Positions 1 to 64,000 of a stretch of 64,000 nucleotides of DNA are shown piece after piece; the stretch's first letter is position 1, and each line of letters begins with the position of its first letter. A model generated the notes under the pieces. It did no database searches and had not been told where the DNA came from. It was given only the letters and a program-made list of their open reading frames with translations. The position numbers and the translations under genes were made by a program. Source of the DNA: Miscanthus floridulus (Eukaryota; Streptophyta; Magnoliopsida; Poales; Poaceae); contig NC_089591.1 of NCBI RefSeq assembly GCF_019320115.1, positions 22,422,502 to 22,486,501 of the forward strand, written 5' to 3'.

Positions 1-1187
1 GGATGTTCAGGGCGACATGGTAGGACGGCTGTATTATAGCATTGTCTTGTCGATATGAATATTTGAGATTTCACAGGGAATCTCCTTTGTGCTGATTCGA
101 ACGTCAAACAAGTACTTTGTTTCAAATTCTCAATTAATTAGGCTCATGTTTATTTTATACTTTATACTCTAAAAAAACATTCATTTGTCGGACAAATCAT
201 AAGTCGCGTGCAGCTAACCGGATATGGCTACTGTGTTGTATAGAGGAAATATTTAACGGCTGATTAGGAGGAAAATGTATATAGTTCGAAGGTTGTAAGG
301 AATGAATGTTTGTCACTTGTCTGAAACTGTGAACACTCTGCACAAGTGTATATCAATGGTTGATGTGTCACCCTTCTATATACTACTAGTAGTATTTTTT
401 CAATCCACGTGCTCTACGGCCTTTGTTGTCAACTCGCCGTTTCTTCTCGTCTCGCCGTCACAATAACATGGAACGCTCAAGTTAATGCTCTTGCAACTAG
501 AATTATTTAGGGGGTTTGCATTGTATTACATAGGCTAGGGCAAGTAATGGCTATTAGTGTCATCTCTTTGACTAACACTTTTGTCTAGTGTTTTTGAGCC
601 TGTAGAAAATTTAGTTAGGCTCGCATTCAACTCAGGGGGAGGTGGGGGTGTGCGCACTAGCAGGAGACGAGTGAGGCCATGCCGTCCCTCGCCAAACGGG
701 AGGTGGGGCCACACTATTTTGGAGGGGTGCAAGTCTGCTCGCATCGGCCAGAGGGAAAGGCAGGTTGTGCCTAGCCAAAGGATGTGTATAGGGGGCTGTT
801 GAGAGGGAGAGAGGAAGGGGAGAAGGATGCCATGGGAGGGTCGAGGATTGCAGGGAGAGAGACAGAAGGTACAAGATAAATGAGAGGGAGAGCTAGGGCC
901 CACTTGATTTTATATGGGTTAGATACTAAGCTGTGGACTACTTTGCTATGTCGAGCCTTAAAAGATTCTATCTCTGCAAATAGATATGTAGAGACAACCC
1001 TTTCAATATGGCCGCATCTATTTATTGTTTTCTAGAGGCCATAATATCCTTTTATTGTCTTCTAAAATCCCTTGTTTCAAAAAACATTTATAGATGGTTG
1101 AGTAAAAATACGGCCTTGAAAATAAAAGCACTTGCCTTCTAAATGTTTTTTAAGTAGTGTACCCCCTCTTGTAAAAAGGCCCAAGTA
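1..1187. other. Non-coding stretch, nothing recognised
   Basis: Mixed AT-rich sequence with a more G-rich block at about 620-900. Short open frames occur on both strands in that block, but they overlap each other, show no domain or conserved motif and have no plausible start context. I see no tRNA, no clear promoter and no link to the repeats further right. It may be unique intergenic DNA or an old, unrecognisable transposon. Confidence 0.5.
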
Positions 1188-1421
1188 CTCCCTCCATCCT
1201 CTGAGAAGTCAAACAAATTTCAACTTTGACTAGATTTGTAGAAAATAGTATTACCATTTGTATCTCTAAATAGAATTAGTATAAAAATATATGATGTCAT
1301 TAATCTAATGATGATTATTTGATATTGTATATCTTAGTATTTTTCATATAGATTTGGTCAAAGTTAAGTTTTTTTTACACCTCGAAGTGCGAGATGTACA
1401 CTTATTTTTGGATAGAGGGAG
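1188..1421. mobile_element. Stowaway-like MITE (Tc1/mariner type)
   Basis: The left end reads CTCCCTCCATCC and the right end GGATAGAGGGAG, imperfect inverted repeats of the classic grass Stowaway terminus. A TA lies immediately left (1186-1187); the right TA is not preserved. The inner flanks are also complementary, with CAACTTTGAC near the left and GGTCAAAGTTAAG near the right, so the roughly 234-bp element would fold into a long hairpin. It has no coding capacity and would depend on a mariner transposase supplied elsewhere. Confidence 0.8.
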
Positions 1422-1568
1422 AGGGCTGAGGTTGAGGCTTTCGTTTGCAACTTGTAAAATCAAAGTGTAGTTTGATGAAAATTAGGTCCTCCCACCTTTC
1501 CTATAAATACAGCCCATGGGACAAATGCAAAGTGGTTTCCCACTTAAAAGGACCGTTAAAGACACCAG
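1422..1568. other. Short spacer, nothing recognised
   Basis: AT-rich spacer between the MITE and repeat copy A. A TATAAATA word at about 1501-1508 is the only promoter-like string and has no gene after it. Confidence 0.4.
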
Positions 1569-2692
1569 TGAAAGGTCCTAAATGGCTAGAGGGGGGTTGA
1601 ATAGCCTATAAAAAATTTCTACAACAACATTAACACAAATAGGCATCACACGTCTAACCCACAACCGGGTGCCGCACAACCAAAACATGATGGGATCCAC
1701 AAGCCATGAGTAATCCACTAGAGTTGCTTTTCATGATCTCCCATGGGGAAGGCACAAGAACCCCTCACAATCCATCGATCGGAGCCAGAGACAAAGACCA
1801 CCCTCCGCTCAACGATCCTCGCTCCTCTAAGCCATCTAGGTGTCGGCAAACATCAAGAGTAACAAGAGAAATCCGCAGCGAAACACAATCACTAAGTGCC
1901 TCTAGATGCAATCACTCAAGCAATGCACTTGGATGCTCTCCAATCTCACCAAATGATGAATCAATCAAGTAAGATGAGTTAGAGAGGAATGGCTATGCTC
2001 ACTAGGTTGTATTTTCAATAGAAATAGCCAAGAGAGTGAGCCCAAGCCAGCCAACCACCTTTTATAGCCTTCCAACGAAATAAAACCATTAGGCACAAAA
2101 GGGGGCCTCTGCGTGATGACCGGACGAGCCGGTTGGGATGACCAGATGCCCTACACTGGGTCCGGTCACGCAGATGCTGCCACGTATCCCCCGCGTTTAA
2201 CTCCAGCCACTCGATCCCAATGGCTAATTCCATCGTGCACATGCAGTTAAGTGATGACCGGACGCGACACAGCATGACCAAACGCACCCGCAGAGGGTCC
2301 AGTCACGTGCGCGTCCCATGCCAACACGCCAATCAATCAGACTCGATATTAAATGACCGAACTCCCGCCCACGTTGAGTCCGGTCCAACATAGAGAGGTT
2401 CTAGAGCCGCATTTTCACGATCAGACGCGTCCGCTCGGTGATGACCGGACTCGGCCAGAGTCTAGTCCTCACTAGAGCCGCGCACCTACGTCACGTCACC
2501 GAGATCAGACACAGGAACAGTGTTCCCAGCGTGTCTGGTCACGCTCCTTCACTAGGGTACGATCATGGACCCGAGGCCGCGCCTTCTCGTTTAAGGTGAC
2601 TAGACTCACCCGCATAGGGTCTGGTCCCTTCAGGACCAGAGTTCGGTCACACCAGAACTCCTTTTCTTCTCCAACTTCTCCACCCTTGTTCC
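1569..2692. repeat. Unclassified interspersed repeat, copy A
   Basis: Starts TGAAAGGTCC followed by GGCTAGA, a G run and TGAATAGCC, the same start as copy B at 2964. Relative to copy B it lacks about 400 bp just inside the start: the sequence jumps from TTCTACAACAACATTAACAC to AAATAGGCATCACACG, which in copy B are separated by 3015-3440. The second half (2110-2640) is dense in GACCGGAC/GTCCGGTC-like words. It has no credible coding content. It could be an LTR or LTR fragment of an unidentified retroelement; I cannot assign the family. Confidence 0.6.
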
Positions 2693-2960
2693 CACTACTA
2701 GGAATATCCACTTTCATGACGAACAACTTTCATCACTTAAGGAGCCAAATTTGTCATAATTTTAGTTTTGTGACGAATTTATGACAAAAAATGGTTCGTC
2801 ATAAAAGTCACGTCATACTTAAACTTCCATGATGAATCTAAAAATTTGTCATAGAAGTGGATAGATCTATGACGAAAAACTAACCGTCATAGAATTGTTT
2901 TGGCATGCATAGCAGGGGGCAGCCACGTTGGCGGGTGCTTTCATTGGAGATACTTTCCAC
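2693..2960. mobile_element. CACTA-like transposon terminus (single end)
   Basis: Begins CACTACTAGGAAT, matching the CACTA inverted-repeat terminus, and is followed by subterminal ATGACGAA/TTCGTCAT words in both orientations (about 2716, 2770, 2793, 2838, 2868 and 2886). Arrays of short subterminal repeats next to the terminus are typical of CACTA (En/Spm) elements, where they bind transposase. No matching right terminus (AGTAGTG) is seen before copy B begins, so this is one end of a deleted element or a rearranged non-autonomous derivative. The right boundary is approximate. Confidence 0.6.
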
Positions 2961-2963
2961 GTG

Positions 2964-4317
2964 TGAAAGGTCCTAATGGCTAGATGGGGGTGAATAGCCT
3001 ATAAAAATTTCTACAATAACACTAAGCAAAGCGGTTAGACAAATATGAGGTGAAGCAATTCTTGTGCTAGCCTCCTAAAAATACAAGCCACCTACCATAA
3101 TTTTAGTTACTGTAGTCTCTAAGCACACAACGCTAGGTCACTACCACTAAGTTAGTAAGCTCTCAAAGACTAACTAAAGAGCCTCACTAACCACTAGACC
3201 TGACACAAGCTAGCTCACAAAACTAATTACACTAAAGAGCTTAGCTACACTAGGAATATAAATACAAAGGTGAGGTAGTGAGATTATACCGATGTGGCAA
3301 GCATGATCAATCAATCAATCACAAGAGAACCAATGAAATCCCCTAGACAAGATGACACAATGATTTATCCCCGAGGTTCACTTGTTTGCCGGCAAGCTAC
3401 GTCCTCATTGTAGCAATTCACCCACTTGGAGGTTCACACGCTAATAGGCATCACACGCCTACACTGCAATCTGGTGCCTACACAACCAACATAAGATGGA
3501 GATCTACAAGCTACAAGCAATCCACTAGAGTACCTTTTGGCTCTCTGTCGGAGAAAGGTCAACAATCCCTCACAATCACCACGATCGGAGCCAGAGACAA
3601 TCACCTTCCTTCGCTCGACGATCCTCGCTGCACCAAGCCATCTAGGTGGCGCCAACCACCAAGAGAAACAAGTGAAACTCACAGCGAAACACAATCACCA
3701 AGTGCCTCTAGATGCAATCACTCAAGCAATACACTTGGATTCACTCCCAATCTCACAAAGATGATGAATCAATGATGGAGATGAGTGAGAGGGCTTTGGC
3801 TAAGCTTACAAGGTTGCTATGTCAATGAAAATAGGCCAAGAGAGTTAGCTAGAGCCGGCCATGGGGCTTAAATAGAAGCCCCTAGGAAATAGAGCCATTA
3901 GGCTCTCACTACAGCTAACTGCGCGGCGACTGGACGCACCGGTCGGTCTGACTAGACGCATGCCTCCTAGCATCCGGTCATGCGATGCAGCGCCACGTGT
4001 TGCCCCCATTCATCTGTAGTCACTCGATCTCAATAGTTGTCTCGCCTGCGCTTGCACTTAAGTCACGACCGAACGCACCCGATGGGCGACCAGACGCACC
4101 ATCATTGCATCAGATCAAGCAAGCGCCCGAGCACCCAACATTGCGACCGGACATGCCACTAAGTCAACCTGACTCGCACCCAAGCCAAGTCCGATCACTT
4201 CTAGTAAGCACCTAAGAGGGGTTTTCGTGACCGGGTGCGTCAGGTCAACACCAACCGGATGCCGCACCTAGTCCGATCACCTCCTTGCGGCCAAGTTAGT
4301 CACCAGTGCCCTTGCGT
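2964..4317. repeat. Unclassified interspersed repeat, copy B (longest copy)
   Basis: Same TGAAAGGTCC start as copy A, without the 400-bp gap. An inner part (about 3385-3780) contains the CAATCACC...GGAGCCAGAGACAATCACC block also present in copies A and C. The right half (about 3910-4270) is rich in GACCGGACGC-like and ACCGGTC words in alternating orientation. Short open frames occur but differ between copies, so I do not regard them as genes. The right boundary is set where the AAGCACACACTAGGTCAC segment starts again. Confidence 0.6.
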
Positions 4318-4758
4318 CTAAGCACACACTAGGTCACTACCACTAAGTTAGTGAGCTCTCAAAGACTAACTAAAGAGCCTCACTAACCACTAGACCCAAC
4401 ATAAGCTAGCTCTTAAAACTAATTACACTAAAGAGCTTAGCTACACTAGGAATGTAAATACAAAGGTGAGGTAGTGAGATTATACCGACAGTGGCAAGTG
4501 ATGATCAATCAATCAATCATAAGAGAACCAATGAAATCCTCTAGACAAGATGACACAATGATTTATCCCCGAGGTTCACTTGCTTGCCGGCAAGCTACGT
4601 CCTCAGTTGTAGCTATTCACCCACTTGGAGGTTCACGCGCTAATAGGCATCACACGCCTAACCTACAATTGGGTGCCGCACAACTAACATAAGATGGGGA
4701 TCCACAAGCTACGAGCAATCCACTAGAGTACCTTTTGGCTCTCCTTTGGTGAAAGGTC
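4318..4758. repeat. Unclassified repeat, copy C, left part
   Basis: Repeats copy B from its internal AAGCACAC...TAGGTCAC segment (3120 onward) and runs to 4758, where element 1 interrupts it inside the words GGTGAAAGGTC. The same repeat resumes at 33415 and again at 40730, so copy C is one repeat split by two retrotransposons. Joining the pieces in order reproduces the order seen in uninterrupted copy B. Confidence 0.75.
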
Positions 4759-4763
4759 AAGAA
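4759..4763. repeat. Target-site duplication of element 1, left
   Basis: AAGAA immediately left of the element 1 LTR; the identical AAGAA follows the right LTR at 33415-33419. Five base pairs is the normal Ty3/gypsy duplication length. Confidence 0.9.
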
Positions 4764-7700
4764 TGTCGCAGAACCGACCAATTTATAAGAGTACAAGTAC
4801 AATGGCAGCCCGCAAGCGGTCGCACTGTCATACTTGAACCCATATAAACCCGGTAGTCCATCGAGTACCACGACGGGTCTCGATAAACGATTTACAACAA
4901 CCAAGATTGTACATGATTCAACATACATGTCACATATTACATAAAGTTCACAGATACATTTCCATCATCAGAGTATGAAACAAAGTTATTACAAACCAAG
5001 TTTGATAGATAAAAGCGGAAGCAAATTAAGTTTGAAAGTAGCATTTGCCAACATAGTTTGATACAGTGCCAACATACGATCTCAATCCACAAAAGCATGT
5101 AAAGGGATTAATAAAGAAGCCTGCCCAAGGCTTACTCCTCATCCACATCGGGATAGAAGCAACTCTTGCAATAACCATGATACACAGTGCCATCTGCAAC
5201 AATGGGAAAATAAACCTTGAGTACGAAAAGGTACTCAGCTAGACTTACCCATCATAAACCAGAAATAAAATGACTCCAAGGATCATGCAAGGCCGTATAA
5301 GTGGATATAGCTTGACAACATTTTGCATAAAAAGCGATTAACTCAGTTATACAATTATAATTCTGTTATCAAGTTAATTATGACTATCCATCTCTAAATT
5401 AGCAACTATCCTATGCCAAACATGTGGTATATCATTTTAAGAGCATACAATAGTAACAATAGTAGGTATTGTAATTCCATGTTTATCCGAACCATAATAT
5501 TCCATAGTACAGTTACTACGATGTTAGGGCTAGCCAAGTTTCTCACTATCTGGGAGAGACGGCGATTCGAATCGATTTCAACCAGCTGGGAATTTATTCC
5601 TAACACAAACCCTAGGCAGACCAGATCAATAGTCACCTTAGGTCACCTTTGGTACAACTCAAGTACACATTTCACTGGATTCGCCCAGTGCTGCACAATC
5701 AGGGACAACCAAATGCCAGGACGTTCAAGCCCAGCTCGCCCTTAGGCTTAGTCTGGCTCCCCACACATCCTTACTACCATCCAGAGTGCACACTCTTATA
5801 GAGCGGGGCCTAGCCTAAGTTGAGCTACTCGGCTTTGTGGTCGGAATGAGTTATCCGGCCAGCTAAGTGATAGGCATGCGTTCAATCTTGTCAGAAGTGC
5901 CAATAACGGTACGATCCTTAATCGACACAGATGGAATCACATGAGTCAACCTACTATAGACTCCGCCCGACCTTGATTTACTTTTACCCCATGATTCTTT
6001 TTCACGATAGAAAATATAGTCAACCGTGCTTCGGTATCCACCTATATCTCGCAGATGACAGGAAATCACCCGACTTCTACCAGTCTAAGCATGGCTAAGC
6101 ATATATTCGAATCCTAGACCTAAATAGGGTTAAAGGTGGTATTTTTGGACAAGGAATTCATATACATCAAGTGGTTCCAATCAACTCTTATAACCTAATG
6201 CATCAATCATAAATGACTCAAGTATTATTTTGTAAAATACTAGAAGACTTAGAATGCTCCGGGGCTTGCCTTTCAGAAAGAAAGTGGGGCGGTGGTCGAG
6301 GCACTCCAGAAGCTCTTCCGGGCTCTACTCCTCGCCTTCGGGAGCTGCGGCTTGAGGAATCTCCTGCTAGTCCCCTTCCTCTCCTTCGTTGAACTCCAGC
6401 AACGTTATCTCCTCTGTCGATCCTAGATGCATGAGTATGGCATAAGATATTACAAATGCATACATGTTGACAAGTATAGTATGGTGATACATGATGAATG
6501 GATTCTTGTAATCTTTCTTAACAACATGGTATTAAAGTAATAACAAGTGCATCACATTTTACTGAGTATGTGCATATCTCTTCTTGATTATTTAATCAAC
6601 TACTTCAACAATGCATTTACAATATCACAAAACAACAGCTACTTGTTTTACTCATAACTGAAGTTCTACTTATCCAAATGTGGTGATCTTGGACTTTCTG
6701 GAAAGCTTATAAAGTTATCTGCAACTTTCCTTTAATACTCTTACTGTGATTCAAGAGCTATATAGGGTAAACAATTCATTCAATCAAATCTGTCCAGAAA
6801 GTAAACCTTTCGGACAGCAAACTTGTAACAGCTAGAACTCAAAAACCCTAAGTCCTATGGTTGTGAAAATTTAACACAAGGTAGATTAGTAAGTTACCTA
6901 CAACTTTGTTATTAACAAGGTTTACAGTAGAGACCATTATCCATACAAAATCATCCACACAATCAAAACTATACATGCAGTCTTGTATTTGAATGATAAA
7001 GCGATAATTAGTTATTTGTATACAATCAATGGCTTCTAAGCCTTACCATTGACATCAACAGTTACTATGCATCATAAGAACCATAGAAAACATCATGCTT
7101 AATCACAATCTAATTATTTTAAATGCCCTTATTAATTTAATTAAATAATTAGGGTAAATAATAAACATATACTAAAGATACATCATAAATTCTCAAAAAT
7201 TTACAGTGGCTTACTATTACTACCAATAGACTAGTATAAAAGTTTTATGCCATTTTACAAAGCAAAACATCCTATGCAAAAATGATAAGGCATAAAGGCT
7301 TAAAATAGCATAAATAGGAAACCTCAGTGAAAAGTGTCAATCAATAGATTTTATATTTTTCTTAGCATCCATATGTTACTAGGACAACCTCCAATAAATT
7401 TCATGAGTATTGGATTCATAAATAATTTATAAAAAATCACACATGGATCTCCTACTTATAAAAGGAAAATCTATAGCTAAAAATCTATTCATGCACTGAC
7501 CCTCAAATTTTTACCAAAGATTATACTTGTCATGAACAGCTCACCACATTATTTTCATAATTTTTGGAGCATAGGAACTCTAGATATAAATTAAACAAGT
7601 TTTCATACATTTAAAAACACATTTCAAGTTTCATTTTAAATTTTCCAGAAACTCTACTACAAATGCTAATATCATATTTTTCATAAATACTACACTTCCT

Positions 7701-9584
7701 AAGAAACACTACAAAATTTGGTTCACCAATTTTGGATCTCTATAGCTCAACTTATCAATTTTCAAAGTTGCACACAAAAACAGGAACAAATGAACTAGCC
7801 TACTATACTATAGTCACTGACAGGCGAGACTCGCTGTCAGTCAACCCCACACGTCAGTGAAACAAAAACAGGGCATGGCGCTGCATTGACGCGATTCGGC
7901 CACATCTCGTCGCCGGTGAGTCCTCCGGCAGAGGCAAGTGGACCTACGTGATCTATAGAGCAAACCATGTCAGGTGACCTAGGTGGTGGCAGTGCAGGTG
8001 TGGTGGAGCGTGCTCGTCGCCGGCCATGGCGGCACGGCGGCGCTGCTCTACGGTGCGTCGGTCATCACCGGCCATGGTGAAGCCAGGCGAGGCGCACAAC
8101 AGCATCACGGTGACCTAGTGACGCTATTTCAACCACATAAGACCGACAAAAAAGCTCTGACGAGCTCCGGCCACGGCGTGGTGGCGTGCAGGTGAGAACG
8201 CGGCGGCGTGGGTCACCGTGTTCTGCGCCGGCGAGACAACTAACTGGCGGTAACACCACAACACAAGCTAACCCCTATCCTAACCAAGCCCTAATGCCAA
8301 TAACCGAAAGAAAAGCATGCGTGAGCCAAGTGGTGGCGAGTTTGCCGTGGAAGCGGCCATGGTGGCTAAGATTTCTAGCGAGAGGGGAAAAGGCGAATAC
8401 GCCCTCACCGAAGCTCTATTGACGTAGCGAATACGTCGAGGCGGTGGAGGTGGACGTGGCGTAGCTATGGGTGAGATGGAGATGATGGCGGTGCGGTGGA
8501 GCGCACGTGAGGCGATGGCGGAGGTGATGCTGTGCTCGGTGGCGAGGCTGCGCTGCTACGAACGGTGAAGGAGGAGGCAGAGAATTGAAAATGTGAGCGC
8601 GGGGATGGAGCGGCTGAGTGCGGGATGCGATATAGTGCGCTCTGGCCCAACACGGCTACGCTGGGCAGGACGCCTGATGACGCGTGGCCTCCACCGGCTC
8701 CATGCTGACGTTCATGCGCTGGCGATGGTCGGCCACTATTGGTCATCATCAGAGGTGAGTGATCCGGCCTGATAGTGTGAATTGACAGAGCTCGATCTCC
8801 TAAACCGTGAGGAATTAGCACCAACGATCTAAACCAAACTTGTAGCCCTATGTACTAGCTAGAATTCTTATTTAAGGATCAAGGCCTAATTCTCAATGGT
8901 TAGTGAGTAAAATCATCTCAAAGTGGAGCCTATCAGACTGTCAGCGTAAGAAGACTTAGAAAATGCAAGGAAATTGATGATTCTTCTGAGCCTAATTCAA
9001 GCATGTTAGGAGCTAAAACCAGTATATGACCCAAAAATAAAAGTTGTTCCTCTTTTCAAATACTACAACTTTGCTTTAGTGACCATCTCCATGCAAGGTC
9101 TCTATCATATGGTTCAAACTTGGTCAAACACCTTACATTCAAAAGATGGCTTATACATGAACTAGGACTTAGTGACCTATTTAGCCCTAACCATGAATAC
9201 CAAAGTTGTTCATAATGATCTTATAAACATGTTTAAGCTATTTGCAAGGTCACACAATCATTTCATGCATTGGTTACACATAGAGCTTCCTAGTTCAACA
9301 CACATAGCATCACTTAAGTACTTGATTAGATAAAATGATCTTCATGAACATTGTTCCACTAGTCATCATGAGTGTAGCTAATATGTTTTAGTGGCTCACA
9401 TCCATCCTTTACATGTGTTCACTCATGATCATATGCATATATATAGTGAAACATAAAATAACAAGCAATGTTGCATTTGTTTCAATCACATGTTTCAATT
9501 ATAAAAGCTCAAATATGAATGCTTAATGCTCATGCTCATGCAATGCAAGTCAATTTATGCAAGGCTAACACCTAGGGTGTTACA
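4764..9584 (-). repeat. Element 1 3' LTR (4,821 bp)
   Basis: On the plus strand it begins TGTCGCAGAACC and ends GTGTTACA, so on the element strand it runs TGTAACACC to TCTGCGACA. It aligns along its whole length with 28652-33414. A GC-rich island (about 7,820-8,720) lies 0.9-1.8 kb from the LTR start in element orientation and recurs in the other LTR and in the related LTR of element 3. Relative to the partner it holds about 60 extra bases near 6055-6113. Open frames here are not shared in frame with the other LTR and are not counted as genes. Confidence 0.9.
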
Positions 9585-9592
9585 ACCCCTCC
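9585..9592 (-). promoter_or_regulatory. Polypurine tract of element 1, split by element 2
   Basis: ACCCCTCC here and the continuing CCTCCCCCTTAT at 21996-22007 give, on the minus strand, a run AAGGGGGAGGGG directly before the 3' LTR. This is where plus-strand DNA synthesis would be primed. Element 2 entered within the run, and the CCTCC part is its target duplication. Confidence 0.8.
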
Positions 9593-10359
9593 TGTTGACA
9601 CCATTTTTTGCACTGTGTCAAAATGATCAGAGTGGGCTAATCGGTAGGAGGAAAGTTACTGTATATGCTGACAGCCAATGAAAATTAGCTTGTAAAGATG
9701 GTTGCCGATGAATGGTGGTGATCGATGGAAAGGTTGATTTAGACTCGGGCATTGCCGATAAGGTTGGAGATGTTATTGTCGATGCCGATGAAGGAAGGCT
9801 TGAAGACTACTGTCAATGAAACAGGAAGTATGCCGATGGAAAGGAGGTCGGTGAGATTTCCATCGTAATTGAGGCGGACAGGGAAATAGATAGGACTTGA
9901 TTTCCTTTTCTATATTTGTTAGAGTATGATTCATATAAGAGTCACATGTTTCCTTAGATATGGACTTGGTGTCCTAGTTGTATTTGGTTATGTCTCTTTA
10001 GATCAGGGTATAAATATAGATTGAGGGGCAATGTAATAAAGAATCAATCAATATCAAAACCAATTTTTACTCCTATTTGCATCTACTTACTTTTTGGTGA
10101 CTTCGTCAATTTGCATATTTTTCCTTTTTATGAGTTCTCATTGATTCGGCGAGTTGCATAGCTTCAGTGCAACCTTCGGCGATTCTCGAGTTCCGTGTGA
10201 GTACCTCTTGGCCGTGACTTCCGGGCGTATCGCTGTTGTCAGGACCAAAGTGCTCGTATCTTCATCCTTGTCGATTAACAGGTCAAATCGACTGGCACGC
10301 TTTGGATATCGATTCGGGTATTAACCCTTTGTGTTTGCAGATCCACTTTTGCATCAACA
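9593..10359 (+). repeat. Element 2 5' LTR (767 bp)
   Basis: TGTTGACACC to GCATCAACA, nearly identical to 21230-21995. A TATAAATATAG string at about 10010-10020 is a plausible core promoter, placing transcription start near 10040-10050. GCCGATG/ATCGGT words occur at about 9640, 9703, 9760, 9782 and 9832. Confidence 0.9.
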
Positions 10360-10366
10360 CATCTTT

Positions 10367-10385
10367 TGGCACGCCTAGTGGGACC
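10367..10385 (+). promoter_or_regulatory. Element 2 primer-binding site
   Basis: TGGCACGCCTAGTGGGACC lies seven bases after the 5' LTR and starts with TGG, the complement of a tRNA CCA end. The form resembles the GGCGCGCC...GTGGGAC primer sites of Tat-type elements. I cannot name the tRNA with confidence. Confidence 0.65.
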
Positions 10386-10401
10386 AATCAATCCGATCAA
10401 T

Positions 10402-13300
10402 ATGTTCAATTCCGAGATCGATTCAGGGAACATTATTGCGGTATTAAAAGAAGATCTTAAGGAAGAACAGAGGCAGGCTATGGAAAAGGCTGTAGAAGAA
10501 TACAGGCAGCTTTGTCTAAAATCATTTAGCCTGAACAAGAGTGGACAAGTGATCCAGAAGCAAGATTTGTCGTTGCCTCGGCAGGTTACCATTGATTCCA
10601 ATCCTGGTAAACTTCAAGAGATGGTTAATTCTGTAGTAAATCATGCTTTGATTAATCATTCCAATGTGCTGTCCAATACTGTTCATAATGCTGTGGTTTG
10701 AACTCTCAAAGAAGGACAAGCGTCATCGCATTACGTTGGGCCTGCCTATCACCAACTAGAGCCGGCATCTGTCAAAACTCCATCGGCTCCCTCGGCCGTT
10801 GTGGGTACAGAAGTTACTTTTCCTCTAGTATCGGCAGGCTTACCTAATATTCAATCTACACCAATACGATCAGATCTGGTACTACCAGGAGGACGAGTTC
10901 AGCTTAATACAGATCTATCGGCATCAGCTATGTCAGGCCCTGTGTCTCAGAATAGCCAGATTCCTGCTAATTGGTGGGGATATGGTATGTCTCCGGAGTC
11001 ATCTGCTTTCAATCTTGGGTTACCTCAAGTGTTTGATGCAGTAGGAAAAGCTCCTATACCATCGGCTGTTTCGCCGATGGCTCAAGTGCCTCAATATGCC
11101 ACAGCAACTACTGTGCAACCAACTCTAGGAGGTTTCCAGATGTCTTTGGTTCAAACACCCAATTCAAGTTCATCGGCAAGCTTACTGTCGATGTAGCAGA
11201 AAGCCCCTGCTATGAGTCAAACTGGGGTTCAGTTCATGCCTCAAGCTGGTTATAATTATCCAACAATGTCAGCAAATTACCAGCCATCGGTAAGTTTTGT
11301 ACCGATGAGTTCTAATAATGGTTGGTCAGGACAGTTACCTGTTCAACATACAGTTTAGCAAAATCAGCAGGTTGCAGGGATTCAACAAGGTCATATGCAA
11401 GCTGGTTTCCAGAATCAAGCATCGGCAGCTCAGCCGATGAATCCTTTCCAACAGGTTAATAGACCACAAGTAACAGGCAAATATGCCGATTGCTGGAGAT
11501 CGTGGGCCACAAAGATATGTGGAGGGATATCAGCAGGCACCTCCCATAGAAATTCAACCAGTTCAGTCAGCAGGAGGCTGATGCTTTTTGGGCCGATAAG
11601 ATAGCAGAAATTATGAAGGATCAGTTTGGGATAAAGCCCAAGGTCAATACTTATTCTTATCGGACTCCATACCCTCCTGCATATGATTTAATTCCTCTCC
11701 CAAATCGGTACAAGGTACCAGATTTCACTAAATTCTCTGGGCAAGATTGATACATCAACAATGGAACACATCAATCGCTTCATTATTCAATGTGGAGAGG
11801 CAGCTAGCAGAGATGAATTAAGAGTTTCGATTATTTTCATCATCTTTGTCTGGATCGGCATTTACATGGTTCATTTCATTACCACCAAATTCTATTATTA
11901 CTTGGGTTAATCTAGAAAAATAATTTCATAAGTATTTCTTTGCTGGAATCCATGAAAAGAAGCTTACCGATTTAGTAAAATTGAGACAGCATAATGATGA
12001 ATCGGTAGAAAGCTTTGTGCAAAGGCTACGAGATGTAAAAAATAAGTGCTATAGTCTGGTGCTGGATGATCGGCAGCTTGCCGATCTGGCTTTCCAAGGG
12101 TTATTGCCACATCTTAAAGACAGATATGCTTCTCAAGAGTTTGAAAGCCTCAGTCATCTTGTGCAAAGGATCTCTGATCAAGATACTAGGGTTTTTGAAC
12201 CTAAAAAAATTGGAGTAAAAAAGTATCATTTGTTGAAGAAGTAGGAGATTCTGATTCTGATGAAGAACCAGTTATTGGCTTAGCTGAGTGGGTTAAGAAT
12301 AAAAAGCTGATATCTTGTCCCTTTGGTCAGAAAGAACCAGAAAAGTTTACCTTTGATATCACCAAGGCCTACAAGATATTCGATCTTCTGCTTCAAGAGG
12401 GCCAAATTAAGCTGTCACCTAATCATGTGATCCCATCGGTAGAAGAGTTGAAGAAGATCTTGTACTACAAATGGCACAATGCAACTTCACACAGTACAAA
12501 TGAGTGCAAGGTGTTCAGGCAATAGTTACAATCGGCTATTGAATCTAGGAGAATTAAGTTTGGTACTTCCAAGGCCCAGAAGCCAATGAAAATTGATCAA
12601 CACCCTTTTTCAGCAAATATGTTGGAGGCCAAAGGGAAGACCAAGGTATTGACGTTAGAGGCTGCTGAGAAAAACGCATCAGTGGATCCCCAACATTGGA
12701 TAACTACCGATGATGCAAAAAGTAAGGGTTTGCTGGGAGAAAGCAGTAGTTCCAAAAACCCTCCTCGACCTGGCATTGTGATTGCCCATCGAAGGCAGCT
12801 GGAGGGTTGGCATCAGCGTAAGGACCGATATCGACAACAACAAGAAGAGAGACATCGGGAAGAATGGTATCGGCATAAAAATCATTGGAGGTGCCCGTTT
12901 TCATCCATTGCTGGGAAGAAGGTATTAAATTGCCAACTGTTGAAAATTGCCCTGAGTGCAATGGTTGTTATGGGGTCAATCGGTCAGAAAGGAGGTTGCA
13001 ACCTGGCAATCAGGGTTTATTTATCAATGAGCCGATCAGAGGCAGAGCATTAGTGCATGATCGGTTGAGGGGCAGACTTAGTGTACATGAAAGGCTTGGT
13101 AAACGCGCTGGATATTTTCCAAGGAATCAAGAGGAGCTTGAGGAGATGGCAAACGCAAGAGTTCCCGATGAAGAAATATTCTATAGGGACCCTAATATAC
13201 GCCATGTAGAATCAACTGGGACCTGTTATCAGCCGGTTTGGAAGACTAAGTTTCCTCGATGGTGCCCTGAGGGTCTGACAAAGACATAGAAAAGAAGGAT
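10402..13300 (+). pseudogene. gag: Element 2 gag (broken)
   Basis: The start is taken as the ATG at 10402 (MFNSEIDS), 17 bases after the primer site. The reading passes through three frames. Segment 10402-10701 ends in a TGA and segment 10801-11196 in a TAG followed by CAG; a further TAG is at about 11358. Frame changes follow before 11981 and near 12885. The N-terminal third is a Ser/Pro/Gln-rich linker with repeated SA-x-x-PM-like peptides. The part around 11981-12244 (LRDVKNKCYSLVLDDRQLADLAFQGLLPHL region) looks like the C-terminal half of a retrotransposon gag domain. I did not find a clean zinc knuckle. It would form the virus-like particle, but this copy cannot make a full product. Confidence 0.75.
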
Positions 13301-13415
13301 GCAACATGAGCATTAAGAGGATTTATACCGAGAGGAAAATTCCTCCAATGAGAGGTCCGGTCATCAGCAGTGGCAGGTAAAACACAAAAATAAGGGTCCA
13401 TCGGCAGATGTTAAT

Positions 13416-14081
13416 ATGGTATTCATGTTGCCGATGGAGTTTTTGGCACTATCTGATAATGGGGAAGAAGTTGTTCTCTCTGATCAAGTAGCTCAGTTGA
13501 CACTAGATCCAATGATGGCTGTTTTTGAGAAACCTACTGATGACGAGAGACAGCATCTTAAGGCTTTGTTTGTGAAAGGCAGAGTTGATGGGCAACCTGT
13601 ATCTAAGATACTTATCGACGGAGGGGCTACGATTAATATTATGCCTTATGTGATGTATCGGAAACTGGGTAAGGGAGATCAAGACTTGGCCAAAACTGAT
13701 ATGATGCTGAAGGATTTTGAAGGCAATGTGTCACCGGCTAAAGGGGTAGTATGCGTTGAATTGACTATCGGCAGCAAAACCTTGCCGACGACGTTCTTTG
13801 TTATTAATGGCAAGGGTGCATATAATCTACTTCTAGGGAGGGATTGGATTCATGCTAATTGTTGTGTTCCTTCTACAATGCATCAATGCCTCGTACAGTG
13901 GATTGGGGATAAGATTGAGTTTGTCCCTGGTGATTCTTCTTATATCATCGCATCAACAGAATTAGATACTTATGAGCGAACTAAATACATATCAGGAGAA
14001 GTTTGGGAAAAAGAATTCCTTAGAGTGGCTGATTATGAAATTCCACCGATCCAAGCAGTCGGTTCCGAAGAAGAGTTCTAA
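13416..14081 (+). pseudogene. pol: Element 2 aspartic protease region
   Basis: A 221-residue open segment with the retropepsin signature: IDGGATINIM near residue 67, where Asp is catalytic, and LLGRDWIH near residue 138 for the second conserved block. DGGA in place of DSGA is seen in several plant gypsy elements. It would cleave the Gag-Pol precursor. It continues the frame of the last gag segment, so gag and pol were probably one polyprotein. The domain itself looks intact, but it is cut off from gag and RT by stops and frame changes. Confidence 0.8.
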
Positions 14082-14153
14082 TGGATAGGTTTACCGATGA
14101 TGGAAAATTAGGTCAAGGATTCACATCGGCAGATGATTTAGTAGAAGTAGATA

Positions 14154-15625
14154 TTGGTGATGGCGATAGGCCTAAGACCTACTTTTATTAGTGCTAAGTT
14201 AGATTCCAAGTGTAAGCAGCAAATAACTGATTTGTTAAAAGAGTATAAAGATTGTTTTGCTTGGGATTATACTGAGATGCCTGGATTAGACCGATCGATA
14301 GTTGAACATCGGTTACCTATCAAATCTAGATTTTGGCCACATCAGCAGCCAGCGCGCCGATGCAATCCCTAATATACTTCCTGACATTAAGGCCTGAAAT
14401 AACTAAATTAATTGAGGCGAAGTTTATTCGGCAGTGTCGATATGCAGAGTGGATCTCTAATGTGGTTCCTGTTTATAAGAAAAATGGAAAACTTCATGTT
14501 TGTATTGATTTCAGGAATCTTAACAAAGCCACACCGATGGATGGCTATCCAATGCTGATTGCTGATTTGTTGATTGATGCTGCAGCCGGACATAAAATTA
14601 TCAACTTCATGGATGGTAATGCATGTTACAATCAAATATTCATGGCTGAAGAAGATATTCCCAAGACTGCTTTCAGATGTCTAGGTCATGTAGGGTTGTT
14701 TGAGTGGATAGTCATGACTGTTTGGTTTGAAAAATGCCGGCTGCTACTTATCAAAGAGCTATGAACTTTATTTTTCATGAATACATCAGCACATTAGTGG
14801 AGATCTACATTGATGATGTAGTGATTAAGTCTGGAGATATCACAAAACATCTAGCCGATCTACGAAAGATACTGGAGTGCACAAGGAAGCATGGATTGAA
14901 GATGAATCCTAATAAATGTGCATTTGGTGTATCAGCAGGTCAATTCTTGGGTTTTATGGTGCATCAGCGGGGCATCAAAATCAGTAGGAAGTCTATTGAT
15001 GCAATTAACAAGGTGGTTGCTCCTGCCTAATAAAACCGAATTGCAATCTTTGATCGGTAAGATTAATTTCATTAGAAGATTCATATCTAATCTGTTGGGT
15101 AAAATCAAGGCTTTCAGTCCATTACTTAAATTGAAAGCTGATCAAGAATTTGTATGGGGAGCTGAGCAGCAGTTAGCCCTAGATGAAATTAAGAAATATT
15201 TAACAAATCCTCCAGTGCTAGTTCCACCTCAACACGGGAAACCTTTCAGGTTGTATTTGTCAACCGATGATACCGTTATCGGTTTAGCTCTTATTCAAGA
15301 TTTTGAAGGGAAAGAACGTGTTATTTATTATTTGAGCAGAAGATTAGTGGATGCTGAGACAAGGTATTCGGCCATCAAAAAATTATGTCTATGTTTATAC
15401 TTTTCTTGTGTCAAATTAAGACATTATTTGTTATCTGCCGAATGTACGATCATATGCAAAGACGACGTAGTCAAGTATATGCTGTCGATGCCGATATTAA
15501 GTGGTAGAATCAGCAAGTGGATTTTAGCATTATCAGAATTTGAACTACGTTACAAATCGACTAAGGCAGTTAAGGGGCAGGTTATGGCTGATTTTATCAC
15601 TCAGCATTGTAATACAGTGGACTCT
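14154..15625 (+). pseudogene. pol: Element 2 reverse transcriptase and first RNase H (broken)
   Basis: RT motifs run across three frames: CIDFRNLNKAT (about 14500), then the palm around 14640-14760 with a frame change that destroys the usual PFGLKNAGATYQR block, then YIDDVV (about 14810) with both catalytic aspartates, then the FLGFMV thumb-side motif at about 14945. Another frame change follows before 15030. The first RNase H (about 15240-15620) retains SRRLVDAETRYSAI but shows a changed core, with LSTDD in place of the usual first catalytic block. It would copy RNA to DNA and remove template RNA. Broken by at least three frame changes. Confidence 0.8.
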
Positions 15626-15635
15626 CTGGAGGTTG

Positions 15636-16020
15636 CTCCTTGGACACTTTTCTTCGATGGGTCCACATGTGGTGAAGGAGCAGGTATTGGCATTGTGTTG
15701 ATTTCACCTCAAGGAAGGAAGTATGAGTTTTCATTGCCGATTGTTGCTACATTGACAAACAATCAGGCTGAATACCAAGCCTTGATAAAAGGGTTAGAGT
15801 TGCTGAAGGAGATATGTGCCGATGCTGTTGAAATCTTTGGTGATTCTATGCTAGTTATAAATCAATTGGCTGGGATTTATGAATGCCGAAGTGAAGTTTT
15901 AATTTTATATTATGAAAGATGTTTGCAATTGTTGAAAGGGTTTAGAGATTTTTGTCTTGAACATATTTCTCGACTGCATAATGAAGAGGCTAATCGACTA
16001 GCTCAGCATGCTTTAGGGTA
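15636..16020 (+). pseudogene. pol: Element 2 second (archaeal-type) RNase H domain
   Basis: Within the long open segment 14918-16804, after the first RNase H, a second domain carries FFDGSTCGEGAGIG, NNQAEYQALIKGLELL and FGDSMLVINQL, matching the D, E and D positions of type I RNase H. The final block reads NEEANRLAQHAL, where the usual last Asp is Asn. A second RNase H of the host/archaeal type next to the retroviral one is a recognised hallmark of plant Tat/Ogre elements and gives the main lineage evidence here. Confidence 0.85.
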
Positions 16021-16099
16021 TCAGCCTATTCAGGAAGTGCTAACATCGGCGGTCGATATCGATGACTGGAGAAAGGAGATTGTCGATTATTTAAAGGAT

Positions 16100-17326
16100 C
16101 CATATAAAAAGGTTGAAAGACGTATAAGGTTCCAAGCTACCAAGTATGTGCTCCTCGATGATGAATTATATTATCGAACTATAGATGGAGTTTTACTCAG
16201 ATGTGTTAGCAGTGATGAATCAAAAAGCTTGATGGGTGAAATTCATGAAGGAGTGTGTGGAGCGCATCAATCGGCTTTCAAGATGAAGTGGATGATCAGA
16301 AGGAATGGATACTATTGGCTGACTATTCTTGAAGATTGTTTTAAGTATTTTAAAGGATGTCAGGGGTGTCAAAAGTTTGGTAATGTTCAAAGAGCGCCTG
16401 CATCGGCTATGAACCCTATAATTAAACCTTGGCCATTCCGGGGATGGGCTATCGATCTCATCGGTCAGATTTATCCACCATCGAGCAAAGGACATAAATT
16501 TATTCTGGTTGCTACCGATTATTTCACAAAATGGGTTGAGGCAATTCCTTTAAAAAAGGTGACATCGGCTAATATGATCGATTTTGTGAAAGAGCATATT
16601 GTTTACCGATTTGGTATTCCTCAAACTATCACTACCGATCAGGGTACTATGTTTACATCGGGAGAATTTGATGAGTTTGCTGTAGGTATGGGAATTAAAG
16701 TTTTAAATTCTTCTCCATATTATGCTCAAGCTAATGGTCAGGCTGAGGCTTCTAACAATGGGATCATCAAACTCATTAAGCGCAAAATTAAAGAAAATTC
16801 CTAAGAGGTGGCATACAGTATTAAATGAAGCCTTGTGGTCATATCGGATGTCATGTCATGGTGCAACCAAAGTAACGCCTTATCAGTTAGTATATGGACA
16901 CGACATAGTATTACCTTGGGAAATTAAAATTGACTCTAGGTGAATACGTACTCAAAATCAGCTGACAACCGATGATTATGATACTCTTATGAAGGATGAG
17001 TTGGAAGATGTGGCGGGTCATCGGTTAAGGGCTTTAGTTAGCATCGAAGAAAATAAGAAAAAAGTAGCCAGATGGTATGACAAGAAGGTGAAGGTAAAGG
17101 AGTTTGCCGATGGAGATCTAGGTCTAGGAAATTGATTTTACCGATTGGAACTAAAAGTTCAAAGTTTGGAAAGTGGTCTCCTAATTGGGAAGGTCCATAT
17201 CGGATAAATCAGTCTGTTCCTGGTAACGCATATATTCTAGAAACCCTCGAAGGGGTTGTGTTTTCTAGAGCATTAAATGGAAAATATTTAAAGAAATATT
17301 ACCCTAGTATCTGGATGGATGCATAA
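16100..17326 (+). pseudogene. pol: Element 2 integrase (C-terminally broken)
   Basis: The N-terminal zinc site shows His residues at HEGVCGAH and CQGC at about 16360-16370. The catalytic core has D in WAIDLIGQ (about 16450), D in TTDQGTMF (about 16637) and E in GQAEASNNG (about 16745), so the DD35E set is present. A stop at 16802 ends the frame; the remaining core continues in another frame to 16943 (YRMSCHGATKVTPYQLVYG), and a GPY-like C-terminal part (WEGPYRI, near 17190) lies in 17132-17326. No chromodomain follows. It would join the cDNA into host DNA. Confidence 0.8.
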
Positions 17327-17412
17327 AAGTATAAGTGCCAATAACAGTCCTATCGGCTAGAATTATACAAGGATGTCAATGTCTCATAAAGTACCAATGC
17401 AATAGACAAGAT

Positions 17413-18108
17413 TTACAAGTTTAACAAGGATTGGATAGCCAATATCGCACGCAGGCGAATTTGGTCGGCTTCCTTCATTTCTTTGATGTCTTCATCGATA
17501 GCACCCTCCACAGGCTTGAGTTTTTTCTTCATAGCCAAGGCTTTGCGAGCCTGGATGTCTCTTTCTTGCTGAAGGGCCTTGATGGCATTGGGTAGCTGGC
17601 TTTCTTCTTGTTGGGCATGAGTTAAGGCTGCCTCGACTTCTTTCAATTCAGCCAATAGAGCCATCCTCTTTGCCGATAAATCTAAGATTTTCTGCTTAAG
17701 TTTAGCACCCAAAGTTTGCAAGTTGCCGATGCCCTTGTGCTTCTCATCGGCAATCTGTTTCAATTGTAGCATCTCTTCTTTGAGTTGAGCCTGAGCTGCT
17801 CTATCGGCAATGTGTTGAGCAGCCCGTTGATATTGCAGTTGGCGGCTTTCTAAATGGGCTGCTGGGAAGAGTACTTCTTCGACATCGGCAGGGACCTGGC
17901 CACGGATTGTTTTGAAAATTGCCTTTGCGGGGTTCGAGTCATCTACCAGTTGGGCGGTATCCTGATGTAACAAGTTCAGGAGAGCTTCCAACTTAGACTT
18001 AATTTCTGCCAATGTTGTTCCCAGTGCAAGGGAAGAACTTGTTTCCTCTCCATCATCGTTAGAAACGTCAATGGCAAAGGAAAATAGGCTGTTTGGGGAG
18101 TCTTGTTC
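17413..18108 (-). CDS. Last exon of the antisense gene, coiled-coil protein segment
   Basis: The frame is open from the proposed acceptor at 18109/18108 (CTCAG then GAACAAGAC) to the TAA at 17413-17415, 232 codons. The first 33 residues are acidic and Ser-rich (DDGEETSSS). The remainder has heptad-like Leu/Ala/Lys/Glu/Gln patterning (KLEALLNLLHQD, QLKEEMLQLKQIAD, LLAELKEVEAALTHAQQEE), a likely long coiled coil for oligomerisation. It is the longest clean part of the gene, which argues for past selection on this strand. The plus strand here has no comparable frame. Confidence 0.65.
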   Translation of the reverse strand, partial: EQDSPNSLFSFAIDVSNDDGEETSSSLALGTTLAEIKSKLEALLNLLHQDTAQLVDDSNPAKAIFKTIRGQVPADVEEVLFPAAHLESRQLQYQRAAQHIADRAAQAQLKEEMLQLKQIADEKHKGIGNLQTLGAKLKQKILDLSAKRMALLAELKEVEAALTHAQQEESQLPNAIKALQQERDIQARKALAMKKKLKPVEGAIDEDIKEMKEADQIRLRAILAIQSLLNL

Positions 18109-18203
18109 CTGAGAAACAGAAAAGAGGTCAGTTAAGGATAAGTATGAATATTATAAATTGACTAGGTCAATCGGCTTACCTATTTCAAGGTAATTTCCTA
18201 TAC
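18109..18203 (-). other. Probable intron in the antisense gene
   Basis: On the minus strand the upstream exon ends AGCCAG before GTATAG, and the intron ends TCTGTTTCTCAG before GAACAAG. The pyrimidine-rich 3' end is typical of plant introns. Removing it joins two frames in phase. A second donor, GTAAGC at 18179, would give a 71-base intron but reads through TAG codons first. Confidence 0.6.
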
Positions 18204-18557
18204 CTGGCTGGAGGAAGCAGCCTAGAGTATGCCGTGTGGAGGATCGGCTGAGCTTGCCGATGGGATAGCCTCTGTGGCCTCATCAGTGGTTGGCTCTTGG
18301 GGTATGATGACCGATGGTATGTCCTGTACAGGAGGATTAACTGCTTGCTCAGTTGCATCGACTGATTCTGGCCAGATTGCAGACATTGGGGCAGATGTGG
18401 GGATCGGCATGGACTTCTATCATTTTGGCTGTGCCTCAGCATCTGTTAAGGCTTTGCGCTTTGCTTGGGCCTCAGCAACGGTTGGCTGGGGGGCATCGGC
18501 ACTTGTTGGTTGTGGAGCTTGGACATCTGGTACACTTGCCGATGTACCCATTTGTTG

Positions 18558-18616
18558 CTGCAAAACAAGTGTAAGGTATGATATTTAACAGATAAAATGT
18601 AAAATCAAAGGAATAC
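18558..18616 (-). other. Probable intron in the antisense gene
   Basis: Donor TCAGAG before GTATTCC at 18616 and acceptor CTTGTTTTGCAG ending at 18558, minus strand. At 59 bases it is close to the short limit for plant introns. Flanking frames join in phase (DKPSE to QQMGTS). Confidence 0.55.
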
Positions 18617-18693
18617 CTCTGAAGGTTTGTCAGAAGTAGTGGTGCTTGATGTCGGAGGAATTGCCGATGACGATCCAGCAGCAGCTCTTACAC

Positions 18694-18755
18694 CTTGATG
18701 ATTAATGTTAATACAGTTTGTGATCGGCATGAGTAGAAATAAATAGGGTTGTTAC
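18694..18755 (-). other. Possible intron in the antisense gene
   Basis: Donor TTCAAG before GTAACAACC at 18755 and acceptor ending TCATCAAG at 18694, minus strand, 62 bases. Frames on either side are open but do not join perfectly in phase in this copy, which could be a decay mutation or a different acceptor. Confidence 0.4.
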
Positions 18756-18971
18756 CTTGAATGCCTTGATCAGGGTTGTAGCAGCAGCCAATGGAGTGGC
18801 CCTAGCTATAGCCAATTTGGACTTGGAGGTGATGGTCTTAGCACGGGTCTTCTGGTGAGTCAAAGCAGCTAAGGTGGGGGCAGTTGTAGCCGATCGGTGA
18901 TATCAGGGGAAACAGGCCGAAGATCGAAGGGTTTTCCACTTTTGCTCATAGATGGTGCTAGGGTTGTTAAC

Positions 18972-19039
18972 CTATCACGAGAAAGTTAGTTACCTGATAT
19001 ATGAAAGGAAAAAGCAGAAGGGAGTTAAAAGAAACTTAC
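18972..19039 (-). other. Probable intron in the antisense gene
   Basis: Donor GATGACGCA before GTAAGTTTC at 19039, a near-consensus plant donor; acceptor GTGATAG ending at 18972, with an alternative ATATCAG acceptor about 20 bases upstream on the minus strand. Length 68 bases. Confidence 0.5.
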
Positions 19040-20799
19040 TGCGTCATCGGGAATGGCGTATTCAGGGTCGATCATGTGCCGATATGTGTGAGCAGATGTT
19101 GCAAACAGTTGTTCCCTCCACTCTCGCCACCATTGCTTATATGATTCGGTCATGAAAGATACTGGCATCCAGATGGATATATCGACATCTGTAGTATCGG
19201 CATCGGGGGAGAGTCGCACTACCCTGCTCCAATCTATTCCGCAGGTGATTATTTCTCTGGGTTTGATCACATCGGCAAAACAAAGTTTGATTGGCAGTTG
19301 CCCAAAAGCCAATTGATGGGACACTGCCGATGGGTTATAAAATTCATATGTGATATTGGTGTTTTCCCGCTACCGAATGTGTTTACTAGGATTGCCCTGG
19401 GAGTAATGATGGCCATCATGAGTTCATTATCCTGATTCAGAGTGTCATCGGCAAAGTTGAAAAGAAGGGGAATCTGTTTTCTTCGTCAATATAAGGTACC
19501 TAGGCCCTATGATCATGAGAAAGACCATTGTAGAAGCTTTGGAAGAATCTGCCGATCTGGTCTTCATTGGCCTCTATTCTAGGGAGGACAATTATGGCTT
19601 CACCAAAATTGAGGGGTGAGCATGTTGCCGATTCCTCGTCCCCAAGCACGTGGTCTTCAGCAATTTCTCGTGGGAATTGTTGGGCAAAGAAGTCCCATTG
19701 CAAACGTTTGTGCATATGGGCATTCAGCCACATGTTGATAAACCACCATGGGCCTCCTAAGTTGCCGATGGGTTCGCCAAGCAAAAGTTTCTGAGACACT
19801 TGATGAAGAAGATGATAAGTGGAGCTCAGAAGGTATCGGCCAAGAGGGAACCTTACACCATTAGCCAAGAGTTCAGCCACGGGGAGGAAGGCGTTGGTTG
19901 GTCCTACTGATCGACCACAGAAGATAAATTTTTCTAGCCACATATTCAAGAATGTGGCATGTTCCCTCTGGTTAACTGTCCTAGATCTCTGGCATTCTTG
20001 AATGTATCCCGTCCAACCACCGATGTTGCGGGTATTCACCCTATATTCAGATTTTCTGCCATAGATGGAGCCTTCATCGGCAGTTGAAATATCCAAGCCA
20101 GTGAGCATGTAGCCATTCGGCAAGTGTAGGGAGTAGCTGGGCCATGTCCAAACATAAAAGTGTTTGTTGTGTCTGACCAGAAGTAAGCAGCTGCAATCAT
20201 CATTGACTCGTTCTTTTGCATATCGGCAATGGATAGCCTAATGCATTGGTCTAGCTTCCATTCTGCCCAGTGTACTTGCATTGACCTATTGACTCTTAAG
20301 TACCAATCTTTCCACCCTTTGGTGGTTTTGGGCCAAGATCAGGAATGTATCTTTCCATAAATTCAGAGAGAAATTTTGGGCTCTAAAAGGGATTCTATTA
20401 ACCTCTGCATTAATCAAATCAGTTGGATCTAGGTTGCCCATTGGTCCTAGGCATTGGACATGCGGCTGATCGGTTGGAATAACTAAATTGTTGCGCAGTT
20501 CCTAAGTTTAGAGGATCCAAAGAACAAAAGAAAGGAGAAAAATTACCAACTGTATGAACTCGCAAAGACCAGAGGAATCGAGGTAAAAGGTAACAGAAGT
20601 GGAACGAACCGCAGGGACAGTCGAAGTTGATTGCCATTATCTTGAGGTAGATGGGGGCACGAGCCGGAGACTCAAGGTTGACGCTAGAGAAAAGTTCTTG
20701 TTGGTTGAGGTCGCACAGTTGTTCGTCGGAGTCGCCACCGAAAAGAGAGAATGTCAAAGATTGGAGTCTGAGGGTAGAAGACGAGCGTTCCGGAGAAAT

Positions 20800-20809
20800 C
20801 TATTTATAA
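20800..20809 (-). promoter_or_regulatory. TATA box of the antisense gene
   Basis: TTATAAATAG on the minus strand lies about 45 bases before the first codon of the antisense frame. TATAAATA is the plant consensus. Its position and orientation suggest the accessory gene has its own promoter and is not expressed from the LTR. Confidence 0.5.
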
Positions 20810-20823
20810 GCCGCTTGGAGTAG

Positions 20824-21212
20824 GGGTATTCTGGACTTATCTCTATGCCACGCTGCATGTAGGTCGAGGTGGTTCAGATGGATATGGTAACTGTTCGCAC
20901 GATAATCAAGGGATTGTACAGATGATTTGATGGCAAGTAATCATGACTTGGAAGAGATCTCGGTACAGGATATTTTAATTCTGAAAATGGCGGCACTATT
21001 ATGTTAGGATCTTGCTGATGGATTATTGTTTCGGTATCTTAACCATAATCAGGGCAAGAGTGGTTGGCAATTGTGTGATATTTACTGAGGTGCGTGAATC
21101 AGGATTAGATTTGATAACAGATCAAGTTTTGGCTTGAAGGATGAGTTACGGTAATTGGGCGAAGGCAAATGTTATCTGGAGTAAATTTCGAAGCATTAAT
21201 GGTTTTATACTC
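20824..21212. other. Non-coding 3' region of element 2
   Basis: About 390 bases between the antisense promoter and the polypurine tract with no open frame. It presumably holds upstream regulatory sequence of the antisense gene and the 3' untranslated part of the element RNA. Confidence 0.5.
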
Positions 21213-21213
21213 C

Positions 21214-21229
21214 GAAATTGGGGGGCATG
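21214..21229 (+). promoter_or_regulatory. Element 2 polypurine tract
   Basis: CGAAATTGGGGGGCA directly before the TGTTGACACC of the 3' LTR. It would prime plus-strand cDNA synthesis. Confidence 0.8.
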
Positions 21230-21995
21230 TGTTGACACCATTTTTTGCACGTGTCAAAATGATCAGAGTGGGCTAATCGGCAGGAGGAAAGTTACTGTAT
21301 ACGCTGACAGCCGATGAAAATCAGCTTGTAAAGATGGTTGCCGATGAATGGTGGTGATCAATGGAAAGGTTGATTTAGACTCGAGCATTGCCGATAAGGT
21401 TGGAGATGTTATTGTCGATGCCGATGAAGAAAGGCTTGAAGACTACTGCCGATGAAACAGGAAGTATGCCGATGGAAAGGAGGTCGGTGAGATTTCCATC
21501 GTAATTGAGGCGGACAGGGAAATAGATAGGAGTTGATTTCCTTTTCTATATTTGTTAGAGTATGATTCATGTAAGAGTCACGTGTTTCCTTAGATATGGA
21601 CTTGGTGTCCTAGTTGTATTTGGTTATGTCTCTTTAGATCAGGGTATAAATATAGATTGAGGGGCAATGTAATAAAGAATCAATCAATATCAAAACCAAT
21701 TTTTACTCCTATTTGCATCTACTTACTTTTCGGCGACTTTGTCAATTTGCATATTTTTCCTTTTTACGAGTTCTCATTGATTCGGCGAGTTGCATAGCTT
21801 TAGTGCGACCTTCGGCGATTCTCAAGTTCCATGTGAGTACCTCTTGGCCGTGACTTCCGGGCGTATCGCTGTTGTCAGGACCAAAGTGCTCGTATCTTCA
21901 TCCTTGTCGATTAACAGGTCAAATCAACTGGCATGCTTTGGATATCGATTCCGGTATTAGCCCTTTGTGTTTATAGATCCACTTTTGCATCAACA
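21230..21995 (+). repeat. Element 2 3' LTR (766 bp)
   Basis: Same ends and content as 9593-10359 with few differences by eye. It lacks one T in the GCAC(T)GTGTC stretch and keeps more of the exact GCCGATG words. Followed by the CCTCC target duplication. Confidence 0.9.
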
Positions 21996-22029
21996 CCTCC
22001 CCCTTATAAAAATCTTGTCCCAAGATTTA

Positions 22030-22311
22030 CAAGACCTACCATTCTTGGAAAAAGGCGAGATAAATCCTCTCGTAAATAATCCTCTCGTTCCCACGTAGCA
22101 TCTTGTTCACTGTGATTGTTCACACCACCTTATAGAACTTAATGATCTTACTCCATGTTACTCTTTCCATCTCTTCTAACACTCGGATTGGCTTTTCTTC
22201 ATAGGTCAAATCTGATTGAAGTTTTATGTTGGTGGGTGCAATAGCTTCTTCAGGTACACAAAGACATTTCTTCAACTGAGAAACATGGAAGACATCAAAT
22301 ATTGCACTCAT
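22030..22311 (-). pseudogene. pol: Element 1 integrase tail and chromodomain (broken)
   Basis: The minus strand reads VFHVSQLKKC, the conserved end of the gypsy integrase, then LTYEEKPIRVLEE and IIKFYKVV, the start of a chromodomain. A stop cuts the frame at about 22120; the expected continuation (NNHSEQDATWERED) is in a neighbouring frame down to about 22030. Chromodomains on Tekay-type integrases bind methylated histone H3 and direct insertion to heterochromatin. The break lies in the middle of the aromatic binding region, so this copy would be inactive. Confidence 0.8.
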
Positions 22312-22350
22312 CTCTGGTGGAAGTTGTAACTTATAAGCAACATTTCCTTT

Positions 22351-23240
22351 CTATTCCATAATCTTGTATGGCCCTACATATCTAGGCGCAAGCTTCTTTT
22401 TCACTCCAAATCTCTTCACCCCCTTCATGGGTGATACTTTTAAGTATACATAGTCACCCACTTCAAAAGTTAGTGGTCTTCTTCTTTTATCAGCATAACT
22501 CTTTTGTCTTGATTGAGCTGCCTTCATATGCTGTTGGATAGTACACACTTGCTCTTTAGCTTCAGTTACAAAGTCAATACCAAAGTATCTGCTTTCACCA
22601 GGCTCAATCCAATTCAACGGAGTCCTACATTTTTTGCCATACAAGGCTTCAAACGGAGCCATCTTGATGCTTGCTTGATAATTGTTGTTGTAGGAGAACT
22701 CAGCTAAAGGTAACCATTTCTCCCATGAACCCTTGGAAGATATAACACAAACTCTTAGCAAATCTTCTAAGATCTGGTTCACTCGCTTAGTTTGTCCTAA
22801 AGTTTGTGGATAGTATGCTGAACTTATGATCAATTTAGTTCTCAAAGCCTGGTGCAAATGTTCCTAGAAACAAGCTATGAACTGTGGTCCTCGGTCTGAG
22901 ATTATGGTCCTGGGTACTCCATGTAGTCTCACGATCTGAGAAACATACAACTCAACGTACTTCCCCATGTGATACCTTATGTTCACAGGTATAAAATGTG
23001 CTGACTTGGTGAGATGATCTACAATGACCCATATTGAATCGTGACCTTGTTGTGTCATTGGAAGGCCTGTGATAAAGTCCATACTAATTTCTTCCCATTT
23101 CCAACCTGGAATAGGCAATGGCTGAAGTAACCCAGTAGATTTCATATGAATAGCTTTTACTCTACTGTAGTTATCGCACCTAGTGACATAGGCTACGATC
23201 TGCTTCTTCATCTTAGTCCACCAAAAATGGGTTTTAAATC
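22351..23240 (-). pseudogene. pol: Element 1 integrase (inactive)
   Basis: The minus-strand zinc-site tail reads TRCDNYSRVKA, where the second Cys of the CxxC pair is Tyr. The core has D in SMDFITGLP (about 23080) and D in ISDRGPQF (about 22890). The third acidic residue is lost: GQTKRVN at about 22785 where relatives have Glu. A frame break at 22860 splits the core. It would insert the element cDNA, but loss of zinc-site and catalytic residues makes it non-functional. Confidence 0.85.
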
Positions 23241-23375
23241 TTGATACATCTTACTACTACCAGGATGGATAGACAATTTGGATGAATGAGCTTCCTCTAG
23301 AATTTGGTTTCTAAGCTCATGGTCTTTTGGTACCACAAGTTGGTCCTCAAACCATAGTACACCCTTTTCATCTAA

Positions 23376-24176
23376 TCAGAAATGGTTGGTTTCTTGATCT
23401 TGCATCTTTCTCTTGATGTGACTTATACCTACATTTGTCTGCTGTAGCTCTATGATTTTGCTCTCAAGTGAACAACTGATAGTGATATTGTGCAGTACAA
23501 CAGGATATAACAAATTGAAGCCATCTTCCAACAATGCTTCTACAGTGTTGCAATGAGATTTCCGACTAAGTGCATCGGCTACAACATTGGCTTTCCCCGG
23601 ATGGTAGTGCACTTCCAAATTATAGTCCTTAATCAGCTCTAGCCATCTTCACTGTCTCATGTTTAGCTCTAGTTGGGTAAAGATATACTTGAGACTTTTG
23701 TATTTAGTATATATATGACATATATTTCCCAACAAATAATGTCTCCATATCTTTAATGCATGAACAACTGCTGCAAGTTCTAAATCATGCGTGGGGTATT
23801 TGACTTCATGTTTTCTCAACTGCCGAGAAGCATATGCAATAACTCTTCCTTCTTGCATGAGCACACACCCCAAACCTATACCTGATGCATCACAAAATAC
23901 ATCGAAAGGCTTCTCAACGTCGGGTTGTGCTAAAACAGGAGTTGTAGTTAACAGAGTCCTGAGGGTGTGAAAAGCTACTTCACATTTTGGTGTCCAATTG
24001 AACTTTTGATCTTTCTGAAGTAGCCTAGTCATGGGCTTAGCTATCTTTGAGAAATTTGGGGTTAAACAATGATAATATCCTGCTAACCCAAGAAAACTCC
24101 GAACTTCATGAACCAAAGTCAGGGGCCTTCCAATCCATGACCTCTTACACTTTTGATGGGTCCATAGATATTCCAT
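23376..24176 (-). pseudogene. pol: Element 1 RNase H (inactive)
   Basis: Minus-strand blocks [12 protein letters not shown] and [24 protein letters not shown] are present. The third catalytic region reads [11 protein letters not shown] at about 23703, where relatives have Asp-His after Thr. The C-terminal [18 protein letters not shown] is in another segment (23618-23376) after a break at about 23645. It would degrade the RNA strand of the RNA-DNA hybrid. Confidence 0.85.
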
Positions 24177-24735
24177 CTCTTGATAAGATATGACCTAAGA
24201 AAGGTACTTTGCTCAACCAAAAATCACACTTGCTAAATTTTGCATACAACTTATGCTCCCTCAATCTAGATAGAACAATCCTCAAATGCTCTATATGATC
24301 TGCCTCGTTCTCCGAGTAAATCAATATATCATTGATAAACACGACCACGAACTTGTCAAGCTCAGGCATGAATACCGAATTCATCAGGTACATGAAGTAG
24401 GCGGGAGCATTCGTTAGTCTGAAAGACATAACCAAATACTCATATAGGCCGTATCGAGTGGAGAAAGTAGTCTTAGGTATATCCTCTGGCCTAATTTTTA
24501 TCTGATGATAGCCTAATCTCAAGTCAATCTTGGAGAATACCTTTGCCTTTGCCAACTGATCGAACAAGATGTCGATGCGGGGCAACGGACACTTGTTCTT
24601 GATGGTCACAGCATTGAGTGGTCTATAATCCACACACATTCTTAAGGACTTGTCCTTCTTTTTCACAAACAATGCTAGACATCCCCATAGAGATGAACTA
24701 GGTTGAATGAGACCCTTGTCCAACAGATCCTGCAA
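24145..24735 (-). pseudogene. pol: Element 1 reverse transcriptase (catalytic Asp changed)
   Basis: A long open segment with [48 protein letters not shown] and, at about 24331, FINDILIYS. The first Asp of the catalytic pair is Asn (GAT to AAT), which should abolish polymerisation. The usual FGLTNAP also reads FRLTNAP. The start of the domain upstream of 24735 is in another frame. It is the best preserved part of element 1 pol. Confidence 0.9.
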
Positions 24736-24969
24736 CTAAATCTTAAGTTCTGCTAACTCATTTGGTGGCATCCTATAAGGTCTTCTTGAGATAGGTGCCG
24801 TACCTGGCACTAACTCAGTCTTAAATTCCATATCTCTATCAGGTGGTAAACCTGGTAACTCCTCTGGAAATACATCCGAAAACTCACAAACCACAGGGAT
24901 ATCACAAATGGTAGTGGTTTAGGATAGCACAAGCTAAGTGTTGGAGTTCAAAATTTTGGGAGAGTGGTA

Positions 24970-25371
24970 CTAAAAAGCATTCCCTCCCTTGGGTTCTCCC
25001 AACATAATAGTACAAGTGCTAGTGTCAATGAGAACACCATGATCCTTCATCCAATTCATGCCTAAGATTACACTTATGGACAACCCTGGCAATACTATCA
25101 AATATGTGGTATACTCCCTCTCTAGAATAGAGATGAGCATGTTCCTGACTATCTTATTTGTAGAAATAGTAGCCCCAGCCGAACTTATATTATAACCACC
25201 CTTGCTTACTTCAATGATTTTCTGATCATGTTTAGATGCAAATGCTTGACTCATAAATGAATGAGAAGCTCCCGAATCAAATAAAATAATAGCAGGATGC
25301 TTGTTGATAAGAAACATACCAGCCATGACAACTTCTTCAGCGGGCACTTCCTCAACAGTGGTATAGTGCAC
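24970..25371 (-). pseudogene. pol: Element 1 aspartic protease
   Basis: The minus strand has ILFDSGASHSFMSQAFA with catalytic Asp near 25285, LISILEREYTTYLIVLPGL, and LGMNWMKDHGVLIDTSTCTI as the second conserved block. The domain looks complete. The linker to RT (24740-24970) is closed by stops, including TAG codons. Confidence 0.8.
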
Positions 25372-25399
25372 GTATCCCGGACGTGCCCTTGAGTTCGCC

Positions 25400-26446
25400 T
25401 GCCTTTGATTATTCTAATTTTGATTGGCATTCTTCTTTGGGTGGGGCACTCCTTGGCCCAATGACCCACTGATTGTAGTTGTAGCAAGGTTGATTACTCC
25501 TAGGTCCTGTTGAGTTTCCCTGACTGCCATTTCCTTTAGGTAAGGCAATAGTGAATGCCTTACAGAACACTTTCTGAGGCCTGCTGTTCTGAGCTTTTGG
25601 TGGTGGAGGTCTGAACTTAGGTGCAGGTGGGCGGAACTGTGGCCTAGCTGTGATAGGAGCTCTGGACTATGAAGATCCAGAGGCACCTGCCTCAGAAGCC
25701 CTCTTACGACCCTTAGCTATCGCATACATGTTGTTATGGTTTTCCTGGGTCAGAGCATCACTAATAAACTCGTTATAGGTGGTGCACTTGGAATTGTCCA
25801 TGGTCTTCATCAGTTTTGTGCCAAGACCCCGCTTGAAGCTCTCTATCTTCTTCTCCTCGGTATCAACAAAACCTGGAGCATACCTGGACAGGTTATTGAA
25901 CGCATGCATATATTCTGTGAGGGTCTTTGTCCCTTGGGTGAGCCTCATAAATTCAGCCGCCTTCATGCGCATTAGGCCTGGGGGAATGTGATGTTTTCAA
26001 AAAGCCAACTTGAACTGCTCCCATGTTACCCGTGCATTAGTAGGTAGAGAGGACAAGAAATGTGTCCACCAGATCCCTACTGGTCCCTACAACTAATGGG
26101 ACGCATACTCAGCCTTTAGGTGCTCGGTGACTCTTAGTAGATGAAACTTCTACTCAATGGTGTTAAGCCACTCATCCACCTATAGTGGTTCCTCTACCAC
26201 CTTGAAGATAGGAGGCTTTGTATCCAAAAATTCCTTGAAGGTACTATGTTGATTAGGCTCAGGCCCTTGTTGTTGTGGGTGGGCACAAGCTGTGTTCTGC
26301 GCAATGAGGTGCAAAGCTTCCTCCATTGTCCTTTGGCTTCCCAAGTATTGGGCGAAGAATTCCTGAGCAGACGGTGTTGGCGGTGGTGGTAAGTCACCGT
26401 CGTTGCCATCATGGCTACTACTAGCTCCTATGTGGGTGCGAGTCAT
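25400..26446 (-). pseudogene. gag: Element 1 gag (broken)
   Basis: Starts at the ATG at 26446 (MTRTHIGASSSH, then a Pro-rich stretch). The first segment ends near 26180; the middle (26180-25975) is closed; the next segment (25972-25667) has AAEFMRLTQGTKTLTEYMHAFNNLSRYAP, the typical retrotransposon gag core. The zinc knuckle near 25470-25440 is damaged: the second Cys of the CxxC is Tyr and a frame change precedes GHWAKECP. It would package element RNA in particles. Confidence 0.8.
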
Positions 26447-26814
26447 CTGTGAATTTGCAACAATAAGCGATTATTGGTTGATGTCAAAAGATTGCAGATG
26501 AATTTATAATCATGCCAAACTAAAATTACTAGAGACAATCTCAAATTCATACAATAAAAATAGAGGCATAATAATTCATTCTTGCAACATGACACCACCA
26601 ATTTGATCACTTATCAGACTCATAGCACGTTAATATTCAAATCATGATCACTGATAAATTAACTAGAATTTGCATTAGCATTTAACCAAATGTGCGATAG
26701 TCATGCAAATAACAATATTACATGACAGTCCAATCACCAACCCAAATTCAAACTACTGGTCCATTACATAACCAGCGATGATACATCAAGCAATTCTACT
26801 AAGTACTAGGCGAT

Positions 26815-27883
26815 CTAATCCTCATCATGATCACTATCGAGGTCAGAGATAGGATCATCTCCTTCTTCAGGCTCCACTTCTTCCTCGTCCTCATCTTCAT
26901 CTTTCTCCATATTAGGACCATCTTCTTCCCCATCAAGGATTGGGTTCAGCTGGTTGTTCAAATAATGCACCTCATGTTGAAGGTTCATCACTTGAAGTTG
27001 AGCCTGTGCAAGCTGCTTACGTAAGCCCCTTTCGGCACGGTCCTACACATTACTCATGTCATGGTGCCTATCTCGCTCTATCCTTACTGCAGTGGCATGG
27101 TTTTTTGCTGCATCTCACTGGCATCTAGCTATGGACACCTCAGCATGGGCGGCCTCCAACTGCTCCCGCAGTCCTACAAGCAATGCTTGATCATTAGCTC
27201 TTGCTTCTTGGGCTGCTGCCCTCTGTTGATCCACTTGCTCCATTTGGGCATGGAGAGTGCCCAAAGCTGCATAGGCTTGGTTAGATTCCCATTGGGCTTT
27301 ACTTGCGGCTTTCTTTTGCTTGCGCACACACTTCTTGAGCTTATGCTGTGCGGCTTCAGCTCTCATGAGCTTGTCCATGAAAGTGGTGTATGATTCCTGC
27401 CAGAAATCCCTGGTGTCTTGGCGTGTACAAAACATCTTCATCACCGCAAACATGGCACTCATAGCGGGACTAGAGCTATTTGCTCACTCATCCCGATCTC
27501 TGATCAATGCATTTTGGTTGCGTTATTCCCATATTGCCATGGATGGGTCCACCCACGGAAACATACTCGCGGCACTGCCGGTAAGTGCATCCCCATGCTG
27601 CTGGTAGATTTGACTCAAAACCTCAAACTGCATCCCCATGCTGATGGGTAGCCTCCCAAGGAGTTTTCCCTTCCGATTCCGTCTTCCACTCCTGCCAGAA
27701 GGGTGCTTGTGTGTGGGCTGGTATAGTTAGCTGCACCTCGTACCATGGCTATCCCTCCAAGTACTCTTCATTCCAATGATAAAGGGGCGGTTCATGGTAC
27801 CCCACAAAGTGCAAAACTCTCCACAGTAGAGTAGGCGTTCCAAAAACCATCAGGAAATTCTCACATCCAACTGGTGCTGCCAT
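26815..27883 (-). pseudogene. Element 1 accessory ORF upstream of gag: coiled coil with acidic tail
   Basis: In one minus-strand frame from about 27645 to the TAG at 26815-26817 there are only a few stops (TAA near 27520, TGAs near 27485 and 27115, TAG near 27043). The clean part, 27462-27115, is a Gln/Ala/Lys-rich coiled coil (KLMRAEAAQHKLKKCVRKQKK). It ends with EVHYLNNQLNP and a run of Asp/Glu. Upstream, from the ATG at 27883, another frame reads GTPTLLWRVLHF and YHWNEEYLEG, preceded by a possible splice acceptor (GTACAG). Similar proteins are common hypothetical ORFs in grass gypsy elements. The LNN-LNP plus acidic end is shared with element 3. Function unknown. Confidence 0.6.
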
Positions 27884-28637
27884 CTGTACCATCAACATGT
27901 ACAACTTTTTGTGAGATAAGGCCATAATGGATAAGAGTTACATAACTGAGTAAGAAATTTATAAGGGGAGGAACAATGTACTTAATTGAATGATAATTAT
28001 CATGATGCATGCTCGTTCCATACGTCCTCACAAACTTAGGAAAAATCATTCTAACGACATATACGGTGGCATACATACGTTCTCTCATGTATAGCGTAAC
28101 TAGTCGAGCTACATGTTTCGTTGTTAGTGTACCTGCATAAAAGTTTCATTTCAGCCCATCCCATAATTAAATATGCAGAATATAAATCTAAATACTTCCA
28201 TATATGTATACCCATACATATACTTCCGTATCAAAGCTACCCGATAATAGTTTATGCCCACAATTAAATACACACCACATACAAATGCAAGCATGCATAC
28301 ATAGTCGTACCAAAGCTAACTCTCCCCGACCGCACGCTCACATCTTGCGGTCATGCCACTCATCAACTTACCTTGGCGTAGAGGCATTTGATCCATACAT
28401 TACCATTCAAGTGAATGTCATCCATACAATAGCACGCCGTATGGACGACAAAATTAAAACCCCCAAGTTAGTACTTAAATAGCCACCTAATAGTCCTTAA
28501 CTTGGGCATAAGGAAAGTGATCACTGACACACTTTAGATTTCAAATACCAATTTATATAGCTATCAGTTGCTAGAAAGGGTTTTGGAAAACAAAAATTTT
28601 GTTTTAAATACACATGTGACAATTAATGTTGAACCTT
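27884..28637 (-). other. Element 1 leader, possible upstream exons
   Basis: Between primer site and accessory ORF the minus strand shows a strong donor, CGCCAAG before GTAAGTTG at about 28371, an acceptor TTTTATGCAG at about 28134, and an open stretch 28133-27861 (VARLVTLYMRERMYATVYVV). The accessory ORF may therefore be spliced from exons starting near 28400. The exact structure cannot be fixed from this one decayed copy. Confidence 0.4.
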
Positions 28638-28649
28638 GCTCTGATGCCA
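28638..28649 (-). promoter_or_regulatory. Element 1 primer-binding site (iMet type)
   Basis: On the minus strand TGGCATCAGAGC, one mismatch from the initiator-Met primer site TGGTATCAGAGC, two bases from the 5' LTR end. It would anneal the tRNA that primes minus-strand synthesis. Confidence 0.85.
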
Positions 28650-28651
28650 AC

Positions 28652-31600
28652 TATCATAGAACCGACCAAATTATAAGAGTACAAGTACAATGGCAGCCTG
28701 CAAGTGGTCGCACTATCATACTTGAACCCATATAAACCCAGTAGTCCATCGAGTACCACGATGAGTCTTGATAAACGATTTACAACAACCAAGATCGTAC
28801 ATGATTCAACATACATGTCACATATTACATAGCATTCACAGATACATTTCCATCATCAGAGTATGAAACAAAGTTATTACAAACCAAGTTTGATAGATAA
28901 AAGTAGAAGCAAATTAAGTTTGAAAGTAGCATTTGCCAACATAGTTTGATACAGTGCCAACATACGATCTCAATCCATAAAAGCATGTAAAGGGATTAAT
29001 AAAGAAACCTGCCCAAGGCTTACTCCTCATCCACAGCGGGATAGAAGCAACTCTTGCAATAACCATGATGCACAGTGCCATCTGCAACAATGGGAAAATA
29101 AACCCTGAGGACGAGAAGGTACTCAGCTAGACTTACCCGTCATAAACCAGAAATAAAATGACTCCAAGGATCATGCAAGGCAGTATAAGTGGATATAGCT
29201 TGACAATATTTTGCATGAAAAGCTATTAACTCAGTTATACAATTATAATTCTGTTATCAAGTTAATTATGACTATCCATCTCTAAATTAGCAACTATCCT
29301 GTGCCAAACAAGTGGTATATCATTTTAAGAGCATACAATAGTAACCATAGCAGGTATTGTAATTCCATGTTTATCTAAACCATCATATTCCATAGTACAG
29401 TTACTACGATGTTAGGGCTAGCCAAGTTTCTCACTATCCGGGAGAGATGGCGATTCGAATAGATTTCAACTAGCTGGGAATTTGTTCCTAACACAAACCT
29501 AGGTAGACCAGATCAACAGTCACCTTAGGTCACCTTTGGTACAACTCAAGTACACATTTTGCGGGTTCGCCCAGCGCCGCACAATCAGGGACAACCAAAT
29601 GCCAGGACGTTCAGGCCTAGCCTGCCCTTGGGCTTAGTCTAGCTCCCCACACATCCTTACTACCATCCAGAGTGCGCACTCTTATAGAGTGGGGCCCGAC
29701 CTAAGTTGAGCTACTCGGCTTCGCGGTCAGAACGAGTTATCCAGCCAGCTAAGTGATAGGCATGCGTTCAATCTTGTCAGAAGTGCCAACAACAGTATGG
29801 TCCTTAATCGGCACAGACGGAATCACATGAGTCAACCTACCATAGACTTCGCCCAGCCTTGATTTACTTTTACCCCATGGTTCTTTTCCATAATAGCAAA
29901 TATAGTCAACCGTGCTTTGGTATCCACCTATATCTCGATCCTGGACCTACACAGGGTTAAATGTGGTATTTTTGGACAAGGAATTCATATACATCAAGTG
30001 GTTCCAATTAACTCTTATAACCTAATGCATCAATCATATAGGAATCAAGTAATATTTTGTAAAATACTGGGAGACTTAGAATGCTCTGGGGCTTGCCTTT
30101 TAGAAAGGAAGTGGGGTGGTGGTCAGGGCACTCTAGAAGCTCTTCTAGGCTCTGCTCCTCGCCTTCAGGAGCTATGGCTTGAGGAATCTCCTGCTAGTCC
30201 CCTTCCTCTCCTTCGTTGAACTCCAGCAACGTTATCTCCTCTGTCGATCCTAGATGCATGAGTATGGCATAAGATATTGCAGATGCATACATGTTGACAA
30301 GTATAGTATGGTGATACATGATGAATGGATTCTTGTAAGATTTCTTAACAACATGGTGTTAAAGTAATAACAAGTGCATCATATTTTACTGAGTATGTGC
30401 ATATCTCTTCTTGATTATTTAATCAACTACTTCAACATTGCATTTACTATATCACAAAACAACAGCTACTTGGTTTACTCATAACTGAATTTATACTTAT
30501 CCAAATGTGGTGATCTTGGACTTTCTAGAAAGCGTATAAAGTTATCTACAACTTTCCTTTAATACTCTTACTGTGATTCAAGAGCTATATAGGGCAAACA
30601 ATTCATTCAATCAAATCTATCCAGAAAGTAAACCTTTCGGACAGCAAACTTGTAACAGCTAGAACTCAAAAACCCTAAGTCCTATGGTTGTGAAAATTTA
30701 ACACAAGGTATATTAGTAAGTTACTTACAACTTTGTTATTAACAAGGTTTACAGTAGAGACCATTATCCATATGAAATCATCCACACAATCAAAACTATA
30801 CATGCAGTCTTGTATTTGAATGATAAAGCGATAATTAGTTATTTGTATACAATCAATGGCTTCTAAGCCTTACCATTGACATCAACTAGTTACTATGCAT
30901 CATAAGAACCATAGAAAACATCATGCTTAATCACAATCTAATTATTTTAAATGCCCTTATTAATTTAATTAAATAATTAGGGTAAATAATAAACATATAC
31001 TAAAGATGCATCATAAATTCTCAAAAATTTATAGTGGCTTACTAGTGCTACCAATAGACTACTGTAAAAGTTTTATGCCATTTTACCAAGCAAAATATCC
31101 TATGCAAAAATGACAAGGCATAAAGGCTTAAAATAGCATAAATAGGAAACCTTAGTGAAAAGTGTCAATCAATAGATTTTATATTTTTCTTAGCATCCAT
31201 ATGTTACTAGGACTACCTCCAATAAATTTCATGAGTATTGGATTCATAAATAATTTATAAAAATTCACACATGGATCTCCTACTTATAAAAGGAAAATCT
31301 ATAACTAAAAATCTATTCATGCACTGACCCTCAAATTTTTACCAAAGCTTATACTTGTCATGAACAGCTCACCACATAATTTTCATAATTTTTGGAGCAC
31401 AGGAACTCTAGATATAAATTAAACAATTTTTCATACATTTAAAAACACATTTCAAGTTTCATTTTAAATTTTCCTCCAGAAACTCTACTACAAATGCTAA
31501 TATCATATTTTTCATAAATACTACACTTCCAAAGGAACACTACAAAATTTGGTTCACTAATTTTGGATCTCTATAGCTCAACTTATCAATTTTCAAAGTT

Positions 31601-33414
31601 GCACACAAAAATAGGAACAAATGAACTATCCTACTACACTATAGTCGCTGATAGGCGGGACCCGCTGTCAGTCGACCCCACACGTCAGTGAAACAAAAAC
31701 AGGGCATGGTGCTGCATTGTCGTGGTTCGGCCACAGCTTGTCGCTGGTGAGTCCTCCAGTAGAGGCAAGTGGACCTACGTGACCTACAACGCAAATCGTG
31801 TCAGGTGACCTAGGTGGTGGCAGTGCAGGTGTGGCGGAGCGTGCTCGTCGCCGGCCATGAAGGCATGGCGGCGCTGCTCTACGGTGCACCGGTCATCACC
31901 GGCCACGGCGAAGCCAGGCGAGGCGCGCAATAGCATCACGGTGACCTAGTGACACTATTTCAACTACATAGGATTAACGAAAAGCTCGGACAAGCTCTAG
32001 CCATGCTGCGGTGGCGTGGAGGTGAGAACGTAGTGGTGCGGGTCACCGTGTGTTCCGCGCCGGTGAGACCACTAATGACTGGTAACACCATAACACAAGC
32101 TAACCCCCATCCTAACCAAGCCCTAATGCTAATAACAGGAAGAAAAGCACGCATGAGCCAAGTGGTGGCGAGTTCAGCCGTGGAAGTGGCCATGGCGGCC
32201 GAGATTTTCGGTGAGAGGGGAAAAGGTGAATACGCCCTCACCGAAGCTCTATTGACGCAGCGAATACGTTGAGGCGGTGGAGGTGGACATGGCATAGCTA
32301 TGGGCGAGATGGAGATGATGGCAGTGTGGTGGAGGGTACATGAGGCAACGACGGAGGTGATGCTGTGCTCGTCGGCGAGGCTGCGCTGCTGCGAACGACG
32401 AAGGAGGAGGCAGAGAATTGAAAATGTAAGCGCAGGGATGGAGCGGCGAGTGCAGGACACGATATTATGCGCTCTGGCCCGACACAGCCGTGTTGGGTAG
32501 GACACCGATGACGTGTGGCCTCCACCGGCTCCACGCGGCGTTCATGCGCTGTCAACGATCAGCCACTGTTGGTCATCATTAGAGGTGAGTGATCTGGCCT
32601 AACAGTGTGAATTGACTGCGCTCGATCTCCTAAACCATGAGGAATTAGCGCCCACGATCTAAACCAAACTTGTAGCCCTATATACCAGCTAGAATTCTTA
32701 TTTAAGGATCATGGCATAATTCTCAATGGTTAGTGAGTAAAATCATCTCAAAGTGGAGCCTGTCAGACTGTCAGCGCAAGAAGACTTAGAAAAATTTTGC
32801 TGTGTTGAAAATAGGGAATTGATGATTCTTGTGAGCCTAATTCAAGCATGTTAGGAGCTAAACTAGTCTATGGCCCAAAGATAAAAGTTGTTCCTCTTAT
32901 CAAATACTACAACTTTGCTTTAGTGACCATCTTCATGGAACGTCTCTATCATATGGTTCAAACTTGGTCAAACACCTTACATTCAAAAGATGGCTTATAC
33001 ATGAACTAGGACTTGGTGACCCATTTAGCCCTAACCATGAATACCAAAGTTGTTCATAATGATCTTATAAACATATTTAAGCTATTTGCAAGGTCACACA
33101 ATCATTTCATGCATTGGTTACACATCGAGCTTCCTAGTTCAACACACATAGCATCACTTAAGTACTTGATTAGACAAAATGATCTTCATGAACATTGTTC
33201 CACTAGTCATCATGAGTGTAGCTAATATGTTTTAGTGGCTCACATCCATCCTTTACATGTGTTCACTCATGATCATATGCATATATACAGTGAAACATAA
33301 AATAACAAGCAATGTTGCATATGTTTCAATTGTAAAAGCTCAAATATGAATGCTTAATGCTCATGCTCATGCAATGCAAGTCAATTTATGCAAGGCTAAC
33401 ACCTAGGTGTTACA
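28652..33414 (-). repeat. Element 1 5' LTR (4,763 bp)
   Basis: Aligns with 4764-9584. The plus-strand start is TATCATAGAACC, where TG has become TA; the end GTGTTACA is intact. About 60 bases present at 6055-6113 are missing near 29937, and about 20 extra bases occur near 32795. Differences from the partner in the first 120 bases are almost all C/T or G/A changes, consistent with methylated, ageing LTRs. The GC-rich island is at about 31,640-32,560. Confidence 0.9.
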
Positions 33415-33598
33415 AAGAACCCCTCATAATCACCATGATCAGAGCCAGAGACAATCACCTTCCTCTGCTCGACAATCCTCATTGTACCAAGCAGTCTAGG
33501 TGGCGGCAACCACCAAGAGAAACAAGCGAAACTCGCAGCGAAACACAATCACCAAGTGCCTCTAGATGCAATCACTCAAGCAATGCACCTAGATTCAC
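33415..33598. repeat. Repeat copy C, middle part, starting with the AAGAA duplication
   Basis: Begins with the right target duplication of element 1 (33415-33419), then continues copy C exactly where it stopped at 4758: CCCTCATAATCACCATGATC is the counterpart of 3568-3587 in copy B. It is cut again at 33598, after GATTCAC, by element 5. Confidence 0.85.
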
Positions 33599-35161
33599 TG
33601 TAGTTAACAACCATTATGAATCATCAATATAACGTGTATAAGGGCATAAATAGAATCACCAACGAAGGTCTAGGGGTTTAAACTAACAAATTCCATGAGT
33701 TTTGGTGAATCTATATTTTTTGCAAGGTTTATTCAGAAAACCGTCAAAGTGGACCTACATGTCAGATTTAATCGTGCTTATCCATAGCAAAATAGACACT
33801 AGAAGACTCAAGAGGACTCCATGCTGAGGCAGAGTGACAAAGACTACCAGGGTGGGCTAGTCATCCCCACCTATAGGCCGCCTAGCCCCCTAGGCCCACA
33901 TGTTAGCCCCTCCTTCAAATGTTAGTTCTCCACCACCTCCTAGGTTGCATCTACGCCATCCTTTAAGTTGGTTTGACCTAAGGGCTCACGTTGGTCCCTT
34001 CGGCCTATATATACTAGCCCCTGCCACCCCAGGCATAACCCTAGTCATCAAGTCATTTGAGAAGATAGAGACCATAATCATCCTCAGAGCTCCACCATAT
34101 TCTACAACATAGCTAGTTAGGCTAGGTCTAGAGGGAGGCAAGTAGGCTTCGCTTGGATTCCCAATCTTGTCAAGAGCATGGTTTGGTATAATCTTTATAC
34201 CCCCTCTTTTTTGTACCTTCATTATTTTTATATGCTAGTTACAATTGTTATGACAATATTAGTATTCATCTTATTCATGTTCTTCGTTATAATGTTCATC
34301 GTCTACTTTGATTATATGCTTAGTATAATTAAATTATCATCATGTTCATGCATAAGTTCATATAGCACTCGCTCTAAGGTACCATGGGTGAGTGGTCGAT
34401 ATTGTTTACTTGTGGATACACCCTATATTCTGGGTCATGTGGTAGATCATGGATGTGACACTCCTATTGAGTCCTTTGTAGTCCACTCCCCTGAATATAG
34501 GTGCACGTAGGGTCCGGTTATGAAGGAAGAACAAGCTATGTTCTTAATCTTCCTTAGTAATATCCCTTATATGTAGATATGAAGATGATCTTAGTAGTGA
34601 ATACTAGGTATAATTGCACTAATCAATGTATGCTTTGACTTGTAATTAAGAATAACTTAGGAATTATTCCTCTAATATTCTACCTGACCATGCTAATGCC
34701 ATAGAAAGGAGTACTCTGAGTGATTTATTATTATTATTAGTCAATACTTATCATATATCTTATCCTATGACTTACCCCTGTTATGAGTAGAACATTGGTT
34801 ATGGTTTATTTCTCCATCAATAGTATAAGTTATCAATACATGTCCCTGCTAGACCTTTCCTGTGGTAAAAATATAAATAACGATACCTAGAATACTCCTG
34901 GGTGAAGTGCTACAATGGTATAATTATCTGTGCGCTTGTAGATTCCTTTCATATATATATATATATTCATATCTATTCTTCCTAGTCACATAAATTAATA
35001 AAGAATGGCTTAGTATTATTCTAGTAGTAATGCTATGTAGTACTAACAAGCATATTTGGCACCATCATTAGGGATGACAACCTAGTACAAGTGATGCTAG
35101 GGGATGTAGGCATATTATAGGTGACTACTTAAAACAAATGACAAGTTAATAAATTCCAATA
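33599..35161 (+). repeat. Element 5 5' LTR
   Basis: Matches 39124-40729. A TATATATACTAG string at about 34003-34014 and a (TA)n microsatellite at about 34952-34966 are present. Both LTRs also hold an AT-rich hydrophobic open frame (34178-34510 here), which I do not count as a gene. Compared with the partner it lacks about 26 bases near 34400 (AAGCGTGGTGCTTATATG in the other LTR). Confidence 0.85.
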
Positions 35162-35169
35162 AGCATTTT

Positions 35170-35187
35170 TGGCACCGTTGTCGGGGA
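35170..35187 (+). promoter_or_regulatory. Element 5 primer-binding site (Asp-tRNA type)
   Basis: TGGCACCGTTGTCGGGGA differs at two C-to-T/G-to-A type positions from TGGCGCCGTTGCCGGGGA, the Asp-tRNA primer site known from Athila and relatives. Confidence 0.85.
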
Positions 35188-35312
35188 AGGTAGCTAGGCA
35201 AAGGAAGTATTGATAAACTTATACTTATTGATGTGATTGAGGAAAACCATTTACCCCTGCTCAAGTAGGATTACCCTTGTTTCATCTACTTTTGTATCTT
35301 ATGCAGGGTAAT

Positions 35313-36178
35313 GTATGACTGGTTTTGACCTTCCAACAAACTATGTTGAAGATCTAGAAGCCTTAATCAGGAGAACTAGAGCCAAACTCAAGAAAGTCTC
35401 AGCTTTAGAGTCAGAAGACCAATAGATAAGGAAAAACTTAACACCAGTATTTGAAGCCATGGCTGACAAGACTCTCCATGAATTCTCTGCTCTAACTATA
35501 GCCAACATCTGTACTAGACCAACAGTCAATGTTGGAGATAATAGATTCGAGCTCGAGATAATAGATTCAAGCTCAAACCAGCCCTCATCAATCTGGTGCA
35601 AGCAAGCCAATTTTGTGGAAAGGCACATGAAGATGTGAGTGCACATCTCCAACACTTCCTCGAGATCTATAGCACTTTCACCATGAAAGGAGTAACCCAA
35701 GATGCCATATTACTTCTCCTCTTCCCATTCCCACTCTTGGGGAAGCCAAAGTAATGGTTCTACACCTAACAAAGATAGAAATACTCATATATATTTTCTA
35801 CCATAGGTTGACCAATAGTATCCATGAGACTATGGATGCTGCTGCTAGAGGTGCATTCCTAGTCACTCACCATACTAGCTACAACAGCTCTTGTGGAGAA
35901 GATGGCCTCCAACCAAGGTTGGAATGAAGAATGTCTTTAGACCCACAAGAGAGGTGGAGGTATGCATCAACTCAAGGAGGTAGACATGCTATCTGCCAAG
36001 ATGGACCTACTGATGAAGAAGCTTGAAGATCGAGCCAATGAGAAGCAAGAAGTCATGCACATTCATGATTCTCGCATGACATGTGAAGTGTGTGGAAACA
36101 CTAGGCATTCAGGGAGCAATTGTCTTGAAACCCATGAGGATGTGAACTTTGTCAATAACAAGTACTTTTGTCCTTAGC
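35313..36178 (+). pseudogene. gag: Element 5 gag (broken)
   Basis: From the ATG at 35313 (MTGFDLPTNYVEDLEALIRR) the frame meets a TAG at about 35423 and later breaks. The core includes MADKTLHEFSAL and ALINLVQASQF-like and TMKGVTQDAILL segments typical of the Athila/Tat gag. The end, 35962-36178, is open and holds the zinc knuckle CEVCGNTRHSGSNC (CX2CX4HX4C) at about 36085-36128. A 20-base tandem duplication at about 35536-35576 (AGATAATAGATTCGAGCTCG, then a near copy) adds a frame shift. Confidence 0.75.
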
Positions 36179-36619
36179 AGAATCAAGGATGGAACTAGCA
36201 ATAGAGACCGAAACTAGCAAGGTAATTACCAAGGTAACTATCAAGGTAGTAATTTTAATAATTTCAATCAACCACCCTTGAGAGAATTAATTGCTAGCCA
36301 ATCCAAACTTATGGAGGGATTATCTAGAAAGGTAGCTACCAATGATAAAATTCTAGATAAAATAAATAATAGAATGGATAGATTTGCTTCTGCCATTAGG
36401 AATCAACATAGCTTTAATAAAATGATAGAATTACAAATAGCTTAGATGGTAGCTGCTACTCCTTCATCTGACAAAGGTAAGATTATGAGGTAACCGAAAG
36501 ATCTAGAAACTACAAATCTTATCAATATTCGCAATGCAACATATTACTATATACAACCATCGACAGGAAGGTGGATAGATTATACCTTGCCTAAAAAGAA
36601 GAGCGATCCAGGGAGACCT

Positions 36620-36965
36620 ATCATCCCCATCGCCATTGGACCTCACATTTTTGAAGAAGCTGTCTATGACTTTCGAAGCAAGTGTCAACATCATGCCTAA
36701 GGTAATTTATGTTCAAATTAATAGAGATACTTTGTTGTACACAAACATGTGTTTGCAGCTTGCAGATCAGTCACTCTATTACCCCAAGGGAGTTCTTGAA
36801 GATGCCATTGTTCGAGTGGGACAATAATATGTTCCCGTAGGCTTTATGGTTCTAGAAACATGTGGTGATGTAAGGGCACCCATTATTTTGGGCTGACTTT
36901 TCCTAAGCACCACAAAAGCCATCATCTACATGAATAGTGCAAAGATCTGCTTCACAATCAATGAT
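36620..36965 (+). pseudogene. Element 5 first retropepsin-like domain
   Basis: ASVNIMPKVIY at about 36676 matches the retropepsin block that normally follows the catalytic D-x-G, but the residues before it read MTFE, so the active-site Asp is missing. Then LQLADQSLYYPKGVLEDAIVRVG (36755-36825) and APIILG (about 36877) followed by TGA. The order and spacing are those of Athila/Tat proteases. Inactive. Confidence 0.7.
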
Positions 36966-37189
36966 AGGAAGGAGAAGTTTTCTTTCAAGAACCTCATCTT
37001 GCGATATCCTAGACATGCACAAATGTCATACCTACCTGAAGAGATAATAGTGACCAAGAAGAAGAACAACAAGAGAAGGAGGAAGAACAAGGCTAGGCAA
37101 CCTCAAGAAGAATCAATTAACATGATCAACACACTACGATCAGAGTACGACCACCTCCTTGCATCACCATTCATTGCTAAGAAGGATGA

Positions 37190-37632
37190 CCTAGGCGTAC
37201 CGATGATCAAGTGTACCATTGGACAAAGAATATTCCACAAGACCTTCTATGACATTGGGTCAGGGTGTCAATATAATGTCCAAGGTAATGTATGAATACT
37301 TATTCGGTGATGAATCTTTGTTCCCTACATATATGCAATTACAGATAGCGAACCAATCAATCTGATTTTCGAAAGGAATAGCAAAAGATGTTATGGTAAG
37401 AATACATGATCACTATGCCCCTGCCGACTTTATGGTTCTAGCCATGGGTGAAGAAGAAGATGATACGCCCATCATCCTTGGAAGACCATTCCTTAACACT
37501 ACCAACATGATCATCTATGTTCGATCTGGACAAGTCCACTTCCAATTCCCTAGAGAGAAGGTATGCTGCTATTTTAATAGTTATACCACTTATGAACAAC
37601 CAAAGAAGTCCTACTCTAGGAGGAGACATTGA
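37190..37632 (+). pseudogene. Element 5 second retropepsin-like domain
   Basis: YDIGSG at about 37248 keeps the catalytic Asp, but the frame shifts by one base directly afterwards. MVRIHDHYAPADFMVLAMGEEED and TPIILGRPFLNTTNMI (about 37390-37520) complete the same fold as the first domain. Between the two copies lies a Lys/Arg-rich linker (KKKNNKRRRKNKARQPQEE, about 37050-37110) that resembles a nuclear localisation signal. The presence of two domains suggests an internal duplication in this family. Confidence 0.7.
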
Positions 37633-37639
37633 TCATCCC

Positions 37640-39100
37640 AATGCTAAAGGAATCAACTTCCCAAGAATGAACGAGAAGAAGATGAAGAACTTGAAGAAGT
37701 GGTGAAAGATGAACCTACTCCGCCTATGTCAAGTCCATGACCAAGTAGGTATGGAAAGAGAAGGTGACCTCACCATCAGAGACGTCATCACAAGATGTGC
37801 CGCCATCTGGTTCTCCATCGCTGAGACTAGATGATGCACCCAAAGAGTGAAGAACTTTTCTCTAGCCAAGTCCTGTCCAGGAGGACTTAAAAATTCAAAC
37901 CCTGGCCATGAGGTAACATCAGTAGTTATCCATATTTACTTTTTAGTATTGCATGAATTGCTTTTCACTTTAGCATATTCATTTTCTAGCATTACATCAT
38001 TGCATCATAAAGCCTAAGCCACATGTGAAAAATTTTCTTGATGTGTAAAAGCCCAAGGGAATATTCACTGTGGTGGTATAAAAAATATATAAATATATAT
38101 CATGCATGTATATTTTCTGTCTACATTATATAAATAAGAAATTCCAAAAATATTAAATAGACACCCTACTAGAACTTTGTTAATTAGGAAATCTGACTAA
38201 ACCCCCAAGAATAACAAATCTCTGAATGGCTGATCGCTAACCCCTTATCCTAATCTGTGCCATGAGTTTTGGTGTTCTTGTTGGAGTATTTTGTAGGGTG
38301 ATCAAGAATAAAGCCATCCATCCGAAGTACATTTTCCAAACCGCTGCTACACCCGCTGCACAAGGAACCCTACTTCTAGATGGATGATAAAGACTTCTGG
38401 TAGTAGACTCAATCTAAGAAAGACCACAATAACATCCTGCTTGGGGGAAAGGCATCCCTCATATATCGAGTTAAGTACTTCTTTCCCTTTTGTTCTATTA
38501 TTTATATGTCATAAAAGATGCATAAAAACTAAGAATTTACTCTAAACATGAAACTCGTGGGTAGCATATGCTTGATCTAAGTCTAGGAAATTGATGGATA
38601 TGATATGAAAAGGTCTAAGGTACTATTTATCTTGTTCCAAGTGATACTAAAGTTATGGAGATTTATCTTTTGAAAAACATAAAAATCCTACATGATGAGC
38701 TCCTTATGACAAAGCTTGAATTCCTACCAAAGCCATATATGATATTTAGATTACAAAAACGTCCACTTATATGTTGCTTGCATGGCATTGAGTTTAGTCA
38801 AGCTTTGTTGACCCTTATGAGAGGGTTGTCATGCTCTTAAAATCAAGATCATGTACACACCACCCACATATGCACTACTCCTACACTGGGGGTAGGCGCA
38901 TAAACATGCCATTCCATCTAGATCCACCTAAAAATGTTTTACACCTACACTGGGAGTAAACACCAAAAACATGTTCATAGGACATCCACCAAACAAATGC
39001 TCCAATTTCTTGTTGCTATCTCTCAAAAATTCTATTTTAAAATCCTTAAACACTTCATCCATTTACTGAGTTTAGCTTTGTTATGGGACTAGCAAAGGTT
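37640..39100 (+). other. Element 5 3' non-coding region
   Basis: About 1.4 kb with no significant open frame and no RT or integrase trace. It is AT-rich with a (TA) run near 38085-38105 and two CTACACTGGG words near 38882 and 38946. In non-autonomous elements such sequence may hold packaging signals, but nothing here shows that. Confidence 0.5.
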
Positions 39101-39115
39101 AAGCTTGGGGGAGTT
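39100..39115 (+). promoter_or_regulatory. Element 5 polypurine tract
   Basis: AAGCTTGGGGGAGTT immediately before the TGTTGACGG start of the 3' LTR. Confidence 0.75.
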
Positions 39116-40729
39116 TGTTGACGGTAGTTAACAACCATTATAAACCATCAATATAACATGTATAAGGGCATAAATATAATCACCAATGAAGGTCTAGGGG
39201 TTTAAACTAATAAATTCCATGAGTTTTGGTGAATCTGTATTTTCTTTAGGGTTTATTCCAAAAACCGTCAAGGTGGACCTACGTGTCAGATTTAATCATG
39301 ATTATCCGTAGCAAAACGGACACTAGAAGACTCTAGAAGACTCGATAGGACTCCGTGCTGAGGTAGTGAGGCAAAGATTGCTAGGTGGGGCTGGCTAGCC
39401 ACACCTGCAGGCCGTCCAGCCCCCTAGGCCCACATGTCAGCCTCTTCTTCGAATGTCGGTTCTCCACCGCCTCCTAGATTGCGTCTATGCCGTCCTTAAG
39501 TCAGTTTGATCCAAGGTCTCACATTGGATGGTCCAGCTTATATATACCAGCCCCTGCCACCCCTAGGCATAACCCTAGTCATCAAGTCATTTGAGAAGAT
39601 AGAAACCCTAATCATCCTCAAAGCTCCACCATATTCTAGGGCATAGCTAGTTAGGCCAAGTCTAGAGGGAGGCAAGCAGGCTTCGCTTGGATTCCCGATC
39701 TTATCAAGAGTGTGGTTTGGTATAATCTTTGTACCCTCTCTCTTTTGTACCTCCATTATTTTTATATGCTAGTTACAATTGTTATGACAATATTAGTATT
39801 CATCTTATTCATGTTCTTCATTATAATGTTCATCATCTACTTTGATTATATGCTTAGTATAGTTAGATTATCATCATGTTCATGCATAAGTTCGTATAGC
39901 GCTCAGTCTAAGGTAGCATGGGTGAGTGGTTGACATTGTGTAAGCGTGGTGCTTATATGTTGTTTACCTATAGATACACCCTATATTCCGGGTCATGTGG
40001 TAGATCATGGATGTGACACTCCCATTGAGTCCTTTGTAGTCCACTCCCCGAGTATAGGCGCATGTAGGGTCTAGTTATGATGGAAGAACAAGCTCTATTC
40101 TTAATCTTCCTTAGTAATATCCCTTATGTGTAGATATGAAGATGATCTTAGCAATGACTACTAGGTATAATTGCACTAATTAATGTATGCTTTGCCTTGT
40201 AATTAAGAATAACTTAGGAATTATTCCTCTAATATTCTACCTAACCATGCTAATGCCATAGAAAGGAGTACTCTGAGTAATTTATCATTATTATTAGTGA
40301 ATACTTATCATATATCTTATCCTATTACTTACCCCTGTTATGAGTAGAACATTGGTTATGGTTTATTTCTCCATCAATAGTAGAAGTTATCAATACATGT
40401 CCCTGCTAGACCTTCCCTATGGTAAGAATATAAATAACGATACCTGGAATACTCCCGGGTGACTGTGCTACAATGGTATAATTATCTGTGCACTTGTAGA
40501 TTCCTTTCATATATATATATATATATACATATATTCATATATATTCTTTCTAGTCACATAAATTAATAAAGAACTGCTTAGTATTATTCTAGTAGTAATG
40601 CTATGTAGTACAAACAAGCATCTCTGGCACCATCATTCGGGATGACAACCTAGTACAAGTGATGCTTGGAGATGTAGGCATATTACAAGTGACAAATTAA
40701 AACAAGTGATAAGTTAATAAATACCAACA
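39116..40729 (+). repeat. Element 5 3' LTR (1,614 bp)
   Basis: TGTTGACGG to ACCAACA, with canonical TG and CA. It aligns to the 5' LTR from 39124 onward. A (TA)n microsatellite lies near 40508-40528. Copy C resumes with ACTCCCAATC. Confidence 0.85.
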
Positions 40730-41028
40730 ACTCCCAATCTTGCAAAGATGATGAATTAATGATGGAGATGAGTGAGAGGGCTTTGGCTAAGCTCACAAGG
40801 TTGCTATGTCAATGCAAATGGCCAAGAGAGTTAGCTAGAGCTGGCAATGGGGCTTAAATAGAAGCTCCCACGAAATAGAGCCATTGGGCTCTCACTATAG
40901 CTGACCACGCGGTGATCGGATGCACTGGTCGGTCTGACCGGATGCATGCCTCCTAGCGTTCGATCCCACGAAAGTGCGCCACGTGTTGCCCCCATTCAAC
41001 CTTAGTTACTCAATCTCAATGGTGGTCT
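40730..41028. repeat. Repeat copy C, right part
   Basis: Continues copy C (counterpart of copy B 3747-4045), with GATGATGAATTAATGATGGAG and later GGTCGGTCTGACCGGATGC. It is cut at 41028 by an element 1-family LTR. Confidence 0.8.
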
Positions 41029-42753
41029 TGTAGCAGAACCATCCAATTTATAAGAGCACAAGTACAATGGCAGCCTACAAGCAGGTCACACTATCATACT
41101 TGAGTCCATATAAACCCGGTAGTCCATCGAGTACCACGAAGGGTCTCGATTAACCATCAACATACAACCAAGATCATACATGATTCAACATACATGCCAC
41201 ACATTACATAAAGTTCACAAATACAGTTCCATACATCAGAGTACGATTAAAAGTTATTACAAACCAAGTTTAGGTAAAATAGCAGCGAAAGCAATTAAAG
41301 TTTGAAACCAACATCTCCATCATTGTTCAAATATAGTGCCAACTCATGATCACAATCCCACAAAAGCATAAGAGAGGGATTAACAAAAGATGCCTTGCCC
41401 AGGGCCCTACTCCTCGTCCATAGTAGGACAAAAGCAGTTCTTATAGTAGCCATGATAAACTGTACCATCTACAACAAGTGAGAAATAAACCCTGAGTACG
41501 AGAAGGTACTCAGCTAGACTTACCCATGATAAACCAAAAATAAAGTGACTCAAAGGATCATGCAAGGCTTTATAAGTGGAGCTAGCTTGATAACATTTTG
41601 CATAAAAAGCGACTAATTTAGTTGTGCATTCATAATTCGGTCATCAAGTTAATTATAGCTATTCATCTCTAGATTAGCAACTAACCTATGCCAAACATGT
41701 GGTATATCATTTAGTAGCATACAATAGTAACAATAGCCGGTGTAGTAATTCCATGTTCATCATAACCATCATTCCATAATATAGTTACTACGATGTTGGG
41801 GCTAGCCAAGTTTCTCACTGTCCGGGAGAGACGGCGATTCGAATCAATTTCAACTAGCTAGGAATTTATTCCTAACACAAACCCAGGCAGACCAGATCAA
41901 CGATCACCTTAGGTCACCTTTGGTACAACTCAGGTACACATTTTACAGGTTTCGACCAGCACCACACAATCAGGGACAACCAGCTGCCAGGATGATCAGG
42001 ACTACCCTGTCCTTGGGCTCACATCTGGCTCCCCGCACATCCTTACTACAATCTAGAGTGTGCACTCTAACAGAATAGGGCCCAACCCTGAGTTGAGCTA
42101 CTCAGCTTCATGGTTAGAATGAGTTATCTAGGCTAGCTAAGCGAGAGGCATGCATTCAATCTTATTAGAATCACAGACGGAATCACATGGGTCAACCTAC
42201 ACATCGACTCCGTCCGGCCTCTAGTTACATTACCCCATGGTTCTGTTCCACGATAGCAAATATAGCCAGCCATGCTTTGGTATCCACCTATATCTCATAG
42301 GCGAATAGGAAATCACCCGACTTCTACTGGTCTAAGCATGGCTAAGCATATATTAGATCCTGGATCTACACAGGGTTGAAGGTATATATATCTAGACAAG
42401 ATAGCTCTATGCATCAAGTGTTTCCAATCAACTCTTATAACCTAATGCATCAAACATAAAGGACTCAAGTGATATTTTGTAAAACATGGGAGGCTTAAAA
42501 TGCTCTGGGGCTTGCCTTTGAGAAAAGAAGTTGGCCTATGGTCTAGGCACTCGGGTAAGTCTTCAAGAGTTTGCTCCTCTCCTTCTAAAGCTATGGCCTG
42601 TGGTGCCTCCTGTTGTTCCTCTGGCTCTTCTTTGAACTCCAACAGAGTTATCCCTTCGGATGATCCTATATGCATGTGCAGGAAATAAGATATCATGGAT
42701 GCATATTCTACATCTTGGAACTAGGCCAATTTGGGAGCGGTAATGACATGTAT
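41029..42753 (-). repeat. Partial LTR of the element 1 family
   Basis: Starts TGTAGCAGAACC and follows the first about 1.7 kb of the element 1 LTR (4764-6470) at moderate divergence, up to CATGTAT. The rest is displaced by the next LTR copy at 42754. No adjacent primer site or coding sequence is seen in the window. Confidence 0.8.
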
Positions 42754-45700
42754 TGTAACAGAACCGACCAATTTATAAGAGCACAAGTACGAAAGCAATC
42801 ACCAGAGTGATCAAACTGTCATACTTGAACCCATATAAACTCGGTAGTCAACTGAAACCACAAAGGATTTCAAACCAACTTGCATACAACCAAGATCGTA
42901 GTGATTCAACATAACAAGCCACATGTTATATCCATTTCACAAGTAGTTCACAAGTACCTCATACATCAGAGTTCACATAGTTATTACAACATGAGTTCAC
43001 AAATAGCAGAAGCAAAGTAGTTTGAGACCATCACACACACTTAGTTCAAATACAAGATAGTTCCATAGTCATATCCAGCAAAAGCAACATGATAAGATAA
43101 CATAGAAGATCATGCCCATGATCTAGTCTTCATCCCTAGCAGGGTAGAGACAATACTTGCAGTAGCCATTATAGAGCACGCCATCTACAACAAGAGGGAA
43201 TAAACCATGAGTACGAGAATGTACTCAACTAGACTTACCTAGTCGTAAACTAAAAATAAATGACACTAAGGAGTATGCAAGGCTTTATTAGTGGATCTCG
43301 CTTGACAACCATTTTGCATAAAAGCTTTAATGATACAAGAGCATCATTTGAATTAGTAGTTAAGCAGCAAGTTATCAATATTAACCTGTCATCTAGATTA
43401 GCACCTATACTAGAGCAAGCACTTAATTAAACTCCAAACATTAGTAACCATATCTAGTATAATGTTGTAACATCATCATCATTTTAACCATCAAGTTCAA
43501 TTAAGTGTCTTTATGTTGCCGCTGTTCAGTCAAGTCCTCACTATCCAGGAGAGACGGTGACTCGAATCAATTCCTACCCAGCTGGGGAATTATTCCTAAC
43601 ACAAACCCAATCAACTTGATTAGTGGTTGCCTTGGGTCACCTTTGGTACAACTAAGGAACAAATTCGTGGGTCCACACAGCATCGCACTCTTAGGGAATC
43701 CACTCTACCAGGTGGTCAATCTCACCTTTGGACTTATGCCAATGGCTCCCCACACATCCTTACTACCGCTAGAGTGCGCACTTTCACTTTTTAGCTCCTG
43801 GCCTGAGTTGAGCTACTTGGCTTCATGGTTGGAATGAGTTATCTGTTCAACTAAGTGATAGGCATGCGTTGAACATGACATGAGGACATACAATGAATTA
43901 GTCCTTAAACTGACATAGACGGGGATAGATCCACACCCAAGACCTCCTTGCCTTGTTGCTTCTCTATCAACCTTCCCATCCGGTCTCCATTCATTATTAA
44001 CACATGGTTGTTTCCACGATAGCAAATATAGCCAACCGTGACCAGACATCATCCTAACTTACAGGTGATAGGAAATCACTTGACTTTACCGGTCTAAGCA
44101 AGGCTAAGCTTTGATTTGCTCCTAGACCTAAATAGGATTCATGGTACATTTACTAGACAAGGAATAGACATATATGCAGCAAGTGTTTGCATCCAATTCC
44201 TATCACTTAATGCATCAAACATATAAAGATATTCAAAGTAATCATTTTCAAAACATAGGAGACTTAGAATGCTTCGGGGCTTGCCTTTCAAAAAATATGA
44301 TGGTTGGTGATCGGGACACTCAAGAACTTCTTCTTTGTTGGCCCTCCTTCTGAGGCCTGCACCTCCTGCTCCTGAGCTTGTTGCTGCTCCTCCAGAAGGC
44401 CTTGCTCGAATTCCAGAAGCGTGTCTCCCTTTGAAACACTTATTGCATGCATATGCATAGCATAAGAGTCATGCACACACAAGAGATGGAAGGTGATGAT
44501 GAAATCTACAGCCATATCAAGATGGACACATGAATGACATGATGACTCAAGATTAACATTTATTTTACTGAGTAGATTCATATCTCTTCATGAAAGCAAG
44601 AACTACACACTCACCAAGCTCTAACAACCTAAGATAAAGTTGTTCATCTTCAGTAAGAGATCTAGCACCTTGCAACTAACAATTTATCTTAATTAGCCTA
44701 GCATCTAAATCATCACATCAACTCATATAAAGCAAACAAGTTATTCACTGCATTCACAGATTCAAGGCTATAAACAACAGCTGCTAGTTTAACTCATAAC
44801 TAGAGTTGTACTAATCCAAAAGACATGCAACAAGACAATCTAGAAATATTATGAAATTGTATACAATTCATATTGAAATATCTCAGCATGATTCCCAAGT
44901 TAACAAGGTCAAACAAGCACATTTATGAAATCTGGTCCAGAAATTCCAGAGAGCTACAATTTCTGAAGACCAATTTTGAACAGTCATAACTCACAAACTA
45001 TTTGGCCAAATACCATTAAAATTTAACACAAGTTACTTAAGTGAGTTATCTGCAACTTTGTTATAGACAAGATTCATAGAAAACCTCATCTTCACCAGTT
45101 AATTTGCTTAACTCTAAAATCTATCCAGAAATTCACTGAGTGAATTATAGTGAAAATAATATTTTACTACATACAAGAATAGTACTATGAGCACTACCAA
45201 TGTTACCAACAGTTAACATACATCAAATAAACACTAGAAAATATAGTGGCCATTCCTAAATAAATTCTTTTCATGCCTTTATTAATTTATTTAGATAACT
45301 AGGTTAAATAATAAACACCTAGCCAATGTGTACAGAAAATTCCACAAAAATTACAGTTGCTTATACACGTCCCCAATAGGCTATTGTATAAATTTCATAG
45401 CATTTGAACAAGTATAAAATTCTACACAAAAATGACAAGCCAGTAGGGCTTAAAATAACATAATAGGAAACCCTATTAAAGGTGTCAAACATTAGTGTTC
45501 ATATTTTTCTTAGCTTCATCACTACACAAGAACACTGTACAAAAAGTTTCATGCCCAAGGCATACATATTTTTACTATGAAAAATAGCACATGAATCTAG
45601 CATTTGTTTAAGATAAGTAGCAAACTCCTATTTCCAGAAAGATCACAGTGCAACCAATATTTTTCCTAGGTAGTACATGACAAAGCAAGACTAAGAAACT

Positions 45701-46197
45701 TGGAATCACATTTTTAGCATTTTCCTAGCTCAAGTTATAGATTTTACAAGATTGAAACCATTTAAAAGCATTTATCAAACTCTATTTTATTCACCTAGAA
45801 AAATACAAGAAATAGAGCATTTCATATTTTTATCAAATACTACACTTTATGAGGAACCCAACAAAATTTGGTTCACTCAAATAGAATACTCCTACCCTAG
45901 ATATTAATTTCCAAAGTTAGCACAAAAATCAGGAAAGAAATATCAAAAACTAGGACTACAGACACTGACATGCGGTCCCCAACAGTCAACGCACCCACAG
46001 GTTAGCCACACGGGGATAGGGGACGGCGGTTGACCGATGGTAGCTTGCCGATGGCGAACCCTCCGGTGAAACCGACCCCACCATGATAATCCTCACCCTC
46101 TCCCGCGTCTATTCATGTAGGTGGTTAGCACGTAGGTGCACTGGAGGTGGCTCATCGCTGGCCATGGTGACATGGCGGCGTGGCACGGCGGTGCGTT
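42754..46197 (-). repeat. Second, more diverged element 1-family LTR, cut by element 3
   Basis: Begins TGTAACAGAACCGACC inside the preceding LTR fragment. It follows the element 1 LTR order for about 3.4 kb, into the start of the GC-rich island (GCCATGGTGACATGGCGGCG), where element 3 interrupts it at 46198. Its divergence from the element 1 LTRs is clearly greater than between those two, so it belongs to an older copy or a sister subfamily. The continuation is outside the window. Confidence 0.8.
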
Positions 46198-49100
46198 TGG
46201 CAGAACCTCCTAAATTATAGGGCCCACATGCACCTGTCACTGTCCAATGACCTCTAACGACTATGCATATGTTCCTGGTAACTTAAGAAGACTGTCGGGT
46301 GTCCATGGGGAACCTCGAATCATCCACGATTTTTGAGCAGGATCCCATTATAGAGTCATTACAGTATAACAACATTTATTCAAATATCTATATCAGAGTA
46401 AAATAGCAGAAGTCTTACAATAACTTAGTTTACAAACCAGTTGTTTCAAACCTTACAAACTAAGTTCGATAATTATTACAAACCATAGTAGTGGAGTGGC
46501 ATTAGTAACATAATACAAACACACAATATAAGTACCCTGACCAAGGGTCACACAGTTACTTATCATCATCGATTTGAACAAGAGTCATACAGCACGGTCC
46601 AAAGCAGACCTGCTCATGAGGCTCACCTGCAATAAGGGTCAATGAACCCTAAGTAGAAAAGTACTCAACAAGACTTAACCAAAATAAAACTGATCCGACT
46701 CAGGAATGCAGGCTCAGGGATTCAAGGTATGGCTTTAGCAATAAACAAAGTTCTTTTGCGTAAAAGCTTTGTAACAAGATTCTTTTATTCAACATGTAAA
46801 TCTATCTCAAAATCATATATGAATCTGCCATGATCCATAATGAGATCATGAACTTCATATCAAACTCTTTCTCAAGACCAGCTCCAGTTTTAGTTATTAA
46901 CTACAATAATGAACAGTGAGTTGAGTCTCCATAACCAAGGAGCAACGATGATTCAAACTGATTATAACCCAGCTGGGGATTCCCAACCACACGACATACG
47001 CAGGTGCCCGACCTACATATACCAACCCACCCTCAGATCCTCTAAAACAATAATAGGTCCGCGCCACCCGAGAATATAGTACACCATTCTAGCCCATGGC
47101 CACATGGGTACACGCTACTCTCGCCATCTCTCTACTCCTAGTGCGCGAGTAGCCATTCTCATAATAGAATAGCCAAGTTAAGGCATACCGGAGTATGTGA
47201 TCGGTACTACAAAGTCTCACCTCATGCAATTCAACAACGGACGTGCCTTAATTGACACAAGCAGAAAGAACTCGCTCACAAGACCTCCATGTCTTGTGGC
47301 TCCCATACACCGAGTCCACCCGATCTAGATTTATTACTCCACATGCTCATATCTTATGATCACATGAATAACCAGTCGTAACCAAGAAACCATTTATATC
47401 TCGTAGGTGACCGGTGATCACCCGACTTGTATCGTTCTAAGCATGGCTAAGCATAAATAAGTATTCCCGAATTGAAACAGGTATCAAGGTTGATATTGAA
47501 AAACAAGGTTGGTAATGCACCAATTAGGTTTTCACTCAACTCCTAACCACTTAATGTAGTATTAAAAAGCAAAAGCGGTAAAAACTCATAAAATACAAGG
47601 TAGGTTTAAATGCATCCGAGGCGTGCCTTGATTGACGGAAAGGTCAGGTTCCAAAGACGTTCCACAATTATCAAACCCGACCTCAACAGCCGGATTAACA
47701 TCCTCAACAACTTGATTGACTACCACATTCTCGCTTTCGTTCTCTACACGTAGTAACAATGCCATGTTTAATATGATGCGAGATATAAAACATGATGCTT
47801 GACGATGGATGCAAAAATTAATAACTGGAATACAACTTTCCTTCGCGGTATAGTTGCAAACCAACAATTAATCAAACAATTTTATAAATTCAAACACTTA
47901 CTTTAAATATCAAGAATTATTCTATACTAATGACCCAAGGTCATCACTCAATCAAAAATTCAAACAAAACATAAATTATTAAGGTTTACTATTTGCATTT
48001 ATGAATTAATTATTTAATTAAAAGATATGAAATAAATAAACTTTCTCCAATTGAGGTCAAAATTTTTATGAAGGCTTATCACATGATAACTAAGTGGCAA
48101 AACAATTTTCATAATTTTTGGATAAATAATAAAGCCTAGAAAAATCATGGAAGCTCATTTATTAATTAATTAGAGCAATTTTTATCACATGAAAAATATA
48201 CATAAAATCAAAATTTAGTATTTTTCCTAAATAGTTTACATCACATAGAGGTCACACAAAAATTTTCATAATTTTTGGGGTTCTAAATAATTCTATACAA
48301 AAATAACAAATCATAGTACTATTCATTCAATTATGCAAAATAGAAAAATCCATTTTCAAACACAGAGTCACTGACAACGGGGTCCCACATGTCAGCGTCT
48401 TCCTCCCGCATTCAACAGCGATGATCGCGGTTTGATCGCTGGTAACTCACCGCCGATGAGGTCTCCAGCCATGGCCAATGCACTACCACGTTCCCCACAT
48501 CACAACGCATCAATTGGTGGCACTAACTAGACTAATCACGGCGAGGTTCGAGCTTGACGCCGGCCATGGTGGCCACGACGGTGCGGCTGCGCTATGCTAG
48601 TGAAACAAGGCCAGTAGCGGTTAAATAAAAGGTCTAGGAAGCACCTGGAGCTCACCCCGAACACGTTCGAGCAGGAAACAGGACCAGAGAAGCAACGGTG
48701 AAGCTCGTCGTCGGTCACAGCAATCACGGCGGCACGAACAACATCGACGATGGTGCTCTAGTGACTGTGGTGGACAAAATGGTCAAGCAACAAAGCACAA
48801 AGCATCTTGGCAACAAGGCGAAGCTGAAGGGATGCTAAGCAAGGACAGATACGCACCGTGGAGCGCTGGCCACGGTGACGCGCACCCGACGGCGGTGCTA
48901 CCGGCCACGAGAAAGAAAGGCGTGCACTACGGTTTCTCGGTAGAGTCAAGCTGCAAGAGCTGGTCAGCTAGGTGCACAAGGAGCAAGCAGAGTGATGAAG
49001 GGCTTTGCTATGACTAGAATGGTGCTATGGCGATGGCACGAGCTCAACGGAGCTATGGCGGCGACGTTGGGAAAAACAGGGGAGAAGAAAAGAAGAAGAA

Positions 49101-49801
49101 CGGCAACGTCACGAGCTTTAAAGAGCAGCCAGGAAGCAAGGAGATGACATGCAGCAGCCTGCTCATGCTAGCGCGAAGTCGGAGAAGGCCACGGGCGCGA
49201 CTGGAAGCTAGAAGAAGGTCACCGGCAGTGAGGTGTCGCTCGTGGGTACTGTTCACCAAAATTATAGAATTGCCACTCGCCTAATTTCCCAAATTACTCC
49301 CAAATTTTATGGTTACTAAAAAATCTCCAAAAATAAAAGTTGTTCCAAATTCAATGTTCTACAACTTTGCTTTAATAACCATACTCTAATTCGGTCTACA
49401 TTTTGAAATGCAAGTTTAAAATAAAAAAGGGACACTTTGAGTACATTTCGCCTTTTCAAATTACTTCAAAATTTATATAACAACTTTGAAAACTCCAAAA
49501 ACAAACTTTGTACAACTTGACAAGCTCTACACTTTTTCTTTTAGGCTCAACCCCAAAATGTGCTTAGATTTTGAATTAGGTTTTTAGGGTAGAATTTAAA
49601 CACTGAAAATTAGGGTTTTCAGAAATTTCAAAGCAATACAAAGATTTTGAACTTGATTCAAACCATACAAGTCAACACATATAACATAAATGTAAACTTG
49701 TTTTAATGTATGCATATCAAAATTTTTACTAACACTAAAATGAGGTGCAATACATATGATGATATGGCAGGTTTTAGTATTTAAACACCCGAGGTGTTAC
49801 A
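46198..49801 (-). repeat. Element 3 3' LTR (3,604 bp)
   Basis: On the element strand it runs TGTAACACC to GGTTCTGCCA. It shares its architecture with the element 1 LTR, including a GC-rich island at about 48,360-49,260, but not its overall sequence. The first kilobase on the plus strand is repeated at 55408-56418. Short open frames in the GC island are not supported as genes. Confidence 0.9.
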
Positions 49802-49815
49802 ATCCTTCCCCCTAA
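49802..49815 (-). promoter_or_regulatory. Element 3 polypurine tract
   Basis: On the minus strand TAGGGGGAAGGAT lies directly before the TGTAACACC of the 3' LTR. Confidence 0.8.
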
Positions 49816-49984
49816 AAGAAATCTTGTCCCGAGATTTAAAGTCCAAGGGTAAGTAATGGAAAATGAAATGTGTCGAGCGAACACATTCAAAACCTGTCCA
49901 TAAAACAGCTAGGGTCTCTTTACAAAACACGATTTGTAACGACAGAGCACAACTAACATGATTCTATATTGATGCAAGAAACTC

Positions 49985-50401
49985 TAGAAACCTTTCTAAC
50001 AAGTAATCTTCGGATTCCCAAGTAGCTTCTTCTTTGGAATGTTGATTCCATTGTATCTTGTAGAATTTGATTGTTCTCCTTCGTGTGACATGGTCTTTCT
50101 AATCTAGAACTCGGATAGGATATTCAGAATAGGTCAAATCAGGTTCAAGTTCCACTCCTTCAACCTCAATATTTTGCTCAGACACTCGAAGACACTTCTT
50201 TAATTGTGAAACATGGAACACATCATGCACAGCTAAGAGATGTTCTAGTAACTTCAAGTGATATGCCACCTTTCCATACCTCTCCAAAATTTGAAATGGT
50301 CCAATATAATGAGGTGCTAACTTTCCTTTAACACCAGAATGGGTAACTCCCTTCATTGGTGACACCTTTAGATATATAAAACCTCCTTTGTTAAACACCA
50401 A
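49985..50401 (-). pseudogene. pol: Element 3 integrase tail and chromodomain
   Basis: The minus strand has LKVSPMKGV, HYIGPFQILERYGKVAYHL (GPY/F motif) and VFHVSQLKKCLRV, then YPIRVLD, a TAG at 50099-50101, and in the same frame VTRRRTIKFYKIQW and HSKEEATWESEDYL. Apart from the single stop the chromodomain is complete, with its aromatic residues (Y, W, W). In relatives it binds methylated histone H3 and targets heterochromatin. Confidence 0.85.
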
Positions 50402-50493
50402 AGGTCTACATCATTTATCTGCATAACTATTTTGTTGGGACTAAGCTATCTTTAAATTACTTTATATTTTCCTAACCTTCTCTTCTATTTCTT

Positions 50494-51192
50494 TCACCAG
50501 GTCAACTCCAAAGACCATGTTTCCCCGGGTTCAGACCAATTTAGTGATGTTCTACATCTACGACCATAAAGTGCTTCAAACGGAGCCATTCTAATGCTCT
50601 CTTGATAACTATTGTTGTATGAGAACTCAGCCATAGGCAAACATTCATCCCACTTATTGGAATAGTTAAGGACACAACACCTTAACAAATCTTCAAGTAC
50701 TTGATTTACTCTTTCAGTCTGACCATCAGTCTGTGGATGATAAGCTGTACTATACATAAGTTTGGTACCCAACGAAGCATGCAATTGTTTCCAAAAGTTG
50801 GAGACAAACTGTGTACCTCTGTCTAACACAATGGTCTATGGTATACCATGTAAGCTCATGATTCTTGCTAAATACATCTTAGCATATTGGATAGTAGGAT
50901 ATATACTCTTGACTGGAAGAAAATGTGCTGACTTAGTTAGTCGATCTACAATAACCCATATTGAGTCAAAACCTTTTGATGTCTTGGGTAGACCGATGAT
51001 AAAGTTCATACTGATATCCTCCCACTTCCAAGATGGAATAGGCAATGGCTGTAACTCTCCAGCAGACCTCAAATGTATAGCTTTTACTTTTTGACAAGTA
51101 TCACACTTGGCTATATACCAAGTAATCTCTATCTTCATTTTGGTCCACCAAAATCTCTGTTTCAAGTCATAGTACATCTTATTACTTGGCAA
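50494..51192 (-). pseudogene. pol: Element 3 integrase core (first catalytic Asp lost)
   Basis: The CxxC zinc pair (KCDTCQKVKA) is intact. ISMNFIIGLP at about 51004 has Asn in place of the first catalytic Asp. LDRGTQFVSNF keeps the second Asp, and GQTERVNQVLEDLL keeps the Glu. A stop near 50832 separates the two halves. Inactive as it stands, but only a few changes from complete. Confidence 0.85.
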
Positions 51193-51731
51193 TAATTTGA
51201 TCTCGAATAGTTGATTTGACAGTTATATTGGTCAAACTACCTTGTTGAAATACCTCCACATTCAACTTCTCCATCTCCTGACATAAAGTCAAATTCATTG
51301 TTTTTACTATCAGACAATTGCAATGACTCTTACGACTGAGGGCATCTGCAACCACATTTGCCTTACTAGGATGGTAATGCACCTCCAAGTCATAATCTTT
51401 AATCAACTCTAACCATCTTATTTGCCGCATGTTCAATTCTGATTGAGTAAAGATATACTTTAAACTCTTGTGATCAGTATATATGGCATGTATTACCAAG
51501 CAGGTAATGCCGCCAAATCTTCAAAGCATGGACAACTGCTACTAACTCCAGATCATGAGTTGGATAATGTTCTTCATGTTGCTTAAGTTGTCTGGAAGCA
51601 TAGGCAATGACTCGGCCTTCTTGCATTAGTACACATCCAATACCAATTCCAGAAGCATCACAATAAACGTCAAACGGCTTCTCGATATCTGGCTGTGTTA
51701 ACACTGGTGCAGTGGTTAATAATCTCTTCAA
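51182..51731 (-). pseudogene. pol: Element 3 RNase H
   Basis: [40 protein letters not shown] and [11 protein letters not shown] retain the D, E and D positions, followed by [20 protein letters not shown]. There is a frame change at about 51485 between HIY and the TDHK block, and a TAG at about 51735 before the domain. Confidence 0.85.
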
Positions 51732-51734
51732 AGT

Positions 51735-52514
51735 CTAGAAAACTTCTTCACAATCAGATGACCAGACAAACTTGGCTTGGTTCTTCAACAACCCAGCGAT
51801 GGACTTGGATATTCTAGAGAAATCTGGAATAAAGCGATGGTAATAACCTGCCATTCCCAGAAAACTCCGAACCTGATGAACGATGGTTGGCGGTTTCCAA
51901 TCTAGTATATCCTTAACTTTGCTTGGATCCACTGCAACTCCTTTAGCTAACAAGACATGTCCTAAAAACTATACTTCTTTTAGCCAAAAGTCACACTTAC
52001 TGAACTTGGCATATAATTGATGTTCTCTTAGGCGTGTCAGAACAATTCTGAGATGTTCCGCATGTTCTTTCTTGTTCTTGGAATATACTAAGATGTCATC
52101 AATAAACACCACTACAAACTTGTCTAGCTCAGGCATGAATACTGAATTCATCAGATACATGAAATGAGTTAGGACATTCGTCAAACCAAAAGACATTACC
52201 AGGTATTCATATAATCCATATCTGGTGGTAAATGTTGTTTTGGGAATATCTTCACGCTTAATTTTGATTTGGTGGTAACCTGACCTCAAATCAATCTTGG
52301 AGAAAACTTTGGCTCTAGCCAGTTGATCAAAAAGTAAATCTATCCGAGGTAAAGGATACTTATTCTTAATGGTTACTTCATTCAATGGACGATAGTCAAC
52401 ACACAATCTCAGGGTCTCATCTTTCTTCTTCACAAAAATTGTAGGATATCCCCAATGTGATGAACTAGGTTGGATAAACCCTTTATCAATCAACTCTTGC
52501 AACTGAGTCTTCAA
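51735..52514 (-). pseudogene. pol: Element 3 reverse transcriptase (catalytic core intact)
   Basis: A 181-residue open segment with [40 protein letters not shown] and FIDDILVYS (about 52092-52104) with both catalytic Asp residues. The connection domain (51953-51735; [15 protein letters not shown]) follows after a stop near 51966. This is the best preserved RT of the minus-strand elements. Confidence 0.9.
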
Positions 52515-52593
52515 TTCAGCTAATTCCTTGGGAGGCGTCCTATAAGCTCTCTGAGAGATTAGAGCTGTTCCTAGGCTTTAGATCTATGTTGAA

Positions 52594-53065
52594 CTAAACA
52601 TCCCTATTAGGTGGTAGACCAGGTAAATCTTTAGGAAAAACATCAGGGAATTCACAAACTACCGGAATATCTCTAACCTCCTTGACGGAAATTGCACAAA
52701 CATTTTCCACTGACCTCCTTAAGGTTGGAAGTTGGATAAGAAGCTGAGATTTACTATCTGACAAACTCAACCTTATTGTCCTATTAAGAGTATCTACAGC
52801 AGCCTTATGCTGATACATCCAATTCATTCCTAAGATCACATCTATATCCTGATCCTTGAGAATAATCATGGTAGTGGGAAAAATATGCCCACCCAGGTTT
52901 ATGGGTACCTGGTACACCATTTTCTTAGTACACAGACGTCCCCCGAGTGACTAGTATATAAAAATTCTCCTTTGTTTCCCCAATTGGAATTTCATGCTTT
53001 ATGATAAAGGTTCTATTGATGAATGTATGAGATGCACTAGAATAAAAAAGCATAACTACATGGTG
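52594..53065 (-). pseudogene. pol: Element 3 aspartic protease (active-site Asp lost)
   Basis: The minus strand at about 53041 reads FYSSASHTFI where relatives have Asp-Ser-Gly. The second block, VILGMNWMYQHKAAVDT (about 52830), and the linker VVCEFPDVFPKDLPGLPP to RT are present. A TAG near 52950 interrupts the domain. Confidence 0.8.
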
Positions 53066-53099
53066 ATTAGCGAATAGGAAACATACCCAGCATCATGGG

Positions 53100-54262
53100 T
53101 TCCCCTTCTGGAATCTCCCTAGCTTGAATATAGAAAACCTGCCCTGTCTTCTTTTCATCTTTGCCCTTCTGAGCATTTTGGTGGTTGTTCTTGTTCTGAG
53201 TTTGACCCTGTTGTTGATTTCTAGGAGCCTTCTGAAAATTTGGATTGTACTACTTAGGATAGGACATTCCCTAGAGAAATGACCTGACTTCCCACAATTG
53301 AAACATGGGTAATGGTGGCCTTGGGGTGTCGAAGCACGAACACTAGGAACATTTATCTGTTGAGAGTTCGGGTAAGTTATGGCAGGACGGACATTTGGTT
53401 GTTGACCAGCTTGGAACTATGGTGGATGATAAGGAGGACAATAGTGATTCACTAGATGATAGATTATCTTCTACCTCTTTTGATTCCCACCAAAAGATCC
53501 AGATGGCACACTCTTTTTCTTTTTAATCTCCTTATGCTGCCGATATTTCTCTTCTAATGCAATAGCAATGTTAACTGCCTCATAATATGTGACATTAGTG
53601 CAGGTAGTCATCATTATCTGAAGTTTGGTATTTAGGCCATGCATGAACCACTTCTTCTTAGCATCTGTGTTAATATGTTCAGATGCATATTGTGAAAGGT
53701 GATTGAACTTGCCCACATACTGCATGATTGTCTAATCACCTTGCTTCAAAGCAAGGAACTCATCAAGCTTCATGGCCATAACTCCTTCTAGAATATAATG
53801 GGCATGGAAAGTAGTGTGGAACTTAGCCCAAGTTAACTGAACACCTATTGGTCGCATAGCCACAAGGTTTGCCCACCAAGCACCTGCTGCACCTCTGAGC
53901 TGTTTGGCAGCAAACATAGGCTTCTAGAACTCAATGCATGGAATGAGATCAAACTTTTGCTCCATGGTACGAAGCAAATCATCAGCTTCAAGCGGTTCGT
54001 CAGCCTTGGTGAATACTGGTGGTTGTGTATCCATGAAGTCAACATATGTAGCTTCTTGCCTATGATGATTACGACCATGGTTCCCTTGCATTATATTCTG
54101 ATTGCTTTGAGCTAACTCCCGAAGCAATCAAGCATTCTCCACAGTCACATTGACCAGTGCTGCGATAGCATCAGTCAAACTTGGTGGAACTAGTGGGGGA
54201 TCAGGAATACCATCCTCATCTTGCGAAGAACCAGGAACATTTGAACCCCAAGTATGATGCAT
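53100..54262 (-). pseudogene. gag: Element 3 gag (one frame, many TAG codons)
   Basis: Starts at the ATG at 54262 (MHHTWGSNVPGSSQDEDG). One frame runs almost throughout, with a TGA near 54127, then TAG at 53924, 53732, 53471 and 53417. The gag core is GAAGAWWANLVAM to MQYVGKFNHLSQYA. The zinc knuckle CFNCGKSGHFSREC at about 53270-53310 is intact. Each TAG stands where Gln (CAG) fits the surrounding sequence. It would form the particle and bind RNA. Confidence 0.85.
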
Positions 54263-54491
54263 CTATTCATAATAAACCAAACTTTATTCACAACCATTTA
54301 TTGAACTGTTAAAAGAGCTTGCTACAAACACATTACATAGGGCTCACTTATTTATACACAAGTCTGCATTTAAGCTAGACTACCCAACTAGACTAGAACT
54401 CACTATATTACAACTCTACTCTTCTCCTTGATCACCTCAAACCTCATGATCGGTATCCATTCCTGAAACATTTCCACCTTCCTCATCACTT

Positions 54492-55001
54492 TCAGTTGAC
54501 CATCACTACTTTTGGATCTTCTTCTTCTTCTTCCGCTTCATCATCATCTGCTATGATGACACCTGGGTCCATTGCATCAGCTTGAGGCTCATGATTTGGA
54601 TTTAGGAGATTATTCAGCCTATGGACTTCTTCATGTAGATCGGTATAGTATTCTTCTAAGTCTTCTACATAGAACTCTAATTCATAAGCTTGGGCTCTAG
54701 CTACATCCTCTCTATGCCAAGCTTCATTTCTTCCTTCCACCATGCGAACTAACATACGCTCGTAGTTCTTATGAGCGGTGGTGCAACACCTCAGTTGATC
54801 CTTTAACTTGCCCACCTAGATGGCATCCAAGGCCCTATCTCTAGTAGCCTGTGCTAACTCTGCTAAAAGCCTCTATACCTCAGCCTAGGGGTCAGGCCTA
54901 AAGCTGCTACTGCTAGCACCATCACTCCTAGGGGCAAGTTGGTGATGAGGAACTCCTTTGGGTCCAATGGACTTACGGGGCATTATCTTGGTACGAGCCA
55001 T
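54492..55001 (-). pseudogene. Element 3 accessory ORF upstream of gag: histone H3-tail-like N-terminus, coiled coil, acidic tail
   Basis: One frame of 170 codons from the ATG at 55001 to the stop at 54492, interrupted only by TAG at 54885, 54873 and 54816. The first residues read MARTK, three others, RKS, one, G, one, K, then after five residues QLA. The histone H3 tail has ARTK at 1-4, RKS at 8-10, G12, K14 and QLA at 19-21, so all match with a single inserted residue. A Ser-rich segment (GASSSS) follows, then a charged coiled coil (about 54810-54590: NYERMLVRMVEGRNEAWHRE, YVEDLEEYYTDLHEEVHRLN), then LNP and a D/E-rich tail (DDDEAEEEEED). There is no histone fold. Its place between primer site and gag equals that of the element 1 accessory ORF. 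Role unknown; mimicry of H3 is inference. Confidence 0.7.
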
Positions 55002-55002
55002 A

Positions 55003-55390
55003 CTGTAGAAAGCAAGATTTCAAACAGTAAGACGATCTGTTAAAATTCTAAAAAGGCAGCAAGGTTGGATTACACTACTCAACCCAGACTCACTACTCAA
55101 CCCGGACTCAGAGGGAAGTAAGTAACAAATGGATTAATCATGATGCATGAATCGTCCTTATGAAACTTAAACATCAAAGCTCCTAAGGTATATAAACAAT
55201 AGTTCATATAATATAGGGCATAATAAGACTACTACTCCACCATATAAAGCCTTTTTAATCAAATAAGGAATGGCAAGAATGAATTAAGATAAGTTGGAAG
55301 CAATTTGGACCAAATTAATATGTTAAATTTATTTGTCCCAAATCGTTTTGAAGTTTTGTAAAACAATACTACAAAAACCTTGTAATGATC
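55003..55390 (-). other. Element 3 leader
   Basis: About 390 bases between primer site and accessory ORF without a credible reading frame. It would be the 5' untranslated part with dimerisation and packaging signals. A near-perfect 22-base tandem repeat (ACTACTCAACCC...GACTC) lies at about 55073-55110. Confidence 0.45.
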
Positions 55391-55402
55391 GCTCTGATAC
55401 CA
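55391..55402 (-). promoter_or_regulatory. Element 3 primer-binding site (iMet)
   Basis: On the minus strand TGGTATCAGAGC, an exact initiator-Met tRNA primer site, five bases from the 5' LTR end. Confidence 0.9.
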
Positions 55403-55407
55403 CTCTA

Positions 55408-56418
55408 TGGCAGAACCTCCTAAATTATAGGGCCCACATGCACCTGTTACTATCCAATGACCTCTGATGACTATGTATATGTTCCTGGTAACTTAAGAAG
55501 ACTATTGGGTGTCCACGGGGAACCCCGAATCATCCATGATTTCTGAGCAGGATCCCATTATAGAGTCATTGCAGTATAACAATATTTATTCAAATGTCTA
55601 CATTAGAGTAAAATAGCAGAAGTCTTACAATAACTTAGTTTACAAACCAGTTGTTTCAAACCTTACAAACTAAGTTTGATAATTATTATAAACCATAGTA
55701 GTGGAGTGGCATTAGTAACATAATACAAACACACAATATAAGTACTCTGCCCAAGGGTCACACAGTTACTTATCATCATCGATTTGAACAAGAGTCATGC
55801 AGCACTGGTCCAAAGCAGACATGCTCATGAGGCTCACCTGCAACAAGGGTCAACGAACCCTGAGTACAAAAGTACTCAACAAGACTTAACCGAAATAAGA
55901 CTGATCTGACTCAGGAATGCAGACTTAGGGATTCAAGGTATGGCTTTAGCAATAAACAAAGTTCTTTTGCGTAAAAGCTTTCTAACAAGATTCTTTTATT
56001 CAACATGTAAATCTGTCTCAAAATCATATATGAATCTCTTTCTCAAGACTAGCTCCAGCTTCAGTTATTAACTACGATGATGAACAGTGAGTTGAGTCTC
56101 CATAATCGAGGAGCAACGATGAATCAAACTGATTATAACCCAGCTGGGGATTCCCAACCACACGACATATGCAGGCCCCCGACCTACATATACCAACCCA
56201 CCCTCAGATCCTCTAAAACAAGAACAGGTCCACGCCACCCAAGAATATAGTACTCCACCATTCCAGCCCATGGCCACGTGGGTACACACTACTCTCACCA
56301 TCTCTCCACTCCTAGTGCATGAGTAGCCATTCTCATAATAGAATAGCCAAGTTAAGGCTTACCGGAGTATGTGATCGGTACTACAAAGTCTCACCTCATG
56401 CAATTCAACAACGGACAT
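55408..56418 (-). repeat. Element 3 5' LTR, first kilobase, truncated by element 4
   Basis: Matches 46198-47235 of the left LTR with mostly C/T and G/A differences and a short deletion near 56035 (about 35 bases present at 46829-46863 are missing). It ends at CAACAACGGACAT, where element 4 starts. The remaining 2.6 kb is expected right of the window. Confidence 0.9.
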
Positions 56419-57785
56419 TGATATGACCACGTCATCAACCAACATGTTACAACCTCCAATTCAAGTAATACGAACTCAAGTATCACCTACATCGACACCA
56501 GCCCAAGCCTTTGGTGGTCCAATTACACGTAGTCGAGCAAAGAAGCTACAACAAGAGGTGAACGCGCTACTTTATGAAGTTCGATTTAATATTAATGAGA
56601 ATTATATACTGCCTAAGTCATGCACGTTGTTGTTGCTCAGGTTCACTAAAGAGTATGGCAAGAACACACAAGGTGATGACCACAGAGAAGAACCACACTC
56701 GAACCAGCCCAGTCCTGCAGAACAGTCGAAAAGAAATATTCATAACTTTTGATTTCCAGAAGCTATGAAGGTGAATGAGCACATTTTAGAAAGCTTGTCG
56801 AGTCTACTTTCCAATGATGCTAATGCCAACTAGCTTGGACTTCTAACTAATGAAATCCGACCAGCTTAGTACATACTGGTCAGACCTCTTGAAACTGATA
56901 GAACTATCAAGAAGAAAATATCATAACTTTTTATTCCCGAAGGCTATGGAGGTCCATGAGGACTTTTTGGAAAGCTTGTGAAATCTAGTTTCTAATGCTT
57001 CAATGCCAACCAGATCCGACCAGTTTTAGTGCAGATCCGACCAGCTTTAGTGAAGACTGCTCAGAGGGTTAACAGTCTTCTCAAGACATGATATTGGTAC
57101 AACTTCTCATATTAAATTGTACCATTCTACAATGTTTCGTGGTGCATTCTATACATGGTGTGAAACCTTATCAAGTTATCTTTCCAACGCAACCAACCAC
57201 ACGTCTTTTGGAGTTTCCAAGATGGAGTTATTACCAAAACATTGAAGACTGCGCAGAAGACCAACAGCCACTGCGGAAACTGCTCAGAAACCTATTTCGT
57301 GGAAGTCTGTTCACATAGCCTACCCTTTCGTTTTCTTTTCATGTTTATACCTATCTAGGAGGGCTGTTCCTAGTATAAATATCCATGTACTCCTAAGCAA
57401 AATAGGACTTTTGATAATCAAAATACAGAACCCCCCTTGTTCAGCTGTGTGCTAACAAATATTGAGAGTAATCTCTACCCCTTTGCTCTTGTGATTTCCT
57501 TCACGAGATTTACAGAAGTGGCGGCTTCATCCGCTCCCAATTGGTGCTCCTACTCCCTTCAAGGTTTGCCTTGATTGATTGTAGGTTGTGTTGGTTGGTT
57601 CTTTGAGAGTGTGGTTGGGCAAATCCTTGATCCAGGTTGCCGGTTAAAGACAGTGGTTGGCTTTGAGTTTTATTTGCCAGGTTGCCCTAGTTATCGCTGC
57701 CTACAGCAAGTTATCTAGCTGTTCTTCAGCTAGTTATCTGGTGATTGATCCTACGTCATGAAGATCGGGACCTCGTATCGTATCA
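56419..57785 (+). repeat. Element 4 5' LTR (1,367 bp)
   Basis: TGATATGACC to CGTATCA. The first 640 bases match 63357-64000 with few differences. A TATAAATAT string at about 57374-57382 is a likely core promoter. The first 330 bases are an open frame in the same register as the end of pol in the 3' LTR. Confidence 0.85.
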
Positions 57786-57787
57786 TC

Positions 57788-57799
57788 TGGTATCAAAGC
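57788..57799 (+). promoter_or_regulatory. Element 4 primer-binding site (iMet type)
   Basis: TGGTATCAAAGC, one change from TGGTATCAGAGC, two bases after the LTR. Confidence 0.85.
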
Positions 57800-58706
57800 T
57801 TTCATTAGCATGGTAGGATTCTTTACCCTTAGCTACATATATTTTGTGTTCGTCCTATCCACTAAAAAGCCACAAAAATATTTGCCATAGCCCTTTGTTT
57901 CAATCTGTTATTTTAGTGAGTTTTGTTAAGTTTCAGTCCATTAGAGTCTTGTTTTAGTTGCTGATCATTTTTTCCTTTGCGTGTCCTTTGTGCCTCTTTC
58001 ATATATATAAAAATTCCCACAAAAAAAATATGAAACTCATATCATCTCCTTCGCGTAAACTTTGATCCTGTCAAAATATAGCTACTGGTTACTTTCATTT
58101 CTATCATAAAGTGTGCAAGTGTTATATCTGGTCCCCGTATTTAGTTCTATAAAGAAAGTGCAAAAAAGAGAATTGAGAAAAGTTGTGAAAGAAAAATTGA
58201 AGATCAGTTGGTTTATGTGCACAAGTGCTGAAAGTTTTTCATATCAAGTGAGTAACCAGTTTGCTATCTTTGTTTGGTGCAAATTTTGGTTGGGTCTGAT
58301 CGCAACACTTGCATCCCAATCATACTCCTTGTTTGCATCAAATCTGAAATCTCTTTGCGCATGTGTTTGATCTATTTACATCATTCATATCCTGTGGTCA
58401 GCACTAGGCAGAGAACTTCTAGTTTGGATTGTTATTTAACTTTACAACAACTAGATTTCAGATTGCATTCCTTGTGTATCACTCCCTACCAAGCTCCACA
58501 TACAAGCCATCGTAATCGGTACTCTCTAGTCTTGTATTCACCTAGCCATCACTTTTGTTACCACCACACACTGTTTTTTTTTCTGTAACCCATAAGGACT
58601 TCATAAGAGCTTCAGTTGGTATGAGAGATGAGGTTGTGAGAGCTACCAAATTTTATTTTTTCCCATAAATACCTATTGTTCGTATTCAGCTAACCTTACA
58701 CAGGAG
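57800..58706 (+). other. Element 4 leader
   Basis: About 900 AT-rich bases with no convincing gene. Short open frames at 58113-58588 lack motifs and a second copy for comparison. Probably untranslated leader. Confidence 0.5.
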
Positions 58707-60062
58707 ATGGGTGGTGTTGAGATAGAAGATTGTGTTACTATGGCACAATTTAATGAACTCTGGCAAAGCATGGAAGAGAAGCAAGATCGGTTAACCCGAG
58801 ATCTTCAGGCTCTTTTGACTGAAATCAGAGGGCGTCGTCAACCTCATGATGGTGCAAGCAACCATGGTGAAGATGGAGAAGATAGTGATGGAAGAGCTGC
58901 TGCTAGAAGAGCAAGAGAGCAAGTAAGGAGAAACCAAGGTGCTGCACATGGTAGAGGAAGAGGACGAGGTCGAAGAAATGATGACAGTGATGAATCTAAA
59001 GATGTGGATGAAGATAATAATTCCCAATATCATGGTGGTCGCCGACATCATAGAAGAGGTAACCATGAGGAGAGGTTTGGCAAACTAAAATTTACCATGC
59101 CAAAATTTGATGGAGGATCTGATCCTGAAGCTTACTTCACTTGGGAGTTGAAGGTGGACAAGATATTTCGCTTGCATAATTATTCAGAGGAGAAGAAATT
59201 AGCCATGGCATCTCTTGAGTTTGATGGATATGCTCTGATATGGTGGGAACAACTTCCGCGTGATCAAGAAGAAGATGGAGAAAACCCTATTGCAACATGG
59301 GATGAGATGAAGCAAGAAATGAGAATTCGTTTTGTGCCAAAGCACTATCGGCGTGATCTTTTTGATAAATTGTAGAATCTGAAGCAAGGAAGCCTCTCTA
59401 TTGAGGAGTATTATAAAGAGATGGAGAAAGCTATGATTAGAGCCAATGTGTGTGAAGATGAAGAGCAAACTATTGCACGTTTCATGGCTGGGTTACATCG
59501 CAATATCCAGCGCATTGTTGAGTTTCATCCGTACCGTCATCTTATTGATTTGGTACATCAAGCAACTAAAGCTGAACGTCAATTGCAGCAAGATGCTAAG
59601 AACTGCAAGCCCTTGTCATATGGTACAAGGACTATGTCAGGAGGGGGCAAGTCAATCTCGAGGTTTACTACTGCACCCTCATCAGCGAAAAGCTCAAGTG
59701 GAGACTTATGTTCTAATGTGCAGGGTATTTTTAGAGGGAAGAATGCTGCTGCCCAAGGCATGAGCTCTAAACCATCAGCATCCACCACTACTTCAGTGGG
59801 TTCTACAGCCAAGAGTAGTGGGATTCAATGCTTCAAGTGTGGAGGTCGTGGGCATGTAATCAAGGAGTGTCCAAATAATCATGTGATCATTGTGAAAGAC
59901 AATGGAGAATATGAATCAGCTAGTGAAGAGGAAGTTGAGGAAGAGTATGATGATGAGGCTCATGAAGATGAGGAACATACTAGATGTGAATTTGAGCAAG
60001 GTGCTGCTGTTGTGGTGGCTCAAATTTTGAGCGTTCAAATGAAGGAAGCTGAAAATGGATAG
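58707..60062 (+). pseudogene. gag: Element 4 gag (one internal TAG)
   Basis: Start ATG at 58707 (MGGVEIEDCVTMAQF). A 452-codon frame has a single TAG at 59373 and another TAG at 60060, after which the frame continues into protease. The N-terminal third is alternately basic and acidic (AAARRAREQVRR, HGRGRGRGRR, DDSDES). The gag core runs KFDGGSDPEAYFTWELKVDKI to IWWEQL and RFVPKHYRRDLFDKL. The zinc knuckle CFKCGGRGHVIKEC is at 59830-59871, followed by a Glu/Asp-rich end. Near-intact. Confidence 0.9.
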
Positions 60063-60400
60063 CAACATAATCTTTTTCAAACCAGAGCTAAAGTGCAAGA
60101 TAAGGTAGTCAAGGTGATCATTGATGGTGGGATCTGCCATAATATTGCTAGTCGTGAGATGGTTGACAAGCTTGGTTTGAAACTATAGTGGCACCCTCAT
60201 CCCTATCATGTCCAATGGTTGAATGATTCAGGAGATATTAAGATTGGATATAGAGTAAAGGTTCCATTCAAAATTGGTGAATATGTTGACACAGTAGAGT
60301 GTGATGTGGCATCGATGTCTATGTGCCACTTGCTGCTTGGAAGACCTTGGCAATATGATCGATATACTCAGCATTGTGGGAGAACAAATTAGTACACACT
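60063..60400 (+). pseudogene. pol: Element 4 aspartic protease
   Basis: Same frame as gag. VIIDGGICHNIASREMVDKLG (about 60115-60175) carries the catalytic Asp, and CHLLLGRPWQYDR (about 60325-60362) the second block. TAG codons at 60186 and 60390 interrupt it. Confidence 0.8.
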
Positions 60401-60404
60401 AGAT

Positions 60405-61445
60405 TTGAAAGGAAAGAAGTTTGTACTCAAGCCTATGATGCCTCAACAAATCATGGCTGAGCACTTACAAAAGCAAACTAAAATTAGTCCGGCAAGTGAA
60501 GGAAGAGAAGAGCAAAAGAAATTGAGTGCCATCCACAATTCGGTGAGTGAGTGCCACAAGCCAAATTTGAGAGATAAAAAGAAAGGAGAGGGAGAGCATC
60601 TAGTTATGCTAGCCACAAAATCTGAGCTGAGAGAAGTGAGGGACAACCCAGATCAAGTGCTCTTTGTACTTATGTGCAAAGACATTTTAATTTCACCTAA
60701 TGATATCACCTCTCTTCCTAGTGTTGTGTCTCATCTTTTGCAGGACTATGAAGACATTTTTCCAAAAGAAACACCAGCTGGACTACCTCCCATTTGTGGA
60801 ATTGAACATCAAATTGATCTCATTCCAGGGTCTGCACTCCCTAACCGTCCACCATACCGCACCAATCCTAAAGAAACAAAAGAAATACAAAGGCAAGTAC
60901 AAGAACTTCTTGATAAAGGTTTTGTTCGTGAAAGCTTAAGTCCTTGTGCTATTCCTATGATATTAGTGCCTAAAAAGGATGGTTCTTGGAGGATGTGTGT
61001 TGACTGTAGAGCTATAAATAATATCACTGTTCGCTATAGTCATCCTATTCCACGGTTAGATGATTTGCTTGATGAATTGAGTGGTTCCATAATATTTACT
61101 AAAATTGACTTGAGAAGTGGTTACCATCAAATTAGAATGAAAGCGGGAGATGAATGGAAAACTGCATTTAAAACTAAATTTGGGCTGTATGAATGGTTAG
61201 TTATGCCTTTTGGTTTGACTAATGCCCCTAGTACTTTCATGAGATTAATGAACCATGTCCTGCGAGCTTTCATTGGAAAATTTGTTGTTGTCTACTTTGA
61301 TGATATTCTAATTTACAGCAAGTCTGTTGGAGAGCATATGAAACACAGTCAGCAAGTCTTGGATGAAAGGAGAAATTATTTGCTAATCTTGAGAAGTGCA
61401 GTTTTTGCACAGACCATGTTGTGTTTCTTGGCTTTGTTGTATTAG
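60405..61445 (+). pseudogene. pol: Element 4 reverse transcriptase
   Basis: A 346-residue open segment: the linker VVSHLLQDYEDIFPKE, then [65 protein letters not shown] and YFDDILIYS at about residue 297, with both catalytic Asp residues. A frame change near 61360 moves the end (FLGFVV) into another frame. Catalytic parts look intact. Confidence 0.9.
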
Positions 61446-62161
61446 AAAAGGGCATAGAAGTAGATGAATCAAAGGTGAAAGCCATCAAGGATTGGCCAAC
61501 TCCTACGAATGTAAGTCAAGTAAGAAGTTTTCATGGCCTTGCTAGTTTTTATAGGAGATTTGTGAGAGATTTTAGTACCATCGCTGCTCCTTTGAATGAA
61601 TTGACAAAGAAAGGGGTTGATTTTAAATGGGGGAACTCACAAGAAGCTGCTTTTCAAGAATTAAAGAAATGTTTGACTGAAGCACCATTGCTTGTTCTTC
61701 CTAATTTCACTAAAACTTTTGAAGTAGAATGTGATGCTAGTGGAATTGGGATAGGAGGAGTTTTAATGCAACAAGGAAAACTAGTAGCATATTTTAGTGA
61801 AAAATTGGGAGGTGCCCAATTAAATTATTCTGTGTATGACAAAGAATTGTATGCTTTGGTGCGTGTACTTGAGACATGGCAGCACTACTTATGGCCGAAG
61901 GAGTTTGTTATTCATTCTAATCATGAAGCTTTGAAGTAGTTGAAGGGACAAGCTAAGCTGAATCGGCACCATGCCAAGTGGGTTGAGTTCATCGAAACAT
62001 TTCCATACATTGTGAAATATAAGAAAGGTAAGGACAATGTGGTTGCTGATGCTTTTTCTCGAAAGAGTGTGTTGTTAAATCAACTTGAAGTCAAGGTGTT
62101 GGGTCTTGAAAGTTTGAAAGGTTTGTATAATAATGATCCTGAATTTTTCAGAACCGTATAA
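61421..62161 (+). pseudogene. pol: Element 4 RNase H
   Basis: The RT connection [18 protein letters not shown] is followed by [13 protein letters not shown] and [19 protein letters not shown]. The third site reads HSNHEALK at about 61918, with Asn where relatives have Asp (one G-to-A change). A TAG at 61937 follows directly; then [10 protein letters not shown] and [14 protein letters not shown] to 62161. Inactivated. Confidence 0.85.
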
Positions 62162-62189
62162 TCATTGTAAAGATGGAAAAGGTTGGGAA

Positions 62190-63353
62190 AAATATCACAT
62201 ACATGATGGATTTCTGTTTAGAGCTAACAAGCTTTGTGTTCCAAATTCTTCTGTTAGATTGTTTTTGTTGCAGGAATCACATGGAGGTGGACTAACTAGG
62301 TCATTTTAGACAGAAGAAAACATATGAACTGCTAGGTGATCATTTCTATTGGCCTAAGATGAGGAGAGATGTCATCAGATTTGTGGAACGATGCATCACC
62401 TGTCACAAAGCTAAGTCAAAATTAAATCCTCATGGCTTATACACTCCCTTACCTGCTCCTAACATTCCTTAGGAAGACATAAGCATGGATTTTATTTTAG
62501 GGTTACCTAGAACTCAGAGAGGAAAGGATTCTATATTCGTTGTGGTTGATAGATTTTCAAAGATGGCTCATTTTATCCCCTACAACAAGAGCGACGATGC
62601 TTCACATGTTGCTAATTTATTTTTTAGGGAAATTGTGAGGCTACATGGGATGCCCAGAACCATTGTGTCTGATCGTGATCTCAAGTTCGTGAGCTATTTT
62701 CGGAAAACATTATGGGCTAAACTTGGAACCAAGCTCTTGTTCTCAACAACTTGTCACCCTCAAACCGACGGACAAACTGAGGTGGTTAATCGTACATTGT
62801 CAATGTTGCTGCGAACCATGGTGAAAAAGAACTTGAAGATTTGGGAGGATTGCTTGCCACATGTGGAGTTTGCTTATAATAGGGCAGTACACTCTACCAC
62901 TAACTTGTGTCCTTTTGAAATCGTATATGGTTTCAAACCTATTGCTCCGATCAATTTGTTGCCCCTTCCATTGTAGGAGAGAATCAACATGGAAGCTTCC
63001 AAGCATGCTGCATATGTAAAGAAGATACATGAGAAGACCAAGGAAGCAATTGAACTAAGTGCTAAACGCAAGGCTACAAGTATGAACAAACATAGGAAGA
63101 AAGTGTTATTCGAACCAGGGGACTTGGTGTGGATACATTTGCACAAGGATCGCTTCCCTGATAAGCGCAAATCCAAATTGTTGCCTCGAGGAGATGGACC
63201 ATTCCGTGTTTTTGCAAAGATCAATGATAATGCATACAAGATAGATCTTCCAGCAAGCTATGGTGTGAGTACGACCTTCAATGTTGCTGACTTATCGCCA
63301 TTCATAAGAGAAGACGGATTAGAGTCGAGGATGACTCCTTTTCAAAAGGGGGA
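62190..63353 (+). pseudogene. pol: Element 4 integrase
   Basis: The zinc domain (62240-62410; YWPKMRRDVIRFVERCITCHKAK) includes the CxxC pair but is crossed by a frame change near 62300 and a TAG at 62470. The core 62485-62976 is open with [23 protein letters not shown] and [10 protein letters not shown], the complete DD35E set. After a TAG at 62974 the C-terminal part (62989 onward) has LPRGDGPFRVFAKINDNAYKIDLP and FNVADLSPF. No FYKVQW chromodomain follows. Confidence 0.9.
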
Positions 63354-63356
63354 GGA
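63343..63356 (+). promoter_or_regulatory. Element 4 polypurine tract, inside the coding frame
   Basis: AAAAGGGGGAGGA directly before TGATATGACC. The pol frame passes through it as QKGEDD and goes on into the LTR. Confidence 0.85.
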
Positions 63357-64000
63357 TGATATGACCATGTCATCAACCAACATGTTACAACCTCCAATTC
63401 AAGTAACACCAACTCAAATATCACCTACATCGACACCAGCCCAAGCCTTTGGTGGTCCAATTACACGTAGTCGAGCAAAGAAGCTACAACAAGAGGTGAA
63501 CGTGCTACTTTATGAAGTTCAATTTAATATTAATGAGAATTATATACTGCCTAAGTCGTGCACGTTGTTGTTGCTCAGGTTCAATAAAGAGTATGGCAAG
63601 AACACACAAGGTGATGACCATAGAGAAGAACCACACTCGAACCAGACCAGTCCTGTAGAACAGTCGGAAAGAAATATTCATAACTTTTGATTTCCAGAAG
63701 CTATGAAGGTGAATGAGCACATTTTGGAAAGCTTGTCGAGTCTACTTTCCAATGATGCTAATGCCGACCAGCTTGGACTTCTAACTAATGAAATCCGACC
63801 AGCTTAGTACGTACTGGTTAGACCTCTTGAAACTGACAGAACTGTCAAGAAGAAAATATCATAACTTTTTATTCCCGAAGGCTATGGAGGTCCATGAGGA
63901 CTTTTTGGAAAGCTTGTGAAATCTAGTTTCTAATGCTTCAAGGCCGACCAGATCTGACCAGTTTTAGTGCAGATCCGACCAGCTTTTGTGAAGACTGCTC
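63357..64000 (+). repeat. Element 4 3' LTR, first 644 bp
   Basis: Starts TGATATGACC and repeats 56419-57062 with few differences. The window ends before its right end, so the target duplication cannot be checked. The pol frame continues to a stop at 63688, giving about 110 LTR-encoded residues with GPITRSRAKKL near 63450. Confidence 0.9.

Follow-up and report, generated by a model that had tools for sequence, protein, structure and literature searches.

The H3-tail-like start of a Miscanthus retrotransposon ORF0: probable capture of a histone exon and possible mimicry

Why should a plant retrotransposon encode a protein that begins like the tail of histone H3? The question is raised by a 64-kb stretch of the Miscanthus floridulus genome (the window, meaning the whole stretch of DNA analysed), in which an element on the minus strand carries an additional open reading frame (ORF0) with an H3-like N-terminus; all family comparisons below come from the same genome. 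The answer that we favour, with a probability of about 0.6 for the explanation as a whole, is that ORF0 starts with a captured H3 exon that has been kept as an H3-tail mimic. The element has the following features, listed in its own 5′ to 3′ direction:

55408–56416, minus strand: 5′ LTR, ends approximate, with direct repeats D2–D5
55391–55402, minus strand: primer binding site TGGTATCAGAGC, which we take to be of the initiator tRNA-Met type
55003–55012, minus strand: 3′ splice-site-like sequence ctttctacag, one base upstream of the ORF0 ATG
54927–55001, minus strand: H3-tail-like N-terminus of ORF0, 25 codons corresponding to the H3 methionine, residues 1–23 and one inserted residue
54495–55001, minus strand: decayed ORF0, with stops at codons 39, 43 and 62
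54495–54815, minus strand: stop-free ORF0 piece with two predicted long helices and an acidic tail
53200–54262, minus strand: decayed gag containing a CCHC zinc knuckle, limits approximate
51477–51734, minus strand: RNase H piece (PF17919, E 7.2e-29)
50839–51222, minus strand: integrase zinc-binding piece (PF17921, E 9.5e-10)
50102–50410, minus strand: integrase C-terminal SH3-like piece (PF24626, E 1.6e-22)
49967–50098, minus strand: chromodomain piece (PF00385, E 5.8e-6) with the motif EEATWESE and a stop between it and the integrase piece
46198–47242, minus strand: 3′ LTR, ends approximate

The H3-like start is real, and it is stronger than originally thought. Translation of 54390–55001 returned every residue named in the original prediction: from the minus-strand ATG at 55001, ARTK occupies positions 2–5 and RKS positions 9–11, G13 and K15 follow, and QLA stands at 21–23 after one residue that is extra relative to H3, namely V17. 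When 3,019 ATGs of the window were scored against H3 on both strands, the ORF0 ATG ranked first with 13 matching positions, the next best reaching 7. An accessory protein had also been proposed at this site; the H3-like start stands, but the copy is broken by its three stops and therefore yields no full protein itself. Stop-free ORF0 copies are present elsewhere in the genome.

The remainder of the protein fits the expected architecture. A coiled coil had been anticipated, and a single-sequence AF2 model of the stop-free piece predicts helices at residues 2–34 and 39–71 (mean pLDDT 76.7); the acidic tail is present in the translation. A fold search with the helical piece gave 211 matches at E ≤ 10 and none at E ≤ 0.001, the best 50 of the 211 being mostly helical hairpins and coiled coils, including that of LSD1; such generic helical matches are uninformative for assigning a fold. 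As predicted, a histone fold is absent and was rejected as a candidate: the Pfam matches of five stop-free ORF0s from families A–D (defined below) include no histone family.

ORF0 lies between the primer binding site, 401 nt upstream of its ATG, and the downstream gag. Ungapped blocks of the 5′ and 3′ LTRs are 92–95% identical, blocks being used because flanking sequence distorts the whole-LTR alignment. The chromodomain expected in the same element follows directly after the integrase pieces, at the integrase C-terminus, although a stop separates the two. Its EEATWESE fits the Tekay motif EEXTWEXE given in the text of PMC3350952. For the second Tekay motif, (K/R)-X-(L/T)-R-X-(k/r), the window has HVTRRR, with H at the first K/R position and the rest in agreement. 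Judged by chromodomain position and motif, the element appears to be a chromovirus of the Tekay (Del) type; families A, B and C presumably belong to the same type, pol having been read in the window element alone. A second Ty3-type element, on the plus strand at 56419–64000, abuts the first. Its direct repeat (56419–56718 and 63357–63656, 96% identical) starts 3 bases from the LTR end of the ORF0 element and holds the last part of the pol frame (ITRSRAKKLQQEV), which suggests that the pol of this second element extends into the LTR.

Database searches relate the ORF0 N-terminus to H3. With the first 32 residues of one stop-free relative as a phmmer query against 177,635 PDB sequences, 114 matches were obtained at E ≤ 10, and the best 60 of these were all H3 (best E 0.014). 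Combining 13 stop-free N-termini of family D into a profile gave 130 matches at E ≤ 10 (best E 2.7e-5), the best 60 being all H3 or H3-type, one of them Cse4. The whole 187-aa family-D protein found H3 weakly (best H3 E 0.48), after PSTPIP1 in first place (E 0.11), and the whole 329-aa family-A ORF0 gave 133 matches at E ≤ 1 (best E 3e-5), of which the best 60 were H3 or Cse4. In 21 stop-free ORF0s, identity to H3 amounts to 14–19 of 24 residues over positions 1–24 and then falls to 0–3 of 24 over positions 25–48, with the extra residue 17 of family D skipped in the count. None of 200,000 shuffles reached the observed identity for any of five ORF0s. The profile, the family-A protein and the shuffles thus each show the significant, position-matched identity to the H3 tail that characterizes an H3-tail mimic. 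Among viral contigs, 22 stretches carried the pattern, and no relative was found among them.

At least four ORF0 families, present in high copy, share the H3-like start. A search of the genome with the first 38 residues of the window copy, a member of family D, gave 4,175 first-look candidates, of which 150 were scored, and at least 150 matches. Family D was sampled from 30 places fetched by N-terminal similarity and 20 more picked for long open frames, two of which (L031 and L032) duplicate L017 and L027. In the 13 aligned stop-free family-D N-termini, whose conservation is partly a product of having been found by N-terminal similarity, M, A1, R2, T3, K4, K9, S10, G12 and the lysine at the K14 position are invariant; R8 is replaced by H or C in 3 of the 13, Q5 and A7 are lost, and T6 is lost in part. 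Twelve of these ORF0s are 186–189 aa long; L041, the thirteenth, is cut short at 164 aa.

The back-translated pattern MARTKxxxRKS matched the genome 1,564 and 1,472 times, 3,036 in total, against 0 and 0 for a reversed-pattern control; a search with the H3 core gave 72 exon-level matches (86 candidates, all scored). The 100 pattern matches listed all lie within the first 84 Mb of contig C1; 62 of them encode one identical 10-residue sequence, and in 3 residue 6 is a stop. None of the 100 overlaps a listed host H3-core match, those on C1 lying beyond 118 Mb. The first 30 of these places were fetched and sorted into families by eye: 10 belong to family A, 6 to family B, with the variant L065 beside them, 10 to family C and 3 to family D, and copies vary. 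All 30 have an upstream primer site matching at 10–12 of 12 bases, at a distance from the ATG of 401–402 nt in family D and 742–793 nt in the others.

Each of the four families opens with ARTK directly after the methionine; in family C the start reads MARTK followed by R or L. In most copies compared of families A and B, H3 residues 1–13 are exact. Families A, B and C carry R at K14 and are without K18. ORF0 reaches up to 329 aa in family A and 308 aa in family B, and is about 190 aa long in family C. The families have in common an acidic tail and, around RNEAW...NLHEEVH, a stretch of coiled coil. A family-D-like gag follows in 9 of the 10 family-C loci (pieces 35–51% identical); no gag match was obtained for family A and B loci within the fetched stretch, which ends about 500 nt past ORF0. 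In families A and B, about 150 additional residues (TFLSEFGMPTLLWRVL...), a middle domain of their own, separate the H3 tail from the coiled coil, as seen in L052, L072 and L078 (family A) and in L067 and L068 (family B); a Pfam scan of the 329- and 307-aa ORF0s returned nothing above cut-off, leaving this domain without a match. One further place, L132 (C1:195076980-195077820), with RNEAWSE towards its C-terminus, appears to represent another ORF0 family.

Is the likeness maintained as protein? The copies of families A, B and C compared here were fetched by a pattern that fixes 7 of the 16 codons, and with that sampling A (L072) and B (L068) differ over codons 2–17 by 8 synonymous and 0 nonsynonymous changes (pS 0.58, pN 0.00), against pS 0.73 and pN 0.39 in the rest of the protein. 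The nine codons not fixed by the pattern account for 5 synonymous and 0 nonsynonymous changes. Over codons 2–24 the A–B counts become 13 synonymous and 6 nonsynonymous, constraint dropping after codon 17. For both A–C and B–C, pN is 0.07 in the segment and 0.41 in the rest. Pairs with family D give 0.24–0.27 against 0.35–0.45, and family D is the most relaxed of the families, under weaker constraint.

A second sample was drawn by a motif at the other end of the protein. The C-terminal ORF0 motif pattern matched the genome 856 times (control, 7); it does not reach family D or most of family B. The first 43 distinct places comprise 8 cut out by the search and 35 of 36 picked from 100 listed, the picks following motif spellings typical of families C and A, and L094 being dropped as the same copy as L089. 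All 43 start H3-like, with 12–20 of 24 identities, at 263–299 or 758–762 nt upstream of the motif. Residues kept include A1 (42 of 43), K4 (42), K9 (43), S10 (42), G13 (43), P16 (43), L20 (43) and A21 (42), while R occupies position 14 in 42 copies and M in the remaining one. Losses fall mainly on R2 (30 of 43 kept), T3 (35), R8 (35) and G12 (32) and look like methyl-cytosine deamination of dead copies. Most ORF0 copies seen are dead. The frame is open well past the motif in 10 of the 43.

Four places added for other motif spellings yielded three further H3-like starts (17, 17 and 18 of 24); the fourth, L133, neither starts like H3 (best score 7) nor shows anything resembling ORF0 ahead of the motif, and looks like a chance match of the pattern. 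Relatives that start elsewhere or lack the H3-like start were thus looked for among 47 motif-chosen places, of which 46 start like H3 and one holds no ORF0. Within this genome, neither of the two objections foreseen in the original prediction, relatives with a different start and equally good matches at random ATGs, was borne out, no other ATG of the window coming close. Three of the 10 open-frame copies are without ARTK (L097, L104 and L105).

Between the motif-chosen copies of A (20) and C (23), codons 2–17 comprise 6 that are the same, 8 with synonymous and 2 with nonsynonymous differences (Q5 and T11). The K4 codon is AAG in 18 of the 20 family-A copies and AAA in all 23 of family C; K9 is AAG in both and so gives no synonymous evidence by itself. 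Of the positions singled out in the original prediction for a test of conservation, K4 and K9 are kept and families A, B and C show the synonymous excess; the lysine at ORF0 residue 15 (H3 K14) is R in these three families. Since the segment changes mostly synonymously between families, its H3 identity seems to be selected; by these codon comparisons it is kept at the level of the protein and not of the DNA, and selection very probably favours the H3-like sequence.

The source of the segment can be read from the host genes. In five Miscanthus H3 genes (L081–L085), which we take to be of the H3.3 type from their introns, the first coding exon ends, by sequence, after K23|GT in 5 of 5. The identity of ORF0 to H3 stops at this same exon end. 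Over the first 16 codons, the DNA of A, B, L065 and C matches three host H3 genes at 36–42 of 48 bases. Comparison of the two sequences thus clearly points to a shared coding exon, and the ORF0 N-terminus almost certainly stems from an H3 exon. In these five genes, the most heavily modified part of the H3 tail is a separate, shufflable exon.

The splice acceptor may have come along with it. An AG stands directly ahead of the ATG in 4 of the 5 host genes (absent in L085); at the ORF0 ATG it is found in all 30 fetched loci, directly in 27 and one T apart in 3, and directly in 41 of the 43 motif-chosen copies (missing in L123 and L126). Only 4–9 of the 20 bases upstream of the ATG match host H3 genes in 12 comparisons, so that a resemblance between host H3 introns and the sequence ahead of ORF0 was rejected; given this and the two copies without AG, descent of the intron end from the H3 gene is suggested by position alone. 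As the leaders of five loci contain 22–33 ATGs upstream of ORF0, its translation probably needs splicing. The leaders of L053, L054, L065, L068 and L072 also share a stretch, TGCAGGTACA(C/T), about 490–530 nt after the primer site and kept in A, B and C, which is possibly a splice site.

These observations suggest the following course. ORF0 would begin with the first coding exon of an intron-bearing, probably H3.3-type, host H3 gene. The capture would predate the divergence of the present families and may have included the splice acceptor; purifying selection would have held the exon since then as an H3-tail mimic. After removal of the methionine, A-R-T-K(4)...R-K(9)-S would be displayed as in H3, and the coiled-coil scaffold with its acidic tail could present several fake tails per complex, a multivalent display made plausible by the predicted helices. 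In H3, A1-R2-T3-K4 is the surface for PHD-type readers and K4 enzymes, and R8-K9-S10 is the K9 site that is read and written in silencing. ORF0 keeps both surfaces, with losses in some copies, while its residue 14 would not be acetylatable in families A, B and C, as K14 is R in nearly all copies seen. The protein may thus bind or titrate host writers or readers of the H3 tail (K9 methyltransferases, readers of K4 or the N-terminus, heterochromatin readers), with the outcome that silencing of the element is blunted or that its particles are tethered to chromatin. We infer translation, splicing, methionine removal, multimerisation, partner binding and effect alike, and regard action through H3-tail partners as somewhat favoured. 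The proposed mimicry has gained from the resemblance itself, its recurrence in several families, the host exon match and the protein-level conservation; the part that made the element's own chromodomain the reader has been weakened. We hold a bolder version only tentatively: that this lineage fights silencing with stolen H3.3-type tails, several per complex and with K14 changed to R in the large families, the K9-methylation and K4-reading machinery being decoyed or hijacked as a tether by element-borne H3-tail sequences that in this genome outnumber host H3 genes tens to one.

Other uses of the segment are conceivable. The real H3 tail can act as a signal for nuclear import or for histone chaperones, and the ORF0 segment might serve only in this way, bringing ORF0 or Gag into the nucleus; nuclear entry benefits any retroelement. 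The segment is basic, and the replacements of K14 and K23 by R preserve its charge. That this is the tail's only role is nevertheless unlikely, because conservation extends to the uncharged A1, T3, S10, G13 and P16 (42, 35, 42, 43 and 43 of 43) and a basic signal would not require ARTK at the extreme N-terminus in four families.

The exon could instead have supplied nothing more than a splice acceptor and a start codon, its amino-acid sequence being unused. The AG at the ATG and the many leader ATGs, which seem to call for some splicing, agree with such a passive capture, but it would not account for synonymous sites that vary while amino acids are kept, nor for conservation that extends to about codon 17, beyond any start-codon context, and we consider it quite unlikely.

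The original prediction had named the element's own chromodomain as a possible reader of the methylated tail. Tekay-type chromodomains are reported to be without the aromatic cage that binds methyl-lysine (PMC6317226, PMC3350952), and for this reason we have demoted the idea to a rival in which the tail is the partner of the element's type II chromodomain and links integrase to ORF0. Tail and chromodomain do occur in one element, and the same two sources report that no partner had been found for plant type II chromodomains; with the cage reportedly missing, we rate such an internal ligand as very unlikely. Chance or convergent likeness without descent from H3 can be dismissed as negligible: the window copy alone matches at only 13 scored positions, but the exact residues 1–13 of most A and B copies, the shuffles and the end of the match at the exon boundary all speak against it.

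Should ORF0 work as an H3 decoy, a histone mimic would for the first time, as far as open papers reach, be known from a transposon; a search of the open-licence literature by title and abstract found no H3-like transposon protein, and a subscription paper could hold one. An orphan ORF0 carried by grass chromoviruses would also gain a function, and the type II chromodomains of plants, for which PMC3350952 reports no known partner, would gain a candidate ligand. For annotators, the finding is a warning: an H3-like start occurs at thousands of places in this genome.

One close parallel is the NS1 protein of influenza A (H3N2), a viral histone mimic whose ARSK tail resembles the H3K4 region. Both are parasite proteins with a short H3-tail look-alike; unlike NS1, ORF0 matches over about 16–23 residues at the very N-terminus, corresponds to an H3 exon, and belongs to a retrotransposon in high copy. 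Another is the ORF0 of rice Retrosat2, RIRE3 and RIRE8 and its homologues in maize, sorghum and Brachypodium (Gao 2012, PMC3485330), found only in grasses within that study and left there without an assigned function. It too is an extra, fast-evolving frame upstream of gag in Ty3 elements; however, the main text of that paper is without the words histone, chromodomain and coiled and proposes metabolic enzymes, and its LTRs are given as about 3 kb, against about 1.0 kb in the window element. A survey that counted extra ORFs of at least 250 codons and reported the aromatic cage to be absent from seed-plant chromoviruses (Neumann 2019, PMC6317226) possibly holds an unremarked H3 match within its supplements. 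DNA viruses, as described in PMC9145170, encode histones and are thus another case of a viral or mobile genome with sequence related to histones, but ORF0 has the tail only, its five scanned representatives lacking a histone family match. Finally, orchid Ty3 elements carry an m6A demethylase domain, reported as a captured host gene fragment (PMC9289625). There, as here, host coding sequence has come to lie inside an LTR element; what ORF0 holds is a single 24-codon exon that encodes a regulatory tail and not an enzyme domain.
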